DNA of 64,000 bases from the NCBI GenBank assembly GCA_021324975.1, contig JAJPIA010000139.1:1-64000 (forward strand), read 5' to 3'. A program made the translations under genes and the position numbers. The notes beneath the pieces were generated by a model. That model had not been told where the DNA came from. It was given only the letters and a program-made list of their open reading frames with translations, and ran no database searches. Source of the stretch: Bacillota bacterium (GTDB lineage Bacteria > Sysuimicrobiota > Sysuimicrobiia > Sysuimicrobiales > Segetimicrobiaceae). Positions 1-64,000 of the stretch are shown here, piece after piece. Positions within the stretch are counted from its first letter, which is position 1; the number at the start of each line of letters is the position of its first letter.

Positions 1-389
1 AGGGTGTCGCGCTCGCGGTTCGTGGAGAAGTAGAGGATCGCGCCGAAGAGCATCGCGACGAGCCGGCAGTAGCTGACGAACGCCCACCACATCGGCTGGA
101 AATAGAAGGTGAGCCCCGCGAGCCGGAACGGCGCGAGGCGCGCTCGATCGCCGGGGGCCAGGAACGCCACCCCGAACATGAACAGCGCCACGGTGGCGAG
201 CAGCGGCAGGTAGCGCCGGATCTGCTGCATCCGGACCCGGCCCCACCGCAGGAGGACGAGCGCCGCAAGGATCAGGCCGAGGTTGATTTCGGGCATATCC
301 ACGAACAGCGGCGTCACCGAGAGAAAGACGAGCAGCGCGAGGCGGGTCACGGGATGGTACCGGTAGAACGGCGAATCCACCGGCACCAT
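1..389 (-). CDS. ECF transporter T component (EcfT/CbiQ family), partial
   Basis: The reading frame runs off the left edge of the window. It encodes a hydrophobic protein starting near MVPVDSPFYRYHPVTRL, which resembles the usual EcfT opening (a proline/aspartate/serine stretch, then a basic 'HP-TRL' before the first helix). At least three membrane segments are visible. EcfT couples the two ATPases of an energy-coupling-factor importer to the substrate-binding S component. The preceding gene on the same strand (480-1112) looks like the S component. The frame is open back to that gene's stop codon, so a non-ATG start a little upstream (for example a CTG near position 430) is possible. The ATPases are not in the window and should lie to the left. 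The substrate is unknown. Confidence 0.7.
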   Translation of the reverse strand, partial: MVPVDSPFYRYHPVTRLALLVFLSVTPLFVDMPEINLGLILAALVLLRWGRVRMQQIRRYLPLLATVALFMFGVAFLAPGDRARLAPFRLAGLTFYFQPMWWAFVSYCRLVAMLFGAILYFSTNRERDT

Positions 390-479
390 CCCGAGCAGGG
401 TTTTCTTCGCGATCTGCGCCTCGGTCAGATCATCCCACCCGCGTCCGCCCCGCCGGCCTGCGCCGCGGTCACGATCAGG

Positions 480-1112
480 TTAGGCCCACCACCCCTTGGT
501 GAAAGCCTTGCTGCGCAGCACCATCGGAGAGACGTACTTCAACAGGATCGATCCAAAGATCAACGACGGGATGGAGTTACCAAAGAACCAGCCCAGCAGC
601 GCGGTGACCCGCGCCGACTGCGTGATCATCCCGAACCACGCCAGCACGTACGTGCCCCAAAACGCGCCGAGGAAGTTCGCCAGGAGGACGCCGACGACGA
701 CCCAGATCACCCAGTCGCGCGTGCTCTGCAGCCGGGGGTCGGCCTTGAACCAGCGAAACGCGGCACCCGCCAGAAACGCCTGCAGGAAGTTGGCGGGCAG
801 GTACGCCGCCGACACGGGGATCGGGGCCGATCCGCTCAGCGCGTTGGAGATGAACGGAAAGAACATGCCGGCGAGCACGCCCCACCACCCAAACCATACG
901 CCGCCGACGGCCTGCACGGCCTGACCGGGCCAGAAGGCGGATACGAAGCCGATCGGGATCGCAAGGCTGCCGAGCGTGCCGACCACGATCCCGATGCCGA
1001 TGAACAACGCGAGCATCACCACGTGCACGATCCCGGGTTGCCGGTGCTCCCCGGCCTCAACGGTCCACACGGCCGCGGCAGAACTGACAGGCACGGTCCT
1101 CGATGCGGACAT
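480..1112 (-). CDS. ECF transporter S component-like membrane protein
   Basis: The product is 210 aa with about five or six hydrophobic helices and a glycine/alanine/proline-rich loop, typical in size and shape for the substrate-capture (S) subunit of an ECF importer. The ATG at 1112 was chosen over an upstream start at 1235 because a GGGAGG Shine-Dalgarno sequence sits about 9 bases before it and the extra upstream residues are arginine-rich and non-hydrophobic. The downstream neighbour on the same strand is an EcfT-like protein, which supports the call. A GntR regulator is divergently transcribed and probably controls the pair. I could not assign the vitamin or metal carried. Another multi-helix membrane family is possible. 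Confidence 0.6.
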   Translation of the reverse strand: MSASRTVPVSSAAAVWTVEAGEHRQPGIVHVVMLALFIGIGIVVGTLGSLAIPIGFVSAFWPGQAVQAVGGVWFGWWGVLAGMFFPFISNALSGSAPIPVSAAYLPANFLQAFLAGAAFRWFKADPRLQSTRDWVIWVVVGVLLANFLGAFWGTYVLAWFGMITQSARVTALLGWFFGNSIPSLIFGSILLKYVSPMVLRSKAFTKGWWA

Positions 1113-1237
1113 CGGCGCTCCCTCCCGGGCGGCGGCCCTGGCGGCAGGGACGCGACCCCGACGCCAGCGTCCGCCGCCTTGCCGGTCTCCCGCCGGATTT
1201 GTAGTATGTAGTATATCACACTCCGAGGCTGCCACTG
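1113..1237. promoter_or_regulatory. divergent control region between ECF importer and GntR regulator
   Basis: This 125-base gap separates two divergent start codons. Just upstream of the GntR start it contains an AT-rich stretch with a perfect 7-base direct repeat (GTAGTAT at 1201-1207 and 1208-1214), unlike the GC-rich surroundings. It is a reasonable place for both promoters and for the GntR operator. FCD-type GntR proteins normally bind short inverted repeats, and I do not see a convincing one, so the operator itself is unassigned. Confidence 0.35.
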
Positions 1238-1948
1238 ATGCCGCTGCCGGCGCAGGTCGCCCAAATCGAACGACGGCTCGTCCGCGAGCGAGTTTACACC
1301 ACCGTGCGCGAGTGGATCGTCAATGGGACGCTGCGTCCGAACGAGAAGATGCGGGACATCGAGCTCGCAGCGCGGCTCGGCGTCAGCCGCACCCCCGTCC
1401 GGGAGGCGTTGCAGCGGCTCGAGGACGAAGGCTTCGTGCAGACCGCGCCGAACCGCTGGACGCGCGTGTCGCCGCTCGACATCGGCGAGGCCTGGCGGCT
1501 CTATCCGATCATCTGGTCCCTGGAGGCCCTGGCCGTCCGCGCCGGAGGCCGGCGGCTGACGCCGGCGGACCTGCGGGAGATGACGCGGACGAACGAACGG
1601 CTGGCCCGCGCCCTGCGTGAGCGGTCGGCCGCCGAGGCGTCCGCGGCCGACCGTGATTTCCACGCCGTCGTGCTCAGGCGCTCCGACAACCCCGAGCTCA
1701 TCAGGATCGTCCGGGATCTCAAAGTCAAGCTTCAGCGACTCGAGGGCGGCTACTTCGGCGGGAGCGTGGTGGCAGAGCGGTCCGTGGCCGAGCACCGGCG
1801 CATCGTCGCCGCGCTCAAGATGCGGCAGCTCGAGGGCGCCGCCAAGGCCCTCGAGGCGAACTGGCGCAACAGCCTCGACCGCCTGTCGCAGTATCTCGAC
1901 GGCAGCGGCGGCGCTGGGGCCGGGAGCGGCCGAATGCGGCGGTCTTGA
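1238..1948 (+). CDS. GntR-family transcriptional regulator with FCD domain
   Basis: The 236-aa protein has an N-terminal winged helix-turn-helix (about residues 13-66, including ARLGVSRTPVREALQRLEDEG, the GntR signature) followed by an all-helical FCD ligand domain (about 85-225). The metal-ligand pattern of FCD domains is partly visible as D138-x3-H142 and H186. FadR-subfamily GntR proteins sense small organic acids or sugar acids and usually repress neighbouring genes. This one is divergent from the ECF importer, which is therefore its likeliest target. Its effector cannot be read from the sequence. Confidence 0.88.
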   Translation: MPLPAQVAQIERRLVRERVYTTVREWIVNGTLRPNEKMRDIELAARLGVSRTPVREALQRLEDEGFVQTAPNRWTRVSPLDIGEAWRLYPIIWSLEALAVRAGGRRLTPADLREMTRTNERLARALRERSAAEASAADRDFHAVVLRRSDNPELIRIVRDLKVKLQRLEGGYFGGSVVAERSVAEHRRIVAALKMRQLEGAAKALEANWRNSLDRLSQYLDGSGGAGAGSGRMRRS

Positions 1949-2123
1949 CAACCGCGAGGGGCCGCCGCCCGCGGGTGTTTGAGTCTTGCTTCCTCCGCCA
2001 CGCATCCCACCGCATCGACAGTGATCTGACGTTAGACAGGCGAGACTCAACCACACGTCGTATTCGTGATTGCCGGGAGCTCATTGCCCGGGCACTCCAA
2101 CGTCGTCGTAAGGGAGGCCCGTT

Positions 2124-2327
2124 ATGCCGTTTGTCCGAGTGACGTTGTACGATGGACGTTCGACCGAGAAGAAGCGCCGGATCGCCGAAGCCATTACCGA
2201 GGCGCTGGTAACGATTGGAGGCACGACGCGGGAAGCATGTCAGGTCGTCTTTGAAGACGTCGCGAAGGAAGATTGGGTGACGGGAGGCGCTCCGGAGTAT
2301 TCAGCCGAAGCCGCCAAACACCGCTAA
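2124..2327 (+). CDS. 4-oxalocrotonate tautomerase family protein
   Basis: A 67-aa protein beginning MPFVRVTLYDGR, so that removal of Met exposes the catalytic N-terminal proline of the tautomerase superfamily. The 'GRSTEKKRRIAEAITEAL' helix is typical. It follows a good ribosome-binding site (AAGGGAGG, about 2109-2116). The family catalyses keto-enol tautomerisation or related reactions on alpha-keto acids. It stands alone between the GntR gene and an alpha/beta-hydrolase remnant, so its substrate is not indicated. Confidence 0.85.
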   Translation: MPFVRVTLYDGRSTEKKRRIAEAITEALVTIGGTTREACQVVFEDVAKEDWVTGGAPEYSAEAAKHR

Positions 2328-2394
2328 TCTCGGCTACGACCAGTTCAGGTGCCCTAACCCAATGGTGATAGCGTCGGTGGTGCCGGGTGGTGGG

Positions 2395-2632
2395 GACCTT
2401 CCCCCAATATCGCCGACGGCATGCTGCAGGGAATACGCGGCCACTCCCTCCGGCCGATCCGAGCGCCCGAAGCCACGCAATCCGGCGCGATGACGCGGAA
2501 ACCGTTCGCGGCAAGAAACAGGATCTGGTGGCGCCAGAGGTACGTCGAGTCGGGCCACCCATGGAGCAAGAGCACCGGCCGGCCGCCGCCGTGGTCCTCT
2601 ATGTGGAGTGAGATGCCGTTGACCTGCAACAC
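2395..2632 (-). pseudogene. alpha/beta-hydrolase (epoxide-hydrolase-like) N-terminal remnant
   Basis: On the minus strand a GTG at 2632, behind AGAGGAG, opens a frame reading LQVNGISLHIEDHG, then RPVLLLHGWPDSTYLWRHQ (the oxyanion-hole HGWP motif) and GFRVIAPD. Homology then continues in another frame as LRGFGRSDRPEG, so there is a frameshift at about 2475. After about 80 residues recognisable sequence ends. The nucleophile Ser elbow and the remaining two thirds of a roughly 290-residue hydrolase are missing. This is a frameshifted, 3'-truncated pseudogene. Confidence 0.65.
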
Positions 2633-2921
2633 TCCTCTCTCCCCTCTTCCGCTATGCCAGCATAAGGAGCAACTCGTCACGGGGATCCCAGGCACGACGT
2701 ACGGTACCGGCAAGCACTGGATCCAGCCACTTCACATGAGCGTCGCTCCACCTGATCCATGGGATGCGCCCGCGCGGTTGCTTCACGGACCGTTCCTCGA
2801 GTTCAGTAAGCGCGCCAGGCGGACGCTGTCGACCGAGAACGTCCACGTGCTGCGCCCCCCTTGCATATGTCCTTTGCGCGTATTACAGTATGTATGACAG
2901 TTTATAAGAGCGGTGCTGCCG
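2633..2921. other. intergenic or decayed stretch, no recognised gene
   Basis: A minus-strand open frame at 2652-2846 encodes a peptide (ELEERSVKQPRGRIPWIRW and onward) that reads like protein sequence but which I cannot assign. It may be the 3' end of a lost gene. The last 60 bases before the antitoxin start at 2922 are AT-rich (the GTATTACAGTATGTATGACAG region) and probably hold the toxin-antitoxin promoter. Confidence 0.3.
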
Positions 2922-3176
2922 ATGGTGCTCACGGTTCGGTTGGACAGGAAGACACACGCACGGCTCGCGCAGCTCGCGCGGGCGACAGGACAGTCTCAGT
3001 CCGAGATTGTCCGAGACGCGCTCCGACGATACACACCCCCTGCCGAGACGACCCGAACCGTCTTCGAACGCTTCGCGGACGTCATCGGGAGAGCGCACCT
3101 GGGCGGCGGGGACCGCGCACGCCGCAGCGAGGAGATTCTTCGGCGCCGGTTCGCACAGTCGAGACGTCGACAGTGA
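2922..3176 (+). CDS. ribbon-helix-helix (CopG/VapB-like) antitoxin
   Basis: An 84-aa basic protein starting MVLTVRLDRKTHARLAQLARATGQSQSEIVRDALRRY. The short beta strand (VLTVRLD) and the 'QSQSEIVRDALR' helix pair are the RHH DNA-binding fold. An ATG three codons upstream is possible. Its stop overlaps the GTG start of a PIN-domain toxin by 4 bases (GTGA), the usual translationally coupled antitoxin-first layout. RHH antitoxins bind and neutralise the toxin and autorepress the operon. Confidence 0.85.
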   Translation: MVLTVRLDRKTHARLAQLARATGQSQSEIVRDALRRYTPPAETTRTVFERFADVIGRAHLGGGDRARRSEEILRRRFAQSRRRQ

Positions 3177-3580
3177 ACCGCATCCTCACGGACACCGGGC
3201 CGCTGGTGGCATTGGTGGACAACGACGATGCCGACCACGCCCAGTGTGCGGCGACGGCCAAGACATTGACCGGTACTCTTGTGACGACATGGCCTGTCAT
3301 CACCGAGGCGTGCTACCTTCTTGCGGAGGATCCCCAGGCCCAGGACGCTCTCCTTGGCAAGATCGAGTCCGGTGATCTCGTGCTTGAACCGATGGATCCT
3401 GAGGATATCCCAGCCATCCGTACACTACTCTATAAGTACCGCGATCTACCGATGGATCTAGCCGACGCCACCCTTGTGCGTCTCGCCGATCGGGACGGAT
3501 TGGACAATGTCTTTACGCTCGACAAGCACTTCCGCGTCTATCGAACCCGTCGCCGTCGCGCGTTTAGAGTAGTGCCGTAA
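3173..3580 (+). CDS. PIN-domain ribonuclease toxin (VapC-like)
   Basis: The 135-aa protein starts at a GTG that overlaps the antitoxin stop. PIN acidic residues are in place: D in ILTDTGPLVALVD near the N terminus, E in ITEACYLL, D in LADATLVRLAD and D in VFTLDKHF. PIN toxins are Mg-dependent ribonucleases that cut structured RNA such as tRNA when freed from the antitoxin. The C-terminal 'HFRVYRTRRRRAFRVVP' tail is very basic. The gene looks intact. Confidence 0.88.
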   Translation: MNRILTDTGPLVALVDNDDADHAQCAATAKTLTGTLVTTWPVITEACYLLAEDPQAQDALLGKIESGDLVLEPMDPEDIPAIRTLLYKYRDLPMDLADATLVRLADRDGLDNVFTLDKHFRVYRTRRRRAFRVVP

Positions 3581-3874
3581 AGGCCACGCTGCCTGAGATA
3601 TCCGGGAGTTTCTTCATAACTGATGATCACGGGTGAGTTGGCCGGTATGATGTCACGCTACGGATCGCTGCGTTCCTCCGGCTCTTTCCGGACAAATAGG
3701 CTTGAAGGCGGTTGACCACGTCTTTGGACCCCGCCGACCCGTCGCCTCGAAGCCGGCGACGTCGATGAGTCCGAGCCACTCGTCTTGGTGGCCCACCGCA
3801 AAGAGCTCCGCGCGCCGCCGTCGGGCACGATGTCGATCCTGTTGTCGCCCAAGCTTGCAAATCGACGCTATTCC
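3581..3874. other. spacer between two toxin-antitoxin pairs, possible gene remnant
   Basis: No intact gene. On the minus strand about 3700-3850, stitching two frames gives protein-like text (ELFAVGHQDEWLGLIDVAG, then GFEATGRRGPK). This suggests a small frameshifted gene, but I cannot name a family. Confidence 0.3.
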
Positions 3875-3900
3875 CCTTACTCTTACATGTAAGAGTAAGG
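3875..3900. promoter_or_regulatory. 26-base perfect palindrome, predicted AbrB-type autoregulatory operator
   Basis: A 13-base arm, CCTTACTCTTACA, is followed directly by its exact reverse complement, TGTAAGAGTAAGG, with the centre at ACATGT. The right arm ends in the AAGG that begins the Shine-Dalgarno sequence (AAGGAGGTGA, 3896-3905) of the AbrB-like antitoxin. Antitoxins of this class bind palindromes at their own promoter. Here binding, or an RNA hairpin of the same sequence, could also mask the ribosome-binding site. Confidence 0.7.
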
Positions 3901-3909
3901 AGGTGACCA

Positions 3910-4143
3910 GTGCGCATCACGTCGAAGGGCCAGGTGACCATTCCGGTTGAAATCCGCGAACGAGCAGGTCTGTTACCCCACACCGAGGTGGATTTCGAGT
4001 TTGACGGTAAGGTGGTGCGCATCGTTCGCGCCAAGGCCGGTAAAAGGGACGGTCGCGGCGCTCGCCTCGTCGCCCATCTGCGAGGCCGTGGCGACGTCGC
4101 GATGAGCACCGACGCAATCATGGCGCTGACCCGCGATGACTGA
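3910..4143 (+). CDS. AbrB/MazE-type (SpoVT domain) antitoxin
   Basis: The 77-aa protein starts at a GTG with a very strong Shine-Dalgarno site. MRITSKGQVTIPVEIRERAGL is the swapped-hairpin AbrB signature, followed by the 'VDFEFDGKVVRIVRA' strands. The acidic/hydrophobic C terminus (about 50-77) would wrap the toxin. The stop codon is followed with no gap by the ATG of a PIN toxin. Confidence 0.9.
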   Translation: MRITSKGQVTIPVEIRERAGLLPHTEVDFEFDGKVVRIVRAKAGKRDGRGARLVAHLRGRGDVAMSTDAIMALTRDD

Positions 4144-4569
4144 ATGACGGCGGTATTGGTCGACGCCAACGTCCTTCTCGACGTCATGACAGAAGATGCG
4201 CGTTGGCTTGCATGGTCCACGGAAGCCATCGAGCGCACCGCCGACCGCTGTCGCCTCGTCATCAATCCGGTCATATATGCGGAGGTCTCGATTCGATATT
4301 CGCGCATCGAGGATCTCGAGGCTGCGCTCCCCAGAACCATGTTCGACCGTGAACCCATTCCGTACGAAGCCGCCTTTCTCGCGGGCAAGGCATTCCTCGC
4401 CTATCGCCGGCGGGGTGGAACGAAGAGCGTGCCGCTTCCGGACTTTTTCATCGGTGCTCACGCGGCCGTCGCAGGATATTCGCTGATGACAAGGGATGAG
4501 GCGCGCTATCGGATCTATTTCCCCAAGCTCTCTCTGATCGCCCCGAACGGGCCCTCGACGTCTAGATAG
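4144..4569 (+). CDS. PIN-domain toxin paired with AbrB-type antitoxin
   Basis: A 141-aa PIN protein. Catalytic acids appear as D in VLVDANVLLDVM (residues about 7-14), E in VIYAEVSIRY, D in PLPDFFIGAHA and D in LMTRDEARY. It is directly fused end-to-start with its antitoxin gene. The predicted role is sequence-specific RNA cleavage. It resembles the AbrB-partnered VapC branch rather than the RHH-partnered PIN protein just upstream, so the two pairs do not look like duplicates of each other. Confidence 0.88.
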   Translation: MTAVLVDANVLLDVMTEDARWLAWSTEAIERTADRCRLVINPVIYAEVSIRYSRIEDLEAALPRTMFDREPIPYEAAFLAGKAFLAYRRRGGTKSVPLPDFFIGAHAAVAGYSLMTRDEARYRIYFPKLSLIAPNGPSTSR

Positions 4570-4598
4570 CCCTATTTCGCCCGACGATCGCGGTGTTA

Positions 4599-4692
4599 GC
4601 CTGCGGCGCCTCCGCAGGCCGGCGGCGCGAGCGCGTAAAGGGGCGTGGATCGGGCGGCGGGAAAGTTACGGCTGAAACCGCCCGAGCCGAGA
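4599..4692 (+). ncRNA. structured intergenic element, copy 1
   Basis: This begins with an 8-bp hairpin (GCCTGCGG at 4599-4606, CCGCAGGC at 4612-4619). It continues with CGGCGGC and ends in a 40-base core (4653-4692) that matches a second intergenic element at 45591-45630 in 34 of 40 positions without gaps. The shared blocks are GGAAAGT, GAAA and CGCCCGAG. Two stems can be drawn in the core: GGGCGG (4652-4657) with CCGCCC (4678-4683), and CGGCT (4669-4673) with AGCCG (4685-4689). These interleave, which would make an H-type pseudoknot. A VOC gene on the same strand begins 307 bases downstream. It could be a cis-regulatory RNA or an interspersed repeat, and I recognise no known riboswitch in it. 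Confidence 0.45.
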
Positions 4693-4999
4693 TCTAAAGT
4701 TAAAGTTAGCGCGACACGCGTATCCGAAACCATGCAGTGGGAGTGACGGGGAATGTTGTGGAGTAGGATGGGCCGCAGTGGTTGGAATCGTGTGTCAAAC
4801 TGCAAGCTTGCGGTTGGCGTTTCCCAATTCCAGGGCAAGAGCTGATCGAGAGTCTGGATGTCAAGGCATCGATTTGGCGGAGAGGTGGAAGCTCGGCACG
4901 CGAAAGCAGACAAACAGTCTTATTCTTGTCGAGTTCCTTCGCTCTGCGGACATGCAGTAACTCTTTGTCTTCTTGCAGGTAAGAAAGGAGCAGCACCAC
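4693..4999 (+). other. leader region before VOC gene
   Basis: About 300 bases of lower GC content with no coding signal that I trust. It lies between the structured element and the VOC gene. An AAGGAG Shine-Dalgarno site (4985-4990) closes it. Confidence 0.3.
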
Positions 5000-5395
5000 A
5001 TGGCAACCACACCAACGAGCAAGCCAATTCTTCATGCAATCGTTCCTCGCATCGCCGTGGGAAATGCGGAGCAAACCCAGGCCTTTTATGCGCGAATCGG
5101 CTTTGCCTGCACGCACCAGGAGGAGGAGTTCATGATCGTTGAACGAGATGGGGTGCAGCTCCATCTCCACCCCTCTAATGAGCCTCCGACTGGCCACGGG
5201 GCGTTCTGGATCAGAGTGAGTAATATCGAGGCGTTGTACCAAGAGTACCTGGCAGTCAATGTGATTACTTCATCGAAGGTCAAGGCGCAGCCCTGGGGCT
5301 TCAAACAATTTCACATCTGTGATCCCTTTCGAAACATCTTCATTTTCGCCGAGAGTCTCACTGAAAAAGAGGGGAGTGCTGAACAAGCCAGGTAA
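5000..5395 (+). CDS. VOC (glyoxalase/bleomycin-resistance) family protein
   Basis: The 131-aa protein comprises two beta-alpha-beta-beta-beta units. AVGNAEQTQAFYARIGFAC is the first module, and the second closes with the FKQFHICDPFRNIFIFAES strand, which resembles the usual 'DPFGN' end of VOC proteins. A histidine in VQLHLHPS and a late glutamate in FAES are in the usual metal-ligand positions. The ATG at 5000 was preferred to an upstream in-frame start because of the AAGGAG 9 bases before it. The resemblance is to the bleomycin-resistance-like branch. The substrate is unknown. Confidence 0.82.
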   Translation: MATTPTSKPILHAIVPRIAVGNAEQTQAFYARIGFACTHQEEEFMIVERDGVQLHLHPSNEPPTGHGAFWIRVSNIEALYQEYLAVNVITSSKVKAQPWGFKQFHICDPFRNIFIFAESLTEKEGSAEQAR

Positions 5396-5433
5396 GCGGA
5401 AAGACGTTTCTCAGGAGCTTTTGGGAGCGCGAG

Positions 5434-5715
5434 ATGGTCGACTTTCAACCCGCGGGTTGGCACACGGTCACGCCAAGAATCGTGACCAGCGATGCCAGGG
5501 GCTTGATTGAGTTTCTCAAGACGGTGTTCGGGGCATCGGGGGGATACAAGAGCGGCCCCCGAGAGAGATGAAGATTGGCGATTCCATCGTGATGATTAGC
5601 GGCGAAGGCGAACGCGAGCCAAAGCCGGCTTCCTGTATGTTTACGTGGAAAACGCCGACGAAACGTACAAACGCGCTGTTGCCGCAGGTGGCGAGCCGAT
5701 CGAAGCGCCCGGAGA
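5434..5715 (+). pseudogene. PhnB-like VOC protein, frameshifted and truncated
   Basis: The frame opens with MVDFQPAGWHTVTPRIVTSD and LIEFLKTVFGA, the standard start of a PhnB-type VOC protein, and stops after about 45 codons. Homology resumes in other frames as MKIGDSIVMISGEGE, then FLYVYVENADETYKRAVAAG and GEPIEAP. At least two frameshifts are needed and the last third of the family is absent. It abuts the 3' end of the opposing MarR gene, which may mark a deletion junction. Confidence 0.75.
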
Positions 5716-5719
5716 TATG

Positions 5720-6253
5720 TCAACGTCCAACGACCTTGGCGCGCTGCGGTAGGGCGACCGCCAGCGCCGAGCGGCGTTTCCGCGCGCCCCTGTGGCGTCG
5801 GTCCGTGACTGGCGTGACGACGGCCCCCGCGGTGTCCGCAACATGCGAGAGCAACGCGCGCAATTCCGCGCGTTGATCCCTGTCGAGCCCAATCAGGAGC
5901 CGGTCGTCAACCGCGGCCAACGCTTTGATCACCGAGGCAAGCTGTGTACGTCCACGGCTGGAGAGAACGACCAGACGACGCCGGCGGTGGGCCGGGTCCG
6001 GTCGCCTGGAGACGAGACCACGCTGTTCGAGATTCTCGAGCACCGTGACGACTTGGCTGGGATCCAGGCCGAGCGTCGTGCCGAGTTGTCGTTGATGCAC
6101 CGGGCCGTGTCGAAGCGCGGCGAGAACCATCACGTCACCGGGCCGCCAGCCCATCCGCAGCAGAACCTCACCGATCCAGCGCCGGACGTGCAATAGGCTG
6201 GCCATCAATAAAAGGCCGACTGGGACCTCGGAGCTCCGCGTCGACGTACTCAT
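5720..6253 (-). CDS. MarR-family transcriptional regulator
   Basis: The 177-aa protein contains a winged helix core: GDVMVLAALRHGPVHQRQLG, then LDPSQVVTVLENLEQRGLV as the recognition helix, then RRPDPAHRRRRLVVLSSRG as the wing with its DxRxR-like 'DPAHRRRR'. The start at 6253 (MSTSTRSS) was preferred to 6271 because a palindrome, TTACGTAA, lies between the two and would be a plausible operator. The C-terminal tail (about 150-177) is arginine-rich and longer than usual. It has no clear target; the genes on either side are fragments. Confidence 0.85.
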   Translation of the reverse strand: MSTSTRSSEVPVGLLLMASLLHVRRWIGEVLLRMGWRPGDVMVLAALRHGPVHQRQLGTTLGLDPSQVVTVLENLEQRGLVSRRPDPAHRRRRLVVLSSRGRTQLASVIKALAAVDDRLLIGLDRDQRAELRALLSHVADTAGAVVTPVTDRRHRGARKRRSALAVALPQRAKVVGR

Positions 6254-6287
6254 CGTTACGTAATGAATCATAGCACACGGTACCTTC
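6254..6287 (-). promoter_or_regulatory. MarR promoter/operator
   Basis: Reading toward the MarR gene, TATGAT (a good -10 element, reverse of 6268-6273) sits about 16 bases from GTGTCA. An 8-base palindrome, TTACGTAA (6256-6263), lies between the -10 and the start codon. Autorepression from this site is an inference. Confidence 0.4.
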
Positions 6288-6545
6288 TTGACACTCGCGG
6301 TCGTTGATTACTCGCTCAACAAGTTCACCTACGTGAAGGGCGCGCTAGTCCGCGTCGCGGATGGCCGGGTGACGATCAGCAGCCCAAACAAGACGGTCGC
6401 CGCGTACAGCGTGACCCCCACGGTCGCGGTCTACCGGGCGAACACGCCCATGTCGCTGACCGACCTCCAGCCCGGGACACCGGTGCTCCTGCTCCTCACC
6501 GGGCCACGAGGCCGCGCCGATTACATCGAGGCGATGGGGCCATGA
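6288..6545 (+). CDS. small hypothetical protein, possibly 5'-truncated
   Basis: The frame encodes a beta-rich peptide (FTYVKGALVRVADGRVTISS, YSVTPTVAVYRAN, LQPGTPVLLLLTGPRGRADYI) resembling small single-domain OB-like proteins that are normally exported. No ATG or ribosome-binding site precedes it and no signal peptide is encoded. The first usable codon is a TTG at 6288. It may be the remnant of a longer secreted protein. Function unknown. Confidence 0.35.
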   Translation: MTLAVVDYSLNKFTYVKGALVRVADGRVTISSPNKTVAAYSVTPTVAVYRANTPMSLTDLQPGTPVLLLLTGPRGRADYIEAMGP

Positions 6546-6699
6546 GGGCGGGGGCGCTGCGGCCGCAATGGCGAGCCTAGGGTCTGCTGTGCTGACAGTG
6601 CTCAATGTCGGCAGTCAGGGGGACGGGCAGCCGGCTCCCGGCGGCCCCGCGCTGGCCTTATCCGCTTCCGGTCGCGTGACCATCGTGGATGAGGGCAAG

Positions 6700-6885
6700 A
6701 TGAATGGGCAGTTCATTCCGCTCGGCCCCTGCAAGTTCCTGCTTGCCGCCCATCTGACTGCATCCGCTGGCTGGATCGGTGCGATCATGGCTTACCTGGC
6801 GCTTGGCATCGCCGCTCGTACAAGCCAAGATGCTCAGACGGTGCGTGCGGCGTGGATCGCGCTTTTGACCTCTCAGACCATATAG
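6700..6885 (+). pseudogene. N-terminal fragment of an integral membrane protein
   Basis: From ATG 6700 the frame reads FIPLGPCKFLLAAHLTASAG, WIGAIMAYLALGIAA and QDAQTVRAAWIA. This is like the first two helices of the roughly 150-residue membrane proteins with an 'LTAH-T-S-GW-GA' opening. After 61 codons it stops, just as the end of the opposing flavin-reductase gene begins (6873). The remaining helices are missing. The junction probably marks the left edge of the heavy-metal island. Confidence 0.55.
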
Positions 6886-8225
6886 CTGATATCCCCTGAG
6901 ACGGAGGGATAAGCGTACAAGACGTGCTTTACGTCACTCGCCTTCACTCCCGCGTGCATCGCCAGCGCGAATAGGTTGATGACATCATCGGCGTGGGGAC
7001 CCAAGAAATGGGCGCCGAGGATGCGATCGGTTTCCTTTTCAACGAGGACCTTGTAGCTTGCGAACCGGTTGCCGATGCGCCGCGATGCGTACCAGTCGGA
7101 GACGTCTTCGTGCTTGACAGTGAATTGCAGGCCCTGCTCCCTGGCCGAATCTTCGCGGAGTCCCAACGCCGCGAGCGGAGGAATCGAAAAGACCACGGTC
7201 GGCACTGCGCTGTAGTCCGGCCGCCGATGGTTCCCCTGTAGAAGATTGGCCGCGATCACCGCGCCGTCGTAGCCGGCCACCGGAGTAAGACGCAAGCCGC
7301 CGGAGGCCGCGCTGTCCCCGCCCGCATAGACCGCCGGATTGCTGACACTTTGCAGGTAGTCGTTCACAACGACGCCGTGTTCATCGAACTGGACGTCGCC
7401 CCGCGCCAGATCCAGGTCATCGATCTCCGGCACCCGTCCCGCGGCATGGACGACGCAATCCGTCTCCCACGCGAGCGATTCCCCGGCCCGTCCGGCGTGG
7501 ACAATCAGCACCCCGTTCCGCCGCTCCACAGCCTGAACGGCGGCGCCGAGCTCGACGGCGATCCCGGCTTCGGCGGTGGCCGCCTGCCACTGCTCGACGA
7601 GATCGGGATCGAAGCCTTCGAGCGGGCGCGTGCCGCGATGGACGATTCGGACCTCCGCACCCGCTCGGGCCGCGATGTGCGCGAATTCGGCCGCGATGTA
7701 GCCGCCGCCAACAAAAGCGATTCGCTTGGGCAGCGCGTCCAACTCGAGAAACTGCTCGCTGCTCGTAAGATATTCTTGTCCACGGATCCGCAGGGCGCGC
7801 GGGCGGGCGCCCGTCGCGATGACGATGTGCCGGCCGCTGAGCGTCTACTCGCCCACCCGGATCGTCTGGGCATCCACAAATCTTGCGAGCCCATGGAACG
7901 TGGCTACGCCGGCGTGGTGATAGCCTTGCTCGCGGTCCTGGGGGACCGGCTCGGTAAACGTACGCTTGAAGCGAATGAGCGCTGGCCAGTCCACATGCAC
8001 GCGTTCGCCGGCGACGCCGCGGCCCTGCATGCGCCGGTACCAATCGAGGAGGTCGGCGGCGCCCACCAGCACTTTCTTGGGGTCGCACCCGCGGAGCGCA
8101 CAGGTGCCGCCGTAGGGCCGTTTATCAACGATGGCGACCGTCCATCCCGCCCTGCGGGCGCGGTAGGCCGGCGCCGCGCCGGCGGCTCCGGTCCCGATGA
8201 CGAGGAGATCGACGGTTTGGGTCAT
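6873..8225 (-). pseudogene. MerA/glutathione-reductase-like FAD disulfide reductase with in-frame amber stop
   Basis: From ATG 8225 (GGAGG 8 bases upstream) the protein has the Rossmann FAD motif GTGAAG (residues 11-16), the redox-active pair C42-x4-C47 in GGTCALRGCDPKK, an NAD-binding VGGGYIAAE and the C-terminal dimer domain ending AYPSVSGDISYMV. Codon 127 is TAG (7845-7847). The frame is otherwise intact for 450 codons, and sense sequence continues directly after it (TLSGRHIVIATGARPRALR). There is no N-terminal heavy-metal-binding domain and no vicinal C-terminal cysteine pair, so this is not a canonical Hg(II) reductase. It is either a recent nonsense pseudogene, a sequencing error or a read-through gene. 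Confidence 0.8.
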
Positions 8226-8247
8226 GAGCTGCGCCTCCTGTGAGGAA

Positions 8248-8859
8248 CTAGCGGGCATGCTGAACGAACGACAGGATCTGATCCATCGTTGCGTTAGGCG
8301 CCCCGCCGATCGCCCGGATGATGCCGTTCCGGTCAATGAGGAAGTAGATATCCACGTAGCCTTTAGGATCGTAGGTGAAGCTTAGCTCTTTGGAGGCCTC
8401 GCCCCACGTCCAGGCGGAGGATGACCACGCGGGCCCGGCATCGGTCCGGGCCACCTCCCGCACCGAAGGCCCAGGGTATCCGAGGTTTCCATAGAGCCGG
8501 AGCTGAATCGCGTGTAACCCCGCTCGGTCAAGTTGTTGGATATGCTCGGCAAGCGCCGCGGTGCCCGCCCGACAGGTGTCGCACCATGTAGCGAAGAGCC
8601 ACAGCATCACCGGTCGCCCGCGGAACTCCGAGAGCCGATGCACCGTGCCCTGTATCGTCACGAACGAGGCATCAGGCGCCCGACCGCCCACCTCGACCTG
8701 CGCGATTGGGCCGGGCGCGGCTACGCGGGGAGAGGCGGCGGCCGTGAGTCCCAGCACTGCGATGCCCATCGCGAAAGCCACGCGGGACCGCGTGCGGAGA
8801 GCGCGCGGGCGACGTGCGTCCCGTAAACGTTCAGACTTGGGCGGGCTCTTTCGTAGCAT
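8248..8859 (-). CDS. TlpA/ResA-like membrane-anchored thioredoxin-fold protein
   Basis: The 203-aa protein has a basic N terminus, one membrane anchor or signal segment (about residues 27-44) and a thioredoxin fold with the active site W92-C-D-T-C96. The 'VEVGGRAPDASFVTIQG' entry and the late 'YFLIDRNGIIRAIGG' strand are typical of TlpA proteins. It should act outside the membrane as a disulfide reductase, or supply thiols. It sits between the flavin reductase and the CC-motif membrane proteins, and its start overlaps the previous gene by 29 bases. A role in keeping metal-binding cysteines reduced is an inference. Confidence 0.82.
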   Translation of the reverse strand: MLRKSPPKSERLRDARRPRALRTRSRVAFAMGIAVLGLTAAASPRVAAPGPIAQVEVGGRAPDASFVTIQGTVHRLSEFRGRPVMLWLFATWCDTCRAGTAALAEHIQQLDRAGLHAIQLRLYGNLGYPGPSVREVARTDAGPAWSSSAWTWGEASKELSFTYDPKGYVDIYFLIDRNGIIRAIGGAPNATMDQILSFVQHAR

Positions 8860-9424
8860 CCAGGCGTCCCCCTTTCCGGGTGAGCGTACAGCTTGTCGCG
8901 ACAGTGCTCGCTGCCAGATACAGAGACAGCAGCAACAGCACGATGGCGGTCACCAAGGACACCATCTGGAAGCGGGCTATTCCGCCTTGGATGCGGCCGG
9001 CAAGCCCAAAAATCTGGACGGTGGATCCCCCAAGAGCCGCGAGCACCGAAGGAACAAGCGAGGTGCAGCACACGCTGCTCGGTACCACGCTCGCAAGCAC
9101 GGCGCCAACGCTCAAGACGGCGCCCCGCTGGCGGGCCGAGGTGCGAAAGCCGTAGACGTTCACGGTGATGGTGAGGCTCAGCAGCGCGGCCAGCACCGCA
9201 GAGCACGCCGCCAGATCGCCAGTCAAGTACCGCAGCGCGAGGAATCCGACCGCTCCACCGGTGTACGTGCTGGGAAGCGTCACCAGGTAGAACCCAAGGA
9301 TGCCGAGGAACAGCACCAGGGCGAGCCCGCGATAGCGCTGGCCCCGGAGCACCAGGGCGACCGTGGGGACCAGGGTGCTTGCCGAGGTCCGAATTCTATC
9401 GTGACCCGCCCGTCCCGCGTTCAT
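8831..9424 (-). CDS. multi-helix membrane protein with vicinal cysteines, heavy-metal island
   Basis: The 197-aa protein has about five hydrophobic helices. A conserved-looking CC pair (residues 119-120, PSSVCCTSLVPSVLAALGGS) sits at the mouth of a helix, reminiscent of metal-relay cysteine pairs in MerT/MerC-type Hg(II) transporters, although the overall protein is not one I recognise. ATG 9424 overlaps the stop of the upstream gene as ATGA, so the two are translationally coupled and may form a complex. Metal transport is inferred from context. Confidence 0.6.
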   Translation of the reverse strand: MNAGRAGHDRIRTSASTLVPTVALVLRGQRYRGLALVLFLGILGFYLVTLPSTYTGGAVGFLALRYLTGDLAACSAVLAALLSLTITVNVYGFRTSARQRGAVLSVGAVLASVVPSSVCCTSLVPSVLAALGGSTVQIFGLAGRIQGGIARFQMVSLVTAIVLLLLSLYLAASTVATSCTLTRKGGRLDATKEPAQV

Positions 9425-9738
9425 CGCGGACGGCCGCCAATGCCGTCGGGGACGGTTGAGCGCCCGCCGGGAGGACGCTTCGCGACCTCCGGGATCTGCG
9501 CGAACGAGGCCGCGCAGCGACACGCTCGCCGCCGCCGGACCAGCACACCGGTGATGATCACGGCGAGCACACCGAGCCCGACCACGGCCGGGACGCCCGA
9601 TCCGGGAACCGCGGCGCCGAGTCCCATCGTCGCCAATACGGCGACGAGCACCGGCCCCGCGCAACACAGAGTCAACGCTCCCACCGCAGCCAGTGCCGGC
9701 CAAAACAACGTCCCGCTCTTATGCTCTGGTTGCATCAT
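9421..9738 (-). CDS. MerT/MerF-like two-helix membrane protein
   Basis: A 105-aa protein with two helices. The first contains C25-C26 in LTLCCAGPVLVAVLATMGLG, like the first-helix CC pair of Mer transporters. A cytoplasmic CRC motif follows helix two, comparable with the second cysteine pair of MerT/MerF. The tail is proline- and arginine-rich. The first gene below the ArsR regulator, it is coupled to the next membrane gene by a 4-base overlap. Likely role: bringing Hg(II) or another soft metal to a cytosolic thiol. The family assignment is tentative. Confidence 0.6.
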   Translation of the reverse strand: MMQPEHKSGTLFWPALAAVGALTLCCAGPVLVAVLATMGLGAAVPGSGVPAVVGLGVLAVIITGVLVRRRRACRCAASFAQIPEVAKRPPGGRSTVPDGIGGRPR

Positions 9739-9774
9739 GGCCCCGCGTCAGCGAGCGCACACACTCCTCGCGAT

Positions 9775-10134
9775 CTAGATCCACTCCGGACCGATTCTTC
9801 GGCAGCTGGCCAGATGATCGCACCGTTCGTCGGACAGACCCTTCGAGAGCGCCAGAAGATCGGCAACGCGGGGGTCGGCCACACGGTACACCATATGGCG
9901 CCCCTGCCGCAGGGACGTCACGAACCGGCACCACTTCAGGCACGCCAAGTGGTTTGAGACCCGGCTTCGCGGTGCGCCGGTGATCGAGATGAGCTCCGCG
10001 ATCGTGCGCTCTCCCTTGAGGAGGGCCTCGAGCATGCGGAGGCGCGTGGGATCTCCGAGGACCCTGAAGTACCGGGCTCGGGCGCTCAGGGCCTGTGCTG
10101 GCGCACACGCGTCACGCAGGCGGACCGATCTCAT
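9775..10134 (-). CDS. ArsR/SmtB-family metal sensor, CmtR-like
   Basis: The 119-aa winged-helix repressor has a recognition region reading PRSRVSNHLACLKWCRFVTS. C65 and C69 are spaced as the two helix cysteines (57/61) that bind Cd(II)/Pb(II) in mycobacterial CmtR. C105 and C111 in the tail are candidates for the third ligand (CmtR C102). Such proteins leave DNA when metal binds. The ATG lies exactly at the predicted transcription start of its own promoter, so the mRNA may be leaderless. It divides the island into two divergent arms and probably represses both. Confidence 0.88.
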   Translation of the reverse strand: MRSVRLRDACAPAQALSARARYFRVLGDPTRLRMLEALLKGERTIAELISITGAPRSRVSNHLACLKWCRFVTSLRQGRHMVYRVADPRVADLLALSKGLSDERCDHLASCRRIGPEWI

Positions 10135-10137
10135 GGA

Positions 10138-10169
10138 TTGACATTAACAGGTTATCCTGTTAGAGTCAA
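10138..10169. promoter_or_regulatory. overlapping divergent promoters sharing one ArsR operator
   Basis: Plus strand: TTGACA (10138-10143), 17-base spacer, TAGAGT (10161-10166). Minus strand: TTGACT (reverse of 10164-10169), 17-base spacer, TAATGT (reverse of 10141-10146). A perfect inverted repeat, TAACAGG-TTAT-CCTGTTA (10145-10162), fills the spacer of both. A repressor bound there would shut both arms of the island. The minus start point falls at about 10134, on the ArsR ATG itself. Confidence 0.8.
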
Positions 10170-10200
10170 GCGCAAATCTTGCCCTACAGGGAGGAGCTCG

Positions 10201-10287
10201 ATGACGACCAACGGCCCCGACATTGACCGCTACTGGGAGGCCCTCGCTGACGCTGTGCCGGTGTGGTATCAGCGCGTAGTCAGTTGA
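10201..10287 (+). CDS. 28-codon small ORF at head of merB arm
   Basis: ATG 10201 has a near-ideal ribosome-binding site (GGGAGGAGCTCG just before it) and is the first start codon after the divergent promoter. The peptide, MTTNGPDIDRYWEALADAVP then VWYQRVVS, resembles nothing I know. It ends about 60 bases before the MerB-like start. It may be a small protein, a leader peptide or the stump of a lost gene. Confidence 0.45.
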   Translation: MTTNGPDIDRYWEALADAVPVWYQRVVS

Positions 10288-10348
10288 GATGCCGGAATCT
10301 GTGCAACGAATGCCTCGCCAACATCGATGGCAACCTGGAGAGATCCGT

Positions 10349-10999
10349 ATGATGAACCGAGATGACCGAGTGCGCACCGCGATCTTGCGCCACGCGCTCC
10401 GCGCGCGGCCGATTAATCGCGAGCCGCTCGCCGCCGAGACGAGGCTCACGCCCAAGGATGTCGAGGAGGCGCTCGGCGCGCTCCACGAGGTCGGAGCAAT
10501 CTACCTTCGCGACGGAGCCGTCGTCGCCGCCTACCCCTTCTCTTTCGTGCCCACGCTGCATCGCGTGATCATTGCCGGAGTCACGACCTATGCCAATTGT
10601 GCCGTCGACGCTCTGGCCGTGCCCCCGATGGTGGACGAATCCGCACAGGTGTCGTCGGCGTGCGGTCACTGCGGAGTCCCCGTAACGGTAGCCATGCGGG
10701 GCGGCCGAGTCGTCGAAGCCCAGCCCGCTGCGCCGGTGATCTTCCATCCGGACAGGGATTGCTGCGCCCCGGGACCGGCGGTCTTGACGCGCTGCCCGCA
10801 TATCCAGTTCTTCTGCGACCACGACCACGCCGCGCGCTGGCGAGACACTCATCGCGAGCTCCGCGGCGCCTTGCTGGAGCTTGCCGACGCCGCGGCGTTC
10901 GCGGGCCGGCATTTCGACGCGGCCATCCGCGCCGTCCGCGAGGCCGGGGATGACCACTCGCGTCGCTCCCGCGCCGCCGACAGGGGTGGCGGTCTTTGA
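10349..10999 (+). CDS. MerB-like alkylmercury lyase family protein
   Basis: The 216-aa protein has an N-terminal winged-helix part (LTPKDVEEALGALHEVGAIY) and the MerB catalytic core: C84-x2-D87 in YANCAVDALAV and C149 in TRCPHIQFF. These match the Cys96/Asp99/Cys159 triad of MerB in identity and spacing. It also has extra cysteines (SSACGHCG at 104-109, DCCAPG at 138-142) that could bind a metal. ATG 10349 was preferred to 10289 because GGAGAG precedes it. MerB enzymes protonate the carbon-mercury bond of organomercurials. This divergent paralogue may have another substrate. It is followed by merR on the same strand. Confidence 0.82.
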   Translation: MMNRDDRVRTAILRHALRARPINREPLAAETRLTPKDVEEALGALHEVGAIYLRDGAVVAAYPFSFVPTLHRVIIAGVTTYANCAVDALAVPPMVDESAQVSSACGHCGVPVTVAMRGGRVVEAQPAAPVIFHPDRDCCAPGPAVLTRCPHIQFFCDHDHAARWRDTHRELRGALLELADAAAFAGRHFDAAIRAVREAGDDHSRRSRAADRGGGL

Positions 11000-11084
11000 T
11001 GGTTCGCGCCAGCGCTCGCTCATCGGGGAAGAGCCGCGCGACGGGTGCCGCACGCGATTTTCACAACGATGGGAGGGCCGTGAC

Positions 11085-11519
11085 ATGAAGGATGCAGGCC
11101 CGATGCGTATCGGTCGCCTCGCGCGGCGTACCGGTGTGTCTGTCAAAACGCTTCGTTTCTATGACTCGCGAGGGCTCCTGTTCAGCGCCGGCCGCACCCC
11201 GGCCAACTACCGCCTCTTCCCCCAAGCGGCCATCATGTGCGTCGAGACGATCCGGACGCTGAAGGCCGCTGGGTTTACGATTCGGGAGGTACAGGAGCTC
11301 GCGGCGGCACACCGTGCCGGTGGCGACCCGAACGTGGCGGTGCGGCGGAACTTGGAGCAGGTCCTCAAACGTCTCACTCACAAGGAGACCGAGCTTCGGA
11401 CGCAGATCGCGCGCCTCACGGCTCTTCTCCGCGACGTGCGGGTTCTCCACTGCGCGCAACCCGCGCCGACTCGTTCCAGGCCGGCGGCCTCAGCGCACCT
11501 GACGGCATCCGCCTCTTGA
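11085..11519 (+). CDS. MerR-family transcriptional activator
   Basis: The 144-aa protein has the MerR N-terminal HTH (MRIGRLARRTGVSVKTLRFY, then DSRGLL), a coiled dimerisation helix (about 85-120) and a short tail. GGGAGG lies 9 bases before the ATG. It has only two cysteines, C52 and C123, so the three-cysteine Hg(II) site of classical MerR is not present in its usual form. Its stop codon lies inside a MerR-type promoter (11516-11547) that drives the next gene, merB. It is probably transcribed from the ArsR-controlled plus-strand promoter, giving a two-step circuit. Confidence 0.88.
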   Translation: MKDAGPMRIGRLARRTGVSVKTLRFYDSRGLLFSAGRTPANYRLFPQAAIMCVETIRTLKAAGFTIREVQELAAAHRAGGDPNVAVRRNLEQVLKRLTHKETELRTQIARLTALLRDVRVLHCAQPAPTRSRPAASAHLTASAS

Positions 11520-11547
11520 CCCTCCCGCAATGGGGAGGCCGTATGCT
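11516..11547 (+). promoter_or_regulatory. MerR-type promoter with 20-base spacer upstream of merB
   Basis: TTGACC (11516-11521) and TATGCT (11542-11547) are 20 bases apart. That is too long for normal sigma-70 recognition and is the hallmark of MerR-activated promoters. A perfect dyad, CCTCCC-GCAATG-GGGAGG (11521-11538), lies inside the spacer. The neighbouring MerR gene is the obvious activator. The dyad looks closer to CueR/ZntR-type sites than to the classical mer operator. Confidence 0.78.
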
Positions 11548-11600
11548 CCGACCGAGGCGGGACAATGATAACACGATCCCCCGCCTAGGAGGAAGCAACG

Positions 11601-12263
11601 ATGCTAAAGCCCGGAACAACGGCTGGTGCAGAATCACTGGAGCGGGCCGTGCGTCAAACCGTCGCGACGATCCGGCACATTGAGGGATATGAGTTGATTC
11701 CACACGTGTGCCGCTTGCTCGGCGAAGGCGCCCCGGTATCGGTTGATCGGCTGGCCGCGACCGTGGGATGGCCTGTGGAGCGGGTGCGCGAGACCCTACG
11801 CGCGCATCCGGCTGAATGGGGCGAGCAAGGCCGGCTGGTCGGACTTGGGTTGACGCTTCGGCCGACCCCGCACAAGTTCACGTTCGAGGGTCGGACCTTG
11901 TATGGCTGGTGCGCATCGGACACGCTCATGTTCCCGGTGCTTCTCGGCAAGTCGGGGCTCATCGAGTCCGTCTGCCCGGCCACCGGCAAGCCTGTCCAGG
12001 TGAGGGTCACCTCGGATCGAGTGGACTCCGCAGACCCGCGCGGGGCCGTCGTATCGGCCGTGCGCCCGGATCGTCGAGTGGAGAACGTCCGAACCGATAT
12101 TTGTAACCTGGGCCACTTCTTCAGCTCACGCGAGGCGGCCGCGGCGTGGCTCGAAGCCAATCCGCAAGGCATGCTCCACACGGTCGAGGAGGATTTCGAA
12201 ATTCACCGCCGGGTGGCGGAGCACCAAATGGGCTGGTCGGCATGCGGGGGAACGGCGTGCTGA
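11601..12263 (+). CDS. merB: organomercurial lyase MerB
   Basis: The 220-aa protein has an N-terminal winged-helix-like domain (about 15-75) and a catalytic core with C104-x2-D107 in YGWCASDTLMFP, CPATGKPVQV, and C168 in DICNLGHFF. These are the Cys96/Asp99/Cys159 triad and signature blocks of MerB (EC 4.99.1.2). It cleaves organomercurials to Hg(II) and a hydrocarbon in the cytosol. A GGAGG site precedes ATG 11601, and the MerR-type promoter is 54 bases upstream. The product Hg(II) would normally go to MerA, but the only reductase-like gene nearby is interrupted by a stop. Confidence 0.93.
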   Translation: MLKPGTTAGAESLERAVRQTVATIRHIEGYELIPHVCRLLGEGAPVSVDRLAATVGWPVERVRETLRAHPAEWGEQGRLVGLGLTLRPTPHKFTFEGRTLYGWCASDTLMFPVLLGKSGLIESVCPATGKPVQVRVTSDRVDSADPRGAVVSAVRPDRRVENVRTDICNLGHFFSSREAAAAWLEANPQGMLHTVEEDFEIHRRVAEHQMGWSACGGTAC

Positions 12264-12292
12264 CTCGCGCGTGACAGATCCTTTGGGCATGC

Positions 12293-12341
12293 GGGCGCGG
12301 CGGCTCCCTGCTTCAGGGCCGCCGCGCCCGATTGATCGTTT
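12293..12341 (+). terminator. hairpin terminator after merB
   Basis: A perfect 12-bp GC stem, GGGCGCGGCGGC (12293-12304) with GCCGCCGCGCCC (12318-12329), has a 13-base loop and is followed within 10 bases by TTTT (12338-12341). It lies 30 bases past the merB stop and plausibly ends the plus-strand arm of the island. Confidence 0.65.
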
Positions 12342-12787
12342 TCGACCGCCGACTCGTCACGGCCTCCACACGAAACCGCGTCTCCTTTGCGGCTGTGCGA
12401 AGGGCAATGTCGGCATGTGTAAGTGGACCTCGGGTCTCGGATGGGACATCGCCGAGATCCTCGGCTGAACTTTCTCCGCGCTTTCGAAAGCATCGTGGGC
12501 TGATGCGGGAGGCGCGCAGCCCTACACGAGCCGAACGGCTGAGGACTGTCTGCAGCGTGACCGAGATCAGGATGATGAGGCCGTAAATCAGTGCGTCAAC
12601 GGCTTTAGCACCGACTGACTATTGACATCAACACGACCTCGCATCGCTCCGGACGCTTACCTCGTCTGTCATCCGCTGAGTTGGGCACCACTACTTCGGA
12701 GGGTAACCCTGTCCCACTTGAGCCCTGCGGTGCCGCCCATTGACAGCAGGCGCACGCCGTGACGCTCCACGATGCAGGAGTCATGAC
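12342..12787. other. long intergenic region, no gene recognised
   Basis: About 440 bases with only short, unconvincing frames. TTGACA at about 12621-12626 could be the -35 of a promoter for the zinc-ribbon gene, but I see no clear -10. Confidence 0.3.
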
Positions 12788-12979
12788 ATGGCAACGTATC
12801 GATGCCCCAAGTGCGGCCACGAAGCACACGTGAGCCCGGGTCACGGGAGAGAGATCGTCTCCGTCCACTGCCTCCGACATCACGGTGCCGTGCGGGCCGT
12901 GATCGAGCTCGTCCGGATGGACGTGGTGGTGCCGACCTTCGAGGCCCGGCTCGAATGCGAGCTCGTCCCTGCCGTGTAG
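12788..12979 (+). CDS. small zinc-ribbon protein
   Basis: A 63-aa protein starting MATYRCPKCGHEAHVSPGHG. C6-x2-C9 forms a zinc knuckle; a single C/H cluster (VHCLRHHG) may supply the rest. The second half is beta-rich (VRAVIELVRMDVVVPTFEAR). It lies six bases before the next gene and is probably co-transcribed with it. Function unknown. Confidence 0.6.
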   Translation: MATYRCPKCGHEAHVSPGHGREIVSVHCLRHHGAVRAVIELVRMDVVVPTFEARLECELVPAV

Positions 12980-12985
12980 CCGATC

Positions 12986-13549
12986 ATGCCGGCTCCGAAG
13001 CTCAATCCGTTTCGCCGCCAGCTGGCGGTCATCGCGGCCCCAGCTCCGCTGGCCGCCCTAGAGTACGCGCTGCCGATCTGCCTGGACGCCGTGCGCGCGG
13101 TCGTAGGTGAGGGATGGGAGTTCCGCACCGGCTCCGTGTCGCCGTTCGACGAGCTCATGGCCACCGAGGCCGTATTGGCCGGCGGAACCGTGTTTATTGC
13201 CGCCGAGGATGCGCTGCCGGAGGTCCATTGGGCGCGGCTCCTGAAAATCGTGTACGGCGATGCGGTGCGCCTATTCTCGTACGCGGCCACCGTCATGTCG
13301 CGATGGGACCGAATCGTGCGCGGGCATTATCCTAGGCAGCTCCCTGCCCCGCTCGCGGCTCTCGCCATTCCAGGAGTCGTGTTGCACGGGGCCGCCGCGG
13401 CGATCGTGTTGCCGCCGCTCGGCCAGAAAGACCCGGTCATTGAGCATGCTCTGTGGCTGTGCCAACGGAACCGCATTCCGACGTTCAACGTCGCCACGAT
13501 CAGCGGTCTTCAAGGGCTGCACGACAGTTTGCTCGGAGAAGCGGCCTAA
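12986..13549 (+). CDS. conserved-looking hypothetical protein
   Basis: The 187-aa protein is alpha/beta with no signal peptide or clear membrane helix. Recognisable blocks such as SPFDELMATEAVLAGGTVFI and GVVLHGAAAAIVLPPLGQ suggest a folded enzyme-like domain, but I cannot name the family. It is very likely in one operon with the zinc-ribbon gene just upstream. Confidence 0.6.
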   Translation: MPAPKLNPFRRQLAVIAAPAPLAALEYALPICLDAVRAVVGEGWEFRTGSVSPFDELMATEAVLAGGTVFIAAEDALPEVHWARLLKIVYGDAVRLFSYAATVMSRWDRIVRGHYPRQLPAPLAALAIPGVVLHGAAAAIVLPPLGQKDPVIEHALWLCQRNRIPTFNVATISGLQGLHDSLLGEAA

Positions 13550-14329
13550 CGAATGCGTCTCGCCAGCCGCGACTCTCAGGCCCAAGGCGTGCCCGCGGCC
13601 GGCCCGAAGAAGGTTGGGGACAACAACGAGCGTGCCTCGAATCCTTTCATGCCGGTGTCCTAACAACGTTCCGTCAGGCAAAGTGTGGCATGATATCCGA
13701 GGCGAAGAGTTCGCTGCCGTCAGCGTCTTTGCGTCGATCGCTATTGATCAGCAGGTCGATAGCCGGCTTTCATTGTACCGCAGCCTTCTGCGGTCATGTC
13801 CTCCGATGCACCCATTCGCGGCTGTGACCGGTCGAGCAAGACGCTGTCTCCTCAACCGGCGCGACGGACGCGCGCGTGTTCCTGGGAGGCCGAGAGCGCT
13901 TGTAGCGCGCGAGCGATCCGACCGGCCGGCGGTGCAGCAGCGCGGATCGATGATGTCCGCATGGCACCCGTGGGTCCGCACTCCGGCAGGCGGCCGCCCA
14001 CGGCATGGTGAAGTGGATCGGGCAGTTTGCGGGGGGCACGTTGGTCGCGGGCTGGGACCAACCACAACTGCGGTTCCGTACGGGCGATGCGCTCCGGTTC
14101 GCGTGGCGTACCGTCACCCGGCGATTTCTCTTCTTTGCCACGGCATTGATTGCGGCGGATCGCAGCCGGCTCGCCGCGGCTTGTGACCGGCACCATCACG
14201 GGAATCCTGGGCGGATGTGTTGTGCTGGTCGGGTGGATGTTGCTGCTGGGCTATCCTTTGCGTATCGTCGACTCGCCGCAATCCCGCGCCGTATCCGGCG
14301 AGCGCCATTGGGCTGGGCGGAGGTCAGTC
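13550..14329. other. decayed region without intact gene
   Basis: About 780 bases in which several short frames carry hints of protein (for example the hydrophobic segment GTITGILGGCVVLVGWMLLL at about 14190-14250), but nothing is long, properly started or recognisable. I read it as old gene remnants between the island and the GNAT pseudogene. Confidence 0.35.
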
Positions 14330-14763
14330 GTGAACGTTGAGGACGTCTTCGGCAATCTCCCGACTCTTGAGACGGAGCGTCTGCTCCTTCGAAAACTGTC
14401 GCTGGACGATGTTCGTAACATGTTCGCCTATGGTTCCGATCCGCAAGTGACCATGTAGAGGCGTATGCGAACGGCCACGTGGCGCCGTGGGGGATGGAAC
14501 ACAAGGCACACGCCAAAATCATCGGCACATGCGGGTTCCTCTACTGGCTGCCCAATCATGCTCGGGCGGAGCTCGCCTATGCGATCGGGCGAGAGTACTG
14601 GAATCAAGGGCTGACAACCGAGGGCGCCCGGGCGGTGGCTGAGTTCGGGTTTCGGACGATGAACTTGAACCGCATCGAAGCCCGGTGCGAAATTCCTAAC
14701 ATCGGATCCGCGCGCGTCATGGAGAAGCTCGGGATGACGTTCGAGGGTACCGAGCCCAAGTGA
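14330..14763 (+). pseudogene. GNAT acetyltransferase (RimJ-like), internally deleted
   Basis: GTG 14330, with a GGAGG site, starts VEDVFGNLPTLETERLLLRK, the classic opening of RimJ/RimL-type acetyltransferases, and stops at TAG 14456-14458 after YGSDPQVTM. The C-terminal half resumes in another frame from about 14459: EAYANGHVAPWGM, KIIGTCGFLYW and ELAYAIGREYWNQGLTTEG, the acetyl-CoA loop. Roughly 25 residues between the halves are missing. This is an internal deletion plus frameshift; the 3' half has no ribosome-binding site of its own. Confidence 0.8.
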
Positions 14764-14942
14764 TGGCAATGCTGCGGCAGGTGGGTGCATCCGCGGAGAA
14801 CCTGGACTACTCGCGACTTATGTGGACACGAACGCCAGAGGTGCGCATTGGTCCATCGTGAGCGGTGAGGACACTCTAATCGAGGTCGGCCTCGATCACG
14901 CGATGCGGGACGCGCGTCTGAGCTGCGGTCAAGGAGGCGGTC

Positions 14943-15485
14943 ATGCTGGCGGACTCCATGCTAAGGCGATTCAAGGACGACTGCGCGCTCATGGAGCACA
15001 AGTTTGCCGACGGCACGAGCAAAATGATCCCCCACTGGAAACACTCACACCCGCCGGTGCGGAACGTCAACCAGGAAATTCAGGGACAGTTTACCCCTCT
15101 AGAGCGCCTGGCACTGCTCATCACAGTGCGCGTCGGGAGTCCGGGGTTCTTCATCATCGTCGGCGTGTGGACGGCCGTCTGGCTCCTCTGGAATGTGCTT
15201 GCGCCGGCCCGCCTCAGGTACGATCCTGGGCCGGCATTCGTCCTCTGGTTGTTCATCTCAAACATGCTCCAGATCTTGCTGATGCCGCTCATCATGGTTG
15301 GGCAAAATTTGCTGAACCGCCATGCGGAACTGCGTGCGGATGCGGACTACGAGGTCAATCAAAAGGCCGAGCAGGAGGTCGAGGCTATTCTTTTGCATTT
15401 GGAGCACCAGGCCGCCGCCATCGAGCGCCAGGGCGAGCTCATCCTCCAGATTCTCCGGCGAATGGAGGCACCGGAGACGCGCTGA
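14943..15485 (+). CDS. DUF1003 membrane protein
   Basis: The 180-aa protein comprises a soluble N terminus, two membrane helices (about 66-95, VGSPGFFIIVGVWTAVWLLW, and 105-125, FVLWLFISNMLQILLMPLIM) and a charged C-terminal coiled coil. The 'SQ--LP-I--GQNLLNRHAE' equivalent (LIMVGQNLLNRHAELRADAD) is the DUF1003 signature. AAGGAGG precedes the ATG. The family function is unknown. Confidence 0.88.
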   Translation: MLADSMLRRFKDDCALMEHKFADGTSKMIPHWKHSHPPVRNVNQEIQGQFTPLERLALLITVRVGSPGFFIIVGVWTAVWLLWNVLAPARLRYDPGPAFVLWLFISNMLQILLMPLIMVGQNLLNRHAELRADADYEVNQKAEQEVEAILLHLEHQAAAIERQGELILQILRRMEAPETR

Positions 15486-15601
15486 TCCCGAGGGCCGACC
15501 ACTGACCGTCGGGTCGTCCTTCGAGTAGGCCGGCGCGTCGAAACGGGCGCCACGATGAGTCTCATCGGACCATCAGCGCCCATGACGTTCCGTCGGTCGG
15601 G

Positions 15602-15868
15602 GTGAGTGAGATGGCATCGATCCGATACATGGTCCACGACGTGAACGAGGCGGTCAGCTTCTACACCCGCCATTTGGGCTTCGAGGTCATTCAGCAGTTC
15701 GGGCCCAACATGGCCATCCTGTCCCGCGGTTCATGGGACATTGTTCGGCCCGCGTTGTGCGGCGTTAAAACGCGCATCGGCGGGAAACGAACGATGCCAC
15801 TCAAACGCCGCGTGGAGCTGCCCCTGTGCCATAGGCCTTCACGAAATGAGCCGCTTCGCGTGGCGTGA
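15602..15868 (+). pseudogene. VOC protein N-terminal fragment
   Basis: GTG 15602 opens SEMASIRYMVHDVNEAVSFY, then TRHLGFEVIQQFGPNMAILS, a clear first VOC module. After residue 45 the sequence turns into unrelated, arginine-rich text and stops at 88 codons. About two thirds of the domain is missing. It is the third damaged or partial VOC-type sequence feature in the first 16 kb if the intact copy at 5000 is included. Confidence 0.65.
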
Positions 15869-15977
15869 AGTTCCCGAGCTGAAAGAAGTAGCCGAAGACT
15901 CATCGGCTCGTTGAGCCTTTGCCACGGATGCCGCAACCGGCCCGCGGGACCGGTCGGCTGGTGTCCCCGTCTGCCGC

Positions 15978-16751
15978 CTACCGGTGACCTCCTTGGGCCG
16001 CGGCCCGATACTCGCGCACGACGAGTTCGGTGAGCTCTTCGACCGAGGTCTCGCGCGCCGGTTTGTCGAGGGCAACCGTGCCATGCTCGAGCAGGTTGAC
16101 CCGATCGCAGACCTCCAGAACCTGGGCGTAGTTATGCGCGATCACGATCATGGACACGTCACCCTTAGCCTTGAGGTTGCGGATCAGGCCGAGGATGAGC
16201 GCGCCCTCCTTGGCCCCCATCGCGGCGAGCGGCTCGTCGAGCAGGAGCACCTTTGCCTGAGAGTATACCGAGCGCGCGATCGCGATGGACTGCCGCTGAC
16301 CGCCGGATAGTTTGGCGACCTCCGTGTTCACCGACGGGATCCGGACGCCCATCTCCCGCAAGCACGCCTCGGCGCGGAGCTTCATCTCGCGGTGATTGAG
16401 GAGCGGCAGCGGCCGGCCGGTCAGTTCGCGGTTCAGGAACATGTTCTGATAAACCGTGAGTTCGGGGATGAGGGCTAAGTCTTGATACACTGTCTCGATC
16501 CCGAGGGAGCGGGCGTGCGTCACCGACCGCAGCCGCACCTCCCGGCCGTCCAGGTAGATCCGTCCCTCGGTCGGCTGGAGAAATCCGCACAAGATCTTCA
16601 CGAGTGTGGACTTACCCGCGCCGTTGTCGCCGATGAGACCGAGGACTTCCCCTTTCGCCAGGTGCATCGTGACGCCGGCCAACGCGGTCACGGCGCCGAA
16701 GCGCTTGACGATGTCCTCCGTGCGAATGGCGTCGGCGGCCGTGGCGGACAT
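15978..16751 (-). CDS. sugar ABC transporter ATP-binding protein
   Basis: The 257-aa ATPase has Walker A GDNGAGKSTL (about residue 37), signature KLSGGQRQSIAIAR, Walker B KVLLLDEPLAAMG and the switch His in IVIAHN. It is a single ATPase domain, like FrcA, rather than the double RbsA type. ATG 16751 overlaps the permease stop by one base (TGATG). It energises import through the adjacent permease and binding protein. Confidence 0.9.
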   Translation of the reverse strand: MSATAADAIRTEDIVKRFGAVTALAGVTMHLAKGEVLGLIGDNGAGKSTLVKILCGFLQPTEGRIYLDGREVRLRSVTHARSLGIETVYQDLALIPELTVYQNMFLNRELTGRPLPLLNHREMKLRAEACLREMGVRIPSVNTEVAKLSGGQRQSIAIARSVYSQAKVLLLDEPLAAMGAKEGALILGLIRNLKAKGDVSMIVIAHNYAQVLEVCDRVNLLEHGTVALDKPARETSVEELTELVVREYRAAAQGGHR

Positions 16752-17758
16752 CAGACTTGGCCTCCGCGACGCAGCGTCGACAGGCGCACGTTGAGGACCA
16801 TCGCCACCAGGATGGCCACACCGAGAATCATGTCGAACGTAAAGGCGCTCACGCCGAGCAGCGTAAACCCGTCCTTGAGCACCGAGACGAGGAGCGTCCC
16901 GAGCATTGCCCCGATGATGGTTCCGGACCCGCCCGCCAGCGCGGTGCCTCCGATCACGGCTCCCACGACTGCGGCGAACATCGCTTCGGTGCCCCCGGCG
17001 AGCGGGTCGGTTGAGCGAATGCGCACCGCCTCCAGGATCCCCGCGAAGCCGCCGAACAAGCTCGTCAGCATGAAGTTCGCCATCTTGACCGCACCGACAC
17101 GAACGCCCGCTTCGCTGGCCCCGACAAGGTTTCCGCCCGTGGCGATCGTGTGCAGTCCGAAGCGCGTATGAGCGAGGACGAGGTGCATGACCCCGAGCAG
17201 CCCGAGCGCCCAGACGATCTCCGCGAAGCCGGCTTGCCCCATCACGGCGGTAAAGAACGCCCCGCCGGGGGTGTGGACGGGGAACCCGTGCGAGATCGTC
17301 AGCGTCACGCCATTGAGCAGAAACAACATGCCCAGCGTGGCGACAAACGACGGCACCCTGAGGAACACGGTGAACAGCCCGTTGAGGAACCCAACCGCGA
17401 TGCTCGCGATCAGCGCGAGAACCACGCTTGCCGGCAGCGGCACCCCGGCCTGGTTGACAAAGTCCATGATGAACGGCGCGAGGGCGAACACTTGGCCCAC
17501 GGAGAGGTCGATCTCGCCGCAAATCAGGAGCATCGTCTCGCCGTAGGCGATGATCGCCGTGGGCGCGGTCAGTTGCGAGATGGTTGCGATGTTGTCCGAC
17601 GTGAAGAACGCGTTGTTGGCCGTCCAGAAGTAGAAGCCGAGCAGCACCACGACGACGGCGACGCTGGATTCGCGGAAGCGCAGGAACGGGGCGAGCACGG
17701 TCCGCCCGATGCCGGACCACCCACGCGGCCGCTCACTGGTGACGATCGACCGGGCCAC
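16751..17758 (-). CDS. sugar ABC transporter permease (RbsC/FrcC-like)
   Basis: The 335-aa protein with 8-10 helices carries the family block ETMLLICGEIDLSVGQVFAL (usual 'GIDLSVGS') and the EAA-like AVVGAVIGGTALAGGSGTI. It lies 27 bases downstream of the binding-protein gene and is directly coupled to the ATPase. It forms the membrane channel, probably as a homodimer. Confidence 0.9.
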   Translation of the reverse strand: MARSIVTSERPRGWSGIGRTVLAPFLRFRESSVAVVVVLLGFYFWTANNAFFTSDNIATISQLTAPTAIIAYGETMLLICGEIDLSVGQVFALAPFIMDFVNQAGVPLPASVVLALIASIAVGFLNGLFTVFLRVPSFVATLGMLFLLNGVTLTISHGFPVHTPGGAFFTAVMGQAGFAEIVWALGLLGVMHLVLAHTRFGLHTIATGGNLVGASEAGVRVGAVKMANFMLTSLFGGFAGILEAVRIRSTDPLAGGTEAMFAAVVGAVIGGTALAGGSGTIIGAMLGTLLVSVLKDGFTLLGVSAFTFDMILGVAILVAMVLNVRLSTLRRGGQV

Positions 17759-17785
17759 AGCTCGGACCGTGCTCGCGTGGAACGA

Positions 17786-18865
17786 CTACTTCGGAATCTG
17801 CACGAGCTTCTCCGTGGACGAACTCCCCTCAAACCGCGTCTGCGTGCGCAGGTAGGGATCGACGCTGGCCTTCGTGATGAACTTCAACCCCGTGTCGCAG
17901 TCGGCCGGTCCGGTCAGCCCGCCGGACAATTTGTACGTGAACAACTCCACGACCGGATAGAAGCCCTGCAGGTAGGGTTGTTGGTCGATTGTGAAGTCCA
18001 AGTGCCCGCCTTTGATCAACTGCAGGGTCGTGGGGAGAAGGTCGTACCCCCCGGCATGTACTCCCTGCGCGGCGAGCCCGTACTTTTGCATGACCTGGCC
18101 GACACCCTGCGTGCTGCCGGCGTCGACGGCGAACATTCCCTTCACCGTCTTGTGTCCCTGATAGTAGGCGTCGATGCGGGACAGCTCTTCGTTGACGGTC
18201 GGGCCGGTAGCGATTTCTTCGTACGTAATGGAGGCGCCGGACTTCTTGATCGCATCCGCGGCACCGTCAATCCTCGGCTGGATGTTCAGGGACCCCGGCG
18301 TGGCGATAAACAGCACCACGTGGCCGCTCTTTACGAGCTGGACGATGCGCTGCCCCATCATCACGCCCGAGACGTACAAATCCTGGCCGAGGTAGGCGAG
18401 GCGCTCATTATGGCTGCTGGCCGGCGCATCGGCGTTGTAGGAGACTACCGGGATGCCCGCGGCGAGCGCCCGCTGTACCGGATCGTTGAATGCGGTGGGG
18501 TCGATGATCGACACTGCGATCCCGTCCGCCTTGGCGCTGATGGCTTCATTCATGGCGTTGACCATCTGCCCAACTTGACTCGTCTCGGACCCGGCCCATT
18601 GGTACGTGCAGCCCAGCACGCCGCATGCGTCCTGGATCCCGTATTGGGTGGGAACGAAGAAGGGATTTGTGGTCACGTGATTCACGAATACGAACCGCCA
18701 TCGCGGGTGCGACGGAAGATTCCCGCTCGCGCCGGCGGCATACGCGGGCGCGCTCTGCAGGAGTCCCCGCAAGGCAAACGCGGCTGACGCCGCGCCCGTC
18801 CCCGCCAACAACTGGCGCCTCCCAAGCCTTAGCCGTCCTTGCTCTGCCGACAGCGACTCGTTCAT
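17786..18865 (-). CDS. periplasmic-type sugar-binding protein (type I fold)
   Basis: The 359-aa protein has a twin-arginine leader (LGRRQLLAGTGAASAAFALRG) ending near APAYAAG. The type I periplasmic binding fold follows: VNHVTTNPFFVPTQYGIQDA, ISAKADGIAVSIIDPTAF, GIPVVSYNADAP and FAVDAGSTQGVGQVMQKYG. It captures the sugar or cyclitol for the permease downstream. The gene order SBP-permease-ATPase is that of a complete importer. The ligand cannot be deduced. Confidence 0.88.
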   Translation of the reverse strand: MNESLSAEQGRLRLGRRQLLAGTGAASAAFALRGLLQSAPAYAAGASGNLPSHPRWRFVFVNHVTTNPFFVPTQYGIQDACGVLGCTYQWAGSETSQVGQMVNAMNEAISAKADGIAVSIIDPTAFNDPVQRALAAGIPVVSYNADAPASSHNERLAYLGQDLYVSGVMMGQRIVQLVKSGHVVLFIATPGSLNIQPRIDGAADAIKKSGASITYEEIATGPTVNEELSRIDAYYQGHKTVKGMFAVDAGSTQGVGQVMQKYGLAAQGVHAGGYDLLPTTLQLIKGGHLDFTIDQQPYLQGFYPVVELFTYKLSGGLTGPADCDTGLKFITKASVDPYLRTQTRFEGSSSTEKLVQIPK

Positions 18866-19376
18866 GCTCCCTCACCTCCGGGATCCTCGCGCTGCGCGGC
18901 GCGGTATGGCGCACGCGTACTCCGTGACCCTGTCGATGGTGCGTACACTCCGTACCGCGGCCACGTGGGTATTCCTGCTCGTAAGCTCCGCCCGTTCATC
19001 AGGCGCCTCGTCTGGGTTCCGCGTGTGACTTGGGGGCCGGCGTCTGCGGTTTGATCACAGCCTCGATTTGGAGTGTCCGAAATATCGGACACCCTCCGGT
19101 ATCCCATGCATTCGGGACGCGCGGTGGAAACCCTGCGCGACGCTGACAACGGTATGATCTCGCCACACTGCAACGGGCTCCTCGAGAGCGCGCCGAGCCG
19201 GCGCCGCTCGGCTACATCGTTCTGGGCGATCAGGGGAACCGGGTGTCCCACTCTCCTCTTTCAATCGCGTATTCGAGTTCGTCGCCCTCCCTAGCGGATG
19301 CGGCCGGACCGCCAATTGGATGCAGGCTCGGGAACGTTACAATCCCACTTTCTGACGGAGAATACCCGCCGCCTCC
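18866..19376. other. leader region of sugar importer, about 510 bases
   Basis: No gene that I can support. It contains a strong palindrome at 19073-19092 (listed separately). It presumably carries the promoter of the binding-protein gene. The opposing side is the 3' end of the FAD-oxidase gene. Confidence 0.35.
19073..19092. promoter_or_regulatory. 20-base palindrome, candidate repressor operator
   Basis: GTGTCCGA-AATA-TCGGACAC has perfect 8-base arms around an AT spacer. It is 208 bases upstream of the sugar-binding-protein start. A dimeric LacI/GntR-type repressor site is the natural reading, but no such regulator is adjacent. Confidence 0.55.
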
Positions 19377-20777
19377 CTAGGGCACGTGCAGCGGAATGCT
19401 CTGCGGAAAGTTGAAGACGTTCTGCGGATCGTACTGGCGCTTGACGCGCACCAAGCGCTCGAGGTTGGGCCCGTAGTACGCCCGGAGCGGATCCGTCAGG
19501 CAGCTGTCGACGTAGTTGACGTACGCGCCCCGCGTATACGGTTGCATGGTGCTGCGCATGCGCTCCACCCAGGCAATCGTCGGATCGGCGTCCTGCGGAC
19601 GCATCCAGTATCCGTCATACTGGATGATAAAGAGTGCGTCGCGGAGGTAGACGGCCGTGGCGTCGGGCGGGACGCGGCTCGGCGCGCCGCCGCCGGGGAG
19701 CAGCTGGATCATGGATACTTGCACCGGCGTCGCCCCGAGCGGCGGAGGGTTCTCGAGAAAGCTGCGCAACAGGGCTATTGCGTCGCCGGGAAGCGGCGCC
19801 ATGACCGCGGCCGACGTGCTTTTGTAAATCTGTTGGTCGCTGTGCACATGCACCGCCCATTGAGGCGCCGCGGGGTCGACGGTGTGGCCACCTTCCCCGA
19901 AAAACATGCGCGCCGCGATGATAAAGGGCAACGGCTGGATGGTCGGCGGAGACGACGGCGTCACGGCCTGCAACAGGGGCGCGAGCTGCCCTGCACCCGC
20001 GTGCACCGAGGATGGGTCGTCCGGCGTGTACATGCCGTACAGCTTGATGGTCTTATTCACAGTGAGCTGAAGCGCGGCAGACAAACCGTCGGTCACGGCG
20101 GGCGCCCAGGCCTGCCACTGCGCCACGACCTGATCGAACTGCTTCCAGTCCCATTGGATGATGAAACCCAGGACCGCGGAGACGGGGTGCACCCGAAGCG
20201 TGAACTGTGTGGCGATGCCGAAATTGCCGCCCCCGCCTCCCCGGCAGGCCCAGAACAGATCGGGATGAGACGCGGCGTCCGCGCGCACCACTTCGCCCGA
20301 CGCCGTGACGAGGTCGACCGCCAGGACATTGTCGCACGTCAGTCCAAACTTGCGCGACGTCAGTCCGAACCCGCCGCCGAGCGCGAGGCCGGCGAGACCT
20401 ACGGTCGGTCCCGTGGCCAGGGGAGTCGTGACTCCTACGTCGCCGAGCTGCTCCGCACATTGCAGCATATAGCTGCCGGCGCCGATTTCGGCGACGCCGG
20501 CGTCTCGGTTCACGCGGACGTGATCGAGCTCGCTCACGTCGATGATGAGGCCGCTATCCACAAGAGAGTATCCTTCGTAACTGTGCCGGCCGCTCCGTGC
20601 CCGGAACGGCACGTTGTTCTCGCGGGCCCACCGCAGCGCGTTCACGACATCGCCGTCGTCCTGGCAGTAGACGATAGCGCGAGGCTGAACGTCGAAGCGC
20701 TGGTTGAAATTCTTGCGCGCATCGTCCCACCCTGGATCGTCCTTGTACAGCACTCGGCCGGTAAGTTTGGGCACCAT
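19377..20777 (-). CDS. FAD-linked oxidase (berberine-bridge-enzyme-like)
   Basis: The 466-aa protein: PCMH-type FAD domain with H65 in RARSGRHSYEGYS (predicted 8-alpha-histidyl FAD), GLAGLALGGGFGLTSRKFGL, and the C-terminal BBE segment with YYGPNLERLVRVKRQYDPQN. The second covalent cysteine of BBE proteins appears replaced by Gly (LATGPTVGLAG), so FAD is probably held by one bond. GGGAGG precedes ATG 20777. Family members oxidise sugars, alcohols or aromatic side chains with O2. It is the last gene of an MFS-PHP-oxidase run. Confidence 0.9.
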   Translation of the reverse strand: MVPKLTGRVLYKDDPGWDDARKNFNQRFDVQPRAIVYCQDDGDVVNALRWARENNVPFRARSGRHSYEGYSLVDSGLIIDVSELDHVRVNRDAGVAEIGAGSYMLQCAEQLGDVGVTTPLATGPTVGLAGLALGGGFGLTSRKFGLTCDNVLAVDLVTASGEVVRADAASHPDLFWACRGGGGGNFGIATQFTLRVHPVSAVLGFIIQWDWKQFDQVVAQWQAWAPAVTDGLSAALQLTVNKTIKLYGMYTPDDPSSVHAGAGQLAPLLQAVTPSSPPTIQPLPFIIAARMFFGEGGHTVDPAAPQWAVHVHSDQQIYKSTSAAVMAPLPGDAIALLRSFLENPPPLGATPVQVSMIQLLPGGGAPSRVPPDATAVYLRDALFIIQYDGYWMRPQDADPTIAWVERMRSTMQPYTRGAYVNYVDSCLTDPLRAYYGPNLERLVRVKRQYDPQNVFNFPQSIPLHVP

Positions 20778-20788
20778 TGTCGTCCTCC

Positions 20789-22015
20789 CTAGACGGCAAA
20801 TATCACGGGCGAGCTCAGGAACTTGGACGGCACATAGACTTGGTAGGCGTGGACGCCCGGCGGCGGCGCCGGATCGACGTATCGAAACTCGATGCCCGGG
20901 GACGGAATGGCGTAAGGTTCCCAGAACACAACCTCGCCGTCCCGCAGCACGATCAAACTGCGAGGGCGCGGGTCGGAGTAGGACACAGGCAGGCTCAGGC
21001 GCAGGCGCACCGGCCCTGCATGACGATGCATGAAACTCGGCGCCGGTTCGAAGGCCGCGAATTCGGCCGCCCCTCGAGTGACGCACGTCCGGCCGTCCCG
21101 AAGGGCGTCCAGGATCGTCTGCTCGTTGCACGGCTCCCCGCCCAGGTACACGTACGTCGCGTGCGAGAGCTGCTCGTCGGCAAACCATGGAAACGGCGCA
21201 ATGTCGGCGTCTCCCTTGAGACGAATGAACAACGCAGCGCCGCGCCTAAACAGCTCTCGGTACGCCGTGCGGAGCAGGGGGGTTCGGTCGAGAAATCTGG
21301 CCAGAGGCGGCCAGGTCGTCTGGGGCCCGACATGGAAGTCGCAGCTCGAGTAGATCCCCTTCATTCCCGCGGGATCGATTCCGGTCTCGCTCAACACCAG
21401 CAAGATGTCTTCCATCTCGTGGATCAGTTCCACGGCGCCGGAATAGAAGAAGTCCAGATAGCGGCTCGACGCGAGCCGGGGCAGGTCGTAGCGATAGTCC
21501 GCTCCTTCGCCACCTTTGGCGCTGACGACGCTGTGCTGAAACTGATGGCTCGCGGCCGGCGGCATAACATATTGGCGCAGCTTCTCCTGCAATGCAAGGA
21601 TGGTACCTTGGCCGCCCTGAGAATCCGGCCAGGCGGCGAAAGGGTCCGTACCTGGAGTCGTCCAGTCGTACTCTCCGGCCGCGGCCAGCGCGCGGATCGA
21701 AAACGCGAGCGTATGGGCTTCAGAAAAGTCCGTCGTCGCCGGATCGTTCCAATGTATTTCCATCTCGCCACCCGGAATCACGGGCAAGCCGAGGCGGCGG
21801 GTCGCTTGGTCGCAGGCGTCGATGTATTCTGGCAGCGTCCGATGCGTGAACAGCTTCAGATTGCGCAGATGATCAGTGACGATCAGAAAATCGTACCCGT
21901 GGTCCCTGGCAATTTCACCGGCGCGCAAAACCGATGCCCAGCCGTCCGAGAACCGTGTGTGAAAGTGGATGAGGCCGCGGCTCCATCCATTGCGCCTACG
22001 GGCATCATACGGCAC
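20789..22015 (-). CDS. PHP-domain protein
   Basis: The 408-aa protein starts with the PHP motif IHFHTRFSDGWASV and then DFLIVTDHLRNLKLF and PGGEMEIHW. These supply the HxH, DH and E metal ligands of PHP phosphoesterases. The central part (QHSVVSAKGGEGADYRYDL) and an Ig/jelly-roll-like C-terminal region (about 320-408) make it longer than simple PHP enzymes. It ends 12 bases before the FAD oxidase start, so the two are likely co-expressed. The substrate is unknown. Confidence 0.82.
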   Translation of the reverse strand: MPYDARRRNGWSRGLIHFHTRFSDGWASVLRAGEIARDHGYDFLIVTDHLRNLKLFTHRTLPEYIDACDQATRRLGLPVIPGGEMEIHWNDPATTDFSEAHTLAFSIRALAAAGEYDWTTPGTDPFAAWPDSQGGQGTILALQEKLRQYVMPPAASHQFQHSVVSAKGGEGADYRYDLPRLASSRYLDFFYSGAVELIHEMEDILLVLSETGIDPAGMKGIYSSCDFHVGPQTTWPPLARFLDRTPLLRTAYRELFRRGAALFIRLKGDADIAPFPWFADEQLSHATYVYLGGEPCNEQTILDALRDGRTCVTRGAAEFAAFEPAPSFMHRHAGPVRLRLSLPVSYSDPRPRSLIVLRDGEVVFWEPYAIPSPGIEFRYVDPAPPPGVHAYQVYVPSKFLSSPVIFAV

Positions 22016-22124
22016 CCCCTACCCCTCCCCACTTTATCGTACCGCTCCGGGGATCAGAGAGGTCCGTGGATTCAGAGCCGCGTGTGACGTTCTGTGCATC
22101 GTCGACTTCGCGTCGTCTACTCAC

Positions 22125-23426
22125 TTAAATCGACCGGAGATCGAGGGGCACACGGGGCTCTGCCACCCTGGGCCGTCCTTTCATCCGAACAGCCACCACG
22201 ATGCCCGAGACAAAGGTCAGCCCACCCACGGTGGCAATCGCCCCGAAGAGACCGAAGAAATCTGCCACAACGCCGGAGAGAAGCGCGCCTGCGGCATATC
22301 CCAGGTCCCGCCAAAGCCGATAGACACCGACTGCGGAAGCACGCCACGAAGGGTGCGCGGCGTCCCCAATCGCTGCAAGCAGAGTCGGGTAGACGAGTGC
22401 GGTGCCCACACCGAGCAGCACGGCGCCGGCGACCCACAGCGCGAACCGTTGGCCCGGCGGCGCAAGCCGAGGCGCTTCCATAATGACCCAAATCCCGAAC
22501 GCCTGCGTCCACATCCCGGAGGCAATCATCCACTTGCGGCCCCAGCGATCCGAAAGCGCGCCAGTCACGAGCTGTCCTACCCCCCATACCGCCGGGTAGA
22601 TCGCGGCCAGCACCCCGATGCGTGCAACACCCAGCCCGAATGCGGCAAAGAATAGCGGGAGCAGGCCCCACGCCATCCCGTCGTTGAGGTTGTTGACGAG
22701 CCCAGCCTGGCTGCAGGCAAATAGGTTTTGATCGCGCCAGCTCGTGCGGACGAACACGTCGCGAAACGACATTGCGACGGTCGACGGGCCGCCGTGATGC
22801 TGCCGCGCTTCGTGCCTCGCGTGTTCCGTGGTGTCGCGCGCGAACGCCGCCGACAGAATCAACCCGAGCGCCGCGAACGCGACCCCGAGGTAGAAGGGGA
22901 CCGGTCGCAGCCCATAGGCGCTCGCCAGGTATCCCGAGGCCAATGCTGCCAGGGCCACGGCGCCGTACCCCGCCGATTCATTGAGACCCATCGCGAGGCC
23001 CCGGCGGCCCGGGCCGGCTAAGTCGATCTTCATGACGACGGTCATCGACCAGCACAGCCCCTGGTTGATGCCGAGCAGCACGTTGGCCGCGGTGACCCAC
23101 CCCCACGACGGCGCCCACATGATCATGAACGGGACCGGAAGGCCAATGAGCCAGCCCGCGACCAGCAGCTGTTTTCGACCGGCGATCTCCGCATATCGGC
23201 CGGCGAGGAGGTTCGTCAACGCTTTGACGACCCCGAAACTGACCAGAAATGAGAGGATGACGCTTTTGGATGCGAGGCCAAAGTCGTGTTGGGCGATGAG
23301 CGGCAGCACCGCACGCTCGAGGCCGACCATGCCCCCGACGAAGGCGTTGATCAGCACGAGGAGACTGAACTGCGTCAGGTTGGCACGCAGGCCTACCGCT
23401 ACGGGCGGCTCCTTTCGAGACAGCAA
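22125..23426 (-). CDS. MFS transporter
   Basis: The 433-aa protein has 12 predicted helices. NLLAGRYAEIAGRKQLLVAG is the loop 2-3 MFS signature, and GQLVTGALSDRWGRKWMIAS is its repeat in the second half. The start is uncertain: a TTG at 23426 gives a short N terminus before helix 1, with a weak ribosome-binding site. It is the first gene of a minus-strand run with a PHP protein and an FAD oxidase, and could export or import their substrate. Confidence 0.85.
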   Translation of the reverse strand: MLSRKEPPVAVGLRANLTQFSLLVLINAFVGGMVGLERAVLPLIAQHDFGLASKSVILSFLVSFGVVKALTNLLAGRYAEIAGRKQLLVAGWLIGLPVPFMIMWAPSWGWVTAANVLLGINQGLCWSMTVVMKIDLAGPGRRGLAMGLNESAGYGAVALAALASGYLASAYGLRPVPFYLGVAFAALGLILSAAFARDTTEHARHEARQHHGGPSTVAMSFRDVFVRTSWRDQNLFACSQAGLVNNLNDGMAWGLLPLFFAAFGLGVARIGVLAAIYPAVWGVGQLVTGALSDRWGRKWMIASGMWTQAFGIWVIMEAPRLAPPGQRFALWVAGAVLLGVGTALVYPTLLAAIGDAAHPSWRASAVGVYRLWRDLGYAAGALLSGVVADFFGLFGAIATVGGLTFVSGIVVAVRMKGRPRVAEPRVPLDLRSI

Positions 23427-23867
23427 GGGCTTATCTTTCCTACGCTGGCCGCCGCGATTTCGTGACGAATAGCCTCATCGTGATTCTACCATATACTAAT
23501 CAGCGGGTCGGGGGAGCACCGACGCGGCAGGAGGCCGCCGATCCGGGTACAACGTCCTAAATTGCCACGGCCGCGGGCTCGCCGATGCTCGGAATCAAGA
23601 GCTGGCGAAGCTTCATTCGAACGGCGCATTGGTTACGAACCTTGCGCAGATGGCCTGGGGCGGGATGACGACGCCGGCTTCCAAAGTCCCAAGCCAGTGT
23701 GCACCGGTGGATAGCGAGATCGTGACAGCGCGGACACATCCTGGTCGGAATCGTGCCGCACGCATCGTGATGCGACCGCGCGTTCTCGTCCTCTGCGCTT
23801 CGATCGCAATGCTGCTGAGCGTGGCCGGTGCGGCGGCCGCACCGTCATCGCAAACATGGGCTAGTGT
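23427..23867. other. intergenic region with possible signal-peptide stub
   Basis: About 440 bases. A plus-strand frame from ATG 23770 encodes MRPRVLVLCASIAMLLSVAG and then AAAAPSSQ, which looks like an export signal. It runs at once into the RraA remnant in an unrelated frame, so I treat it as a stub rather than a gene. Confidence 0.35.
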
Positions 23868-24209
23868 GTGCGTGACTCGCCGCGCATGCTGGAAAAGGAA
23901 ATCCCCATTTTTGCCTGGGGACGGCGAGCCGCGGTGGAACCGTGTTCAACGTGGACTATAACGTGCCGATCGGGTGTGCCGGGGTACTTGTGTGTCCGGG
24001 CGATATCATGCTGGGCGACGACGACGGTATGGTGGTGATCCCATCTCACGATGGGGGCAGAGGTTGTTGACGCCGTCTTGTTGCACGAGGATCGTGAAGA
24101 TTACATTCGCGTGATGCTCGCGCGTGGGGTCGCGCTCGATGGTCTTTATCCGATGGGAGCGGACACGGAAAAGAGCTTCCTCGAATGGCGCGAGGGGCGC
24201 GGGAGGTAG
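23868..24209 (+). pseudogene. RraA-family (HMG/CHA aldolase-like) C-terminal remnant
   Basis: Three successive frames carry the family: RDSPRMLEKEIPIFAWG, then VFNVDYNVPIGCAGVLVCPG with DIMLGDDDGMVVIPSH, then EVVDAVLLHEDREDYIRVML to GLYPMG and FLEWREGRGR before TAG 24207. This is the second half of an RraA-like protein with two frameshifts and no N-terminal half. It ends just before the converging APC-permease stop. Confidence 0.75.
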
Positions 24210-24221
24210 GCGGACAGAGCT

Positions 24222-25715
24222 CTATTCACGGGGCAACTCCGCCGCCACTTGCGCAAGACTCACTCCATGACGCTCCGCGCGCGCGTGTGCCCCCACGTAG
24301 ATCGCCGCGCCGATCGCCGCGGCGATCACGCCCTGAAATATCGGTTGGAACACCGCCGCGGTATGCGGCACGATGGCGGCGTTGCGCAACAGGACGATGG
24401 AGACGACGAGCGCGGCCACGGCGGCCACCACGACCCCTGAGCCCGCACCGACCCCTTCAGCCCACGCAACTCCGCGGAACCGGCGATTATAGTGAAGGTT
24501 CAACGCCCCCACGGCCACGACGCCGAGGACGATCAGGATAACCATTGCGCGGATCACGATCGCAATGGCCCACCCAACAAGCGCGGACTGCAACATGAAC
24601 ACTGTCGCCAGCGCGGCGGTCAGCCGGAGCGCGGCGTCCGGCGCCCGTGCGCGCGACGTGCGGAGAAACGCTTGCGAGAACAGCCCATCCTGAGCCCACG
24701 CGAACACGAGGCGCGAGCACACAAGCATTTGCGGCACCGCGGTTTTGGCGACGATCAACGCAACGGCCAGTGACAGCAGTACGCCGAGTACGGATGGGGC
24801 GGTCAAGCTGATCAGGCCCGGCGCGGTAGCAAGACCGGCTTGGTGACCTTGGATCAACGCGACGACTGCCCACCAGGGCGCGGCGTGAAAAAGCGCGGCA
24901 ACCACCAGAGTGTACAGCACCAGTGCGGAAAGCCATCCTAAAAACAAACCGAGCGGGACTGTCCGGGCGGCATCGCGCGCCTCGCCGCCGAGGGCGGGGG
25001 CGCCATTCAAACCCCCGTACGCTGCCACCAGCAGGCCGGTCACGGCAAGAAACGCCCCCAGGGACGGGGCGGGTGCCTTGTCAGGTGGCCCGATCACAAG
25101 ACCCGTCTTGGCCTGGGCCAAGCGAACAAAGTGCTCGGGCGAGGTTCCGAACCCGTACCCGATGATCAGGAGCGCGGACGCGGCGATAATCCAGAAGAAG
25201 ATCGTCACAAGGGCGCCATAAAAACCGACACCGGAAGCATGCGCCCAGTAGATCGCCCAGATCAGCGCAGCCCCGAGGAGGATATGGCCGGCCGGCGTAA
25301 GGAACACCGCACCCGCCGGGATGCCGGCGGACTTGAGCGCTTGCCCCAGAAACGTACCAAATGCGAACGCGATGAATCCCATCGCCGCCGTGAGCGACAC
25401 CCAATTGAGGAAGTCCAGCACGAAGCTCACGGGCAGGCTCAAACTGCGTCCAATCCACACATATACTGAGCCTGCTCGAGGAGCGTATCGCGAGAACCGC
25501 ATGTACAGATAGACTTTCGGAATCAGGACGATGCCCGCGGCGAGCATGGCCCAAGGCACCAGGCCTTGCACCAGTGGGTAGACGCTCAACGCTTGTGTCG
25601 CAGCGAAGTTGACCGTCACGCCGTACTCGTGCGCCAGGGCCGAGGCCATGATCACGAACACCCCGACGGCTTTGGCCAAGCGATATTGCTGGCCGGGCTG
25701 TGACGCGATAGCCAT
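24222..25715 (-). CDS. APC-family amino-acid permease
   Basis: The 497-aa protein has about 12 helices. The APC pattern is clear: NWVSLTAAMGFIAFAFGTFL, AYGGLNGAPALGGEARDAAR (the 'E' loop of helix 6) and QMLVCSRLVFAWAQDGLF (the 'SR-L-A-ARDG' motif of helix 8). The start at 25715 (MAIASQPGQ) follows GGGGGG-AGCT. It is the last gene of the long 38-24 kb minus-strand block, next to a threonine-synthase-like enzyme, and probably moves an amino acid or related amine. Confidence 0.87.
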   Translation of the reverse strand: MAIASQPGQQYRLAKAVGVFVIMASALAHEYGVTVNFAATQALSVYPLVQGLVPWAMLAAGIVLIPKVYLYMRFSRYAPRAGSVYVWIGRSLSLPVSFVLDFLNWVSLTAAMGFIAFAFGTFLGQALKSAGIPAGAVFLTPAGHILLGAALIWAIYWAHASGVGFYGALVTIFFWIIAASALLIIGYGFGTSPEHFVRLAQAKTGLVIGPPDKAPAPSLGAFLAVTGLLVAAYGGLNGAPALGGEARDAARTVPLGLFLGWLSALVLYTLVVAALFHAAPWWAVVALIQGHQAGLATAPGLISLTAPSVLGVLLSLAVALIVAKTAVPQMLVCSRLVFAWAQDGLFSQAFLRTSRARAPDAALRLTAALATVFMLQSALVGWAIAIVIRAMVILIVLGVVAVGALNLHYNRRFRGVAWAEGVGAGSGVVVAAVAALVVSIVLLRNAAIVPHTAAVFQPIFQGVIAAAIGAAIYVGAHARAERHGVSLAQVAAELPRE

Positions 25716-25743
25716 AGCTCCCCCCAAGAGAAGACGTCGCGGC

Positions 25744-26997
25744 TTACGTCGTTGCGGGTGTGACGCGGGCGCGCGGCTTCGGGAATCCGTCGAGCACGAT
25801 CTCCTCGTCGGCGTGCACGATTGGGAGTTCGTCCCTGACGAGGTGCGGGTAGCGCATGCCCGTGGCGGTGTTGAAGGCCACCACCGTGTCGTGTGGCCCG
25901 ATCGCCCCGGATTCACGGAGGCGAATCGCCGCCGCCACCGTCATCGCTCCTTCAGGAGACACGTAGAGACCCTCTTCGAGCGCGAGGCGGTGCTGCATCG
26001 CGAGCGTCTCCGGGTCATCGACGGCCACGCCCGTGCCACCGGAGGCGCGGATCGCTTTGAGAATGAGCCAATCGGCAAACGCCTTTGCGACCTTCACCCC
26101 AGGCACGATGGTGTTCATCCCCTCCCAGGGTTCGCACGCCTCGGTTCCGTTACGGATTGCGCGGACAATCGGCGCACACCCGGCTGCCTGGACGGCTACG
26201 AGGCGCGGGCGTTTCGACCCGATCCATCCGACAGCCTCAAGCTCCTCGAACGCTTTCCACATCCCGATCAGCCCAACGCCTCCGCCGGTCGGATACAAGA
26301 CAACGTCCGGAAGCTCCCACCCAAATTGCTCCGCCAACTCGAACCCCATGGTCTTCTTTCCTTCGACCCGAAACGGCTCTTGCAGGGCCACGATCGGCGT
26401 CCACCCATTGCGTTCCGCGGCACGCTGGCTCATGCGGAATAGGTCAGTAGTCGTCCCGTCGATCAGCACGACATGAGCCCCGGTGACGACGCAATCCTTG
26501 CGGGCGATCATCGGCGCATCGCTCACCGGCATGGTGACGACGATCTCGAGGCCCGCACGTGCGCCATACGCGGCCCAAGCCGAGCCTCCGCTCCCCACGG
26601 TTGGCACTATCAGCCGGTTGATGCCGAGCGCCCGCGCCTTCGACACGCCAACCGCCGCCCCGCGTGCTTTGAACACCCCCGTGGGGTTGCGGCCCTCGTC
26701 CTTCACGAACAGCCGCGGTAACCCGCACGCGGGCCCCACGAGGGCCAATGGGACGATCGGCGTATAGCCTTCGCCCATCGTCACGACGGACTCATCTCGG
26801 CCGAAGGGCATAAGCTCGCGGTACCGCCACATGGTTGGGGAACGGTGTGTTACGGACTCGCGCGGCACCTCGGCGCGGATTCGCGCGAGATCGTATCGCG
26901 CGAATAGGCTGCGACCGCAGGTGCACACCCCGAGCCATCGATCTGTCGGGTGCGTTCGTCCGCACGCGGTGCACTCAAGGTGCGTGTAGTAGCTCAC
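25744..26997 (-). CDS. threonine-synthase-like PLP enzyme (fold type II)
   Basis: The 417-aa protein is taken from GTG 26997. An N-terminal zinc ribbon (C9, C12, C25, C27) is followed by the PLP domain with the catalytic lysine K110 in NPTGVFKARGAAVGVSKA and the phosphate loop PTGGGVGLIGMWKAF. The usual 'GSFKDR' is here GVFKAR. Threonine synthases make Thr from O-phosphohomoserine, but in a catabolic cluster it might instead be a dehydratase or lyase on another hydroxy-amino acid. Confidence 0.85.
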   Translation of the reverse strand: MSYYTHLECTACGRTHPTDRWLGVCTCGRSLFARYDLARIRAEVPRESVTHRSPTMWRYRELMPFGRDESVVTMGEGYTPIVPLALVGPACGLPRLFVKDEGRNPTGVFKARGAAVGVSKARALGINRLIVPTVGSGGSAWAAYGARAGLEIVVTMPVSDAPMIARKDCVVTGAHVVLIDGTTTDLFRMSQRAAERNGWTPIVALQEPFRVEGKKTMGFELAEQFGWELPDVVLYPTGGGVGLIGMWKAFEELEAVGWIGSKRPRLVAVQAAGCAPIVRAIRNGTEACEPWEGMNTIVPGVKVAKAFADWLILKAIRASGGTGVAVDDPETLAMQHRLALEEGLYVSPEGAMTVAAAIRLRESGAIGPHDTVVAFNTATGMRYPHLVRDELPIVHADEEIVLDGFPKPRARVTPATT

Positions 26998-27207
26998 GTG
27001 ACCCACCCCTCCGTCCCTCGTCCGCGTTTGAGGCCTCGCCGCTCTTGTGACCCGCGTCCACGGACCCCCCGGGCGCAGCACCCTCTCGGCGAAATAACGT
27101 TCACGCTGAGCGATCCGGCCCCCCTAAATCAACCGTAGCATGCGTGAGCGCGCTTGAAGCACCCCACGGCGCTGAGGCCGACGAGCCTAGCAGTTCGCGG
27201 CGGCTCC

Positions 27208-28236
27208 TCACCCTCCCTGGACCTCCAGTGTGCATCCACGACGCACGGATTCCACAAGGGCCTCCGCCACCGCAGCTACCCGCAGGCCGTCGATGCCGGT
27301 GGCTGCGATCGCCTTCGGCGAGTGTGGTCCCGCCGCCACGGCCGCGCTAACCTGGTCCAGCTCGGAGACGAGCATGTCAATTCGTGGAAACGTCCGCACC
27401 GTCTCGCTCGCACCGTCGTTGACGATCAACGACGATTGCGCGTCGTTCGAGAGTACGCCGCGGCAAACAAGCCGACCACGCGTGCCGCAGGCCTCGAGCG
27501 TATCATCCGAGCCCGGAACGAGCCGGCTGCACAACAGATGGGCAGTGGCGCCGCACGACAGTCTTCCAAACGCGGCGACCGTGTCGTCGACGGGGCGGTC
27601 GGGCCGGAACACGTCACTCGCGCCGGCGACGACCTCGAACTCGGCGCCGGCGACGAAACGGATGAGGTCGATCAAGTGCACGCCGCGTGCCGTGAGCACC
27701 GCGCCACCTGACGATGCGGGATCGAGTCGCCAACCCGTGTCCGGCTCGCGGTAGGCCGCCCATGTGGCCGATACCGAGACGAGGTCGCCGAGGCGGCCTG
27801 ACCGGATGAGATCTCTCATCTGTTGGTGGGCGTCGTGAAACCGCAGATGAAACCCGACATGCAACGAGACCCCCGCGGCCTGGCACGCGGATACGATGTC
27901 CATGGCCTCGGGCAGCGTGAGGGCCATCGGCTTTTCGACGAATACATGTTTTCGCGCCCGGGCCGCGCTGATTGCCTGCGTCGAGTGCAGGCTGTGCGGT
28001 GTCGCAAGACCGACGAGATCGACTTGCGGGTCGGCGAGGGCGGCTTCGTACGTTTCGTAGGCCCGTACTCCATACTCGGCCGCGACCGCATGCCGCACTT
28101 CCGGGTCCCGTGTGAAGACGCCGACGATGCGCGCGCGGGGCGCCCGCGCGAGGGCCGGCAGCAGCCGCCCGCGCGCAAACCGTCCGAGCCCGATCACGGC
28201 CCAGCGGGCGCACCGCCCTGACGCGGCGGCGGTCAC
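27208..28236 (-). CDS. Gfo/Idh/MocA-family oxidoreductase
   Basis: The 342-aa protein has an N-terminal Rossmann GLGRFARG motif, the catalytic VFVEKPMALTLPEAMDIV (EKP) and the C-terminal substrate half with HLIDLIRFVAGAEF. It reads with GSGxG-type NAD(P) binding. Its ATG overlaps the aminotransferase stop (28233-28236). Substrates in this family are usually sugars, cyclitols or imines. In this cluster an imino acid or carbinolamine would make sense, but that is inference. Confidence 0.88.
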   Translation of the reverse strand: MTAAASGRCARWAVIGLGRFARGRLLPALARAPRARIVGVFTRDPEVRHAVAAEYGVRAYETYEAALADPQVDLVGLATPHSLHSTQAISAARARKHVFVEKPMALTLPEAMDIVSACQAAGVSLHVGFHLRFHDAHQQMRDLIRSGRLGDLVSVSATWAAYREPDTGWRLDPASSGGAVLTARGVHLIDLIRFVAGAEFEVVAGASDVFRPDRPVDDTVAAFGRLSCGATAHLLCSRLVPGSDDTLEACGTRGRLVCRGVLSNDAQSSLIVNDGASETVRTFPRIDMLVSELDQVSAAVAAGPHSPKAIAATGIDGLRVAAVAEALVESVRRGCTLEVQGG

Positions 28237-29396
28237 GGATGGACCACGCGGCGCATCCGGTCCAACCCTTCGCCGAGCACATCCTCCGGCAGCACCAGCG
28301 ACACCCGCACGAAGCCCTCCGCCTCGCGGCCAAAGTAACTGCCGGGATACAGAAAGACGTTCTCGCGTTCGAGAAGCGTGATCGCGAATTGCTCGGATGT
28401 CATCCCGGACGCGCGGATGTCGACGAGCACGTAGAAAGCGCCGTCGGGCGGCACGCAGGAGATCCCGTGCGCCTTGAGGTGCCGGAGCACGAACTCGCGC
28501 CGAGCCGCGAAGATCACCAGCCGCTCCCGCAGGATATCCTGCGGCCCCCGCAGCGCCGCCATAGCCGCGTGCTGGGAGACTGTCGGCGCGCAGATCGTGA
28601 GCGCGTGCCGCAGCGTCAGCATCTGGCCGACGACGGCCGCGGACGCCACCAAGTACCCGACGCGCCAGCCGGTCATCGAGTACGTTTTGGAAAAGCCGTT
28701 GATGGTAATCGTACGGTCGCGCATCCCCGGCAGCGATGCGACGCTGAAGGCGCGGCCCCGATAGATCAGCGCCTCGTAGAGCTCATCCGACACGACGAAG
28801 AGCCCGTGCCGCTCCGCGATGGCCGCGACGCTGCGCAGCGCGTCCGGATCGTACACTGCGCCCGAGGGATTGTTTGGCGTCACGACCATCACGGCACGGG
28901 TGCGGGGCGTGATGCGGCGCTCGACCTCATCGGGATCCAGGCGAAACCCCCGCTCCGGCCGGGTCGGCACCGGTACCAGCACGCCGCCCGCGTACCCGAT
29001 CATCGGCGCGTACGCATTGTAGTAGGGATCGGGAAGGAGGACCTCGTCGCCCGGGTCGAGCAACGCGTAGAAGGTCAAAAATACGGCCTCCTGGGTGCCC
29101 GTCGTGACGAGGACGTCCGTCTGCGGGTCCGCCACGATGCCGTTCTCGCGCCGAAGCTTCTCGGCAATGGCCTGTCGGAGATCGAGAAGGCCCCGCACCG
29201 GCGTGTAGCGCGTCAGGCCCTTTGCGATCGCCTCGTGGGCTGCAGCGAGCACGTGCGGCGGCGCCGGGAGGTCCGGATCCCCGCGACCGAGTGCAATGGC
29301 CCCGGGACGGCGCTGAAACATCTCGAGCAGGACGTTGCCGCCGGGAGCGCCGACGCTCCGCAACCGTTTGGAAACCGTCGGGACGGCAACCATCAT
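28233..29396 (-). CDS. class I/II PLP aminotransferase
   Basis: The 387-aa protein has GTQEAVFLTFYALLDPGDEV, PNNPSGAVYDP, DELYEALIYRG, and the PLP lysine in TINGFSKTYSMTGWRVGY. This is the AspC/PatA-like branch. The start (ATG 29396) overlaps the preceding stop as ATGA, and an extra ATG follows at once. It transfers amino groups between an amino acid and a 2-oxo acid. Coupling to the M29-like and DapA-like genes suggests a common substrate. Confidence 0.9.
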   Translation of the reverse strand: MMVAVPTVSKRLRSVGAPGGNVLLEMFQRRPGAIALGRGDPDLPAPPHVLAAAHEAIAKGLTRYTPVRGLLDLRQAIAEKLRRENGIVADPQTDVLVTTGTQEAVFLTFYALLDPGDEVLLPDPYYNAYAPMIGYAGGVLVPVPTRPERGFRLDPDEVERRITPRTRAVMVVTPNNPSGAVYDPDALRSVAAIAERHGLFVVSDELYEALIYRGRAFSVASLPGMRDRTITINGFSKTYSMTGWRVGYLVASAAVVGQMLTLRHALTICAPTVSQHAAMAALRGPQDILRERLVIFAARREFVLRHLKAHGISCVPPDGAFYVLVDIRASGMTSEQFAITLLERENVFLYPGSYFGREAEGFVRVSLVLPEDVLGEGLDRMRRVVHP

Positions 29397-30361
29397 ATCA
29401 GGATCCGGCCGTCGCGAATCACGCACTCGTCGTCGAGCCACAGTGACGCCCCGGCGATCACGATGTCCGAGTGCGTGGTCGCGCGGATGGTGCTGCCGAA
29501 CGTCCGACCCTCCCCGAGCCCCAGGTGGACCGCGCCGGCCGCGCCCTCGTTCTCCGCGTTGTTGCCGCGGCCCAGCCGGGCGCGGGGGTTGAGGCCGATG
29601 CCGAGCTCGACGACGCGAAACACGTTGGGATCGCCGTGCCGCTCCACCGCCGCCTGCCAGCGGGCGCCGTCGGCCCCCGGCACGGGACGCTGGATCGTGC
29701 CGGCCCGAAATGTGGCCAGAAACGGCTCGGTGACGGCGCCGCCGGGCACGAGCGCCCCGTTCACCCAGACCTCGCCGTCCGCATGGTCTTCGTGCGGCCC
29801 GACGTTCACCTCCAGGCAGGGCGGCGAGGCGAAGGTCCCCGCTTCCACGCACAGGCCGGGATTGCTGCTCACCTTCCGCCCCTCGATCGGGATGAGCATC
29901 ACCGCCCCCCTGCCGCTCTCGAGCCGGGCGACTTTGCTCCCACTGAGCCGCGCCGCGAGCCGGCCGGCCCGCCGCGCGATCTCATCGTAGTCCACGTCGA
30001 GGACGCCGGACTCGAACGTGTCCTCGGACGACTGATTGAGGCTGAGGATGCGCACGCCGCGCGCACTCGCTTCGGTGCGCGCGCGAGTGTGGGTCATCGA
30101 GAACGTCACCGGCATAATGGCGGCATCGACCGAGGCCAGCGCCGCGGCCACCGCGCGCGGCGGCTCCTCCGCCGCCTTGCTGCGCGGCCTCATCACGAGC
30201 AGCACAGGGTCGGCGCGGGCCTCGCGAACGGCGTCCACGACGACGCCGGCGAGCGGTCGCGTGTTGTCGTCAACCACGACCGCGATTTCCTCGCCCGGCC
30301 TGAGGCGCAACGCCCGGTTGGTCAGGGCCAGCGCGGACCGCATCGCGCGGGCTTGGTCCAT
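29393..30361 (-). CDS. M29 aminopeptidase / NicX-like metal enzyme
   Basis: The 322-aa protein lacks a leader. It resembles AmpS/PepS aminopeptidases and the related 2,5-dihydroxypyridine dioxygenase family: SMTHTRARTEASARGVRILS, the metal-site C terminus NAENEGAAGAVHLGLGEG, and TTHSDIVI with H and D ligands. GGAGG precedes ATG 30361. In these families the same fold either removes N-terminal residues or cleaves an N-heterocyclic ring. I cannot choose from sequence alone. Confidence 0.75.
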   Translation of the reverse strand: MDQARAMRSALALTNRALRLRPGEEIAVVVDDNTRPLAGVVVDAVREARADPVLLVMRPRSKAAEEPPRAVAAALASVDAAIMPVTFSMTHTRARTEASARGVRILSLNQSSEDTFESGVLDVDYDEIARRAGRLAARLSGSKVARLESGRGAVMLIPIEGRKVSSNPGLCVEAGTFASPPCLEVNVGPHEDHADGEVWVNGALVPGGAVTEPFLATFRAGTIQRPVPGADGARWQAAVERHGDPNVFRVVELGIGLNPRARLGRGNNAENEGAAGAVHLGLGEGRTFGSTIRATTHSDIVIAGASLWLDDECVIRDGRILI

Positions 30362-30375
30362 GTCGGCATCCCCTC

Positions 30376-31266
30376 CTACGTAAGCCCAGCCTCGGTCAGA
30401 TACGTCCGAATCCGCTGCTTGAGCACCGGCGAAATGTCGCTGAGCGGCGGCCGCGGCAGGCCGGCCGGCATCCCGAGTTCGCGCATCGCCGCCTTGACCG
30501 CCGAGTGGTACTTGCGATCGCCCCGAAGGACGTGCAGCAGGCCGAACAGTTTGGCGTTCCACCGCCGGGCGTCCGGCAGATCGCCGCGCTGGAAGGCGTC
30601 GTAGATGTTGAGCGTCAACTTGGGCACGAAGTTGGACGGCGTCAAGATCCCGCCCGTCACGCCGAGCGCGAGGCTCGCTAGGAACAGGTCCGCCTCGCCC
30701 GCGAGGACCGCAAAGCCTTCGTGCGCGCCGTTGATGACGTCCGTCGTTGCCTCGAGGTTCTTGCCGCTCTCTTTCATGGCCACGATGTTGGGGACGGCGG
30801 AGAGCCGGACCATCGTCTGCGGCTCGATGACCGTCCCCGTGCGCCCCGGCTGGTTGTACACGACCACGCCGATCGAGACCGCCGACGCCGCCTCGCGGAC
30901 GTAGGCCTCGATTTCGTCCTGCGTCGGCCCCACCACCAGCGGCGGCGCCAGCATGACGGCATCCGCGCCCGCCCGCTCGAGGCCCCGCGCCAGCTCCAGC
31001 ATCCGGGCCCGGTTGATGTGTCCCGTGTAGGCGATTAACGGCACACGCCCTTGAACGGCCTCGACCGCGCGCCGCGTGATTTCCAGCCGCTCCTCGTCCG
31101 CGAGGCTCGCGTATTCGCCGGCCGTCGCCCCAATCAGCAACCCGTGCACGCCCTGCTGCACCAACCAGTCGAGGTGGCGCGTCAAGGCATCGTAGTTCAC
31201 CGAAAAATCGCCGGCGAACGGCGTGATGGACGAGACGATGAGCCCGCGCAGTTGAGGCTGTTTCAT
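30376..31266 (-). CDS. DapA/NanA-family aldolase (dihydrodipicolinate-synthase-like)
   Basis: The 296-aa TIM barrel has the GATAGE oxo-acid loop (residues 46-51), Y137 in VVVYNQPGRTG and the Schiff-base lysine K165 in IVAMKESGKN. Family members add or cleave pyruvate-type aldols. In a catabolic operon a lyase on a 4-hydroxy-2-oxo acid is likelier than lysine synthesis. Its start overlaps the stop of the PLP gene upstream (ATGA). Confidence 0.9.
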   Translation of the reverse strand: MKQPQLRGLIVSSITPFAGDFSVNYDALTRHLDWLVQQGVHGLLIGATAGEYASLADEERLEITRRAVEAVQGRVPLIAYTGHINRARMLELARGLERAGADAVMLAPPLVVGPTQDEIEAYVREAASAVSIGVVVYNQPGRTGTVIEPQTMVRLSAVPNIVAMKESGKNLEATTDVINGAHEGFAVLAGEADLFLASLALGVTGGILTPSNFVPKLTLNIYDAFQRGDLPDARRWNAKLFGLLHVLRGDRKYHSAVKAAMRELGMPAGLPRPPLSDISPVLKQRIRTYLTEAGLT

Positions 31267-32399
31267 CGGTAGACCTCCCGCCGGATGCGGCGGCGTCTGG
31301 ACCGCCGCGTCGTCTTGAATTCGGTGCCGCGAGCACGCGGCGACGGACGAGCGGCGCGGTCGATCCGCGGCGCGACGAACGCGTGATGGAGGATGCGGCG
31401 GCTTGCGAGCTCGCGCTCGTACGCAAAGACCGTCGGCGCGCCGCCCGTCTGCACGAAGACCAGCGGCCGCCCGTTCGAACTCGGCCCGCCGCGGCGCAGG
31501 AGGGCTGCCATGGCGTGCCCGGTGTAGACCGGGTCCAGATACACGCCTTCCTGCGCCGCCACAAACCGGAGGGCGGCGATGGTCTCGCGGTCCACTTCGC
31601 CGTAGACGCCGGACCCGTCCGCGAGCAAGGCGATGTCGCTCTCCTGCGGAACGGCGTCCACGCCGAGCGCCGCGGCCGCGGCGGCGGCAAACCCCTTGAC
31701 CTGCTCCCTCGCACCTTCGCCGCGCCCGCGCGGCGGCACGCCGAACACTCGGCACCGTCTTCCAGCGGCGACCGCGCCCAGCAACAGCCCGGCGCAGGTG
31801 GGCCCGCCGGAACCCACCACCACGTCCGCCTCGCAGACGCCCACGGCCTCACACTGCCCTGCTAGCTCCACGAAGGCCTCCGCGTAGGCAACCGCGCTGA
31901 GGACGCGGCTTTCATGCGTCTGTGTCATGATCTGCGGCCGGCGGCCGGCGCGGGCCAGATGGTCCGCAAGGCGCCGGCACGCCGCCAGCACGCCCTCGTA
32001 GCTACCGGCCGACGTGAACCGCACCCGGGCTCCGGCCAGATCCAGCAGCAGCACGTTGCCCTGCGGCTCGTAGCCTTTGGTCACGTCGAGCACCACGTGT
32101 GTCGGAATGCCGAGGGCGGCGCCGGCAGCGGCGACCTGCGCCGGGTGGTTGGACTGCGCGTAGCCGCCGGCCACGAACGTATCCGCGCCGCGGGCCACCG
32201 CGTCGCCGGCGGTGAATCGGAGAATGCGGATCTTGCTGCCGCCCAGCGCGAGTCCGGCCAAGTCGTCGCGCTTGAAGTACACCGGCCGGCCGAAGTGCCG
32301 GGAGAGCCGGCGCATCGCCTGCAGCGGCGTCGGCACGATGCCGATCGGGGCGCGCGAATACTGGCCCAGGCTCTCTTTCAATCGGTCGAATGGCCCCAT
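31263..32399 (-). CDS. D-cysteine desulfhydrase / ACC-deaminase-family PLP enzyme
   Basis: The 378-aa fold-type-II PLP enzyme has VYFKRDDLAGLALGGSKIR with the PLP lysine, YAQSNHPAQVAAAGAALG, VVVGSGGPTCAGLLLGA and the late VYTGHAMAALL and VFVQTGGAP. It acts by beta- or gamma-elimination on D-cysteine or ACC-like substrates. About 40 C-terminal residues are unusually basic. It is placed between the Dpp-type permease and the DapA-like lyase. Confidence 0.88.
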   Translation of the reverse strand: MGPFDRLKESLGQYSRAPIGIVPTPLQAMRRLSRHFGRPVYFKRDDLAGLALGGSKIRILRFTAGDAVARGADTFVAGGYAQSNHPAQVAAAGAALGIPTHVVLDVTKGYEPQGNVLLLDLAGARVRFTSAGSYEGVLAACRRLADHLARAGRRPQIMTQTHESRVLSAVAYAEAFVELAGQCEAVGVCEADVVVGSGGPTCAGLLLGAVAAGRRCRVFGVPPRGRGEGAREQVKGFAAAAAAALGVDAVPQESDIALLADGSGVYGEVDRETIAALRFVAAQEGVYLDPVYTGHAMAALLRRGGPSSNGRPLVFVQTGGAPTVFAYERELASRRILHHAFVAPRIDRAARPSPRARGTEFKTTRRSRRRRIRREVYR

Positions 32400-32406
32400 C
32401 GATTTC

Positions 32407-33348
32407 CTACCGGTCGCGCAGCCGCGGATCGACGGCGTCCCGGATGCCGTCGCCGACGAGGTTCAGCGCCACGACCAGCGTGAGTAAGGCGAGCCCAGGA
32501 AACGTCCCGAGCCACCACTGGTGCAAGTAGTTGCGGCCCGTCGCAATCATGGAGCCCCACTCCGGCAGCTCGGGCGGCGGCCCGAGCCCGAGGAAGCTCA
32601 GCGACGCGAACACGAGGATCGCCTGTCCCACATCCAGCGTGCCGAGCACAAGGGTCGGCGACATCGCATTCGGCAGCACGTGCCGGAATAAGACCCGGGC
32701 CGGCGACACGCCGAGGGAGCGAGCGGCGTCGATGTACTCGCGCTCGCGCACCGAAAGCACGGTCCCGCGGGTCAGCCGCGCGTACGACGGCCACCACGCG
32801 ATCATGATGGCAATGACGGCGTCCCGGACGCCCGGTCCCAACGCCGCGGTGATGACCATCGCCATGATCACGGTCGGAAAGGCCAGCATGATGTCCGTGG
32901 CCCGCATCAGCGCCTCGTCCGCGGGACCGCCGAGGAACCCGGCAAAACCGCCGACGAGGGTCCCCAGCACCACGGCGAGCGACACTGAAATCACGCCGAC
33001 GGGAATCGAGATGCGGGCCCCGTAGATCACGCGGCTCAGCACGTCGCGCCCCACCGTGTCCGTGCCGGCCCAGTGGGTCCAACTCGGCGGGGTGAGCCGG
33101 TGCACGATGTCCTGCTGGAGCGGAGCGTACGGCGCGACCAGCGGCGCGCCGGCCGCGAGCAGCAGCCACGCCGCCACCATCAGGGCCGCCGCAGCCGTCA
33201 GCGGGGACGCCGTCAGCGCGCGGACGAGGTACCCAGCGAGGCGCCGCCGCCCGGTCCGTGTGCGCCCGGCGGCGCCCGGCATCGGCCGCACTCCCCGGAC
33301 AGAGTCCGTGGGCACTTCCGCCCTGCCCGGTGTGAGCGCCGGCCTCAT
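32407..33348 (-). CDS. dipeptide/oligopeptide-type ABC permease (DppC-like)
   Basis: The 313-aa protein with 6 helices has HWAGTDTVGRDVLSRVIYGA (the DppC GTD-xGRD motif), the EAA loop YIDAARSLGVSPARVLFRHV LPN-type sequence and the end NLVGDGIRDAVDPRLRDR. It pairs with the DppB-like gene upstream. No ATP-binding subunit is present anywhere in the block. Confidence 0.92.
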   Translation of the reverse strand: MRPALTPGRAEVPTDSVRGVRPMPGAAGRTRTGRRRLAGYLVRALTASPLTAAAALMVAAWLLLAAGAPLVAPYAPLQQDIVHRLTPPSWTHWAGTDTVGRDVLSRVIYGARISIPVGVISVSLAVVLGTLVGGFAGFLGGPADEALMRATDIMLAFPTVIMAMVITAALGPGVRDAVIAIMIAWWPSYARLTRGTVLSVREREYIDAARSLGVSPARVLFRHVLPNAMSPTLVLGTLDVGQAILVFASLSFLGLGPPPELPEWGSMIATGRNYLHQWWLGTFPGLALLTLVVALNLVGDGIRDAVDPRLRDR

Positions 33349-33360
33349 CGCCGCCGCGCC

Positions 33361-34380
33361 TCATCCGATCCGGACGCGCGGGTCGATGAATGCGTAGGTC
33401 ACGTCGACCAGAAGGCTCATGACGAGATAGGTCAGTGCGATCAGCATGCCCACGCCCATGATCGCGGCGAAGTCGAGCGACGAGGCGGCCTCAAACGCGT
33501 ACTGTCCCAGGCCCGGCCATGAAAAGACGGTCTCGGTGACGACCGCGCCCGCAAGCAAGTTGCCGAAGTTGAGGCCCATGACGGTCAGCACCGGGATGAA
33601 CGCGTTGCGGGCGGCGTGCCGCACCACCACGCTCCAATGAGGCAGGCCCTTGGCCCGGGCGGTCCGGACGTAGTCCTCGGTGAGCGTCTCGATCATGGTG
33701 GACCGCATGAGCCGTGTGAGCGAGCCGAGGCTGTACGTCGAGAGCACGGCGGCAGGCAGCGCCAGATGCTTCAGGGCGTCGAGCGCCACGCCGAATTGTC
33801 CGGCCAGCACCGCGTCGGGAATGAGCAGCCCCGTGATCGTGGGCGGCGGGGTCACCTCGAGGCCGAGCGGACCTGGGGCCGGCGCCCACCCGAGCTCCGC
33901 GTAGAACAGGATAATGGCCATGAGGCCGAGCCAGAACACCGGCGTCGACACGCCAAGCAACGACACCGCACGGGCGGCGTCCGCCGCGATGCCCCGCCGG
34001 CGCACGCCGGCAAAGAGGCCAAGCGGAACGCCGACGACGACGCTCAGGACCATCGCGCCGATTGCCAGCTCGACCGTCGCGGGAAACCGTTCACGCAGAT
34101 CCACCGTCACGGGCCGCCGCGTCGACAGCGACGTGCCCATGTCGCCGTGGAGCAGACCCTCCAGATAGATCCAGTACTGCACCGGCAGGGGCCGGTCGAG
34201 CCCCCACCGGTGCTTGAACGCGGCGACGACGACCGGGTCGCCGGCGGCCCGCTGGCCGAGGAACGCCGTGGCCGGATCGGCCGGCACGAGATGCGACAAC
34301 ACGAAGCTCAGCACGGACACGCCCACAAGGAGCACGGGCAGCAGCAGCACCCGCCGCACGACGTAGCGGGCAAGCCTCAT
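33361..34380 (-). CDS. dipeptide/oligopeptide-type ABC permease (DppB-like)
   Basis: The 339-aa protein has the family N terminus (YVVRRVLLLPVLLVGVSVLSF), HRWGLDRPLPVQYWIYLEG and the EAA loop YVRTARAKGLPHWSVVVRHA. It forms the transport pore with the DppC-like protein. It lies 25 bases after the binding-protein gene. Confidence 0.92.
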   Translation of the reverse strand: MRLARYVVRRVLLLPVLLVGVSVLSFVLSHLVPADPATAFLGQRAAGDPVVVAAFKHRWGLDRPLPVQYWIYLEGLLHGDMGTSLSTRRPVTVDLRERFPATVELAIGAMVLSVVVGVPLGLFAGVRRRGIAADAARAVSLLGVSTPVFWLGLMAIILFYAELGWAPAPGPLGLEVTPPPTITGLLIPDAVLAGQFGVALDALKHLALPAAVLSTYSLGSLTRLMRSTMIETLTEDYVRTARAKGLPHWSVVVRHAARNAFIPVLTVMGLNFGNLLAGAVVTETVFSWPGLGQYAFEAASSLDFAAIMGVGMLIALTYLVMSLLVDVTYAFIDPRVRIG

Positions 34381-34405
34381 ACGCCCAACCGCCCGGCCGT
34401 CGCGG

Positions 34406-36046
34406 TCAGCTCTTGGTGATGGCCGCCAAGTCTAGTTCCCATATCGCATTGTATGTCGCCCCGCCCACGGCGGACCGGAACGCGAACGGCAGCGCCGGGA
34501 CGAAGAGCGGCACCCACGGGCCCTGCGCGAGCATGTGGTCCACTCTCTGATAGAGGGCGCTGCGCTTCTGCGTATCGATCTCGGTCTCGGCCTGCGCGCC
34601 GAGGGCCGCGAGCTGGCGAGCTTCCGGGCTGGTCTCCGGCGTCCAGTGCGCGTACTTGCCGACGAGCCGGCCGGGGAGGAACACTAGATAGTCGTCCTGA
34701 TCCGCGTAATCCGGCGCCCACGACCAGATGAGGAACTGGGCGTTGCCGCCGCGGAACAGCTGCTTGGCGGCGAGGATGGGCATTCCGTTCAGCTCCACCT
34801 GGATGCCTACGGTCGCCAGATCCGCTTGAATCTTTTGTACGACGGGATCGATCTGCACGCCGAACCGGACCCAGCCACTCACGTAGGACAACTTGCCGCG
34901 AGCGCCGGTGAGGTTGGCTTCCTTGAGGAGCGCTTTGGCCCGCGCGCGGTCGGTCTTGACCGCCTCGGACGCGGGCAAGGCGCCGGGGAACGCCGGCGTC
35001 AACATGCCGGCCAGACGGACGGCGCCGGGACCGGCCAGGGCCATGAGGCCCTCATAGTCGAGCGCGTACCGTACGGCCTGCTGCACTTTAGGGTTCGAGA
35101 ACGGCCCGCCGATCTTGGGATCGAGGTTCATGAGCAGGTAGAATGTCGTCGCGGACATGCTGTGCCGGACGACGACGCCGGGGCGGCTGACGAGCGCGTC
35201 CGCCTGGGGGTGGCCGATCGTGTCCGCGATATCGATGCTGCCCCGCTCCAACTGCAGCTGCTGGCTCGCCGGCTCCAGGATGTTTTTCAGCACGACGCGC
35301 TCGACGTGTGGCTGCCGCCACGACGACGGGTTGCGCGCGAGGATCGCCTCGTTGTTGGGGCTGTAGCTGACCAGACGGAACGCACCGGTTCCGGCGGAAT
35401 GCGAACTGAGAAAGCTCTCCGCGTGGTCCTTCGTCTTGGCGTCGGCGCCCGCGTCGCCGCCCTGCGCCTGCACGACCACCCGGTCCAGCACGCCGAGACT
35501 CGGATGGGAAACGATCGGGATGATGGACGGCTTCGGCCGCTGGAGCGTGATCGTAACGGTCTGCGGATCCGGCGCGCCCACGTTGTCGACCCCGTCCAGG
35601 AGGAACGCCGCCTGACTCTCGATGTTCTTCAGCCGGTCGAACGACCACTTCACGTCTTCCGACGTCAGCTCCCGGCCGCTCTCGAACCGGACGCCGCTCC
35701 GCAGCTTGAAGGTGTAGGTCTTGCCGTCCGGCGACACGGTCCACGACGTCGCCAGACGGGGCTTCGGTGTCTTGAGATCCTCGCCGGCAAAGGTCACGAG
35801 CGTGTCGTAGACGGCCAGGTTGATCATGTTGCTGGTCAGGTCGAGCGTCCGTCCGGGGTCCAGGTTCGCGATATCGAACCCCTCGCCGACGAGCAGCGTG
35901 CCTCCGGCCGCCGGCGCGGCCCCCGCCGGTGCGGCGTCCAACAGCCGGTGGAGCCATGCGCTTCCGATCGCCGCGCCCGCGGTGCCAAACAGCGCGCGTC
36001 TGCCGATCCGCGATCCACCTCCGACTGAGGCCCTCCGTCTGTTCAC
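34406..36046 (-). CDS. ABC substrate-binding protein, family 5 (DppA/OppA-like)
   Basis: The 546-aa protein has a twin-arginine-like leader (RIGRRALFGTAGAAIGSAWL) and then LLVGEGFDIANLDPGRTLD, YDTLVTF and TWTVSPDGKTYTFKLRSGVR-type text, the standard SBP5 signature. Its start overlaps the IclR stop (36043-36046). It binds peptides, opines or similar compounds. The associated genes favour an amino-acid-like ligand. Confidence 0.9.
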   Translation of the reverse strand: MNRRRASVGGGSRIGRRALFGTAGAAIGSAWLHRLLDAAPAGAAPAAGGTLLVGEGFDIANLDPGRTLDLTSNMINLAVYDTLVTFAGEDLKTPKPRLATSWTVSPDGKTYTFKLRSGVRFESGRELTSEDVKWSFDRLKNIESQAAFLLDGVDNVGAPDPQTVTITLQRPKPSIIPIVSHPSLGVLDRVVVQAQGGDAGADAKTKDHAESFLSSHSAGTGAFRLVSYSPNNEAILARNPSSWRQPHVERVVLKNILEPASQQLQLERGSIDIADTIGHPQADALVSRPGVVVRHSMSATTFYLLMNLDPKIGGPFSNPKVQQAVRYALDYEGLMALAGPGAVRLAGMLTPAFPGALPASEAVKTDRARAKALLKEANLTGARGKLSYVSGWVRFGVQIDPVVQKIQADLATVGIQVELNGMPILAAKQLFRGGNAQFLIWSWAPDYADQDDYLVFLPGRLVGKYAHWTPETSPEARQLAALGAQAETEIDTQKRSALYQRVDHMLAQGPWVPLFVPALPFAFRSAVGGATYNAIWELDLAAITKS

Positions 36047-36885
36047 CGTGCTCCTCCTCTCTCGCCGCTCGCGGCGGTCAGCTGCAGATACCCGAGTTGC
36101 TGGGAGATCTGCCGCGCCGCCGCGACGACGTGCGGCCCCGCCTCCGCTCGTGCCGCGGCACGGAAGCGCTGCAGCGGTCCCGTCACGGTCAGCACGGCGG
36201 CGACCTCGCCGGCGTGGTCAAAGATCGGCCCTGCGACGCCGGCCACGTTCGGCACCTCTTCCTGCACCCCGATCGCGTAGCCGCGCGCGCGCGTGCGCCG
36301 TAACTCCGCTTCCAGGTCGGCGCGGGCCACCAACGTGCCCGCAGCCAGGCGCCGCAGCGGCGTCCGGCTGAGGATTCGTTCGATGCGCTCCGCGGGCAGA
36401 AACGCAAGGGCGGCCTTGCCGGTGGCTCCGTAGACGATGCGGTGGCGGACCCCAAGCGGCACGGTCCGCTTGATCTGGTGGGGGCTTTCGAGTTGGAAGA
36501 CGCTGATCCGGTGATCGCCGTCGACCATGCTGAGAAACACGGTCTCCTGGCTGAGGTCCCGCAGCCGGATCATCTGCGGGAGCGCCAGGGCCCGCAGCTG
36601 CTGGAACCCGGGCACGGCGAACACCCAGCGCAGCACGGCCGGTGTGATGAAGTACTCCTCGGTCGCCACATCGCGGCCCATGAGTCCGTGGTTCACGAAC
36701 GCCCGCAGGATCCGGAACACGACGGCCTTGTCGAGCGCGACTTCGCCGGCGATGCTGCTCAGGCTCTGGCGCGGGCGGGCATCCGAAAAGGTCTCCAGCA
36801 CGCGCAGCGCCCGGTCCAGCGCCACCAGTTCGTGCGACCGGGGTGCCCGGCGGGGTGACGGCGTGGCGCGGGGCCGCCGGCTCAT
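36043..36885 (-). CDS. IclR-family transcriptional regulator
   Basis: The 280-aa protein has an N-terminal winged HTH (SLSSIAGEVALDKAVVFRIL as recognition region) and the IclR effector domain (GATGKAALAFLPAERIERIL, RGYAIGVQEEVPNVAGVAGP). It is embedded in the operon, overlapping genes on both sides by 4 bases, so it is likely autoregulated and controls the whole block. Its ligand is probably a pathway intermediate. Confidence 0.9.
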   Translation of the reverse strand: MSRRPRATPSPRRAPRSHELVALDRALRVLETFSDARPRQSLSSIAGEVALDKAVVFRILRAFVNHGLMGRDVATEEYFITPAVLRWVFAVPGFQQLRALALPQMIRLRDLSQETVFLSMVDGDHRISVFQLESPHQIKRTVPLGVRHRIVYGATGKAALAFLPAERIERILSRTPLRRLAAGTLVARADLEAELRRTRARGYAIGVQEEVPNVAGVAGPIFDHAGEVAAVLTVTGPLQRFRAAARAEAGPHVVAAARQISQQLGYLQLTAASGERGGAR

Positions 36886-37880
36886 CGCACGAGGACCTGG
36901 CCGTTGACGGGGTAGCGGGGCTGATCCCCCCGCAGCACGCGTGCGATCTCCTCCGCGGCGACCCGCGCGACGTTCTCGAGGCTCTCCACGGTCGATCCTC
37001 CAATGTGCGGCGACACGATGACGTTGGGCTGATCAAGCACGCGCGGCCGCGACTTCGCCGGCGGCTCGACCTCGAAGACGTCCAAAGCGGCCCCCGCCAC
37101 GTGGCCGCTCGCCAGCCCATCGGCGAGCGCATCCTCGTTGACTACACCGCCGCGCGAGGTGTTCAGGACGAGCACACCCCGCTTTGTGAACCGGAGCGTC
37201 CGTGTGTCGAGCATGTTTCGGGTCTCGTCCGACAGCGGCACATGATAGGTGATGATGTCCGCGCGCTGTAGCAGGTCCTCGTACTCCACACGCTCCACGT
37301 GTGCCGGGATGCGCGTGTGGTCGATGTACGGATCGCACGTAATCACCCGCGCGCCAAACGCCTGCGCCAGCCGGGCGACCCGTCCGCCGACGTTCCCGAT
37401 CCCGACCACGCCGAGCACCTGGCTGCGGAGTTCGCGTCCGACGAACCGGTCCTCGCGCCAGCCGCCTCGCTCGCGCACGTGCCGGTCTCCCTCCGGAACG
37501 CGGCGCAACAGCGCCACAATGAACCCCATGACCAACTCAGCCACCGAGTCAGCGTTGGCCCCAGGCGCATTAACCACGAGAATGCCCTGCTCGGTGGCGG
37601 CGCCGAGATCAACCTGGTCGAACCCGGCGCCGTGGACCCCGATAACCCGGACGTGCGGCAGCGCCCGCAGAAACTCCCTGGTGAAAATCCCGGACCGGCA
37701 TAAAATGCCCGCGACGCCGGTCAGGTGCTGCGCATACACCGGGATCTCGTCGGCGGACAGGGGCCGGCGGGGGATGGGGAGCTCGAACGCTTCTGCGACA
37801 CCGGCGAGCGCGGCGCGTACTTGAGCCATCGCCACCGGATATCCGTCAGCCACCGTCACCGCGACCCGATGCTTCGTCAC
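36882..37880 (-). CDS. D-2-hydroxyacid dehydrogenase (SerA/GhrB-like)
   Basis: The 332-aa protein is taken from GTG 37880 (GGGAGG upstream). The NAD motif is VVGIGNVGGRVARLAQAFGA. The active-site Arg, Glu and His are in LVLNTSRGGVVNEDALADGL, DVFEVEPPAKS and NVIVSPHIGGSTVES. It interconverts 2-oxo and 2-hydroxy acids with NAD(P)H. It is the first gene of the 38-24 kb block. Confidence 0.9.
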   Translation of the reverse strand: MTKHRVAVTVADGYPVAMAQVRAALAGVAEAFELPIPRRPLSADEIPVYAQHLTGVAGILCRSGIFTREFLRALPHVRVIGVHGAGFDQVDLGAATEQGILVVNAPGANADSVAELVMGFIVALLRRVPEGDRHVRERGGWREDRFVGRELRSQVLGVVGIGNVGGRVARLAQAFGARVITCDPYIDHTRIPAHVERVEYEDLLQRADIITYHVPLSDETRNMLDTRTLRFTKRGVLVLNTSRGGVVNEDALADGLASGHVAGAALDVFEVEPPAKSRPRVLDQPNVIVSPHIGGSTVESLENVARVAAEEIARVLRGDQPRYPVNGQVLVR

Positions 37881-38208
37881 CAATCGCACCTCCCGCGTCG
37901 CATCCACCCCGCAAAGTCTTCTGAGTTTCTGCAACGGTGTTGCGCATCCCTACCCTGGCACCGTTGGTTTCGCCGTCTCGCTGACGGGCGCCGGGGCGAA
38001 AACTGCCGGGGTTGTCCGGTGCGGGCTGCTGTGTGGTTTCGATCTGGGTGCGTGGAACGGACGGACGCGCGAAACGTGTGCCCGACGCAATCATATGTGC
38101 GTGATCGGCCACGCTTTGCCCTTGAGCTCAGGAGGTTCCGCGCCGACGGCGCGCAACCATTAGGCCGAGGCCGCGAGCCAACACTGCGCCAAGGGGAGAT
38201 ACTTCGCG
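37881..38208. promoter_or_regulatory. divergent control region with GCAAC-GGT-GTTGC dyad
   Basis: This roughly 330-base gap separates the divergent dehydrogenase operon and a membrane-protein gene. A short perfect dyad, GCAAC-GGT-GTTGC (37931-37943), lies about 50 bases upstream of the GTG 37880. It could be the IclR operator, since IclR proteins often bind such inverted repeats near their operon start. No gene is apparent here. Confidence 0.35.
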
Positions 38209-38991
38209 ATGTGGGTTCCCTACACCGGCCGTGATGCGATCGTACTAGCGTCCCTCCTCACCGTTGCGGCCGCAGCCTTCGTCTACCTCGGAGCGAGGTT
38301 GCGAAGCCCGATCCGCGTCGCCAGCCCCGGACGAATCCCCGGCGTCTTCTTGGTCGTCATCTGGGCGCTGGCAATGGCCACGTTCCTCGTCGCCATTTAT
38401 GTGTACGTCGTGCAAATGAGGCAGGTGCATCTGCTCGCCGCTCCACCGAGGGGGCGAGGCGGGTTGCGCCAGGCAGGCTTCCAGGTTGGAACAGTGCCCG
38501 ACGCGGCGGTGACATTTTTCATCGTTCTTTATCTCACGAGAAAGTACGGCTGGAGGGTCGCCCTCGGCAGTGCGCTTGTCGGCACCGCCGCCGCCCCGAT
38601 GTTCTTCGAGCTTCCCTTTGATCTGATCGTGATGGGGAGGACGTATCCTGCCGTCCCTCCCAACCCGGCGCTGTACCGGGCGCTCTTCTTTCTGCCGCTG
38701 TTCATCGTCGAGGTCTCGACGATCTCGCTTTTGACATTATTGCCGTCGATGCGCGTCACCCGGCAGGCTCTTTTCGCCCTTGCGGGCATGTTCGGGGTGT
38801 TCGCGGTTTGGGCGGCTTTCGGATTTGCCCCTCCCGCGCAGCTGCTGCCCAAAACGCTTAACATTGTTTCGAAGATGCTGTGTTTTGTTACGGCAATCAT
38901 GCTATTCGTCCGGCCGGAGCGCCGTGGGAATGGTACGGACCGACGATCTGTTCCGATGGACGAGGCGCTGTTGCGCGCCGAGCAGACTTAA
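38209..38991 (+). CDS. hypothetical integral membrane protein
   Basis: The 260-aa protein has about seven helices (for example IVLASLLTVAAAAFVYLGA, VFLVVIWALAMATFLVAIYV, ALFALAGMFGVFAVWAAFGF, LCFVTAIMLFV) and no recognised signature. GGGGAGA lies before the ATG. Divergent from the dehydrogenase operon. Function unknown. Confidence 0.65.
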   Translation: MWVPYTGRDAIVLASLLTVAAAAFVYLGARLRSPIRVASPGRIPGVFLVVIWALAMATFLVAIYVYVVQMRQVHLLAAPPRGRGGLRQAGFQVGTVPDAAVTFFIVLYLTRKYGWRVALGSALVGTAAAPMFFELPFDLIVMGRTYPAVPPNPALYRALFFLPLFIVEVSTISLLTLLPSMRVTRQALFALAGMFGVFAVWAAFGFAPPAQLLPKTLNIVSKMLCFVTAIMLFVRPERRGNGTDRRSVPMDEALLRAEQT

Positions 38992-39413
38992 GCTTGCGCG
39001 CCCCTTCCCCCGTCATGCGCAAGCGCGCCCAGAGGGAACGTCGCGATGATCTCTCGATCCTCCATGTACCACCGGCGCTCGTGAACGCATTTGATCTCGC
39101 GGACCGGCAATGCGCCGTGCATCATGTCTCGAGCGTCAGCAACCAGCGCCTTCAGCGCGGAGAACGCCTCGCATCCCACTGGATCCAGGATCCGACCAAG
39201 CGAGATGTGGCCCAGATTGGACTGCCGGGGAGACGCAAATGGCATCGCCTCACGCAGCCGGGCGCGCAGCCGATCAAAAGCGCCGTACCCGGGCGCAATG
39301 ACAGTGCCATCCTCGGTGACCAGGAGCCCTCGGTAGATTATCTCGAACGGCCGTTCCGCAGCGACTATCCCGCGAAGAATCGGCATGGCCTCCCGGAGTT
39401 TGGCCCGAGACAC
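38988..39413 (-). CDS. 2'-5' RNA ligase-like (2H) protein, probably N-terminally truncated
   Basis: The 141-aa protein carries GHISLGRIL, a plausible H-x-S/T-x motif of the 2H phosphoesterase (LigT-like) fold, in the second half. The expected first H-x-T motif would lie upstream but the frame starts too late. The text FEIIYRGLLVTEDGTVIAPG fits the fold's central strands. Its 3' end overlaps the membrane-protein gene by 4 bases, tail to tail. Possibly a fragment. Confidence 0.45.
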   Translation of the reverse strand: MSRAKLREAMPILRGIVAAERPFEIIYRGLLVTEDGTVIAPGYGAFDRLRARLREAMPFASPRQSNLGHISLGRILDPVGCEAFSALKALVADARDMMHGALPVREIKCVHERRWYMEDREIIATFPLGALAHDGGRGAQA

Positions 39414-39447
39414 AGACTCGTCGGGCTACACACCATCCGAGCTTGCT

Positions 39448-39846
39448 TCACGACTTTCTCGCACGGCGTGTTTCATTTTCCTTCAATCGGAATTTTACGA
39501 TTTTCTTAACGAGCGCGTGGGGAATGGGCTTCTCAAATGGAAACTGGATTGCCCCTTTCGAGGTCTTGTAGCTCGCTAGTTCTCCCTTGAACGCGGCAAT
39601 CGCAGAGGCTTTCGGATACAAACCGATGTGCTTTTTGAAGGCGGCATACCACACCAGCATTCCGTCGCTTTTGAAGGCAGGCATGTTATAGCTGATGACT
39701 TCCTCTGCGTGCGGCGCCGTTTTGCGGATCGTTTCTCGCAAGTCCGTCATCGCGGCCCTCGCCGCTTTAGGCAACGCAGACAGATACTCATCCACGGTAC
39801 GGAATCGTTTCACGGAAGCGGCCTCACCTTTCTGGTTTTCAAACAT
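39448..39846 (-). CDS. DUF1801 / YdhG-like (frataxin-fold) protein
   Basis: The 132-aa protein has TVDEYLSALPKAARAAMTDL, IRKTAPHAEEVISYNMPAFK and LYPKASAIAAFKGELASYKT. These blocks are characteristic of DUF1801. Alternative starts at ATG 39846 or a GTG near residue 12 are possible. The family has been proposed as iron-binding; no context supports a role here. Confidence 0.87.
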   Translation of the reverse strand: MFENQKGEAASVKRFRTVDEYLSALPKAARAAMTDLRETIRKTAPHAEEVISYNMPAFKSDGMLVWYAAFKKHIGLYPKASAIAAFKGELASYKTSKGAIQFPFEKPIPHALVKKIVKFRLKENETRRARKS

Positions 39847-39931
39847 GCTCCGCCTTCCAGTGGCTCTCAGGCCTTTGCTATGTGACTCGCGCTTGTCTCC
39901 ACCGGCGCGCTCACCAGCTTCGGCTCTAACA

Positions 39932-40636
39932 TTAGCCCGCAGCGCTTCCGTAGGCCCGCGGGACGAGCGCGTCGTGGACCACGCGGACGAGGGTCGTGAT
40001 ATCGAAGACGGGGCGGCCGGTGGCCCGCCTGATCGCGTCGGCGTAGGGAGGCATGTTGGTGCACTCCAGCACGATCGCGGCAACCTCGGCGTGCTGCTCC
40101 ACGAGTTCGCGCGCAACCTCGATGTGCTCCCGGCGGGCAGCGCTTTCGTCGAGCGCCGGCATGTTGCCGAGCAGGACGGGCGCGAAGGCTCGCCCCCGCT
40201 CCATCCCCGCGATGACGACGGGCGTGTCCGTGCCGATGCCGGCGCCCGCCAAGTGACGCGGTCCCAGGGCCCCGGCGTCCACGGTCATGATGCCGACCGC
40301 GGCGCGGGCTGGCAACATGCGCGCGATCATGGGCACCAGCAGCAGGGCTGAGGTGAACACCGGCACCGACACCGCGGCGGCGAGCTCGCGCTGGAACATG
40401 GCAAGAAAGCCGCATCCCGTGGCAATGGCCGGCACGCCGGAGGCTTCAAGCGCCCGCGCGCCGTCGATGAAAGGGGCCAGGAGCGCAGGATCGCCCTCGC
40501 GCACGACCCGCTCGGGCGAGGCACCCGGCACGCGATGATAGCGCACGGGGAACGGAAACGTAGCAGGGTTTCCGATGTCCCCGCGGATCCTTGGGAACGC
40601 CGTGTCGAGCATGAGGATGCCGATCGGTCCGGACAC
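39932..40636 (-). CDS. Asp/Glu/hydantoin racemase-family protein
   Basis: The 234-aa protein is taken from GTG 40636, just after the LivM stop. The first cysteine is in AIATGCGFLAMFQREL and the second in AIVLECTNMPPYADAI. This is the two-cysteine racemase/arylmalonate-decarboxylase layout. Located at the end of a branched-chain-type importer operon, it may act on the imported compound, as racemase, maleate isomerase-like enzyme or decarboxylase. Confidence 0.75.
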   Translation of the reverse strand: MSGPIGILMLDTAFPRIRGDIGNPATFPFPVRYHRVPGASPERVVREGDPALLAPFIDGARALEASGVPAIATGCGFLAMFQRELAAAVSVPVFTSALLLVPMIARMLPARAAVGIMTVDAGALGPRHLAGAGIGTDTPVVIAGMERGRAFAPVLLGNMPALDESAARREHIEVARELVEQHAEVAAIVLECTNMPPYADAIRRATGRPVFDITTLVRVVHDALVPRAYGSAAG

Positions 40637-40643
40637 GACCGCT

Positions 40644-41684
40644 TTATTCAGGTTGCCGTGCCCGATGCCCTGTGGTGTCGCCGGCGGCCAGGCCGTGCCG
40701 CAGGCGCGTCCAGAGCATCCGGCCGAGGCCGGCGAGGCCCGGCGGGTAGACTCGCATGATCGCGATGACGAGGAGCGCGAAAACGACCATCCGCAGCTGA
40801 CCGTATGCCCGCAGCGCCTCCGACGCCACCTCGACCACAACGGCCCCGATCACCGGCCCGACGAGGGTGCGTTGACCGCCCAGGATAACCATAATGATGA
40901 TCAGCGCCATCTCGTCGAACTGCATGGCCGCCGGGCTGAGGAGCCCGATATAGTGACCGTAGAGCGCTCCCGCGAGCCCGGCGATGCCGCTGCTCATCCC
41001 GAAGACAAACCGCTTCCACCGCACGGTGTTGACGCCGGCGGCCCGCGCGACGGTTTCGTCGTCCCGAATCGCCCGAAGCCGATAGCCGATCCGCGAGCGG
41101 AGCAGCAGCGCGAGTCCGCCGACGGTGGCTGCGGCGCATGCCAGAAACAGCTCATAGTACGGCCGCGGCGAAGAGGTCGGAAGCAGCAACGGCACCGCCA
41201 GGCCGAGGTCGCCCCTCGTGACGCCGTACTCCATCGACACGACGATCCTCACGGATTCGGCGAACGCCCACGTGGCGAGCGCGAGGTAGAGCGCGCGCAT
41301 CCGCAGCGTGACGGCGCCCAATCCGTAGCCGGCGGCGCAGGCACACAGGCCTCCGCACGCGATCGCGGCAGGCACGGGCGCGCCGGCGCGAAGTGCCAGC
41401 AGAGCGGACGCGTAGGCGCCGATCCCGGCGAAGGCATGGTGCGCCAGCGAGAACAGCCCGGTATATCCCGCGATCAGGTTCCAGCTGGACGCCAGGATCA
41501 CGTAGTAGCAGGCAACGGTAAGCACGTGGATCGGATAGGTTCCAAGAACGAGCGGCAGCAGCGCCGCTGCGCCAAGGCCCGCGGCGATCAGCATCGACCG
41601 CCGCACCGCGTCGCCGGCAGCCCACGGGGCCCGCGGCTCGGACGCCGTGACTCCGCCCGCCGCGGGCGCTATCGGGTCATCCAC
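40644..41684 (-). CDS. branched-chain amino-acid-type ABC permease (LivM-like)
   Basis: The 346-aa protein with about 10 helices has AGYTGLFSLAHHAFAGIGAY (LivM signature), SSGIAGLAGALYGHY and MVILGGQRTLVGPVIGAVVV. It forms the channel with the LivH-like protein whose gene is 26 bases upstream. Confidence 0.92.
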   Translation of the reverse strand: MDDPIAPAAGGVTASEPRAPWAAGDAVRRSMLIAAGLGAAALLPLVLGTYPIHVLTVACYYVILASSWNLIAGYTGLFSLAHHAFAGIGAYASALLALRAGAPVPAAIACGGLCACAAGYGLGAVTLRMRALYLALATWAFAESVRIVVSMEYGVTRGDLGLAVPLLLPTSSPRPYYELFLACAAATVGGLALLLRSRIGYRLRAIRDDETVARAAGVNTVRWKRFVFGMSSGIAGLAGALYGHYIGLLSPAAMQFDEMALIIIMVILGGQRTLVGPVIGAVVVEVASEALRAYGQLRMVVFALLVIAIMRVYPPGLAGLGRMLWTRLRHGLAAGDTTGHRARQPE

Positions 41685-41710
41685 GCGTCGGTCCCGATCC
41701 GGGCGGCGCC

Positions 41711-42601
41711 CTACGCCTCGCGCGCCCGTTCACCCCAGAGTCCCGTCGGACGGAGGGCCAGGATGAGCACCAGCAGGCCGAACCCGTACACGTCGCGAAA
41801 CGCCGGCGAGATCAGCACCGAGCCGAGACTCTCCACGAGGCCGAGCAGCAGGCCGCCGACGATGCTGCCCGTAAGCGAGCCGAGTCCGCCGATCACGATG
41901 ATCTCGAACCCCTTGACCGTGCTCAACGCCCCGCTCTGCGGGTAGACGAGAAACACCGGCGCGAGCAGCGCGCCCGCGGCGCCCGCGAGCGCGACGCCGA
42001 TCCCGAACGCGAGCATGTCGATCCGCGACAGGTTGATTCCCGCGGACAGCGCGCCGACCCGATTCTGCGCCACGCTCCGGATCGCCAGGCCGAACCATGT
42101 TCGCCGGACGACCCAGGCGAACAACCCGAGCAACGCCACCGCGCCGAGGAACGCGACGAAGCGGCTGCCGTTCACGGGGAGGGGACCAAGCTGCACCGGC
42201 GGCGCGTAGTCGCGCGGGGAGAATTGATAGGGCCCGAAGATCACGACGGCGAGATTGCGGAACAGCACGGTCAAACTGATCGTCACGATGGTCGCGTACT
42301 CATCGAGGCGTTCGATCCCGCCGGCAAACATCGGCCGGAGCAGCACCCGCTGCACGACCATGCCGAGCACGCCGACGCCGGCGATCGCGAGCGGCAGGGC
42401 GACGTACCAGCGCTCCGGCCCCAGCCAGTCGGTAATCAACAGGTACTGCGCGTAGCCGCCGATCATATAGAACTCGCCCATCGCCCAGTTGATCATGCGC
42501 ATGACGCTGTAGATGAACGTGATCCCGACCGCCATCAGGCAATAGATCGCGCCGATGACGAGGCCGGCGAGCGCGTACTGGGTGAGGAGGGTCGCGTCCA
42601 T
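41711..42601 (-). CDS. branched-chain amino-acid-type ABC permease (LivH-like)
   Basis: The 296-aa protein opens LLTQYALAGLVIGAIYCLMA and continues MRMINWAMGEFYMIGGYAQY and IVIGGLGSLTGSIVGGLLLG, all LivH signatures. It lies 28 bases from the binding-protein gene. Together with LivM-, LivF- and LivG-like proteins it makes a full importer. Confidence 0.92.
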   Translation of the reverse strand: MDATLLTQYALAGLVIGAIYCLMAVGITFIYSVMRMINWAMGEFYMIGGYAQYLLITDWLGPERWYVALPLAIAGVGVLGMVVQRVLLRPMFAGGIERLDEYATIVTISLTVLFRNLAVVIFGPYQFSPRDYAPPVQLGPLPVNGSRFVAFLGAVALLGLFAWVVRRTWFGLAIRSVAQNRVGALSAGINLSRIDMLAFGIGVALAGAAGALLAPVFLVYPQSGALSTVKGFEIIVIGGLGSLTGSIVGGLLLGLVESLGSVLISPAFRDVYGFGLLVLILALRPTGLWGERAREA

Positions 42602-42629
42602 CGGCGGCGCGGCGCCGGCCCGCCACTCC

Positions 42630-43871
42630 TCAGTGAGCGGGCTCGAACGCTCCCGTCTTCATCGCCGGCGGGTACAGGATCGGCGCCTGATCGTAGGTCT
42701 CGTCGGGCCGCGTGTACTGCAGAATCACGAGCGGCGGCGACCACTGGTGCCAGCGTACGCCGGCGGCGCGGGGGAACGTCGCGCCCGACCCGATCCACGT
42801 GTCGAACCGGCCGCGCTCGAGTTGGGCGATAATTCGCTTCGGATCGCGGCTGCACGCCTGGTTCATCGCTTCCGCGAGGATCACGGCGTCCCCGAACGAG
42901 TTCAGGTTGCTGTACACGGCGGTGGAGTGAAACCGTTTCGCGTATTCTACAGACGCCCACTTGCCGAGCGTGGTCAGCGCCATCCGGGGATGGAAGTAGG
43001 AGATAAACACGAGCCACGTACCGGTCGGCCCGAGGTTCTTCCAGTACTCCTCGGGCCGCACGGGGAAGTCATAGGAGGCCAGCATCGGGGTCTGGGGGAA
43101 GAGCCCGATGTCGTGCGCCTGCTTGATGATGAGATATGCCGGCGTGCCGACGCCCACGTTGAGAACGATGTCCGGCTTCTCCGCCTTGATCTTCAAGAGC
43201 TGCGGCGTCAGGTCGGCCGACGTGCGGTCGAAGACCACCGCGTCGAGCGTCATCGCGAGCTTCCTCTGGGCGATGAGCGACTTCGTCGCCTCCGCGAGCC
43301 CGATCCCGTAGTCTGTGTTCTCGGCCAGCAGGGCGATCTTGTGCCAGTTCTGCGCCTGGATGAAGCCGAGCCAGGCCGCAGCGCGGTCGGGATCGACGGG
43401 ATGGGTGCGGAACACGGCCGCGAAGTGCTTCGCCGTGATGTCCGCGGCGGAGGCCTGCGTCGAGATGTACGGCACACCCAGATCATCTGCGAGCGGGGCG
43501 GTGGCCAGCATCGCAGAGCTGTGGAATGCGCCGAAGACGCCGACGGCGTGCTCCTCGGTCACGAGACGGCGAAAGCCCGCGACGGATTTCTCGGGAGTGC
43601 CGCTGTCATCCTCGACGGCGATTCGAACCGGGGTGGCCGGCTGGGGGCAGGAGGTCTTCGAACCGAACACGCCGCCCATGACGCTGTTGATGTAGGTTTC
43701 GCCGAGCTGTGCGCCCTGCACGATCAGCTGCCCGGCCGCCGGGTCCCCGGGCGGGGACAGAGGCGTGAGCACGCCGAGCACCACGGGCGGCGGCGCCGCA
43801 CCCCAGCCGGGGCTCGCTCCCGGTGCCCCTGTCGCGATCACCGCGACCACCACGACGATCCACCTCTGCAT
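42630..43871 (-). CDS. ABC substrate-binding protein, LivJ/amide type
   Basis: The 413-aa protein has a Sec-type leader (WIVVVVAVIATGAPGASPGW) and a type I periplasmic fold: VLGVLTPLSPPGDPAAGQLI, AVGVFGAFHSSAMLATAPLA and KPDIVLNVGVGTPAYLIIKQ. It is a ligand receptor for the Liv-type permease. Ligands of this group include amino acids, amides and aromatic acids. The linked racemase-family gene hints at a chiral acid. Confidence 0.9.
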   Translation of the reverse strand: MQRWIVVVVAVIATGAPGASPGWGAAPPPVVLGVLTPLSPPGDPAAGQLIVQGAQLGETYINSVMGGVFGSKTSCPQPATPVRIAVEDDSGTPEKSVAGFRRLVTEEHAVGVFGAFHSSAMLATAPLADDLGVPYISTQASAADITAKHFAAVFRTHPVDPDRAAAWLGFIQAQNWHKIALLAENTDYGIGLAEATKSLIAQRKLAMTLDAVVFDRTSADLTPQLLKIKAEKPDIVLNVGVGTPAYLIIKQAHDIGLFPQTPMLASYDFPVRPEEYWKNLGPTGTWLVFISYFHPRMALTTLGKWASVEYAKRFHSTAVYSNLNSFGDAVILAEAMNQACSRDPKRIIAQLERGRFDTWIGSGATFPRAAGVRWHQWSPPLVILQYTRPDETYDQAPILYPPAMKTGAFEPAH

Positions 43872-43899
43872 ACGTCCACCTCCCCCGTGTGCTGTGCGA

Positions 43900-44622
43900 T
43901 CAACCGCCGGTGCCGATCAACGCCTCCTGCACGAGGCTCCGCAGATCGGCGGCGACGCTCTCGCGTGGCCCGGCGCGCTGCACCCGGCCCATGCTCACCA
44001 CCCAGACATGATCCGCCAGCGCGACCGCTTCCGTGATGTTCTGGTCGACGAGTATCACGGCGATGCCGAGCTCCCGCGCACGCTGGAGCAGGCGGTACAC
44101 GTCGTCCGCGATGCGCGGCGCCAGGCCGGCCGTCGGCTCGTCCACCAGCAGCAGCGACGGCATCACCACGAGCTCCTTCGCGATGGAGAGCATGCGCAGT
44201 TGGCCGCCACTCAGCACGCCGGCACGGACGCGCCGCAACTGCGCCAGCGAAGGGAACAGGTCGTAGACGCGGGCGATGCGATCGCGGAGGCGGAGACGGT
44301 CGTGCCGGATCGTCCAGCCGCCGACACGCAGCGTCTCCTCCACGGTCATGTGCGGAAACGTGCTCATCCCCTGCGGCACATAGCCGATCCCGAGCCTCTT
44401 GCGCGTGTCGGGCGGTAGGTCCTGGACGTCGCGTCCGTCGAACACAACCCGCCCCCGGCGCGGGACCAGCAGACCAAACACGACGCGGAGCAGCGTGGAC
44501 TTGCCGGCGCCGTTGGGCCCGATGACCGCGGTGACGCGGCGCGCCTCGATCCGGACCGTGACCCCCCGGAGGACGTCGATGCCCTCGTGGTATCCGGCGA
44601 CGACGTCGTCGACCCACAGCAT
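43900..44622 (-). CDS. Liv-type ABC ATPase (LivF-like)
   Basis: The 240-aa protein has Walker A GPNGAGKSTLL, LGIGYVPQGMSTFPHMTVEE (LivF block), signature LSGGQLRMLSIAKE and Walker B LLLVDEPTAGLAP. It is paired with the LivG-like ATPase three bases upstream. Confidence 0.93.
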   Translation of the reverse strand: MLWVDDVVAGYHEGIDVLRGVTVRIEARRVTAVIGPNGAGKSTLLRVVFGLLVPRRGRVVFDGRDVQDLPPDTRKRLGIGYVPQGMSTFPHMTVEETLRVGGWTIRHDRLRLRDRIARVYDLFPSLAQLRRVRAGVLSGGQLRMLSIAKELVVMPSLLLVDEPTAGLAPRIADDVYRLLQRARELGIAVILVDQNITEAVALADHVWVVSMGRVQRAGPRESVAADLRSLVQEALIGTGG

Positions 44623-44625
44623 CGG

Positions 44626-45393
44626 CTACGAACCGCCCGGCGCCGGCGAGAGCGATCCCGGGCCCCCGCGGCCGAGATACGCCTCTATGACCTGGGGGTT
44701 CCGCGCCACGTCGACGAGCGCGCCCTCGGCGATCCAGGCGCCGTTGTGCATCACCGACACCCGCGGGGCCAACTGCCCGAGCACGCTCATCTCGTGGCTC
44801 ACGACCAGGAACGCCACCCCGCGCTCGCGGTTGATCTGGACGATGGTCTGGATCATGCGCTCTTTGATCGCGGGGTGCACCCCGGCAAACGGCTCGTCCA
44901 ACAGGCACAACGCGAGCGGTTCGGCGGCGAGGCAGCGCGCCATCTGGAGCAACATCGCCTGCCCGCCCGAAAGCGCCCGCGCCTCCATGCGGCTCATCGC
45001 ATCGAGCCGCGTGAGGCGCAGCAGCGTCTCCGCACGGCTGCGCGCCTGCGCCCAGGCCGTCCGTCGGTGGTCGGCGCAGATCGGTACAAGCACGTTGTCG
45101 AGCACCGTCATGGACCTGAACACGCGCGGCACTTGAAAAGTCCGGGCCACGCCCAGCGCCGCGACGCGGTCCGCGGGCAGTCCAGAGATTCGGCGCCCGT
45201 TGAGGCGGATCTCGCCGCCGTCCAGGCGCTCCTGGCCGCCGATCAGATTCAAGAGCGTGGTCTTCCCGGATCCGTTGGGCCCGATCAATCCCCGAATTTC
45301 GCCCGGCGCCACCGTCATCGCGACGTCGCACACCGCGGCAACGCCTCCAAAGAACTTGCGGACGCCAACGACCGACAGGAGCGGATCAGCCAC
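44626..45393 (-). CDS. Liv-type ABC ATPase (LivG-like)
   Basis: The 255-aa protein has Walker A GPNGSGKTTLLNLIGG, FQVPRVFRSMTVLDNV (LivG block), LSGGQAMLLQMAR and Walker B LCLLDEPFAGVHP. It is the first gene of the importer operon G-F-SBP-H-M-racemase. Its leader lies in the gap that holds the structured element. Confidence 0.93.
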   Translation of the reverse strand: MADPLLSVVGVRKFFGGVAAVCDVAMTVAPGEIRGLIGPNGSGKTTLLNLIGGQERLDGGEIRLNGRRISGLPADRVAALGVARTFQVPRVFRSMTVLDNVLVPICADHRRTAWAQARSRAETLLRLTRLDAMSRMEARALSGGQAMLLQMARCLAAEPLALCLLDEPFAGVHPAIKERMIQTIVQINRERGVAFLVVSHEMSVLGQLAPRVSVMHNGAWIAEGALVDVARNPQVIEAYLGRGGPGSLSPAPGGS

Positions 45394-45560
45394 GCGGGAG
45401 TGTTCGCCGCTCCGGCGTCACGGTCCCTACCCTCCTCGAGAGCAACAGGTGCGCAGCATCCCGCTCCTCGGCCGAAACGCGGTGGCGGGTCGGACCGTTC
45501 CGAGGGGACGGAAGACGTGCACCCTGGTTTTCTACGTGTGATGCACGCCGAGTTCCGCCA

Positions 45561-45630
45561 GCCTACATGGGTGCGTAGGCGTCGGCGGCAGGCGGCTGGA
45601 AAGTCACCGCCGAAAGCGCCCGAGGCGAGA
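45561..45630 (+). ncRNA. structured intergenic element, copy 2
   Basis: A 6-bp hairpin (GCCTAC at 45561-45566, GTAGGC at 45575-45580) occupies the same place as the 8-bp hairpin of copy 1, with a different stem sequence. CGGCGGC and then a 40-base core (45591-45630), 34/40 identical to 4653-4692, follow. Stems possible in this copy: GGCG (45591-45594) with CGCC (45617-45620), and CGCC (45608-45611) with GGCG (45624-45627), again interleaved. The peroxiredoxin ATG is 45 bases downstream on the same strand; the Liv operon starts on the other side. Confidence 0.45.
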
Positions 45631-45674
45631 AGTCGTCGTGACGCAATGGGTGATCGCGTGAAAGGAGGCGCCGC

Positions 45675-46259
45675 ATGCCCGTGCACAATCCCCTGGACTT
45701 GCCGCCCGATCTTCCGGCCCCCGTGGACGACGGCGCGGCGGCGCATCTCACCGGCATTCAGGTGCCGTCAATCGCCTTGCCGTCGACGGCCGGCGGGACG
45801 GTGGACGTCGCTGTGTTGGAGAGCCGGACCGTTGTGTACTGCTACCCGCGTACCGGGCGGCCCGACCACGCGGTGCCGGACGGATGGGACCAGATCCCGG
45901 GCGCACGCGGTTGTACCCCGCAGTCCTGCGCCTACCGCGACCGCTATGCGGAGTTCGAGGCGCTCAACACACGCGTATTCGGACTGAGCACGCAGACGAC
46001 AGACTACCAGCGCGAAGCGGTCACGCGCCTGCATCTGCCGTTTCCGCTGTTGAGCGATCACGAGTTGAGATTCGCACGGGCGCTCAGGCTTCCGATGTTC
46101 GAGTTCGCCTGGGGCTTCGGCAACCAACCCGCCGAGCTGATCAAGCGGCTTACACTCGTGCTCCGTGACGGCCGCGTCGAGCACGTCTTCTACCCCGTCT
46201 TTCCCTCGAATGCGGACGCGGAGCGGGTCCGGGGCTGGCTTGCCGAGCATCCTGCCTAA
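45675..46259 (+). CDS. peroxiredoxin-like protein (AhpC/TSA fold)
   Basis: The 194-aa protein has ESRTVVYCYPRTGRPDHAVP and GARGCTPQSCAYRDRYAEFE with C80 and C85; C80 is the probable peroxidatic cysteine, although the usual P-x3-T/S-x2-C motif is altered. FPLLSDHELRFARAL is the typical second block. AAAGGAGG precedes the ATG. It reduces peroxides using thiols. The upstream structured element may control it. Confidence 0.85.
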   Translation: MPVHNPLDLPPDLPAPVDDGAAAHLTGIQVPSIALPSTAGGTVDVAVLESRTVVYCYPRTGRPDHAVPDGWDQIPGARGCTPQSCAYRDRYAEFEALNTRVFGLSTQTTDYQREAVTRLHLPFPLLSDHELRFARALRLPMFEFAWGFGNQPAELIKRLTLVLRDGRVEHVFYPVFPSNADAERVRGWLAEHPA

Positions 46260-46731
46260 GGATGATCAATCGAATACTGTTATCCGGTGAGCCCCAGGTA
46301 GCTCGCTGAGCGTTGGTGTTGAACGCGGGGCCAGGGCCCTAGCAGAACCAGTACCTGCACCATGGAAGGTCCCGATGGCAGTCCTGTCCCTCCATACGAG
46401 TACCAGCGCACCGATTCGCCGGTGCCATTGGCCTCCGTGCCGCTCGACCTGCCGGTGTCGCCGGCGGGGTTCGTACGTCTCGGATGTTACCTAGCGGTGG
46501 AGCGCATCCGCTCAACCGCTCCATCGCAATTTTGCGCAAGACGCCCGCTACCGAGTTGTGACCGATCGGCAGGTGTACCGTAGCCCACAGCGAAAATTCC
46601 GGCCCGACCATCCTGGCGAGATGTGACTCCGACGAGGTCCGCCGACCGCCAACAAACCATTAGCACGCCCACGGGATCACATTCGTCGCACAAGCCCCGT
46701 GAGTGTGAGATCAGAGTTGAGGTGAGGCCGC
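46260..46731. other. intergenic region, about 470 bases
   Basis: I see no supported gene, repeat or RNA. The last 50 bases include GAGGTGAGG, the ribosome-binding site of the agmatinase-family gene. Confidence 0.35.
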
Positions 46732-47700
46732 ATGGACGATGCTATGCTCCCGAGCGCGACGCAGGTACCGCGCTTTTCAGGAATCCGCACGTTCATGCGC
46801 CTTCCCTATGCGCCCAGCATTACGCTGCCCCGTCCCGATGTCGTGATCGCCGGCATTCCGTTTGACACCGCGGCCAGCTTTCGCCCGGGCGCGCGTTTTG
46901 GCCCGTCCGCGATCCGGGATATCTCCGTGCTGTTGCGCCCATCGAACCAGTTTCACCAGATCAATGCCCTGGAACGACTGCGCGTGGTCGATGCCGGGGA
47001 CGTGCTGGCCGTGCCCGGCGAGATCGCCCGCACGTACGCGAACCTCGAAGAGCGGTGGGCGGAGTTCGTCTCGGCGGGCGTGGTGCCGATGGGCCTGGGC
47101 GGCGACCACTCGGTGACGCTCGGGGAACTGCGGGCCGTGGCTAAGGCCGGCGGACCGGTCGCGCTGGTGCAGTTCGACTCCCACTCGGACACGTGGGACA
47201 ATTATTGGGGCGTGCGATACACGCACGGGACGGGATTCCGGCGCGCGTGCGAAGAGAGCTTACTCGACCCAGCGCACTCGATTCAAGTTGGGCTGCGTGG
47301 CAGCGAGTACGCGCCCGGCGACCTCGACGAGACACGGGAGCTCGGGTTTCAAGTGCTGCTCGCGCAGGAGCTCTCCTCCATGTCCCCGGCCGAGGTCGCG
47401 GACGCCATTCGCGACCGCACGGCCGGCCGGCGGGTGTTTCTGAGCTTCGACATCGATTTCTTCGATCCGTCATGCGCGCCGGGTACCGGCACCCCGGAGG
47501 TCGGCGGGCCCACGAGCGCCTACGGGCTGCAGATCGTGCAACGGCTCACCGGGATCGACTTCGTGGGATTTGACGTCGTTGAGGTGCTACCGGCGCACGA
47601 CCCTTCGGCCATCACGGCGTTGCTGGCGGCAACGTTGATTTTCGAGTTTCTCGCGCTGGTGGCGGTGCGCCGGACGGCGGCGACAACCCGAGTGACATAG
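46732..47700 (+). CDS. agmatinase/arginase-family ureohydrolase
   Basis: The 322-aa protein has the binuclear Mn site: GGDHSVTLGE (His), ALVQFDSHSDTWDN (D-x-H-x-D) and SFDIDFFDPSCAPGTGTPEV (D-x-D). It also has the arginase-fold opening ASFRPGARFGPSAIR. It hydrolyses a guanidino group to urea plus an amine or acid. Family members act on agmatine, guanidinobutyrate or similar compounds, and the exact substrate cannot be fixed. It is convergent with gamma-glutamyltransferase. Confidence 0.9.
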   Translation: MDDAMLPSATQVPRFSGIRTFMRLPYAPSITLPRPDVVIAGIPFDTAASFRPGARFGPSAIRDISVLLRPSNQFHQINALERLRVVDAGDVLAVPGEIARTYANLEERWAEFVSAGVVPMGLGGDHSVTLGELRAVAKAGGPVALVQFDSHSDTWDNYWGVRYTHGTGFRRACEESLLDPAHSIQVGLRGSEYAPGDLDETRELGFQVLLAQELSSMSPAEVADAIRDRTAGRRVFLSFDIDFFDPSCAPGTGTPEVGGPTSAYGLQIVQRLTGIDFVGFDVVEVLPAHDPSAITALLAATLIFEFLALVAVRRTAATTRVT

Positions 47701-47802
47701 GTCGCAGCAGCCTCGGTCCCGACGCACCCGTCGGCGCGGCCGGCCAATAGCAAGTCCCCTCGGGTCTCTGCTCGCGCGCCCCCGCAGACTCTCGCGGTCC
47801 TA

Positions 47803-49557
47803 TCACCAACCGGCGGCGTAACTCGCCCGCCGGGGATCGGCGCCGCCTTCGAGCACGCCCGTCTCTCGGCGTCGAATCGCGCAGACCGCGGCCACGGACG
47901 GGGCGACATCGGGCAGCACGTCCACGGTGTGACCGAGCGCGGTGAGCTGCGCCCGGACCTCCGGCGGAATGCGGCCTTCCACGCGCACCACGCCGGGTTC
48001 GTACGCGTGGGGGTAAAAGGACGAGGGGAAACTGGCGGAGACGACGCGCGGCGCTTCGATGGCCGCCTGGACATTCATGTCGAAGTCCAACACGTTGCAC
48101 GCCACCTGCACCATCGCCTGAACCTGCGCGTCCCCGCCCGGACAGCCAAACGGCATGAGTACCTGCCCTGCGCGCACGAGCATCGCCGGGTTCGGCGTCA
48201 GACGCGGCCGTTTGCCGGGCGCGATCGCCGAGGGATGTCCCGGCGTGGGCCACAACTGGGCGCCGCGCGTGGAGATGATGATGCCGAGCTCTGGAACGAG
48301 CGGCGCGCTCAGACCCGGATCGGACGGCGTTGCGCAAAACGCGGTGCCATCGGCCTCCATCGCACACACAAAGGACGTATCGGGATGCGCCGCGCCGGCC
48401 GCGGGCACCGGGACGTACCCCGCGGACCCCGACCGGCCCTCGTGGCGCCAGGGGTTGCCCGGGACGGGAAGGCGCGGCCACGCCCGCACCGGATCGATGA
48501 GGCGCCGCCGCTCGTCGGCGTATTCTGGACTGAGCAGCCCGGCGATCGGCACATCGACCTGCTCCGGGTCCCCGATGAACGCTTCACGGTCGGCGCACGC
48601 GACCTTGATCGCCTCGATGAGATAGTGTAGATGGGCGGGGCCGCCCCGTCCCCATTGACGGAGCGTCGCGCCCTCCAGCAGGTTCAGAATCATCGGCAGC
48701 AAGGGCCCCTGCGACCATGGGCCGCAGGCGTGCACCTCCACGCCGCGGTACCGTGACGAGATCGACGGCTCGACCGCGACGCGGGAGGCGGCCAGGTCAT
48801 CCGCGTCCAACTCGCTGCCGGTCTGTTGGGCGTGCGCGGCGAGGGCGCGGGCGATCTCGCCGTGATAGATCTCGTCCCGGGCCGCCATGATCGCGGCCTC
48901 CCGGCCGCGATCCGCGGCGGCGTGCTCGACATCGATCAGCCGTCGAAACAGGCCGCCGAGTTCGCGCTGCACGAGCACCTCGCCGACCTGCGGCGGCCGG
49001 CCGTTGGGAAGGAAGACCCGGGCGCTCGCGGGCCATTCCCGGAGGCGAGAGGCGAGCGCGCCGATCGTCCTGGCGAGGCGGTCGTAGACGGGGAACCCCT
49101 CGCACAACTCACACGCCGGCTGCAGCACGTCGCGGAGCGCAAGACGGCCGTACCGCGCCAGCGCGGTCAGCCACGCATCGGGCGCCGCGGGCGTCACATA
49201 CCGCGGAGCGCCGATCGGCATGTCGCCGCCGTAGCGCTCGAGATACCGATCCAGCGTGAGCCGGTGCGGCCAGCGCCCGACGCCCGCGATCGTTTCAGGC
49301 CGCGCCATCCCGGGCCGAAAGAACATGATCGGCGCGACGCCGCCAAAATCCGTGAGGTGCCGTTCGAGCACGTTGAGGGCGATGCCGGCGGCCACGCCCG
49401 CGTCCGCGGCATTGCCGCCGAGCGAGAACATGCGCAGACCGGCCATGGTGGCCAGATAGTGGCTGGAACTGACCACGTGCCGCGTGGCCAGGAACTCCGG
49501 CCGCCCCTGCGCGACGCCTGTCACGGGCAGGGACGCGCCGGTCATAGGCTCGATCAT
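47803..49557 (-). CDS. gamma-glutamyltransferase family protein
   Basis: The 584-aa protein is taken from ATG 49557 (GAGGTGGATGAC upstream; a frame extension to 49620 exists). SHYLATMAGLRMFSLGGNAA is the GGT N-terminal block. The autocatalytic Thr (about residue 394) is in AHPDTSFVCAMEADG. The small subunit continues with NPAMLVRAGQVLMPFGCPGG. It processes itself into two subunits and transfers or hydrolyses gamma-glutamyl groups. No signal peptide is evident, so a cytosolic acylase-like role is possible. Confidence 0.87.
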   Translation of the reverse strand: MIEPMTGASLPVTGVAQGRPEFLATRHVVSSSHYLATMAGLRMFSLGGNAADAGVAAGIALNVLERHLTDFGGVAPIMFFRPGMARPETIAGVGRWPHRLTLDRYLERYGGDMPIGAPRYVTPAAPDAWLTALARYGRLALRDVLQPACELCEGFPVYDRLARTIGALASRLREWPASARVFLPNGRPPQVGEVLVQRELGGLFRRLIDVEHAAADRGREAAIMAARDEIYHGEIARALAAHAQQTGSELDADDLAASRVAVEPSISSRYRGVEVHACGPWSQGPLLPMILNLLEGATLRQWGRGGPAHLHYLIEAIKVACADREAFIGDPEQVDVPIAGLLSPEYADERRRLIDPVRAWPRLPVPGNPWRHEGRSGSAGYVPVPAAGAAHPDTSFVCAMEADGTAFCATPSDPGLSAPLVPELGIIISTRGAQLWPTPGHPSAIAPGKRPRLTPNPAMLVRAGQVLMPFGCPGGDAQVQAMVQVACNVLDFDMNVQAAIEAPRVVSASFPSSFYPHAYEPGVVRVEGRIPPEVRAQLTALGHTVDVLPDVAPSVAAVCAIRRRETGVLEGGADPRRASYAAGW

Positions 49558-49634
49558 GTCATCCACCTCGTCCAGTTCGTGCTTCCCCGGATTGCCCCGG
49601 TCCCATGATACTTCTCCCACGGCGGCACACGACC

Positions 49635-49787
49635 ATGCACGACGGCGGAGACAGGGTGGCGGCGCGGCGGGAACGCGTGTGGCAGGTCTCGGCGCGCCGC
49701 CTGGGGGAGGTGCGCCGTCACCTCGACACGATTTTTGCGGCAGTGGACGACGCGCTCAGCGGGCTCCGCAGGGTCGTGGAGGAGTGA
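49635..49787 (+). CDS. possible 50-aa helical protein
   Basis: The frame from ATG 49635 (MHDGGDRVAARRERVWQVSA, then RRLGEVRRHLDTIFAAVDDA) is amphipathic and helical. It is divergent from the gamma-glutamyltransferase and lacks a good ribosome-binding site. Could be a small regulator or chance. Confidence 0.3.
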   Translation: MHDGGDRVAARRERVWQVSARRLGEVRRHLDTIFAAVDDALSGLRRVVEE

Positions 49788-49876
49788 GCGCACGGCGACG
49801 GGAGGAATCGCCGGCCTGAGGGACGAAGCCACGCACGCCGAGCGACTTCCAGTTGAGGTTTGTCTGATGCCTAAAG

Positions 49877-50518
49877 ATGTGCGCACCCTTTTGCCCTGAC
49901 CGCCTCATCACCGACGCGGTCACGTTCTTCGTCGTCAACCCCCTGGGCTTGGTGCCGCTGTTCATCGCGCTTACGCGGAACGAGCCGGCGTCAAGCCGGA
50001 TGGGCATCGCCCGGCGTGGGGTCATTATCGCCGCGATTATCTTGATCGCCTTCATTGTGGTCGGCCAGATCGTCCTGAACGCGATGGGCGTCAGCTTGGC
50101 GTCCTTTAGAATCGCCGGCGGGCTGGTCCTCCTGGTGATCGCGATGCGGATGATCCTCGAGGAAGAACCCGCAGCGGAGCCGGTAGGCCCGGATGGCGCG
50201 CCGATCGTGCGGCACGATCGGGACGTCTCGGTGTTCCCGCTGGCGATCCCCTATATCGCCGACCCCGGCACCATCATGGCGTCGATGCTGCTGACCGACA
50301 ATGAACGATTCAACATGCCGCAGCAGGTTGTCACCACCGGCATCCTGTTCCTGGTCCTGGTCTTTACCTACGGGACCCTGCGCGCGGCAGAATCGGTGCA
50401 CCGCGTGCTGGGCAGCACCGGTGCAAACGTGCTGACCCGCGTGATGGGCCTCGTCCTGGCGTCTCTTGCGGTCGAGGGGATCCTCACGGGCATACGCGGC
50501 GCGTTCTTACTGCACTGA
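49877..50518 (+). CDS. MarC-family integral membrane protein
   Basis: The 213-aa protein with six helices has FFVVNPLGLVPLFIALTRNE (the MarC NP-G--P-F signature), ASFRIAGGLVLLVIAMRMIL and AIPYIADPGTIMASMLL. The family (UPF0056) has no settled function despite old links to multiple antibiotic resistance. The start codon is close to the signature, so a few N-terminal residues may be missed. Confidence 0.9.
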   Translation: MCAPFCPDRLITDAVTFFVVNPLGLVPLFIALTRNEPASSRMGIARRGVIIAAIILIAFIVVGQIVLNAMGVSLASFRIAGGLVLLVIAMRMILEEEPAAEPVGPDGAPIVRHDRDVSVFPLAIPYIADPGTIMASMLLTDNERFNMPQQVVTTGILFLVLVFTYGTLRAAESVHRVLGSTGANVLTRVMGLVLASLAVEGILTGIRGAFLLH

Positions 50519-50715
50519 CCCGGCCTCAGTGTAACGGTCCGGCACAGCCCGACGGGACTCCTCTCGGGCGCGTCGTGCGTCGGTGCCGCGGGCCCGCCAC
50601 CCGCCGGCGAACCCCGGGTCACGGCCTCGCAAGCGCCGCCGCGTTCAGGGTCTCAGAACCTATGTAACCGCATGATAGAGAGGAACGTCGGATGTGCCCG
50701 GATGGGAGGCCGTCG

Positions 50716-51705
50716 ATGGACGTCATTGGCTGGGGCGTGATGGGTGCCGCGCGGATCGCGGAGATCGCGGTGATTCCCGCGCTGCAGCGGGCCCGGAACG
50801 CGCGTGTCGTCGCCATCGCGAGCCGTACCCTTCCCCGCGCACAGGACGCGGCCCGGCGTATGGGCATCGCGAAGGCGTACGGATCGTACGAAGCGCTGCT
50901 GGACGACCCGGAAGTACAGGCCGTCTACATCCCGCTGCCCAATGCCCTGCACCGCGAGTGGACCCTCCGATCGGCGTCGGCGGGCAAGCACGTGCTGTGC
51001 GAGAAGCCTCTCGCCGTGTCCGCGGAGGACTGCGAAGCGATGATCGCGGCGTGCCGGCGACAGGGCGTCACGCTCATGGAAGCATTTATGTACCGCTTTC
51101 ACCCGCGGACGGAGCGCGCCCTCGAGATCGCGGCGTCCGGGGCGATCGGCGAGGTCCGGTTGGTCCGCGCCGAGTTTACGTTCGCCGCGCGCACGCCCCA
51201 TGGCAACATCCGGTTCGATCCCGCCCTTGGCGGGGGCGCGCTGTTCGACGTCGGCTGCTACGCCGTGAATCTGTGCCGCGCCGTGCTGGGCGAACCCCGG
51301 GAAGCCATGGCGTTCGCCAGCACGGGCTCAACGGGCGTGGATGAAGTCACCGGCGGCCTGCTCCGCTTCGATGACCGCCGTCTCGCCGTGCTGGACTGCG
51401 CGCTCACGCTCCCGCGGCGCCAGGAGTACGAGATCGTGGGGACGGACGGGACGCTTCGGGTCCCCGCCCCGGACGCATTCCTGCCTGGCACCGCCGACGC
51501 CGAGCTCTATGTCACGCGCACGGGGGAATCCCAGGTCATCCGATTTTCCGGCACGGACCAGTACCAGCGCATGGTCGAGCATTTCGGCGACGCGCTGGCG
51601 GGCCGCCCGCTCGCGCTTCCACCCGAAGACGCCGTTGGGAACCTGCGGGTGCTCGCCGCGCTCCACGCGTCGATCCGCCGCGGCGCCCCCGTCTCGATCG
51701 CCTGA
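50716..51705 (+). CDS. Gfo/Idh/MocA-family oxidoreductase (sugar dehydrogenase-like)
   Basis: The 329-aa protein: WGVMGAARIAEIAVIPALQR (dinucleotide fold), HVLCEKPLAVSAEDCEAMI (EKP), MEAFMYRFHPRTERALEIA and LFDVGCYAVNLCRAVLG (the D-x-G-x-Y-x2-x catalytic pattern). ATG 50716, behind GGGAGG, is preferred to 50692. It probably uses NAD(P) on a sugar or trans-diol. It stands alone and converges on the aldolase gene. Confidence 0.9.
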   Translation: MDVIGWGVMGAARIAEIAVIPALQRARNARVVAIASRTLPRAQDAARRMGIAKAYGSYEALLDDPEVQAVYIPLPNALHREWTLRSASAGKHVLCEKPLAVSAEDCEAMIAACRRQGVTLMEAFMYRFHPRTERALEIAASGAIGEVRLVRAEFTFAARTPHGNIRFDPALGGGALFDVGCYAVNLCRAVLGEPREAMAFASTGSTGVDEVTGGLLRFDDRRLAVLDCALTLPRRQEYEIVGTDGTLRVPAPDAFLPGTADAELYVTRTGESQVIRFSGTDQYQRMVEHFGDALAGRPLALPPEDAVGNLRVLAALHASIRRGAPVSIA

Positions 51706-51961
51706 CGACGCCGGGAAAGGGCGCTACCTGCGACGCACCCCGGCCCACCTGGGGACCAAAGCCGCGACCGCGGCCGCGGGGACACGTGGTCCGCACCATC
51801 GACAGCATAGAGCGGCGTGTGAACGGGTTGCGCAGCGTGCATGCAGATCGCGTGAATTCGCGGCACGGGCCTCGCAATCCACTGCCGGCGTCCAGGGTAT
51901 CAAGAACCGATGACGTGGCCGTGACGCGGAGGACGAAGGGGGCGTGCGACACTTACACGCG

Positions 51962-51997
51962 CCGAGCGGACGTCGCGGGTGCGCGGCGTCCGCTCGG
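51962..51997. terminator. hairpin between convergent genes
   Basis: A perfect 11-bp stem, CCGAGCGGACG (51962-51972) and CGTCCGCTCGG (51987-51997), has a 14-base loop. It lies between the ends of the converging oxidoreductase and aldolase genes, closer to the aldolase stop (52017). No T-run on either side, so factor-dependent or bidirectional termination is assumed. The rest of the 310-base gap holds nothing I recognise. Confidence 0.5.
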
Positions 51998-52016
51998 GGA
52001 GACTACGGGTCGAAAG

Positions 52017-53072
52017 CTAGGAGCGCGCCGGACCGGTGGCGGCGCCCGCCTGCTCCATCGCCGGCGTATACCGGCCCTCGCGCGCGGCCGCGACCAGCCT
52101 CGAGCGGCGCAGGAACGCCTGCTGGGCCGCCTGGACTGCCGTCGTGGAGCCGCGCCACGTGTCCATCGCCGGCGCCTGGAGGGCGCGCGCGAACGAGAAG
52201 CTCAACACCCACGGGCGCGGCCCCGGCAACGCGTTCATCGCATTCAAATGTTGCGTCGCGCGCTCGGGTGATTGGCCGCCCGACAGGAACATGACCCCGG
52301 GCACAGCGGCCGGCACGGTGCGCCGCAGGCACCGCACCGTCGCTTCCGCCACCTCGTCCACGCCCGCCTGCCGCGGGCACTTCGCCCCCGACACGACCAT
52401 GTTCGGCTTGAGCAGCATCGCCTCCAGCACGATGCGCTGATCGCGCAGCGAGCGGAAGACGTGATCGAGCGTCGCCTCCGTGGCCTCAAAGCACTGCTCG
52501 ATCGTGTGGCTGCCGTCCATCAGCACTTCGGGCTCCACGATCGGCACGATGCCGGCTTCCTGGCAGAGCGCGGCGTAGCGCCCGAGGGCGTGCGCGTTGG
52601 CGTCGAGGCAGTACCGGCTCGGCCGGCCCTCGCCGATCTCGATCACGGCCCGCCACTTCGCGAAGCGCGCCCCCAGGCCACGGTACTCCGCGAGGCGCTC
52701 GCGCAGGCCGTCGAGCCCCTCCGTCACAGTTTCCCCGGGCGCGCCGGCGAGCGGCTTCGCCCCTGCGTCGACCTTGATGCCGGGCACGATACCCAACCCG
52801 GCGAGGAGCTTCGGGAACGGCGTCCCGTCGTCGGCCTGCTGACGGATCGTCTCGTCGAACAGAATCACGCCGCCCAGGGCGTCGGCGATGCCCGGCGTGG
52901 TGAAGAGCAGATGCCGGTACCGCCGGCGGTTCTCCGGCGTGTTCTCGACGCCGATCGCCGTAAATCGGCGGCCGATAGTGCCATGGCTCTCGTCCGCGGC
53001 CAAAATACCCTTGCCGTGCGCCGTCAGCGCGCGTACCGTCTCGGACATCGCGTGCAGACCGTCCAAGCTCAT
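52017..53072 (-). CDS. fructose-bisphosphate aldolase, class I
   Basis: The 351-aa protein has GKGILAADESHGTIGRRFTA (class I signature), GVILFDETIRQ and the Schiff-base lysine in EAMLLKPNMVVSGAKCPRQA. This is the eukaryote-like, long class I type. It cleaves fructose-1,6-bisphosphate to triose phosphates. ATG 53072 is three bases after the stop of the phosphofructokinase gene, so the two form an operon. An alternative Met lies eight codons in. Confidence 0.92.
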   Translation of the reverse strand: MSLDGLHAMSETVRALTAHGKGILAADESHGTIGRRFTAIGVENTPENRRRYRHLLFTTPGIADALGGVILFDETIRQQADDGTPFPKLLAGLGIVPGIKVDAGAKPLAGAPGETVTEGLDGLRERLAEYRGLGARFAKWRAVIEIGEGRPSRYCLDANAHALGRYAALCQEAGIVPIVEPEVLMDGSHTIEQCFEATEATLDHVFRSLRDQRIVLEAMLLKPNMVVSGAKCPRQAGVDEVAEATVRCLRRTVPAAVPGVMFLSGGQSPERATQHLNAMNALPGPRPWVLSFSFARALQAPAMDTWRGSTTAVQAAQQAFLRRSRLVAAAREGRYTPAMEQAGAATGPARS

Positions 53073-53075
53073 GGC

Positions 53076-54407
53076 TCAGCCCCCGCCTCCAGTCGTGTTC
53101 CGCGACGGTTGCAATGCCGGGTCGCGGTCGCCAGCATCGGTGGACGCAGACACGCGAGGTACGGTCGCCGCGACCGGACGAAAGCGTTGCACGAACTCGT
53201 CTTCCGTGAGCCGCCCGGCCGCCGCAAGCTTACGGATCCGCTCCCGGTCGGTGAAATCGTCGGGCCGAAGGCGAATCATGTACGACGAGTATACCGCGTA
53301 CATCTCCGACTGCACATCCACCCGGCGCACGCGCACGCGGCCGGTGGCCGGGTCGATAATCTCGGCAAATGGAATGGGGACGAGCCGGTCCCCCTGCACG
53401 GTGACCATCGCCCCGCTTCCACCCTGAAGGAGGAATCGAATCGCGGCGTACCCGAGACCGCGGCAGTACTGAATGTCGAAGCCGTCGGGCGGCGCGCACC
53501 GCAGCTCGTATCCGAGGTCCAGCGGCTGGATCGGCACGCGCACGCCGCGCGCCGTCAGGCTGGTCGTGACCCGCTCCATCAGGAGTCGTCCAAGCCCGAG
53601 TTCCGCCAGGCGCACGTTGCCGTAGCTGTCGCGTTCCACCGCTCCGAGCGTCGCGGGGTCCAGGCTCTCGAGCAGGCCTTCGGCCACCAGCGCGACCCCG
53701 TGCTCGCGCCCGTCCGCGAGGCGCTTGATGATCGCGCCCTCGAGGATATCGGCCACGTGGTGCAGCGGCAGGTGCGACCCGGGAAACTCCTCCAGCCGAA
53801 ACTCTTCGGGGATCACGGCGAGGGTAGCCCCCGCCGCGCCTGCCACGCCCAACGCGAGATGGCCGGCGTGACGCCCCATCACGGTCACGAAGAACCACCG
53901 ATCCCCGGTCGCCGCGTCCTGCATGAGATTGTGCACCAGGTTCTTGCCGACGTTTACCGCGGTCGTGAACCCGAACGTGGGAATGCCGGGCGGGAGCGGC
54001 AGGTCGTTGTCGATGGTCTTCGGGACGTGGACGGTCGCCAGCCGGCCCTGCATCGCGGCCGCCACCTGCGCCGCACCGAACGCCGTGTCGTCGCCGCCGA
54101 TCGTGAGCAGATACGCGACTTCGAGGCGGTGGAGAGATTCGGCCACTCGCTGGAGATCGTCGCGCGTCTTTGCCGGGTTCACCCTCGACGTGCCGAGAAT
54201 GGAACCGCCCTCGAAGTGGATCCGCGACACGTCGTGGATATCGAGCGGGCGCGCGCGGCCCGTATCGCCTGCAACGAGCGCGCGAAAGCCGCTCTGCACG
54301 CCAAGCACGGGCACGCCGTGGTTGCGCGCCTCAATGGTGGCCGCGGCGATCACCGCGTTGATCCCCGGCGACGGCCCGCCGCCGACGACGATGGCCAGCG
54401 TCCTCAT
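53076..54407 (-). CDS. 6-phosphofructokinase, PPi-dependent type
   Basis: The 443-aa protein from ATG 54407 (GGAGG upstream) has a short N-terminal strand LAIVVGGGPSPGINAVI. The key active-site residues are D107 in GGDDT (ATP enzymes have Gly there) and K130 in PKTIDND (ATP enzymes have Gly). Both are the diagnostic residues of pyrophosphate-dependent PFK. It reversibly phosphorylates fructose-6-phosphate with PPi. The operon with a class I aldolase makes a reversible upper-glycolysis pair. Confidence 0.9.
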   Translation of the reverse strand: MRTLAIVVGGGPSPGINAVIAAATIEARNHGVPVLGVQSGFRALVAGDTGRARPLDIHDVSRIHFEGGSILGTSRVNPAKTRDDLQRVAESLHRLEVAYLLTIGGDDTAFGAAQVAAAMQGRLATVHVPKTIDNDLPLPPGIPTFGFTTAVNVGKNLVHNLMQDAATGDRWFFVTVMGRHAGHLALGVAGAAGATLAVIPEEFRLEEFPGSHLPLHHVADILEGAIIKRLADGREHGVALVAEGLLESLDPATLGAVERDSYGNVRLAELGLGRLLMERVTTSLTARGVRVPIQPLDLGYELRCAPPDGFDIQYCRGLGYAAIRFLLQGGSGAMVTVQGDRLVPIPFAEIIDPATGRVRVRRVDVQSEMYAVYSSYMIRLRPDDFTDRERIRKLAAAGRLTEDEFVQRFRPVAATVPRVSASTDAGDRDPALQPSRNTTGGGG

Positions 54408-54530
54408 CACTGCCTCCGGTCCCCGCACCCCGATTCTCCAACACGGGGCGGTGCCGCGCAAGCGGCCGGCGCGCGGCCCACAAGGGTGCCGCGCGCCGAA
54501 AGGGAACCCGCAGCAGCGTAACCCGAAGGG

Positions 54531-55484
54531 CTAGTATCCTGGGCCGGCACCCCCGCGCGGTGCGGCCCCGAGGATCCGCTCGCCACCGATTGCGTGGAGC
54601 GGCATCGACCAGCCGTAGTACACGCCCTTGTGAATGTCGGCGCCGACGATCGATCCGGTGTCGTTGATCCCGAACACGTTGGTCGCGGTCGCGCCCGGGA
54701 CATCAATGGTCGTCACGTGTCCGGAGACATCCCGCACGAACCCGTGAATCGCCTGCGCGTTGTCCTGATAGTAGCCGACAATCTGCCCCGCGCCGTTGAT
54801 CCCCCACGCCCAGGTCCGAACAGCGTTCGGGATGTCGATCGTCGCGAAGTGCCCGCCGGCGTAGAAGAACCCGTGGGCGATGCGCCCAGCTTCGTAGTAC
54901 CCGACGACCTGGCCCGCGCGGTTGATGCCGTACGCCAGTGTGGTGGTCGCGCCGGGGACGTCAAAGGTGCTGAGTTGGCCCCCCGTCAGCATGAACCCAT
55001 GTGAATGACCGGCGCGATCGTCGTACGTGCCGACGATCTGCCCAGCGTCGTTGATGTCGTCGGCATAGGTGGCGGCAGCCCCAGGCACGTCGATCGTCGT
55101 AAACTTCCCTCCGGACAGCCGGTACCCGTGCGGCGTGCGGCCGGCGTCGCGATAGTACCCAACGATGTCGCCGGCGTTGTTGATGCCGCCGGCCACCGTC
55201 GCGCCGGCACCCGGCGCCTCGATCGGGGTGAATTGACCGTCCGCGAATAGATACCCGTGCGGCCGCTTCGACTTGTCGAGATAGAAGCCCACCATGCGAC
55301 CGTCATCGTTGATGCCCCTGACGACCGTGGAGGCCGAGCTCGGAGGCTCAACCGGTTTTGCGACGGGCGCGGCTGTGGACTGCGCGAGCGCGGCCGGCAT
55401 GCCCGGGGCCGCGAGTAGCCCGAGCAGGCCGATGACCGCGACGTACATGAATCCCGGTCCGGGCGATCTCGTCATGCGCACCAC
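54531..55484 (-). CDS. secreted HAF-repeat protein
   Basis: The 317-aa protein has a signal peptide (MYVAVIGLLGLLAAPGMPAA, cleaved near ALAQ) and about six repeats of roughly 38 residues with the pattern GINDAGQIVGTYDDRAGHSH followed by a DVPGA turn. HAF repeats form a beta-propeller-like fold in exported proteins of unknown role. Standalone gene. Confidence 0.85.
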   Translation of the reverse strand: MVRMTRSPGPGFMYVAVIGLLGLLAAPGMPAALAQSTAAPVAKPVEPPSSASTVVRGINDDGRMVGFYLDKSKRPHGYLFADGQFTPIEAPGAGATVAGGINNAGDIVGYYRDAGRTPHGYRLSGGKFTTIDVPGAAATYADDINDAGQIVGTYDDRAGHSHGFMLTGGQLSTFDVPGATTTLAYGINRAGQVVGYYEAGRIAHGFFYAGGHFATIDIPNAVRTWAWGINGAGQIVGYYQDNAQAIHGFVRDVSGHVTTIDVPGATATNVFGINDTGSIVGADIHKGVYYGWSMPLHAIGGERILGAAPRGGAGPGY

Positions 55485-55774
55485 CTTCTCCTCCTGAACA
55501 TCTCCTCGAAAGATGCGGCAATTGCCCCGGCTGGCCGTACGCCACCTCGCTTATCCCCGATTTGTCCGTGCGGCTAAACCACGAGGCGAGCGCCCTATTC
55601 CACACCCCACACCGGGGACGGCAGCAATCAGGCATCGATCGTCTGACGTCTTCAGGGGGCGGATCCCTTGGGATCCGCCCCCCGGCTTCCTCGCCCGCCG
55701 CTACGGGAGCACGGAGCGGCGAGCACCACCGATCCTGTCGTCTATTTGCTCAGTCAGTCGTGTTGATTGCCGGC
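55485..55774. other. intergenic region downstream of small ORF
   Basis: About 290 bases up to the end of the 26-aa ORF. An inverted repeat-like GGGGCGGATCC-CTTG-GGATCCGCCCC (about 55656-55681) is visible: perfect 11-base arms. It could terminate the small gene transcribed toward it on the minus strand. No coding gene seen. Confidence 0.4.
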
Positions 55775-55855
55775 CTATCGGTTGCTGCTCGAAACCGCGA
55801 CTGCGATGGCCGTGAGCCCAAGGAACACCCCGAGCGCAAGCCAAGGAAAGAACAT
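55775..55855 (-). CDS. 26-aa single-helix membrane peptide
   Basis: ATG 55855 is preceded by AAGGGAGGTGACGTC, an excellent ribosome-binding site. The peptide is MFFPWLALGVFLGLTAIAVA followed by VSSSNR, one hydrophobic helix with a short polar tail. It is too short for routine gene finding. Its leader contains the twin 25-base repeat. Could be a small membrane regulator or a type I toxin-like peptide. Confidence 0.55.
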   Translation of the reverse strand: MFFPWLALGVFLGLTAIAVAVSSSNR

Positions 55856-55911
55856 GACGTCACCTCCCTTCGCTCCTTGCTCCGCCGTGTTCGCCCTGCA
55901 CCCAAGCAGTT

Positions 55912-55969
55912 TTTCCCGCGGAGACGCCGGCGTAACTTTTTGTGTTTCCCGCGGAGACGCCGGCGTAAC
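55912..55969. repeat. twin 25-base direct repeat
   Basis: The same 25 bases (TTTCCCGCGGAGACGCC then GGCGTAAC) occur at 55912-55936 and 55945-55969, with an 8-base spacer. Each copy contains the self-complementary CGCCGGCG and CCGCGG. Only two copies, and they lie in the leader of the 26-aa ORF. This is not a CRISPR array. Confidence 0.7.
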
Positions 55970-56296
55970 GTCACAATTCGCGCACAACCCGCAAGCCGGG
56001 GCTGCGACGGCGCGGCGGCGTCGCGCGGGCACGCTGACGACACAGGACATCGGCCCGTCTACGGCCGTGGCGTTCCGTCTTAGCGCGGCTCCGTCACCGC
56101 GCAGGACCATCGAGCCGGCCGCCGCCGTGGGAAGGAGTGTCGCGCCCCCCGTGACGGGCGCGGCCACCAGCGTTATGCGGCAGCCTGACGAGGGTAAATG
56201 CTCGCTCGCGTGGTCTTGCGCGAACGGCCGGCGCCGGCAGGGACGCCGGCGGACCTGCGCGTAGCTCATGCCAAGGGACGGTGAAGGAGAGGTGGC
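55970..56296. other. intergenic region before DinB-family gene
   Basis: About 330 bases with no convincing gene on either strand. AAGGAGAGG just before 56297 is the ribosome-binding site of the DinB-family gene. Confidence 0.3.
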
Positions 56297-56806
56297 ATGG
56301 AGCAGGACGGCGCAGTGACGCTCGGGCAGCTTGTTGTCGATCACGTGCATACCACGCTGTACGACGAGAGCGTGCAGTGGCAGCCTCCGCTCAGCGGCGC
56401 GCTCCGCGGGCTGACCGCGGCGGAAGCTGCGTGGAAGCCGGCGCCGCCGCGGCACTCGATCTGGCAGATCGTGCGCCATCTGATCCTCTGGAAGCGCGGG
56501 GTGCTCCAGGCATGGGACGGGGATCCACCCGACGGCCACGCGCTCGGAGCCGCCGATTGGCACGAGATCTCGGGGAGCGACGCCGACTGGGATCGCGATC
56601 GCCGGACCCTGCTCGATATCTCGACCGAGTTCCTTACGCGCGCCCAATCACTCGACGATGCGGCGCTCTCGAAGCGGATCACGTGGTACAAGGGGGGCGT
56701 GACACAGCCGCTGGCGATGCGAATCGTCCGGACGACGACCCACGACATCTACCATGCGGGCCAGATCATGTACCTGCGGGCGCTCCAGGGCATCCCCGCG
56801 AGATAG
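56297..56806 (+). CDS. DinB/YfiT-like metal-dependent four-helix protein
   Basis: The 169-aa protein has helices ending in H residues: LGQLVVDHVHTTLYDESVQW (first His), HSIWQIVRHLILWKRGVL (second) and TTHDIYHAGQIMYLRALQG (third). The three-histidine metal site and length are right for the DinB superfamily. Members are thiol transferases or of unknown role. GGAGAGG precedes the ATG. Confidence 0.85.
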   Translation: MEQDGAVTLGQLVVDHVHTTLYDESVQWQPPLSGALRGLTAAEAAWKPAPPRHSIWQIVRHLILWKRGVLQAWDGDPPDGHALGAADWHEISGSDADWDRDRRTLLDISTEFLTRAQSLDDAALSKRITWYKGGVTQPLAMRIVRTTTHDIYHAGQIMYLRALQGIPAR

Positions 56807-56872
56807 CTGCTCACCGGGGCGCCCACCGAAGCTTCGATGGTCGCGGCCCTCGCAATCCATACCGCGGGCCAT

Positions 56873-57886
56873 CTATCTAGGAAGGCACGTCAAAGCCGAG
56901 ACCCCGTCGTCCAATGCGCCCGACGGCCACGGGATGTCGAGCACCGCCCAGGATTGTCCGGCGTCCCCCGAACGGTACGCGCCGCGGTTGTTCACGGCGT
57001 AGATGACGCCCGGCTCGCGCTGGTGCGTCGCGAAATGGCTCGCCACCGTGCCGCCTGAATCCGGAAGCCCGGCGTCAATCCGCTGCCAGGGGTGCCGGCT
57101 AGACTTTCGGTATACGTAGGCTTCGGCGGTGCGCGGGCGGTAGGCTACGTGCGGCCCCGCCGCCGCGGAGACGACAACGGTGTCCGGATCACCCGGATCG
57201 GCCGCGACGCTTACGAGATACCGATGGCCCAGGCCATCGAGCTGCTGGGCCCAAGCCCCGCCGCCGTCGAGGCTTTCAAAATAGCCGTCGCCGGCGGCCG
57301 CATACACGCGGTCCGGTGCGAGCGGGTGCGTGGCCGCGGTATGCGTATCGTACGGCCCCCGCGGCACGCGATCCACCCACGTCCGTCCGCCGTCCGGAGT
57401 GCGCACCAGCGCGCCGGCCTCGATCGCCACGTACACGAGGCCGGGGTGCGATGGGTCCGGCTCGATCCAGCGTACGTGGTGCGTGGACGGCCTCGGCGGG
57501 AAGCTCCACGTACGCGAGGATGGCAGCGTCCGCATGCCCGAGAGCTCCCGCCACGCGTCCCCGCCGTCGTCGGAGCGAAACATCGCGCTCGGCTCCGTGC
57601 CGGCGTACACGACCCCGAGCCGCTCCGTGCCCTCCACGCGGCTCACGGACACGGCGGTGAGCCGCTCGTGGGCGATGCCGCGGCCGGCCGGCTCCCAGCG
57701 CCGGCCGGCATCGATGCTCCGCCACAAACCGTGCCCCCGGGTCCCGCAGTAGACGCGGGACGAATCACGCGGATCGACGGCGACGCAGTCGGGCTCGCGG
57801 CCCTCGAGGGACGTCTCGACAGACCAGTGCGACGCAAACCGGGCGATCAGGAGCGCGCGTTCCGCGGCGACGACAAGGCTGACCAC
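56873..57886 (-). CDS. BNR-repeat (sialidase-like) beta-propeller protein
   Basis: The 337-aa protein has several Asp-box repeats: GLWRSIDAGRRWEP, AMFRSDDGGDAWREL, ALVRTPDGGRTWVD, GYFESLDGGGAWAQ and AYRSGDAGQSWAV. They form a propeller blade pattern of the VPS10/BNR type. There is no catalytic sialidase arginine triad that I can see and no leader. Probably a ligand-binding or glycosidase-like protein of unknown target. Confidence 0.82.
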   Translation of the reverse strand: MVSLVVAAERALLIARFASHWSVETSLEGREPDCVAVDPRDSSRVYCGTRGHGLWRSIDAGRRWEPAGRGIAHERLTAVSVSRVEGTERLGVVYAGTEPSAMFRSDDGGDAWRELSGMRTLPSSRTWSFPPRPSTHHVRWIEPDPSHPGLVYVAIEAGALVRTPDGGRTWVDRVPRGPYDTHTAATHPLAPDRVYAAAGDGYFESLDGGGAWAQQLDGLGHRYLVSVAADPGDPDTVVVSAAAGPHVAYRPRTAEAYVYRKSSRHPWQRIDAGLPDSGGTVASHFATHQREPGVIYAVNNRGAYRSGDAGQSWAVLDIPWPSGALDDGVSALTCLPR

Positions 57887-57997
57887 GAGGTGCCCTCCCT
57901 ACTCTCCCGCCAGGCATAACACCGAGCCGCGCAGATCGATTCCGCGCCGCGGCGACGTCCGCACCCGGGAAGGGATTGGCCACGTGAACCGCCAAGA

Positions 57998-58882
57998 TCA
58001 GACGCGCAGCCGCGGGTCCAGGGCATCGCGGAGCCCGTCGCCGAGCAGGTTGAATCCCAGAACGGCCAGAGAGATCGTGACGCCGGGCGCGATCACGAGT
58101 TGCGGCGCAACGTTTATGAACAACCGGCCGGCCGCGAGCATCGCGCCCCACTCAGGCGTCGGCGGCTGAACGCCCAGGCCGAGAAAGCTCAGCGCCGAGG
58201 CGGTGAGGATCGCGGTGCCGATCCTGAGCGTGAAGTAAACAATAATTGGGGGCAAGGCGACCGGCACCAGATGCCTGAGCATGATGCGGGCCCCCCCGGC
58301 CCCCACGGCGCGTGCTGCCTCGACGTACTCCTGGCCCATGGCGGCGAGCGCCGGGCCGCGCACGAGCCGTGCGAACGTTGGGATGCTGAACACGCCCACC
58401 GCGATCACCACGTTGGTCAGGCCGGGCCCCAGCACCGCCACGATCGCGATCGCCAGCAGGATACCCGGGAAGGCGAACAGGATGTCCGCCGCGCGCATGG
58501 AGACATTGTCGAAGAAGCCGCCGTGGAAGGCGCTTGCGACACCCCACAGCGACCCGACGGCGGCGCCAAGGGTGACGGCGCTGAGGCCCATGCCCAGCGA
58601 GTACCGCGCCCCGGCCATGAGCCGGCTCAGGATGTCGCGTCCGAAGTCGTCCGTCCCCATCGGGTGGGCCAGCGACGGCGGCGCCAGCGTCTGGTTATAG
58701 TCCGCAGCGGCGGGCGGGTATGGCGTCACCCACATGCCGAGCAGCGTGACGGCGAGGAACGTCGCGGTGATGACGCCGCCCGCGACCGCCGTGCGCCGCC
58801 GAAAAAACCGCGCCAGCGAGCCGCGCGCCGCGGGCGCCCGCCGGGCGTCGTCACGCGGATCGGACGGAGGAACGCGCCTCAA
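57998..58882 (-). CDS. dipeptide/oligopeptide-type ABC permease (DppC-like), second set
   Basis: The 294-aa protein: AHPMGTDDFGRDILSRLMAG (DppC motif), EAA loop YVEAARAVGAGGARIMLRHL and the end NLLGDGLRDALDPRLRV. The start is taken as TTG 58882, which overlaps the DppB stop as TTGA. No better start lies near. It is the last gene of SBP-B-C; ATPases are absent. Confidence 0.9.
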   Translation of the reverse strand: MRRVPPSDPRDDARRAPAARGSLARFFRRRTAVAGGVITATFLAVTLLGMWVTPYPPAAADYNQTLAPPSLAHPMGTDDFGRDILSRLMAGARYSLGMGLSAVTLGAAVGSLWGVASAFHGGFFDNVSMRAADILFAFPGILLAIAIVAVLGPGLTNVVIAVGVFSIPTFARLVRGPALAAMGQEYVEAARAVGAGGARIMLRHLVPVALPPIIVYFTLRIGTAILTASALSFLGLGVQPPTPEWGAMLAAGRLFINVAPQLVIAPGVTISLAVLGFNLLGDGLRDALDPRLRV

Positions 58883-59799
58883 CGGTAGACGACGCGCGGG
58901 TCGAGCGCCGCGTACAGCACGTCGACGATCAAGTTGATCGCCAGAAACTCCACGGAGAACAGGAGGATCTCCGCCGTCAACACCGGGTAGTCGCGGAAGT
59001 CGATCGACTGGACAAGCAGCCACCCTAATCCCGGCCAGCTGAACACGGTCTCGACGACGATCGCCCCGCCGAGGAGAAACCCGAACTCCAGGCCGACGAG
59101 CGTCACGACGGGGATCAGCGCGTTGCGCAGCGTGTGCCGGACCAGCACCCGCCGCTCCGTGACGCCCTTGGCCCGCGCCGTTCGAACGAAGTCCTCTCCC
59201 AGCACCTCCAGCAGGCTGCTTCGCGTGAACCGCGCGATCACCGCGGCGGACGCCGACGCCAGGGTGATGCCGGGCAGGACCACACTCTGAAGCTGGGTCA
59301 TGCCGCCCGTGGGAAGCCAATGGAGGTTCACGGAGAAGACGTAGATCAGCACCAGGCCGAGAAAGAAAGAGGGCGTACTGATCCCCGCGACGGAGAGCAC
59401 CGTGCTGCAATAATCGGGGAGTGTGTTGCGCCGGACGGCCTGCAACGTTCCGAGTGTCATCCCGGCGACGACGGCGAGTGCGGTGCTGATCACAGACAGC
59501 TCCAAGGTCGGCCCAGCGTGCTCGGCGAGGACGCGGCTCACGGGGTCTCCGCTGCGGTACGATCGCCCGAAATCTCCTACCACGGCGTTACGAACGAAAT
59601 AGCCATACTGCACCGGCAGGGGGCGGTCGAGCCCGAGACGGGCTTGCACCGCCTGCACTTCCGCCAGCGTGGCGTCCGGCCCGGCGAGCAGCCGGGCGGG
59701 GTCGCCCGGAATCGCGTGCAGGAACGCGAAGGCGCCCAGGGAGACGCCGAACAAGATCGGGACGATCTGCCACAGCCGACGCCCCAGGAACCGCAGCAT
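58879..59799 (-). CDS. dipeptide/oligopeptide-type ABC permease (DppB-like), second set
   Basis: The 306-aa protein has RLWQIVPILFGVSLGAFAFL, RLGLDRPLPVQYGYFVRNAV and the EAA loop FVRTARAKGVTERRVLVRHT. It pairs with the DppC-like protein and follows the SBP gene by 36 bases. Confidence 0.92.
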   Translation of the reverse strand: MLRFLGRRLWQIVPILFGVSLGAFAFLHAIPGDPARLLAGPDATLAEVQAVQARLGLDRPLPVQYGYFVRNAVVGDFGRSYRSGDPVSRVLAEHAGPTLELSVISTALAVVAGMTLGTLQAVRRNTLPDYCSTVLSVAGISTPSFFLGLVLIYVFSVNLHWLPTGGMTQLQSVVLPGITLASASAAVIARFTRSSLLEVLGEDFVRTARAKGVTERRVLVRHTLRNALIPVVTLVGLEFGFLLGGAIVVETVFSWPGLGWLLVQSIDFRDYPVLTAEILLFSVEFLAINLIVDVLYAALDPRVVYR

Positions 59800-59835
59800 C
59801 AGCCCCGCCCGGGCCTCCCCCTGCTGAGCGAGCGC

Positions 59836-61428
59836 CTACTTTCCTGTGAGCCCCGCGTCGCGCAGATCCACAGTGCCGTCCGGCATCGCATAGGCGCCCG
59901 TGGTGCCGGTGCGGACGCCCGCAAGGATCTGAGAATTGTAAAGGTAGATCACCGGCGCGTCCGCCCAGATCAGCCGGCTCGCTTCCGCGTAGTCCTTGTC
60001 TCGCTCGGCCGGGGCGGCGGTCGAGAGGCCGTCTTTGAGCAGCTCGTCTACCTGAGCGTTCTTGTAGAAGGAGAGATTGAAGAGCGTCGGTGGCCAGGAG
60101 TCGCCGTCGAACAGCGGTCGGAGCGCCCAATCCGCATCCCCCGTCGACGGTGACCACCCGGCAAGGTTCATCTGGGACTGGTTCTCGGCGATGGGCTTGT
60201 ACCGCACCGCCGTGAGCGTGGCGGCTTCCATGGGCTGCAACCGGACGGTGACGCCGACCTTGCCGAGCATTTGCTGAATCGTCTCGCCGAGCCGCATCGT
60301 CTCGGTCTGATTGCCCATCCAGAGCGTCGTTTCGAACCCCTTGGGAAAGCCGCCCTCCGCCAGCAGTGACTTTGCCTTCGCCACATCGTAGGGCCACCCG
60401 CCGGCCTGGACCTGGCTGTAACCGGCGACCCCGGGCGCCATTGGGGCGTCCAAAGGACGGCCAAACCCACGCAGGACCACCTTGTCGAGCGCGTCCTTGT
60501 CGACGGCATAGTTTAACGCCTGGCGCACCTTGACGTTGCGAAACGGCTCGTGCTGGCAGTGCATGGCGACGTAGAATGCGTAGATGCTCCACCGCTTCTG
60601 AACGGTGACGCCGGAGGCCTTGGACACCGCGTCCACCTGCACCCCGGGGACCGGGTAGACGAACTGAGCGTCACCACCCAGCAGCATTGCTACCCGGCTC
60701 GCATCCTCGACCACGGGCCGGATCACGAGCCGATCGGCCTGCCGGCGCCCGCTCTGCCAGAAGTCCGGGTTACGTGCCAGTTCGATCTGCTGCCCTGGCG
60801 TCCAACTCACGAACTTAAACGGACCGGTGCCTACCGGATTGCGCGCGATATACTGCTCGCCCTTGGCGAGCGCGGCCGGACTGATGATGCGGCTGCTGGG
60901 ATGGGCGAAATTGTACAGCATCGCCCCGAAGGGACTGTGCAGCATGAACCGGACGGTCGCGTCGTTCACCACGTCGATCGACTCGATGGGCTCGTAGAGG
61001 CTGAACTTCTTGAGCTTGTGGTTAGGGTCGCGGGCGCGATCGAAGTTCATTTTGACCGCGGCCGCGTTGAAGGGCGTCCCATCGTGGAACTTGACGCCCT
61101 GCCGCAGGTGGAACGTAAACGAACGGGCGTCCTTCGATGCCTCCCACGACGTCGCGAGCTCGGGCCGGATCTTCATGTCCGGTGTGAAGCCGAGAAGCCC
61201 GTCGAAGATCTCCCGCTCCACGGCCAGGGATAGATTGTCGTTGCTATCGAACGGGTCGAGACTGATCGCGTCGGCGTAGAGCGCCACCGTGAGGGTCTGG
61301 GCGCCCTGGGCCAACGCTCTCCACGCCCACGGACCGCCGATTCCCGACAGCGCGGCACCGGCGACACCCGCCGCGGTGTGGCGGAGCAGCTGCCGCCGCG
61401 TCAGTCCCTTGCCCTTGCGTGTTCCCAT
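59836..61428 (-). CDS. ABC substrate-binding protein, family 5, second set
   Basis: The 530-aa protein carries a twin-arginine leader (GLTRRQLLRHTAAGVAGAAL) and then TLTVALYADAISLDPFDSND, FDGLLGFTPDMKIRPELATS and FHLRQGVKFHDGTPFNAAAV, the SBP5 signature. It is 36 bases upstream of DppB. Ligand unknown; only about 42% alike by eye in the conserved blocks to the one at 34406, so the two systems are not a recent duplication. Confidence 0.9.
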   Translation of the reverse strand: MGTRKGKGLTRRQLLRHTAAGVAGAALSGIGGPWAWRALAQGAQTLTVALYADAISLDPFDSNDNLSLAVEREIFDGLLGFTPDMKIRPELATSWEASKDARSFTFHLRQGVKFHDGTPFNAAAVKMNFDRARDPNHKLKKFSLYEPIESIDVVNDATVRFMLHSPFGAMLYNFAHPSSRIISPAALAKGEQYIARNPVGTGPFKFVSWTPGQQIELARNPDFWQSGRRQADRLVIRPVVEDASRVAMLLGGDAQFVYPVPGVQVDAVSKASGVTVQKRWSIYAFYVAMHCQHEPFRNVKVRQALNYAVDKDALDKVVLRGFGRPLDAPMAPGVAGYSQVQAGGWPYDVAKAKSLLAEGGFPKGFETTLWMGNQTETMRLGETIQQMLGKVGVTVRLQPMEAATLTAVRYKPIAENQSQMNLAGWSPSTGDADWALRPLFDGDSWPPTLFNLSFYKNAQVDELLKDGLSTAAPAERDKDYAEASRLIWADAPVIYLYNSQILAGVRTGTTGAYAMPDGTVDLRDAGLTGK

Positions 61429-61622
61429 CCGTACACCTCCTTGCAGAGTAGACCGTCCCCGTTTCGTAATACCGCGGCGGCGCGCCTGAGGTTCACCATG
61501 GATTCACAAGACATTCACGCGCTCTGGGCCACTTCTTCAACGGGGTAAGATACCCTGGGGCCGTACGGTAACCATCGCCCCGACGTAGGGCGGTGGGTCA
61601 AACGGCTACGGAGGTGATCACC

Positions 61623-62090
61623 GTGACACTGCGCTCGATGTTTCGCGGACCGGTTTCCAAGCTGGCGCTCGTGGGCGCCGCCTTATTGATGTTGAGCGGC
61701 GTGCCCGCGTACGCTGATTCGGGCGGATACCACGGGCAGGGCCCCTACGACTACGGCACCCGGTACGGGAGCGGATCGTGCCAGCAGCCCGGCGGCTGGA
61801 ACGGCTGGAACGCCGGCAACCGGTGCCAGAACAACGGCCAGTATCGCGGCCCGCAGTACTACCAAAATGACCGCCGGTACGGTGCGCCGCAATACGACAA
61901 CCGGCGGTACGTCGGCCCGCAGTATTACCAAAATGACCGCCGGTACGGTGCGCCGCAGTACGACAACCGGCGGTACGTCGGCCCGCAGTACCCGCAGTAC
62001 AACGACTGCCGGGATCCCAATCGCGGCGGCTGCCAGGCGCCGCAGCCCAACGATCAGCGCAACATTCACGACGACGGCAACAGTAAGTAG
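61623..62090 (+). CDS. secreted tyrosine/glutamine/asparagine-rich repeat protein
   Basis: The 155-aa protein from GTG 61623 (GGAGGTGATC 6 bases upstream) has a signal peptide (KLALVGAALLMLSGVPAYAD) and then a low-complexity mature part rich in Y, Q, N, G, P and R. A 22-residue unit (GPQYYQNDRRYGAPQYDN plus RRYV) occurs twice in tandem with a third start. Four cysteines are present. Possibly a cell-surface or envelope protein. No known family. Confidence 0.7.
   Translation: MTLRSMFRGPVSKLALVGAALLMLSGVPAYADSGGYHGQGPYDYGTRYGSGSCQQPGGWNGWNAGNRCQNNGQYRGPQYYQNDRRYGAPQYDNRRYVGPQYYQNDRRYGAPQYDNRRYVGPQYPQYNDCRDPNRGGCQAPQPNDQRNIHDDGNSK
61848..61990 (+). repeat. 66-base in-frame tandem repeat
   Basis: Two copies of a 66-base unit, 61848-61913 and 61914-61979, and the start of a third (61980-61990) code for the 22-residue repeat of the secreted protein. 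They differ at a few synonymous sites, so the duplication is recent or kept by conversion. Confidence 0.85.
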
Positions 62091-62272
62091 TCGGGCGCGA
62101 AATGTTGCCGAAAGGGCGCTTACGCTGGCCTAGAGGAGGATAAAACATATAACGATTGCCTTGTGAGCCTGTGAGGACGCCGGCGGTCGGCGCGGACGGG
62201 GACCGCCCCGGCGCGACGGAGACGGGCCGTCCCGGCAAGAAACCGCCCGGGTGCGGCCGAACAGTACTCTAC

Positions 62273-62923
62273 GTGAGCCTTGCGCCCTCGTTCCGGATCC
62301 GGCCGGGTACCGTCCGCGACCTCGGAACCATCTGGACCTTGATTCGCGGCCTTGCCGCGTACGAGCGACGCCCGCACGCCGTCAAAGCCACCGTCGAGCA
62401 CCTGCGCCGCGACGGCTTCGGGCGCCGGCGGTACTTCAAAACGCTGCTCTGCCTGCGCGGTCGCGAGCCCGTCGGGCTGGCGCTCTACTTCTTCGCGTAC
62501 TCCACGTTCCTCGGGCGCCCGGTGCTCTACTTGGAGGACCTGTTCGTCGTACCGCGCCACCGCGGCAACGGCGCCGGCCGCGCGCTCCTCGCCGCGCTCG
62601 CCCGCACCGCGATCGCGGCCGGCTGCAGCCGCATGACCTGGAGCGTGCTGCGATGGAATCAACCGGCTATGGCCTTTTACCGGCGGCTGGGGGCGACCGA
62701 CTATGATGCGTGGACGCTGATGTCCGTCGGCGGGGAGGCGCTCGTCCGTCTGGCGCAAAACGGCCGACCGGATCCCGCCCGGCGCGGCCGCCCGCCGCAA
62801 CGGGCTCGGTCCGGCCGCGCCGGCGGGGTCAGCGCCGCGCCACGACGGTCCCGCCGAGCATCACCATCGCGGGCCGGCGCAGGACCCCGAGGTCGACCGA
62901 AGGATCGTCGGGCACCGCGATGA
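62273..62923 (+). CDS. GNAT-family N-acetyltransferase
   Basis: The 216-aa protein is taken from GTG 62273 (a start at TTG 62156 is possible). The GNAT core runs to about residue 150: RIRPGTVRDLGTIWTLIRGL, LYLEDLFVVPRHRGNGAGRA (acetyl-CoA loop R-x2-G-x-G/A) and NQPAMAFYRRLGATDYDAWT. It resembles SSAT-type amine acetyltransferases. The last 65 residues are arginine/proline-rich and overlap, antisense, the end of the amidohydrolase gene. Confidence 0.85.
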   Translation: MSLAPSFRIRPGTVRDLGTIWTLIRGLAAYERRPHAVKATVEHLRRDGFGRRRYFKTLLCLRGREPVGLALYFFAYSTFLGRPVLYLEDLFVVPRHRGNGAGRALLAALARTAIAAGCSRMTWSVLRWNQPAMAFYRRLGATDYDAWTLMSVGGEALVRLAQNGRPDPARRGRPPQRARSGRAGGVSAAPRRSRRASPSRAGAGPRGRPKDRRAPR

Positions 62924-64000
62924 TGTCGGCCGCGAGGCCCTCCCGGAGCGTTCCGACCTCGCCCTCGAGTCCCATGGCCGCGGCGGCACCCGACGTCGCG
63001 GCGGCGATCGCCTCGACGGGGCGCGCGCCGGACGCGACCAGCAACTCCAGTTCGCGGACGAGGCCGTCGAACGGGGTATACCGCCAGCCCGCGTCGGTGC
63101 CGGCGACGTAGCGCACCCCCGCGGCGCGCATGCGGCGGGTGTTGTCCAGGTTCCCGTCGTTCATGCGCCGCCATCGTTCCACCGCGGCGCGCTCCTCCGG
63201 GCCGGCGTCGGGCTTGTCCCGGAGGGCCTGGACAATGAAATCTCCCACGCACAGCGTCGAGGTCACGGCCGCCGCCCGTGCCACCGCGTCCGCCACGTCG
63301 GGCTCGTACCGCTGATGACCCGCGTCCTCCGTGAGGAACAACGCGTGCTCGATATGGTCCGCGCCGGCGGCGACGGCGTTGCGCGTGGCGGCCGCGCACG
63401 TGCAGTGGATGCCCACTCGCCGGTTGAAGCGGTGCGCTTCGTCCACCGCGGCCCGCAGCTCCTCGACGGTGTACGACGGCCGCGACGAGATCGTGCCGAC
63501 GGTGCCGCCGCCGCTGGCCATGATCTTGACGTAGTCCACGCCGGACCGCACCAACCGCCGTACCATATGCCGCACGCCCTCCGGACCGTCGGCCTCGCCG
63601 CCGAAGTACCAGCAATGCCCGCCGGTCACCGTCATGGGGCACCGACACAAGAAGAGACGCGGGAGGACGGCGTAGCCGAGGCGCTGCGCGCGCCGAAGCT
63701 CGAGCGACGTGTCCCGCATGCTGCCGCAGTCTCGGAGCGTGGTGATGCCGGCCGCCAGCGCGGTCTGCGCGTTGCGCATGGCCATCGCGACGAGCGTCCC
63801 GTCCGCTTCCCGCACGGTGGTCTCAAACGGCGTGCCGTCGCCCGGCAGCGTGAGATGGACGTGGCAGTCGATCAACCCCGGCAACAACGTGTGCCCGGGG
63901 TATTCGAGCACCGGCGCGGCCGCCGGCCAGTCAGCGCGGAGCGCGTCGCCGGCGTAGACGCCGTGGATGATGCCCCGTCGCACGACCACCGTGGGCTGCT
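62829..64000 (-). CDS. amidohydrolase (imidazolonepropionase/prolidase-like), partial
   Basis: The frame enters from the right edge. The metal site is complete: LLPGLIDCHVHLTLPGDG (HxH), the bridging lysine in DYVKIMASGGG, GIHCTCAAATRNAVAAGADH with IEHALFL, and the aspartate in YVAGTDAGWRYTPF. The end reads GTLREGLAADIIAVPDDPS. This is the COG1228-type branch that hydrolyses N-acyl or Xaa-Pro-like bonds. The first few tens of residues lie outside the window. Confidence 0.9.
   Translation of the reverse strand, partial: QPTVVVRRGIIHGVYAGDALRADWPAAAPVLEYPGHTLLPGLIDCHVHLTLPGDGTPFETTVREADGTLVAMAMRNAQTALAAGITTLRDCGSMRDTSLELRRAQRLGYAVLPRLFLCRCPMTVTGGHCWYFGGEADGPEGVRHMVRRLVRSGVDYVKIMASGGGTVGTISSRPSYTVEELRAAVDEAHRFNRRVGIHCTCAAATRNAVAAGADHIEHALFLTEDAGHQRYEPDVADAVARAAAVTSTLCVGDFIVQALRDKPDAGPEERAAVERWRRMNDGNLDNTRRMRAAGVRYVAGTDAGWRYTPFDGLVRELELLVASGARPVEAIAAATSGAAAAMGLEGEVGTLREGLAADIIAVPDDPSVDLGVLRRPAMVMLGGTVVARR

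Follow-up and report, generated by a model that had tools for sequence, protein, structure and literature searches.

The 64-kb window, i.e. the whole stretch of DNA that was analysed (64,000 nucleotides of a soil bacterium), likely carries a broad-spectrum mercury-resistance locus of the Streptomyces/Rhodococcus plasmid type, in which a divergent MerB-family protein sits in the merA slot and expression is under nested control. An ArsR/SmtB-family repressor gene (positions 9775 to 10134, minus strand) is divergent from a plus-strand row composed of the divergent MerB (lyase 1, 10349 to 10999), a MerR-family regulator (11085 to 11519) and a canonical organomercurial lyase MerB (lyase 2, 11601 to 12263). 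Most likely, the locus is a nested operon, with lyase 2 reached by read-through from the ArsR-controlled promoter as well as from a MerR promoter, rather than by a strict relay. The novelty is the divergent MerB in slot X; the wiring itself, ArsR / X - MerR - 20-bp-spacer promoter - merB, is already known. As a conserved two-regulator module, it raises two testable questions, namely the signal to which the second regulator responds and the reason for the separate control of merB.

The sequence-only reading had known of no described mer locus with such wiring. This did not hold, as the arrangement ArsR / merA - MerR - elongated-spacer promoter - merB was found in Streptomyces, Rhodococcus and Gordonia. 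The arsR gene was divergent from merA - MerR - merB on plasmids of S. longwoodensis, Rhodococcus ruber, Streptomyces NBC_00637 and Rhodococcus WAY2; the same merA-first layout, with an unannotated MerR and also with a TTGAC box, was observed in R. oxybenzonivorans and Gordonia hongkongensis. The gaps between merA and MerR in these Streptomyces, Rhodococcus and Gordonia relatives were short (17-46 bp), which suggests that the two genes are co-transcribed. The MerR and lyase 2 of the window were 38-53% and 37-44% identical, respectively, to their actinobacterial counterparts. The words "second regulatory gene" stand in the title of a paper on Streptomyces CHR28 (Ravel et al. 2000, J. Bacteriol.). 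In this strain, which we take to have the arsR / merA - MerR - merB order itself, the gene is reported to lie between merA and merB.

Compared with the loci of the CHR28 type, of S. longwoodensis and of Rhodococcus, the window likewise has an ArsR-type repressor gene transcribed away from the first gene, a second regulator of the same MerR branch directly before merB, which comes last, the same elongated-spacer promoter with a -35 box containing the MerR stop, and the same arm of a CC-motif protein and a thioredoxin behind arsR. In contrast, the first gene encodes a divergent MerB here and is merA there, the arm of the window has no CcdA, and the ArsR operator, a TAACAGG dyad, differs from the intergenic motifs of the actinobacterial loci. 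As a first gene, merA was absent from the locus; lyase 1 stood in its place, and a canonical merA was located on contig 88 of the same genome.

The exact order ArsR-MerB-MerR-MerB was observed only here. It was absent from 43 genomes of the phylum and from the plasmids inspected, and a scan of a genome collection with the lyase 1 alignment returned eight loci, none with this order, an absence that is weak evidence given the narrow peptide patterns used. A search with PF03243 across the same 43 genomes revealed no second same-strand tandem pair. The order is unusual in its divergent MerB, and the novelty claimed for the wiring is lost to the loci with merA first. Two PF03243 matches on contig 23 of another genome (G021) look like a single broken gene.

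The first switch is an ArsR-family protein with CmtR-like cysteines. It matched Pfam HTH_5 and passed the NCBIfam HTH_metalloreg cut-off, and its best match in the PDB was 2jsc (Rv1994c/CmtR), the Cd/Pb sensor of M. tuberculosis. As in CmtR, a CxxxC motif was present in the recognition helix (C65-x3-C69), together with a C-terminal cysteine (C111), and these three residues were invariant in relatives; the score remained short of that of the curated CmtR equivalog (65 against 150 bits). Identity to the ArsR proteins of actinobacterial mer plasmids ranged from 35 to 51%.

The predicted ArsR operator is a perfect dyad, TAACAGG-TTAT-CCTGTTA (10145 to 10162), overlapping a sigma-70-like promoter, TTGACA-17-TAGAGT (10138 to 10166, plus strand; 10/12 in the scan), that serves lyase 1 and probably merR too. 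Reading the dyad stretch on the minus strand gives an opposing arsR promoter, TTGACT-17-TAATGT (10141 to 10169), with a similar layout in genome G023, so that a single predicted operator can shut both directions. The -10 box of this promoter ends 6 bases ahead of the arsR ATG, and the arsR transcript is probably leaderless. The TAACAGG-N4-CCTGTTA dyad occurred once in the 4.4-Mb genome, where no further ArsR target with the exact operator was found. It recurred in two other species, separating arsR from lyase 1 in G023 and, in G028, standing upstream of a row composed of arsR, CC protein, lyase 1, thioredoxin and MerA-like gene, and it was degenerate in G025. Lyase 1 was linked to ArsR in G025, G023, G028 and G013, and, since the dyad is kept in G023 and G028, this link can be regarded as conserved within the bacterial family. 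The proposal that lyase 1 and merR lie under an ArsR-type promoter was therefore supported: operator and promoter were both located ahead of lyase 1, and no other plus-strand sigma-70-like promoter was detected upstream of merR.

The ArsR promoter is separated from lyase 1 by about 150 bp of additional DNA (10201 to 10348). This stretch, which is missing in the relatives G025 and G023, holds a 28-codon ORF preceded by a strong GGAGG, and a shifted frame within it gives CRNLCNECLAN. The ORF may correspond to a broken small Cys protein or to a leader peptide.

The second regulator (11085 to 11519, plus strand) exhibited a MerR-family helix-turn-helix (PF13411, 60 bits; PF00376, 51 bits) and passed none of the MerR, CueR, CadR or ZntR equivalog cut-offs (curated score, 49 against 151 bits). 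Among phage proteins, only distant matches to it were found. When compared with the mercury site of classical MerR (Cys82, Cys117 and Cys126), it lacked a cysteine in the place of Cys82 as well as the C-terminal pair; C52 and C123 were the only cysteines present. The whole branch lacks the classical site; the one cysteine that this MerR has in common with it, C52, is located in the DNA-binding half. That MerR switches on lyase 2, as put forward in the sequence-only reading, was not supported as a mercury response, since this MerR has no known metal ligands.

The elongated-spacer promoter itself, with a MerR-type dyad ahead of lyase 2, was confirmed. The site, TTGACC-20-TATGCT (11516 to 11547, plus strand), has a spacer within the 19-20 bp range and contains a predicted 6-bp dyad, CCTCCC-N6-GGGAGG (11521 to 11538), centred as in classical mer promoters. 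It was the only such site on either strand of the window, and 40 Markov-simulated sequences of 64 kb contained no example. The predicted operator was present as a single copy in the 4.4-Mb genome, with no further MerR target carrying the exact sequence. Nothing similar was found upstream of merR. A consensus scan, which misses non-sigma-70 promoters, gave no sigma-70-like promoter in the lyase 1-merR interval either, and an independent sigma-70 promoter for merR was rejected on this result.

The -35 box of the lyase 2 promoter overlaps the merR stop codon. In all six loci with an intact MerR frame (L047, L057, L060, L062, L064 and the window at 11516 to 11521), belonging to two phyla, the stop codon TGA formed bases 2-4 of TTGACC, the -35 box. 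Spacer length was 20 bp in five of the six and 22 bp in Streptomyces NBC_00637, and the centre of the dyads fell between bases 14 and 15; the actinobacterial -10 boxes were weak matches (3 of 6). The module combines this promoter built into the merR stop codon with a MerR branch without known mercury ligands.

In the nested operon that we propose, the CmtR-like ArsR would, when mercury is absent, occupy the single dyad and keep the arsR arm, as well as the transcript of lyase 1 and merR, shut. Binding of mercury, or of another thiophilic metal, to the ArsR cysteines would release the repressor and open both arms, and lyase 1 and the MerR-family protein would be made. Acting at its unique 20-bp-spacer promoter, MerR would then yield more of the canonical MerB, added to that obtained by read-through, and the Hg(II) freed by the two lyases would pass to the canonical MerA of contig 88 for reduction. 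Lyase 1 and merR are presumably co-transcribed, although the 85-bp gap between them, longer than in most relatives, counts against this. A weak terminator-like stem was observed at the end of lyase 1 (10972 to 10991), and such sites were fewer than expected by chance. No convincing terminator was found across lyase 1 - merR - lyase 2, and read-through is therefore possible.

The relay from ArsR to MerR that had been read from the sequence fits the promoter map: no recognisable sigma-70-like promoter separates lyase 1 from merR, the ArsR operator is found only before lyase 1 and the MerR operator only before lyase 2, and the layout recurs with merA as the first gene. In its strict form, however, where ArsR release produces lyase 1 and MerR and the Hg(II) released by lyase 1 then activates MerR as the sole switch of lyase 2, the relay appears doubtful. 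Read-through is expected to reach lyase 2, as there is no terminator between merR and this gene; moreover, the MerR branch does not have the Hg(II) ligands of classical MerR, and promoters of non-sigma-70 type escape consensus scans. It is also conceivable, but unlikely, that this branch acts as a second-tier regulator without classical mercury sensing, and that ArsR - X - MerR - merB loci operate as a relay or delay in which the cell engages in organomercury cleavage only once the first gene has been made. If so, the first gene would be merA, its place being taken here by a lyase that differs in substrate range, and the -35/stop overlap would couple merR, at its end, to the promoter that follows.

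The presence of two MerB-family proteins, both with the Cys/Asp/Cys triad, was borne out by PF03243 matches and by the aligned residues. Lyase 2 (220 aa) exhibited both PF03243 and HTH_15, the helix-turn-helix of classical MerB, and passed both NCBIfam MerB cut-offs (213 against 200, and 204 against 193). Lyase 1 (216 aa) scored 108 bits against PF03243, for a cut-off of 27, and its nearest solved structure was MerB2 (5c17; E = 7e-18). Its triad, C84/D87/C149, aligned with the catalytic Cys96/Asp99/Cys159 and was invariant among seven aligned proteins, as were C105 and an extra cysteine, C156. C105 corresponds to the classical Cys117 position and was unchanged in close relatives. An AlphaFold model of lyase 1, built from four sequences, reached a pLDDT of 85 and gave 11 structure matches at E ≤ 0.001, to MerB only, with TM values from 0.57 to 0.73. 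Lyase 1 is a probable organomercurial lyase.

Over 114 alignment columns, the two lyases were 30% identical. A tree built with 27 MerB-family proteins placed lyase 1 together with the ArsR-linked members from the same phylum and with actinobacterial lyases fused to a thioredoxin, and lyase 2 in the canonical clade, nearest to actinobacterial MerBs (support for the placement of lyase 2 within the clade, 86/84). Because the clades are separate, the lyases are not recent duplicates, and a recent duplication was ruled out; they are better regarded as old homologues, and the description of lyase 1 as a paralogue of lyase 2 was abandoned. The divergent, ArsR-linked clade of lyase 1 enlarges the set of MerB candidates. 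To our knowledge, substrates have not been assayed for any member of this clade. Four of the actinobacterial relatives of lyase 1 (L030, L031, L032 and L034) had about 110 thioredoxin-like residues at the N-terminus, and in these proteins the classical Cys117 position was occupied by Asp or Ala.

The genes behind arsR form a minus-strand arm. A small membrane protein with a CC motif (9421 to 9738) is homologous to the "hypothetical protein" adjoining arsR in actinobacterial mer loci (31-38% to L057, L060, L061 and L064); it matched MerE weakly and is probably involved in mercury uptake. The next gene (8831 to 9424) encodes a membrane protein of unassigned family, for which a homologue was observed directly 3' of merA and a redoxin gene in Acidiphilium pACMV1 (L069, 4001 to 4351). 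These data suggest an undescribed mer-associated membrane protein. The arm also comprises a TlpA/ResA-like thioredoxin-fold protein (8248 to 8859), assigned by Pfam and NCBIfam, and, according to profile matches, a MerA-like disulfide oxidoreductase without the C-terminal Cys pair of MerA (6873 to 8225). The latter protein showed 46.7% identity, across 450 residues, to the product of the gene that follows merB on M. abscessus pMAB23, and 29-32% identity to that of the arm gene of R. ruber, R. oxybenzonivorans and WAY2. Its gene is interrupted by an in-frame TAG (7845 to 7847), and would be either a pseudogene or the result of a MAG/assembly error. Behind arsR in most of the S. longwoodensis, R. 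ruber, NBC_00637 and WAY2 loci, we found a CC-motif protein, a thioredoxin and CcdA, with a MerA-like oxidoreductase in the Rhodococcus loci. The canonical MerA of contig 88 scored 510 bits, and its gene adjoins that of a second MerR, which is 73% identical to the MerR of G003 and has its own 20-bp-spacer promoter. On this contig (L051), merR - merA are located behind a TTGACCTTAAACCCGG operator that resembles the one of the merB-merR-merA operons in G003 and G013.

Some features of lyase 1 point away from a role in organomercury cleavage. The protein scored below both NCBIfam MerB cut-offs (equivalog, 88.6 against 193 bits; exception, 80.2 against 200 bits) and matched the SaoL profile weakly (52.8 bits for a cut-off of 140). 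In addition, C156 is an additional invariant cysteine, and the ArsR is nearest to the Cd/Pb sensor CmtR. Lyase 1 could accordingly be a metal-handling or other organometal enzyme of MerB fold, as has been proposed for SaoL, within an ArsR-run response to Cd/Pb or other metals, leaving merR-merB as the only mercury module. We consider this improbable. The complete catalytic triad and C105 are invariant among close relatives, MerB was the sole fold matched by the model, the ArsR and the arm genes are those of mercury loci, and lyase 1 in G028 is co-stranded with arsR, the CC protein, thioredoxin and the MerA-like gene. A fortuitous or decaying combination of two mer fragments, unrelated and functionally uncoupled, which might be suggested by the TAG in the MerA-like gene, the extra stretch with its small, possibly broken ORF upstream of lyase 1 and the unique gene order, is very improbable, as the arsR, lyase 1, merR and lyase 2 frames are intact, with a normal third-position G+C (0.75-0.81), both operators are intact and the -35/stop overlap is conserved between phyla.

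Of 272 mer operons surveyed, all but two had merR or arsR, and only five had more than one merB (PMC3466566). The mer locus of S. lividans 1326 comprises an ArsR-family (ArsR-type MerR) repressor and two divergent transcripts, with merAB (PMC3466566, PMC5312570). It thus shares with the broad-spectrum locus proposed here the repressor family and the divergent transcripts, and has one MerB. We know of no MerR-family second regulator described for this locus.

On Pseudomonas K-62 pMR26, merR1...merB1 and merR2-o/p-merB2-merD are located about 1 kb apart (PMC3737084); as in the window, each of the two lyases has its own regulator and operator, but both regulators are MerR. Three lyases are known in Bacillus (PMC8261052, PMC6920998), where TnMERI1 has the order merB3-merR...merA-merR2-merB2-merB1 (PMC6920998). 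This transposon resembles the window in its several unlike MerB proteins, the nearest solved structure to lyase 1 being also named MerB2, and differs from it by its MerR regulators and the absence of ArsR from the mer module.

In G013 (13_1_40CM_64_14), a locus on contig 6 (L022) combines, like the window, the two types of lyase with the two classes of regulator, over a span of no more than 4 kb. Its organisation is different, with merB - merR - merA divergent from CC/thioredoxin/CcdA - arsR - lyase 1, and its MerR carries metal cysteines, unlike that of the window. Finally, the elongated-spacer promoter of Nocardioides JS614 faces two small genes, followed by a merB of the lyase 1 type.
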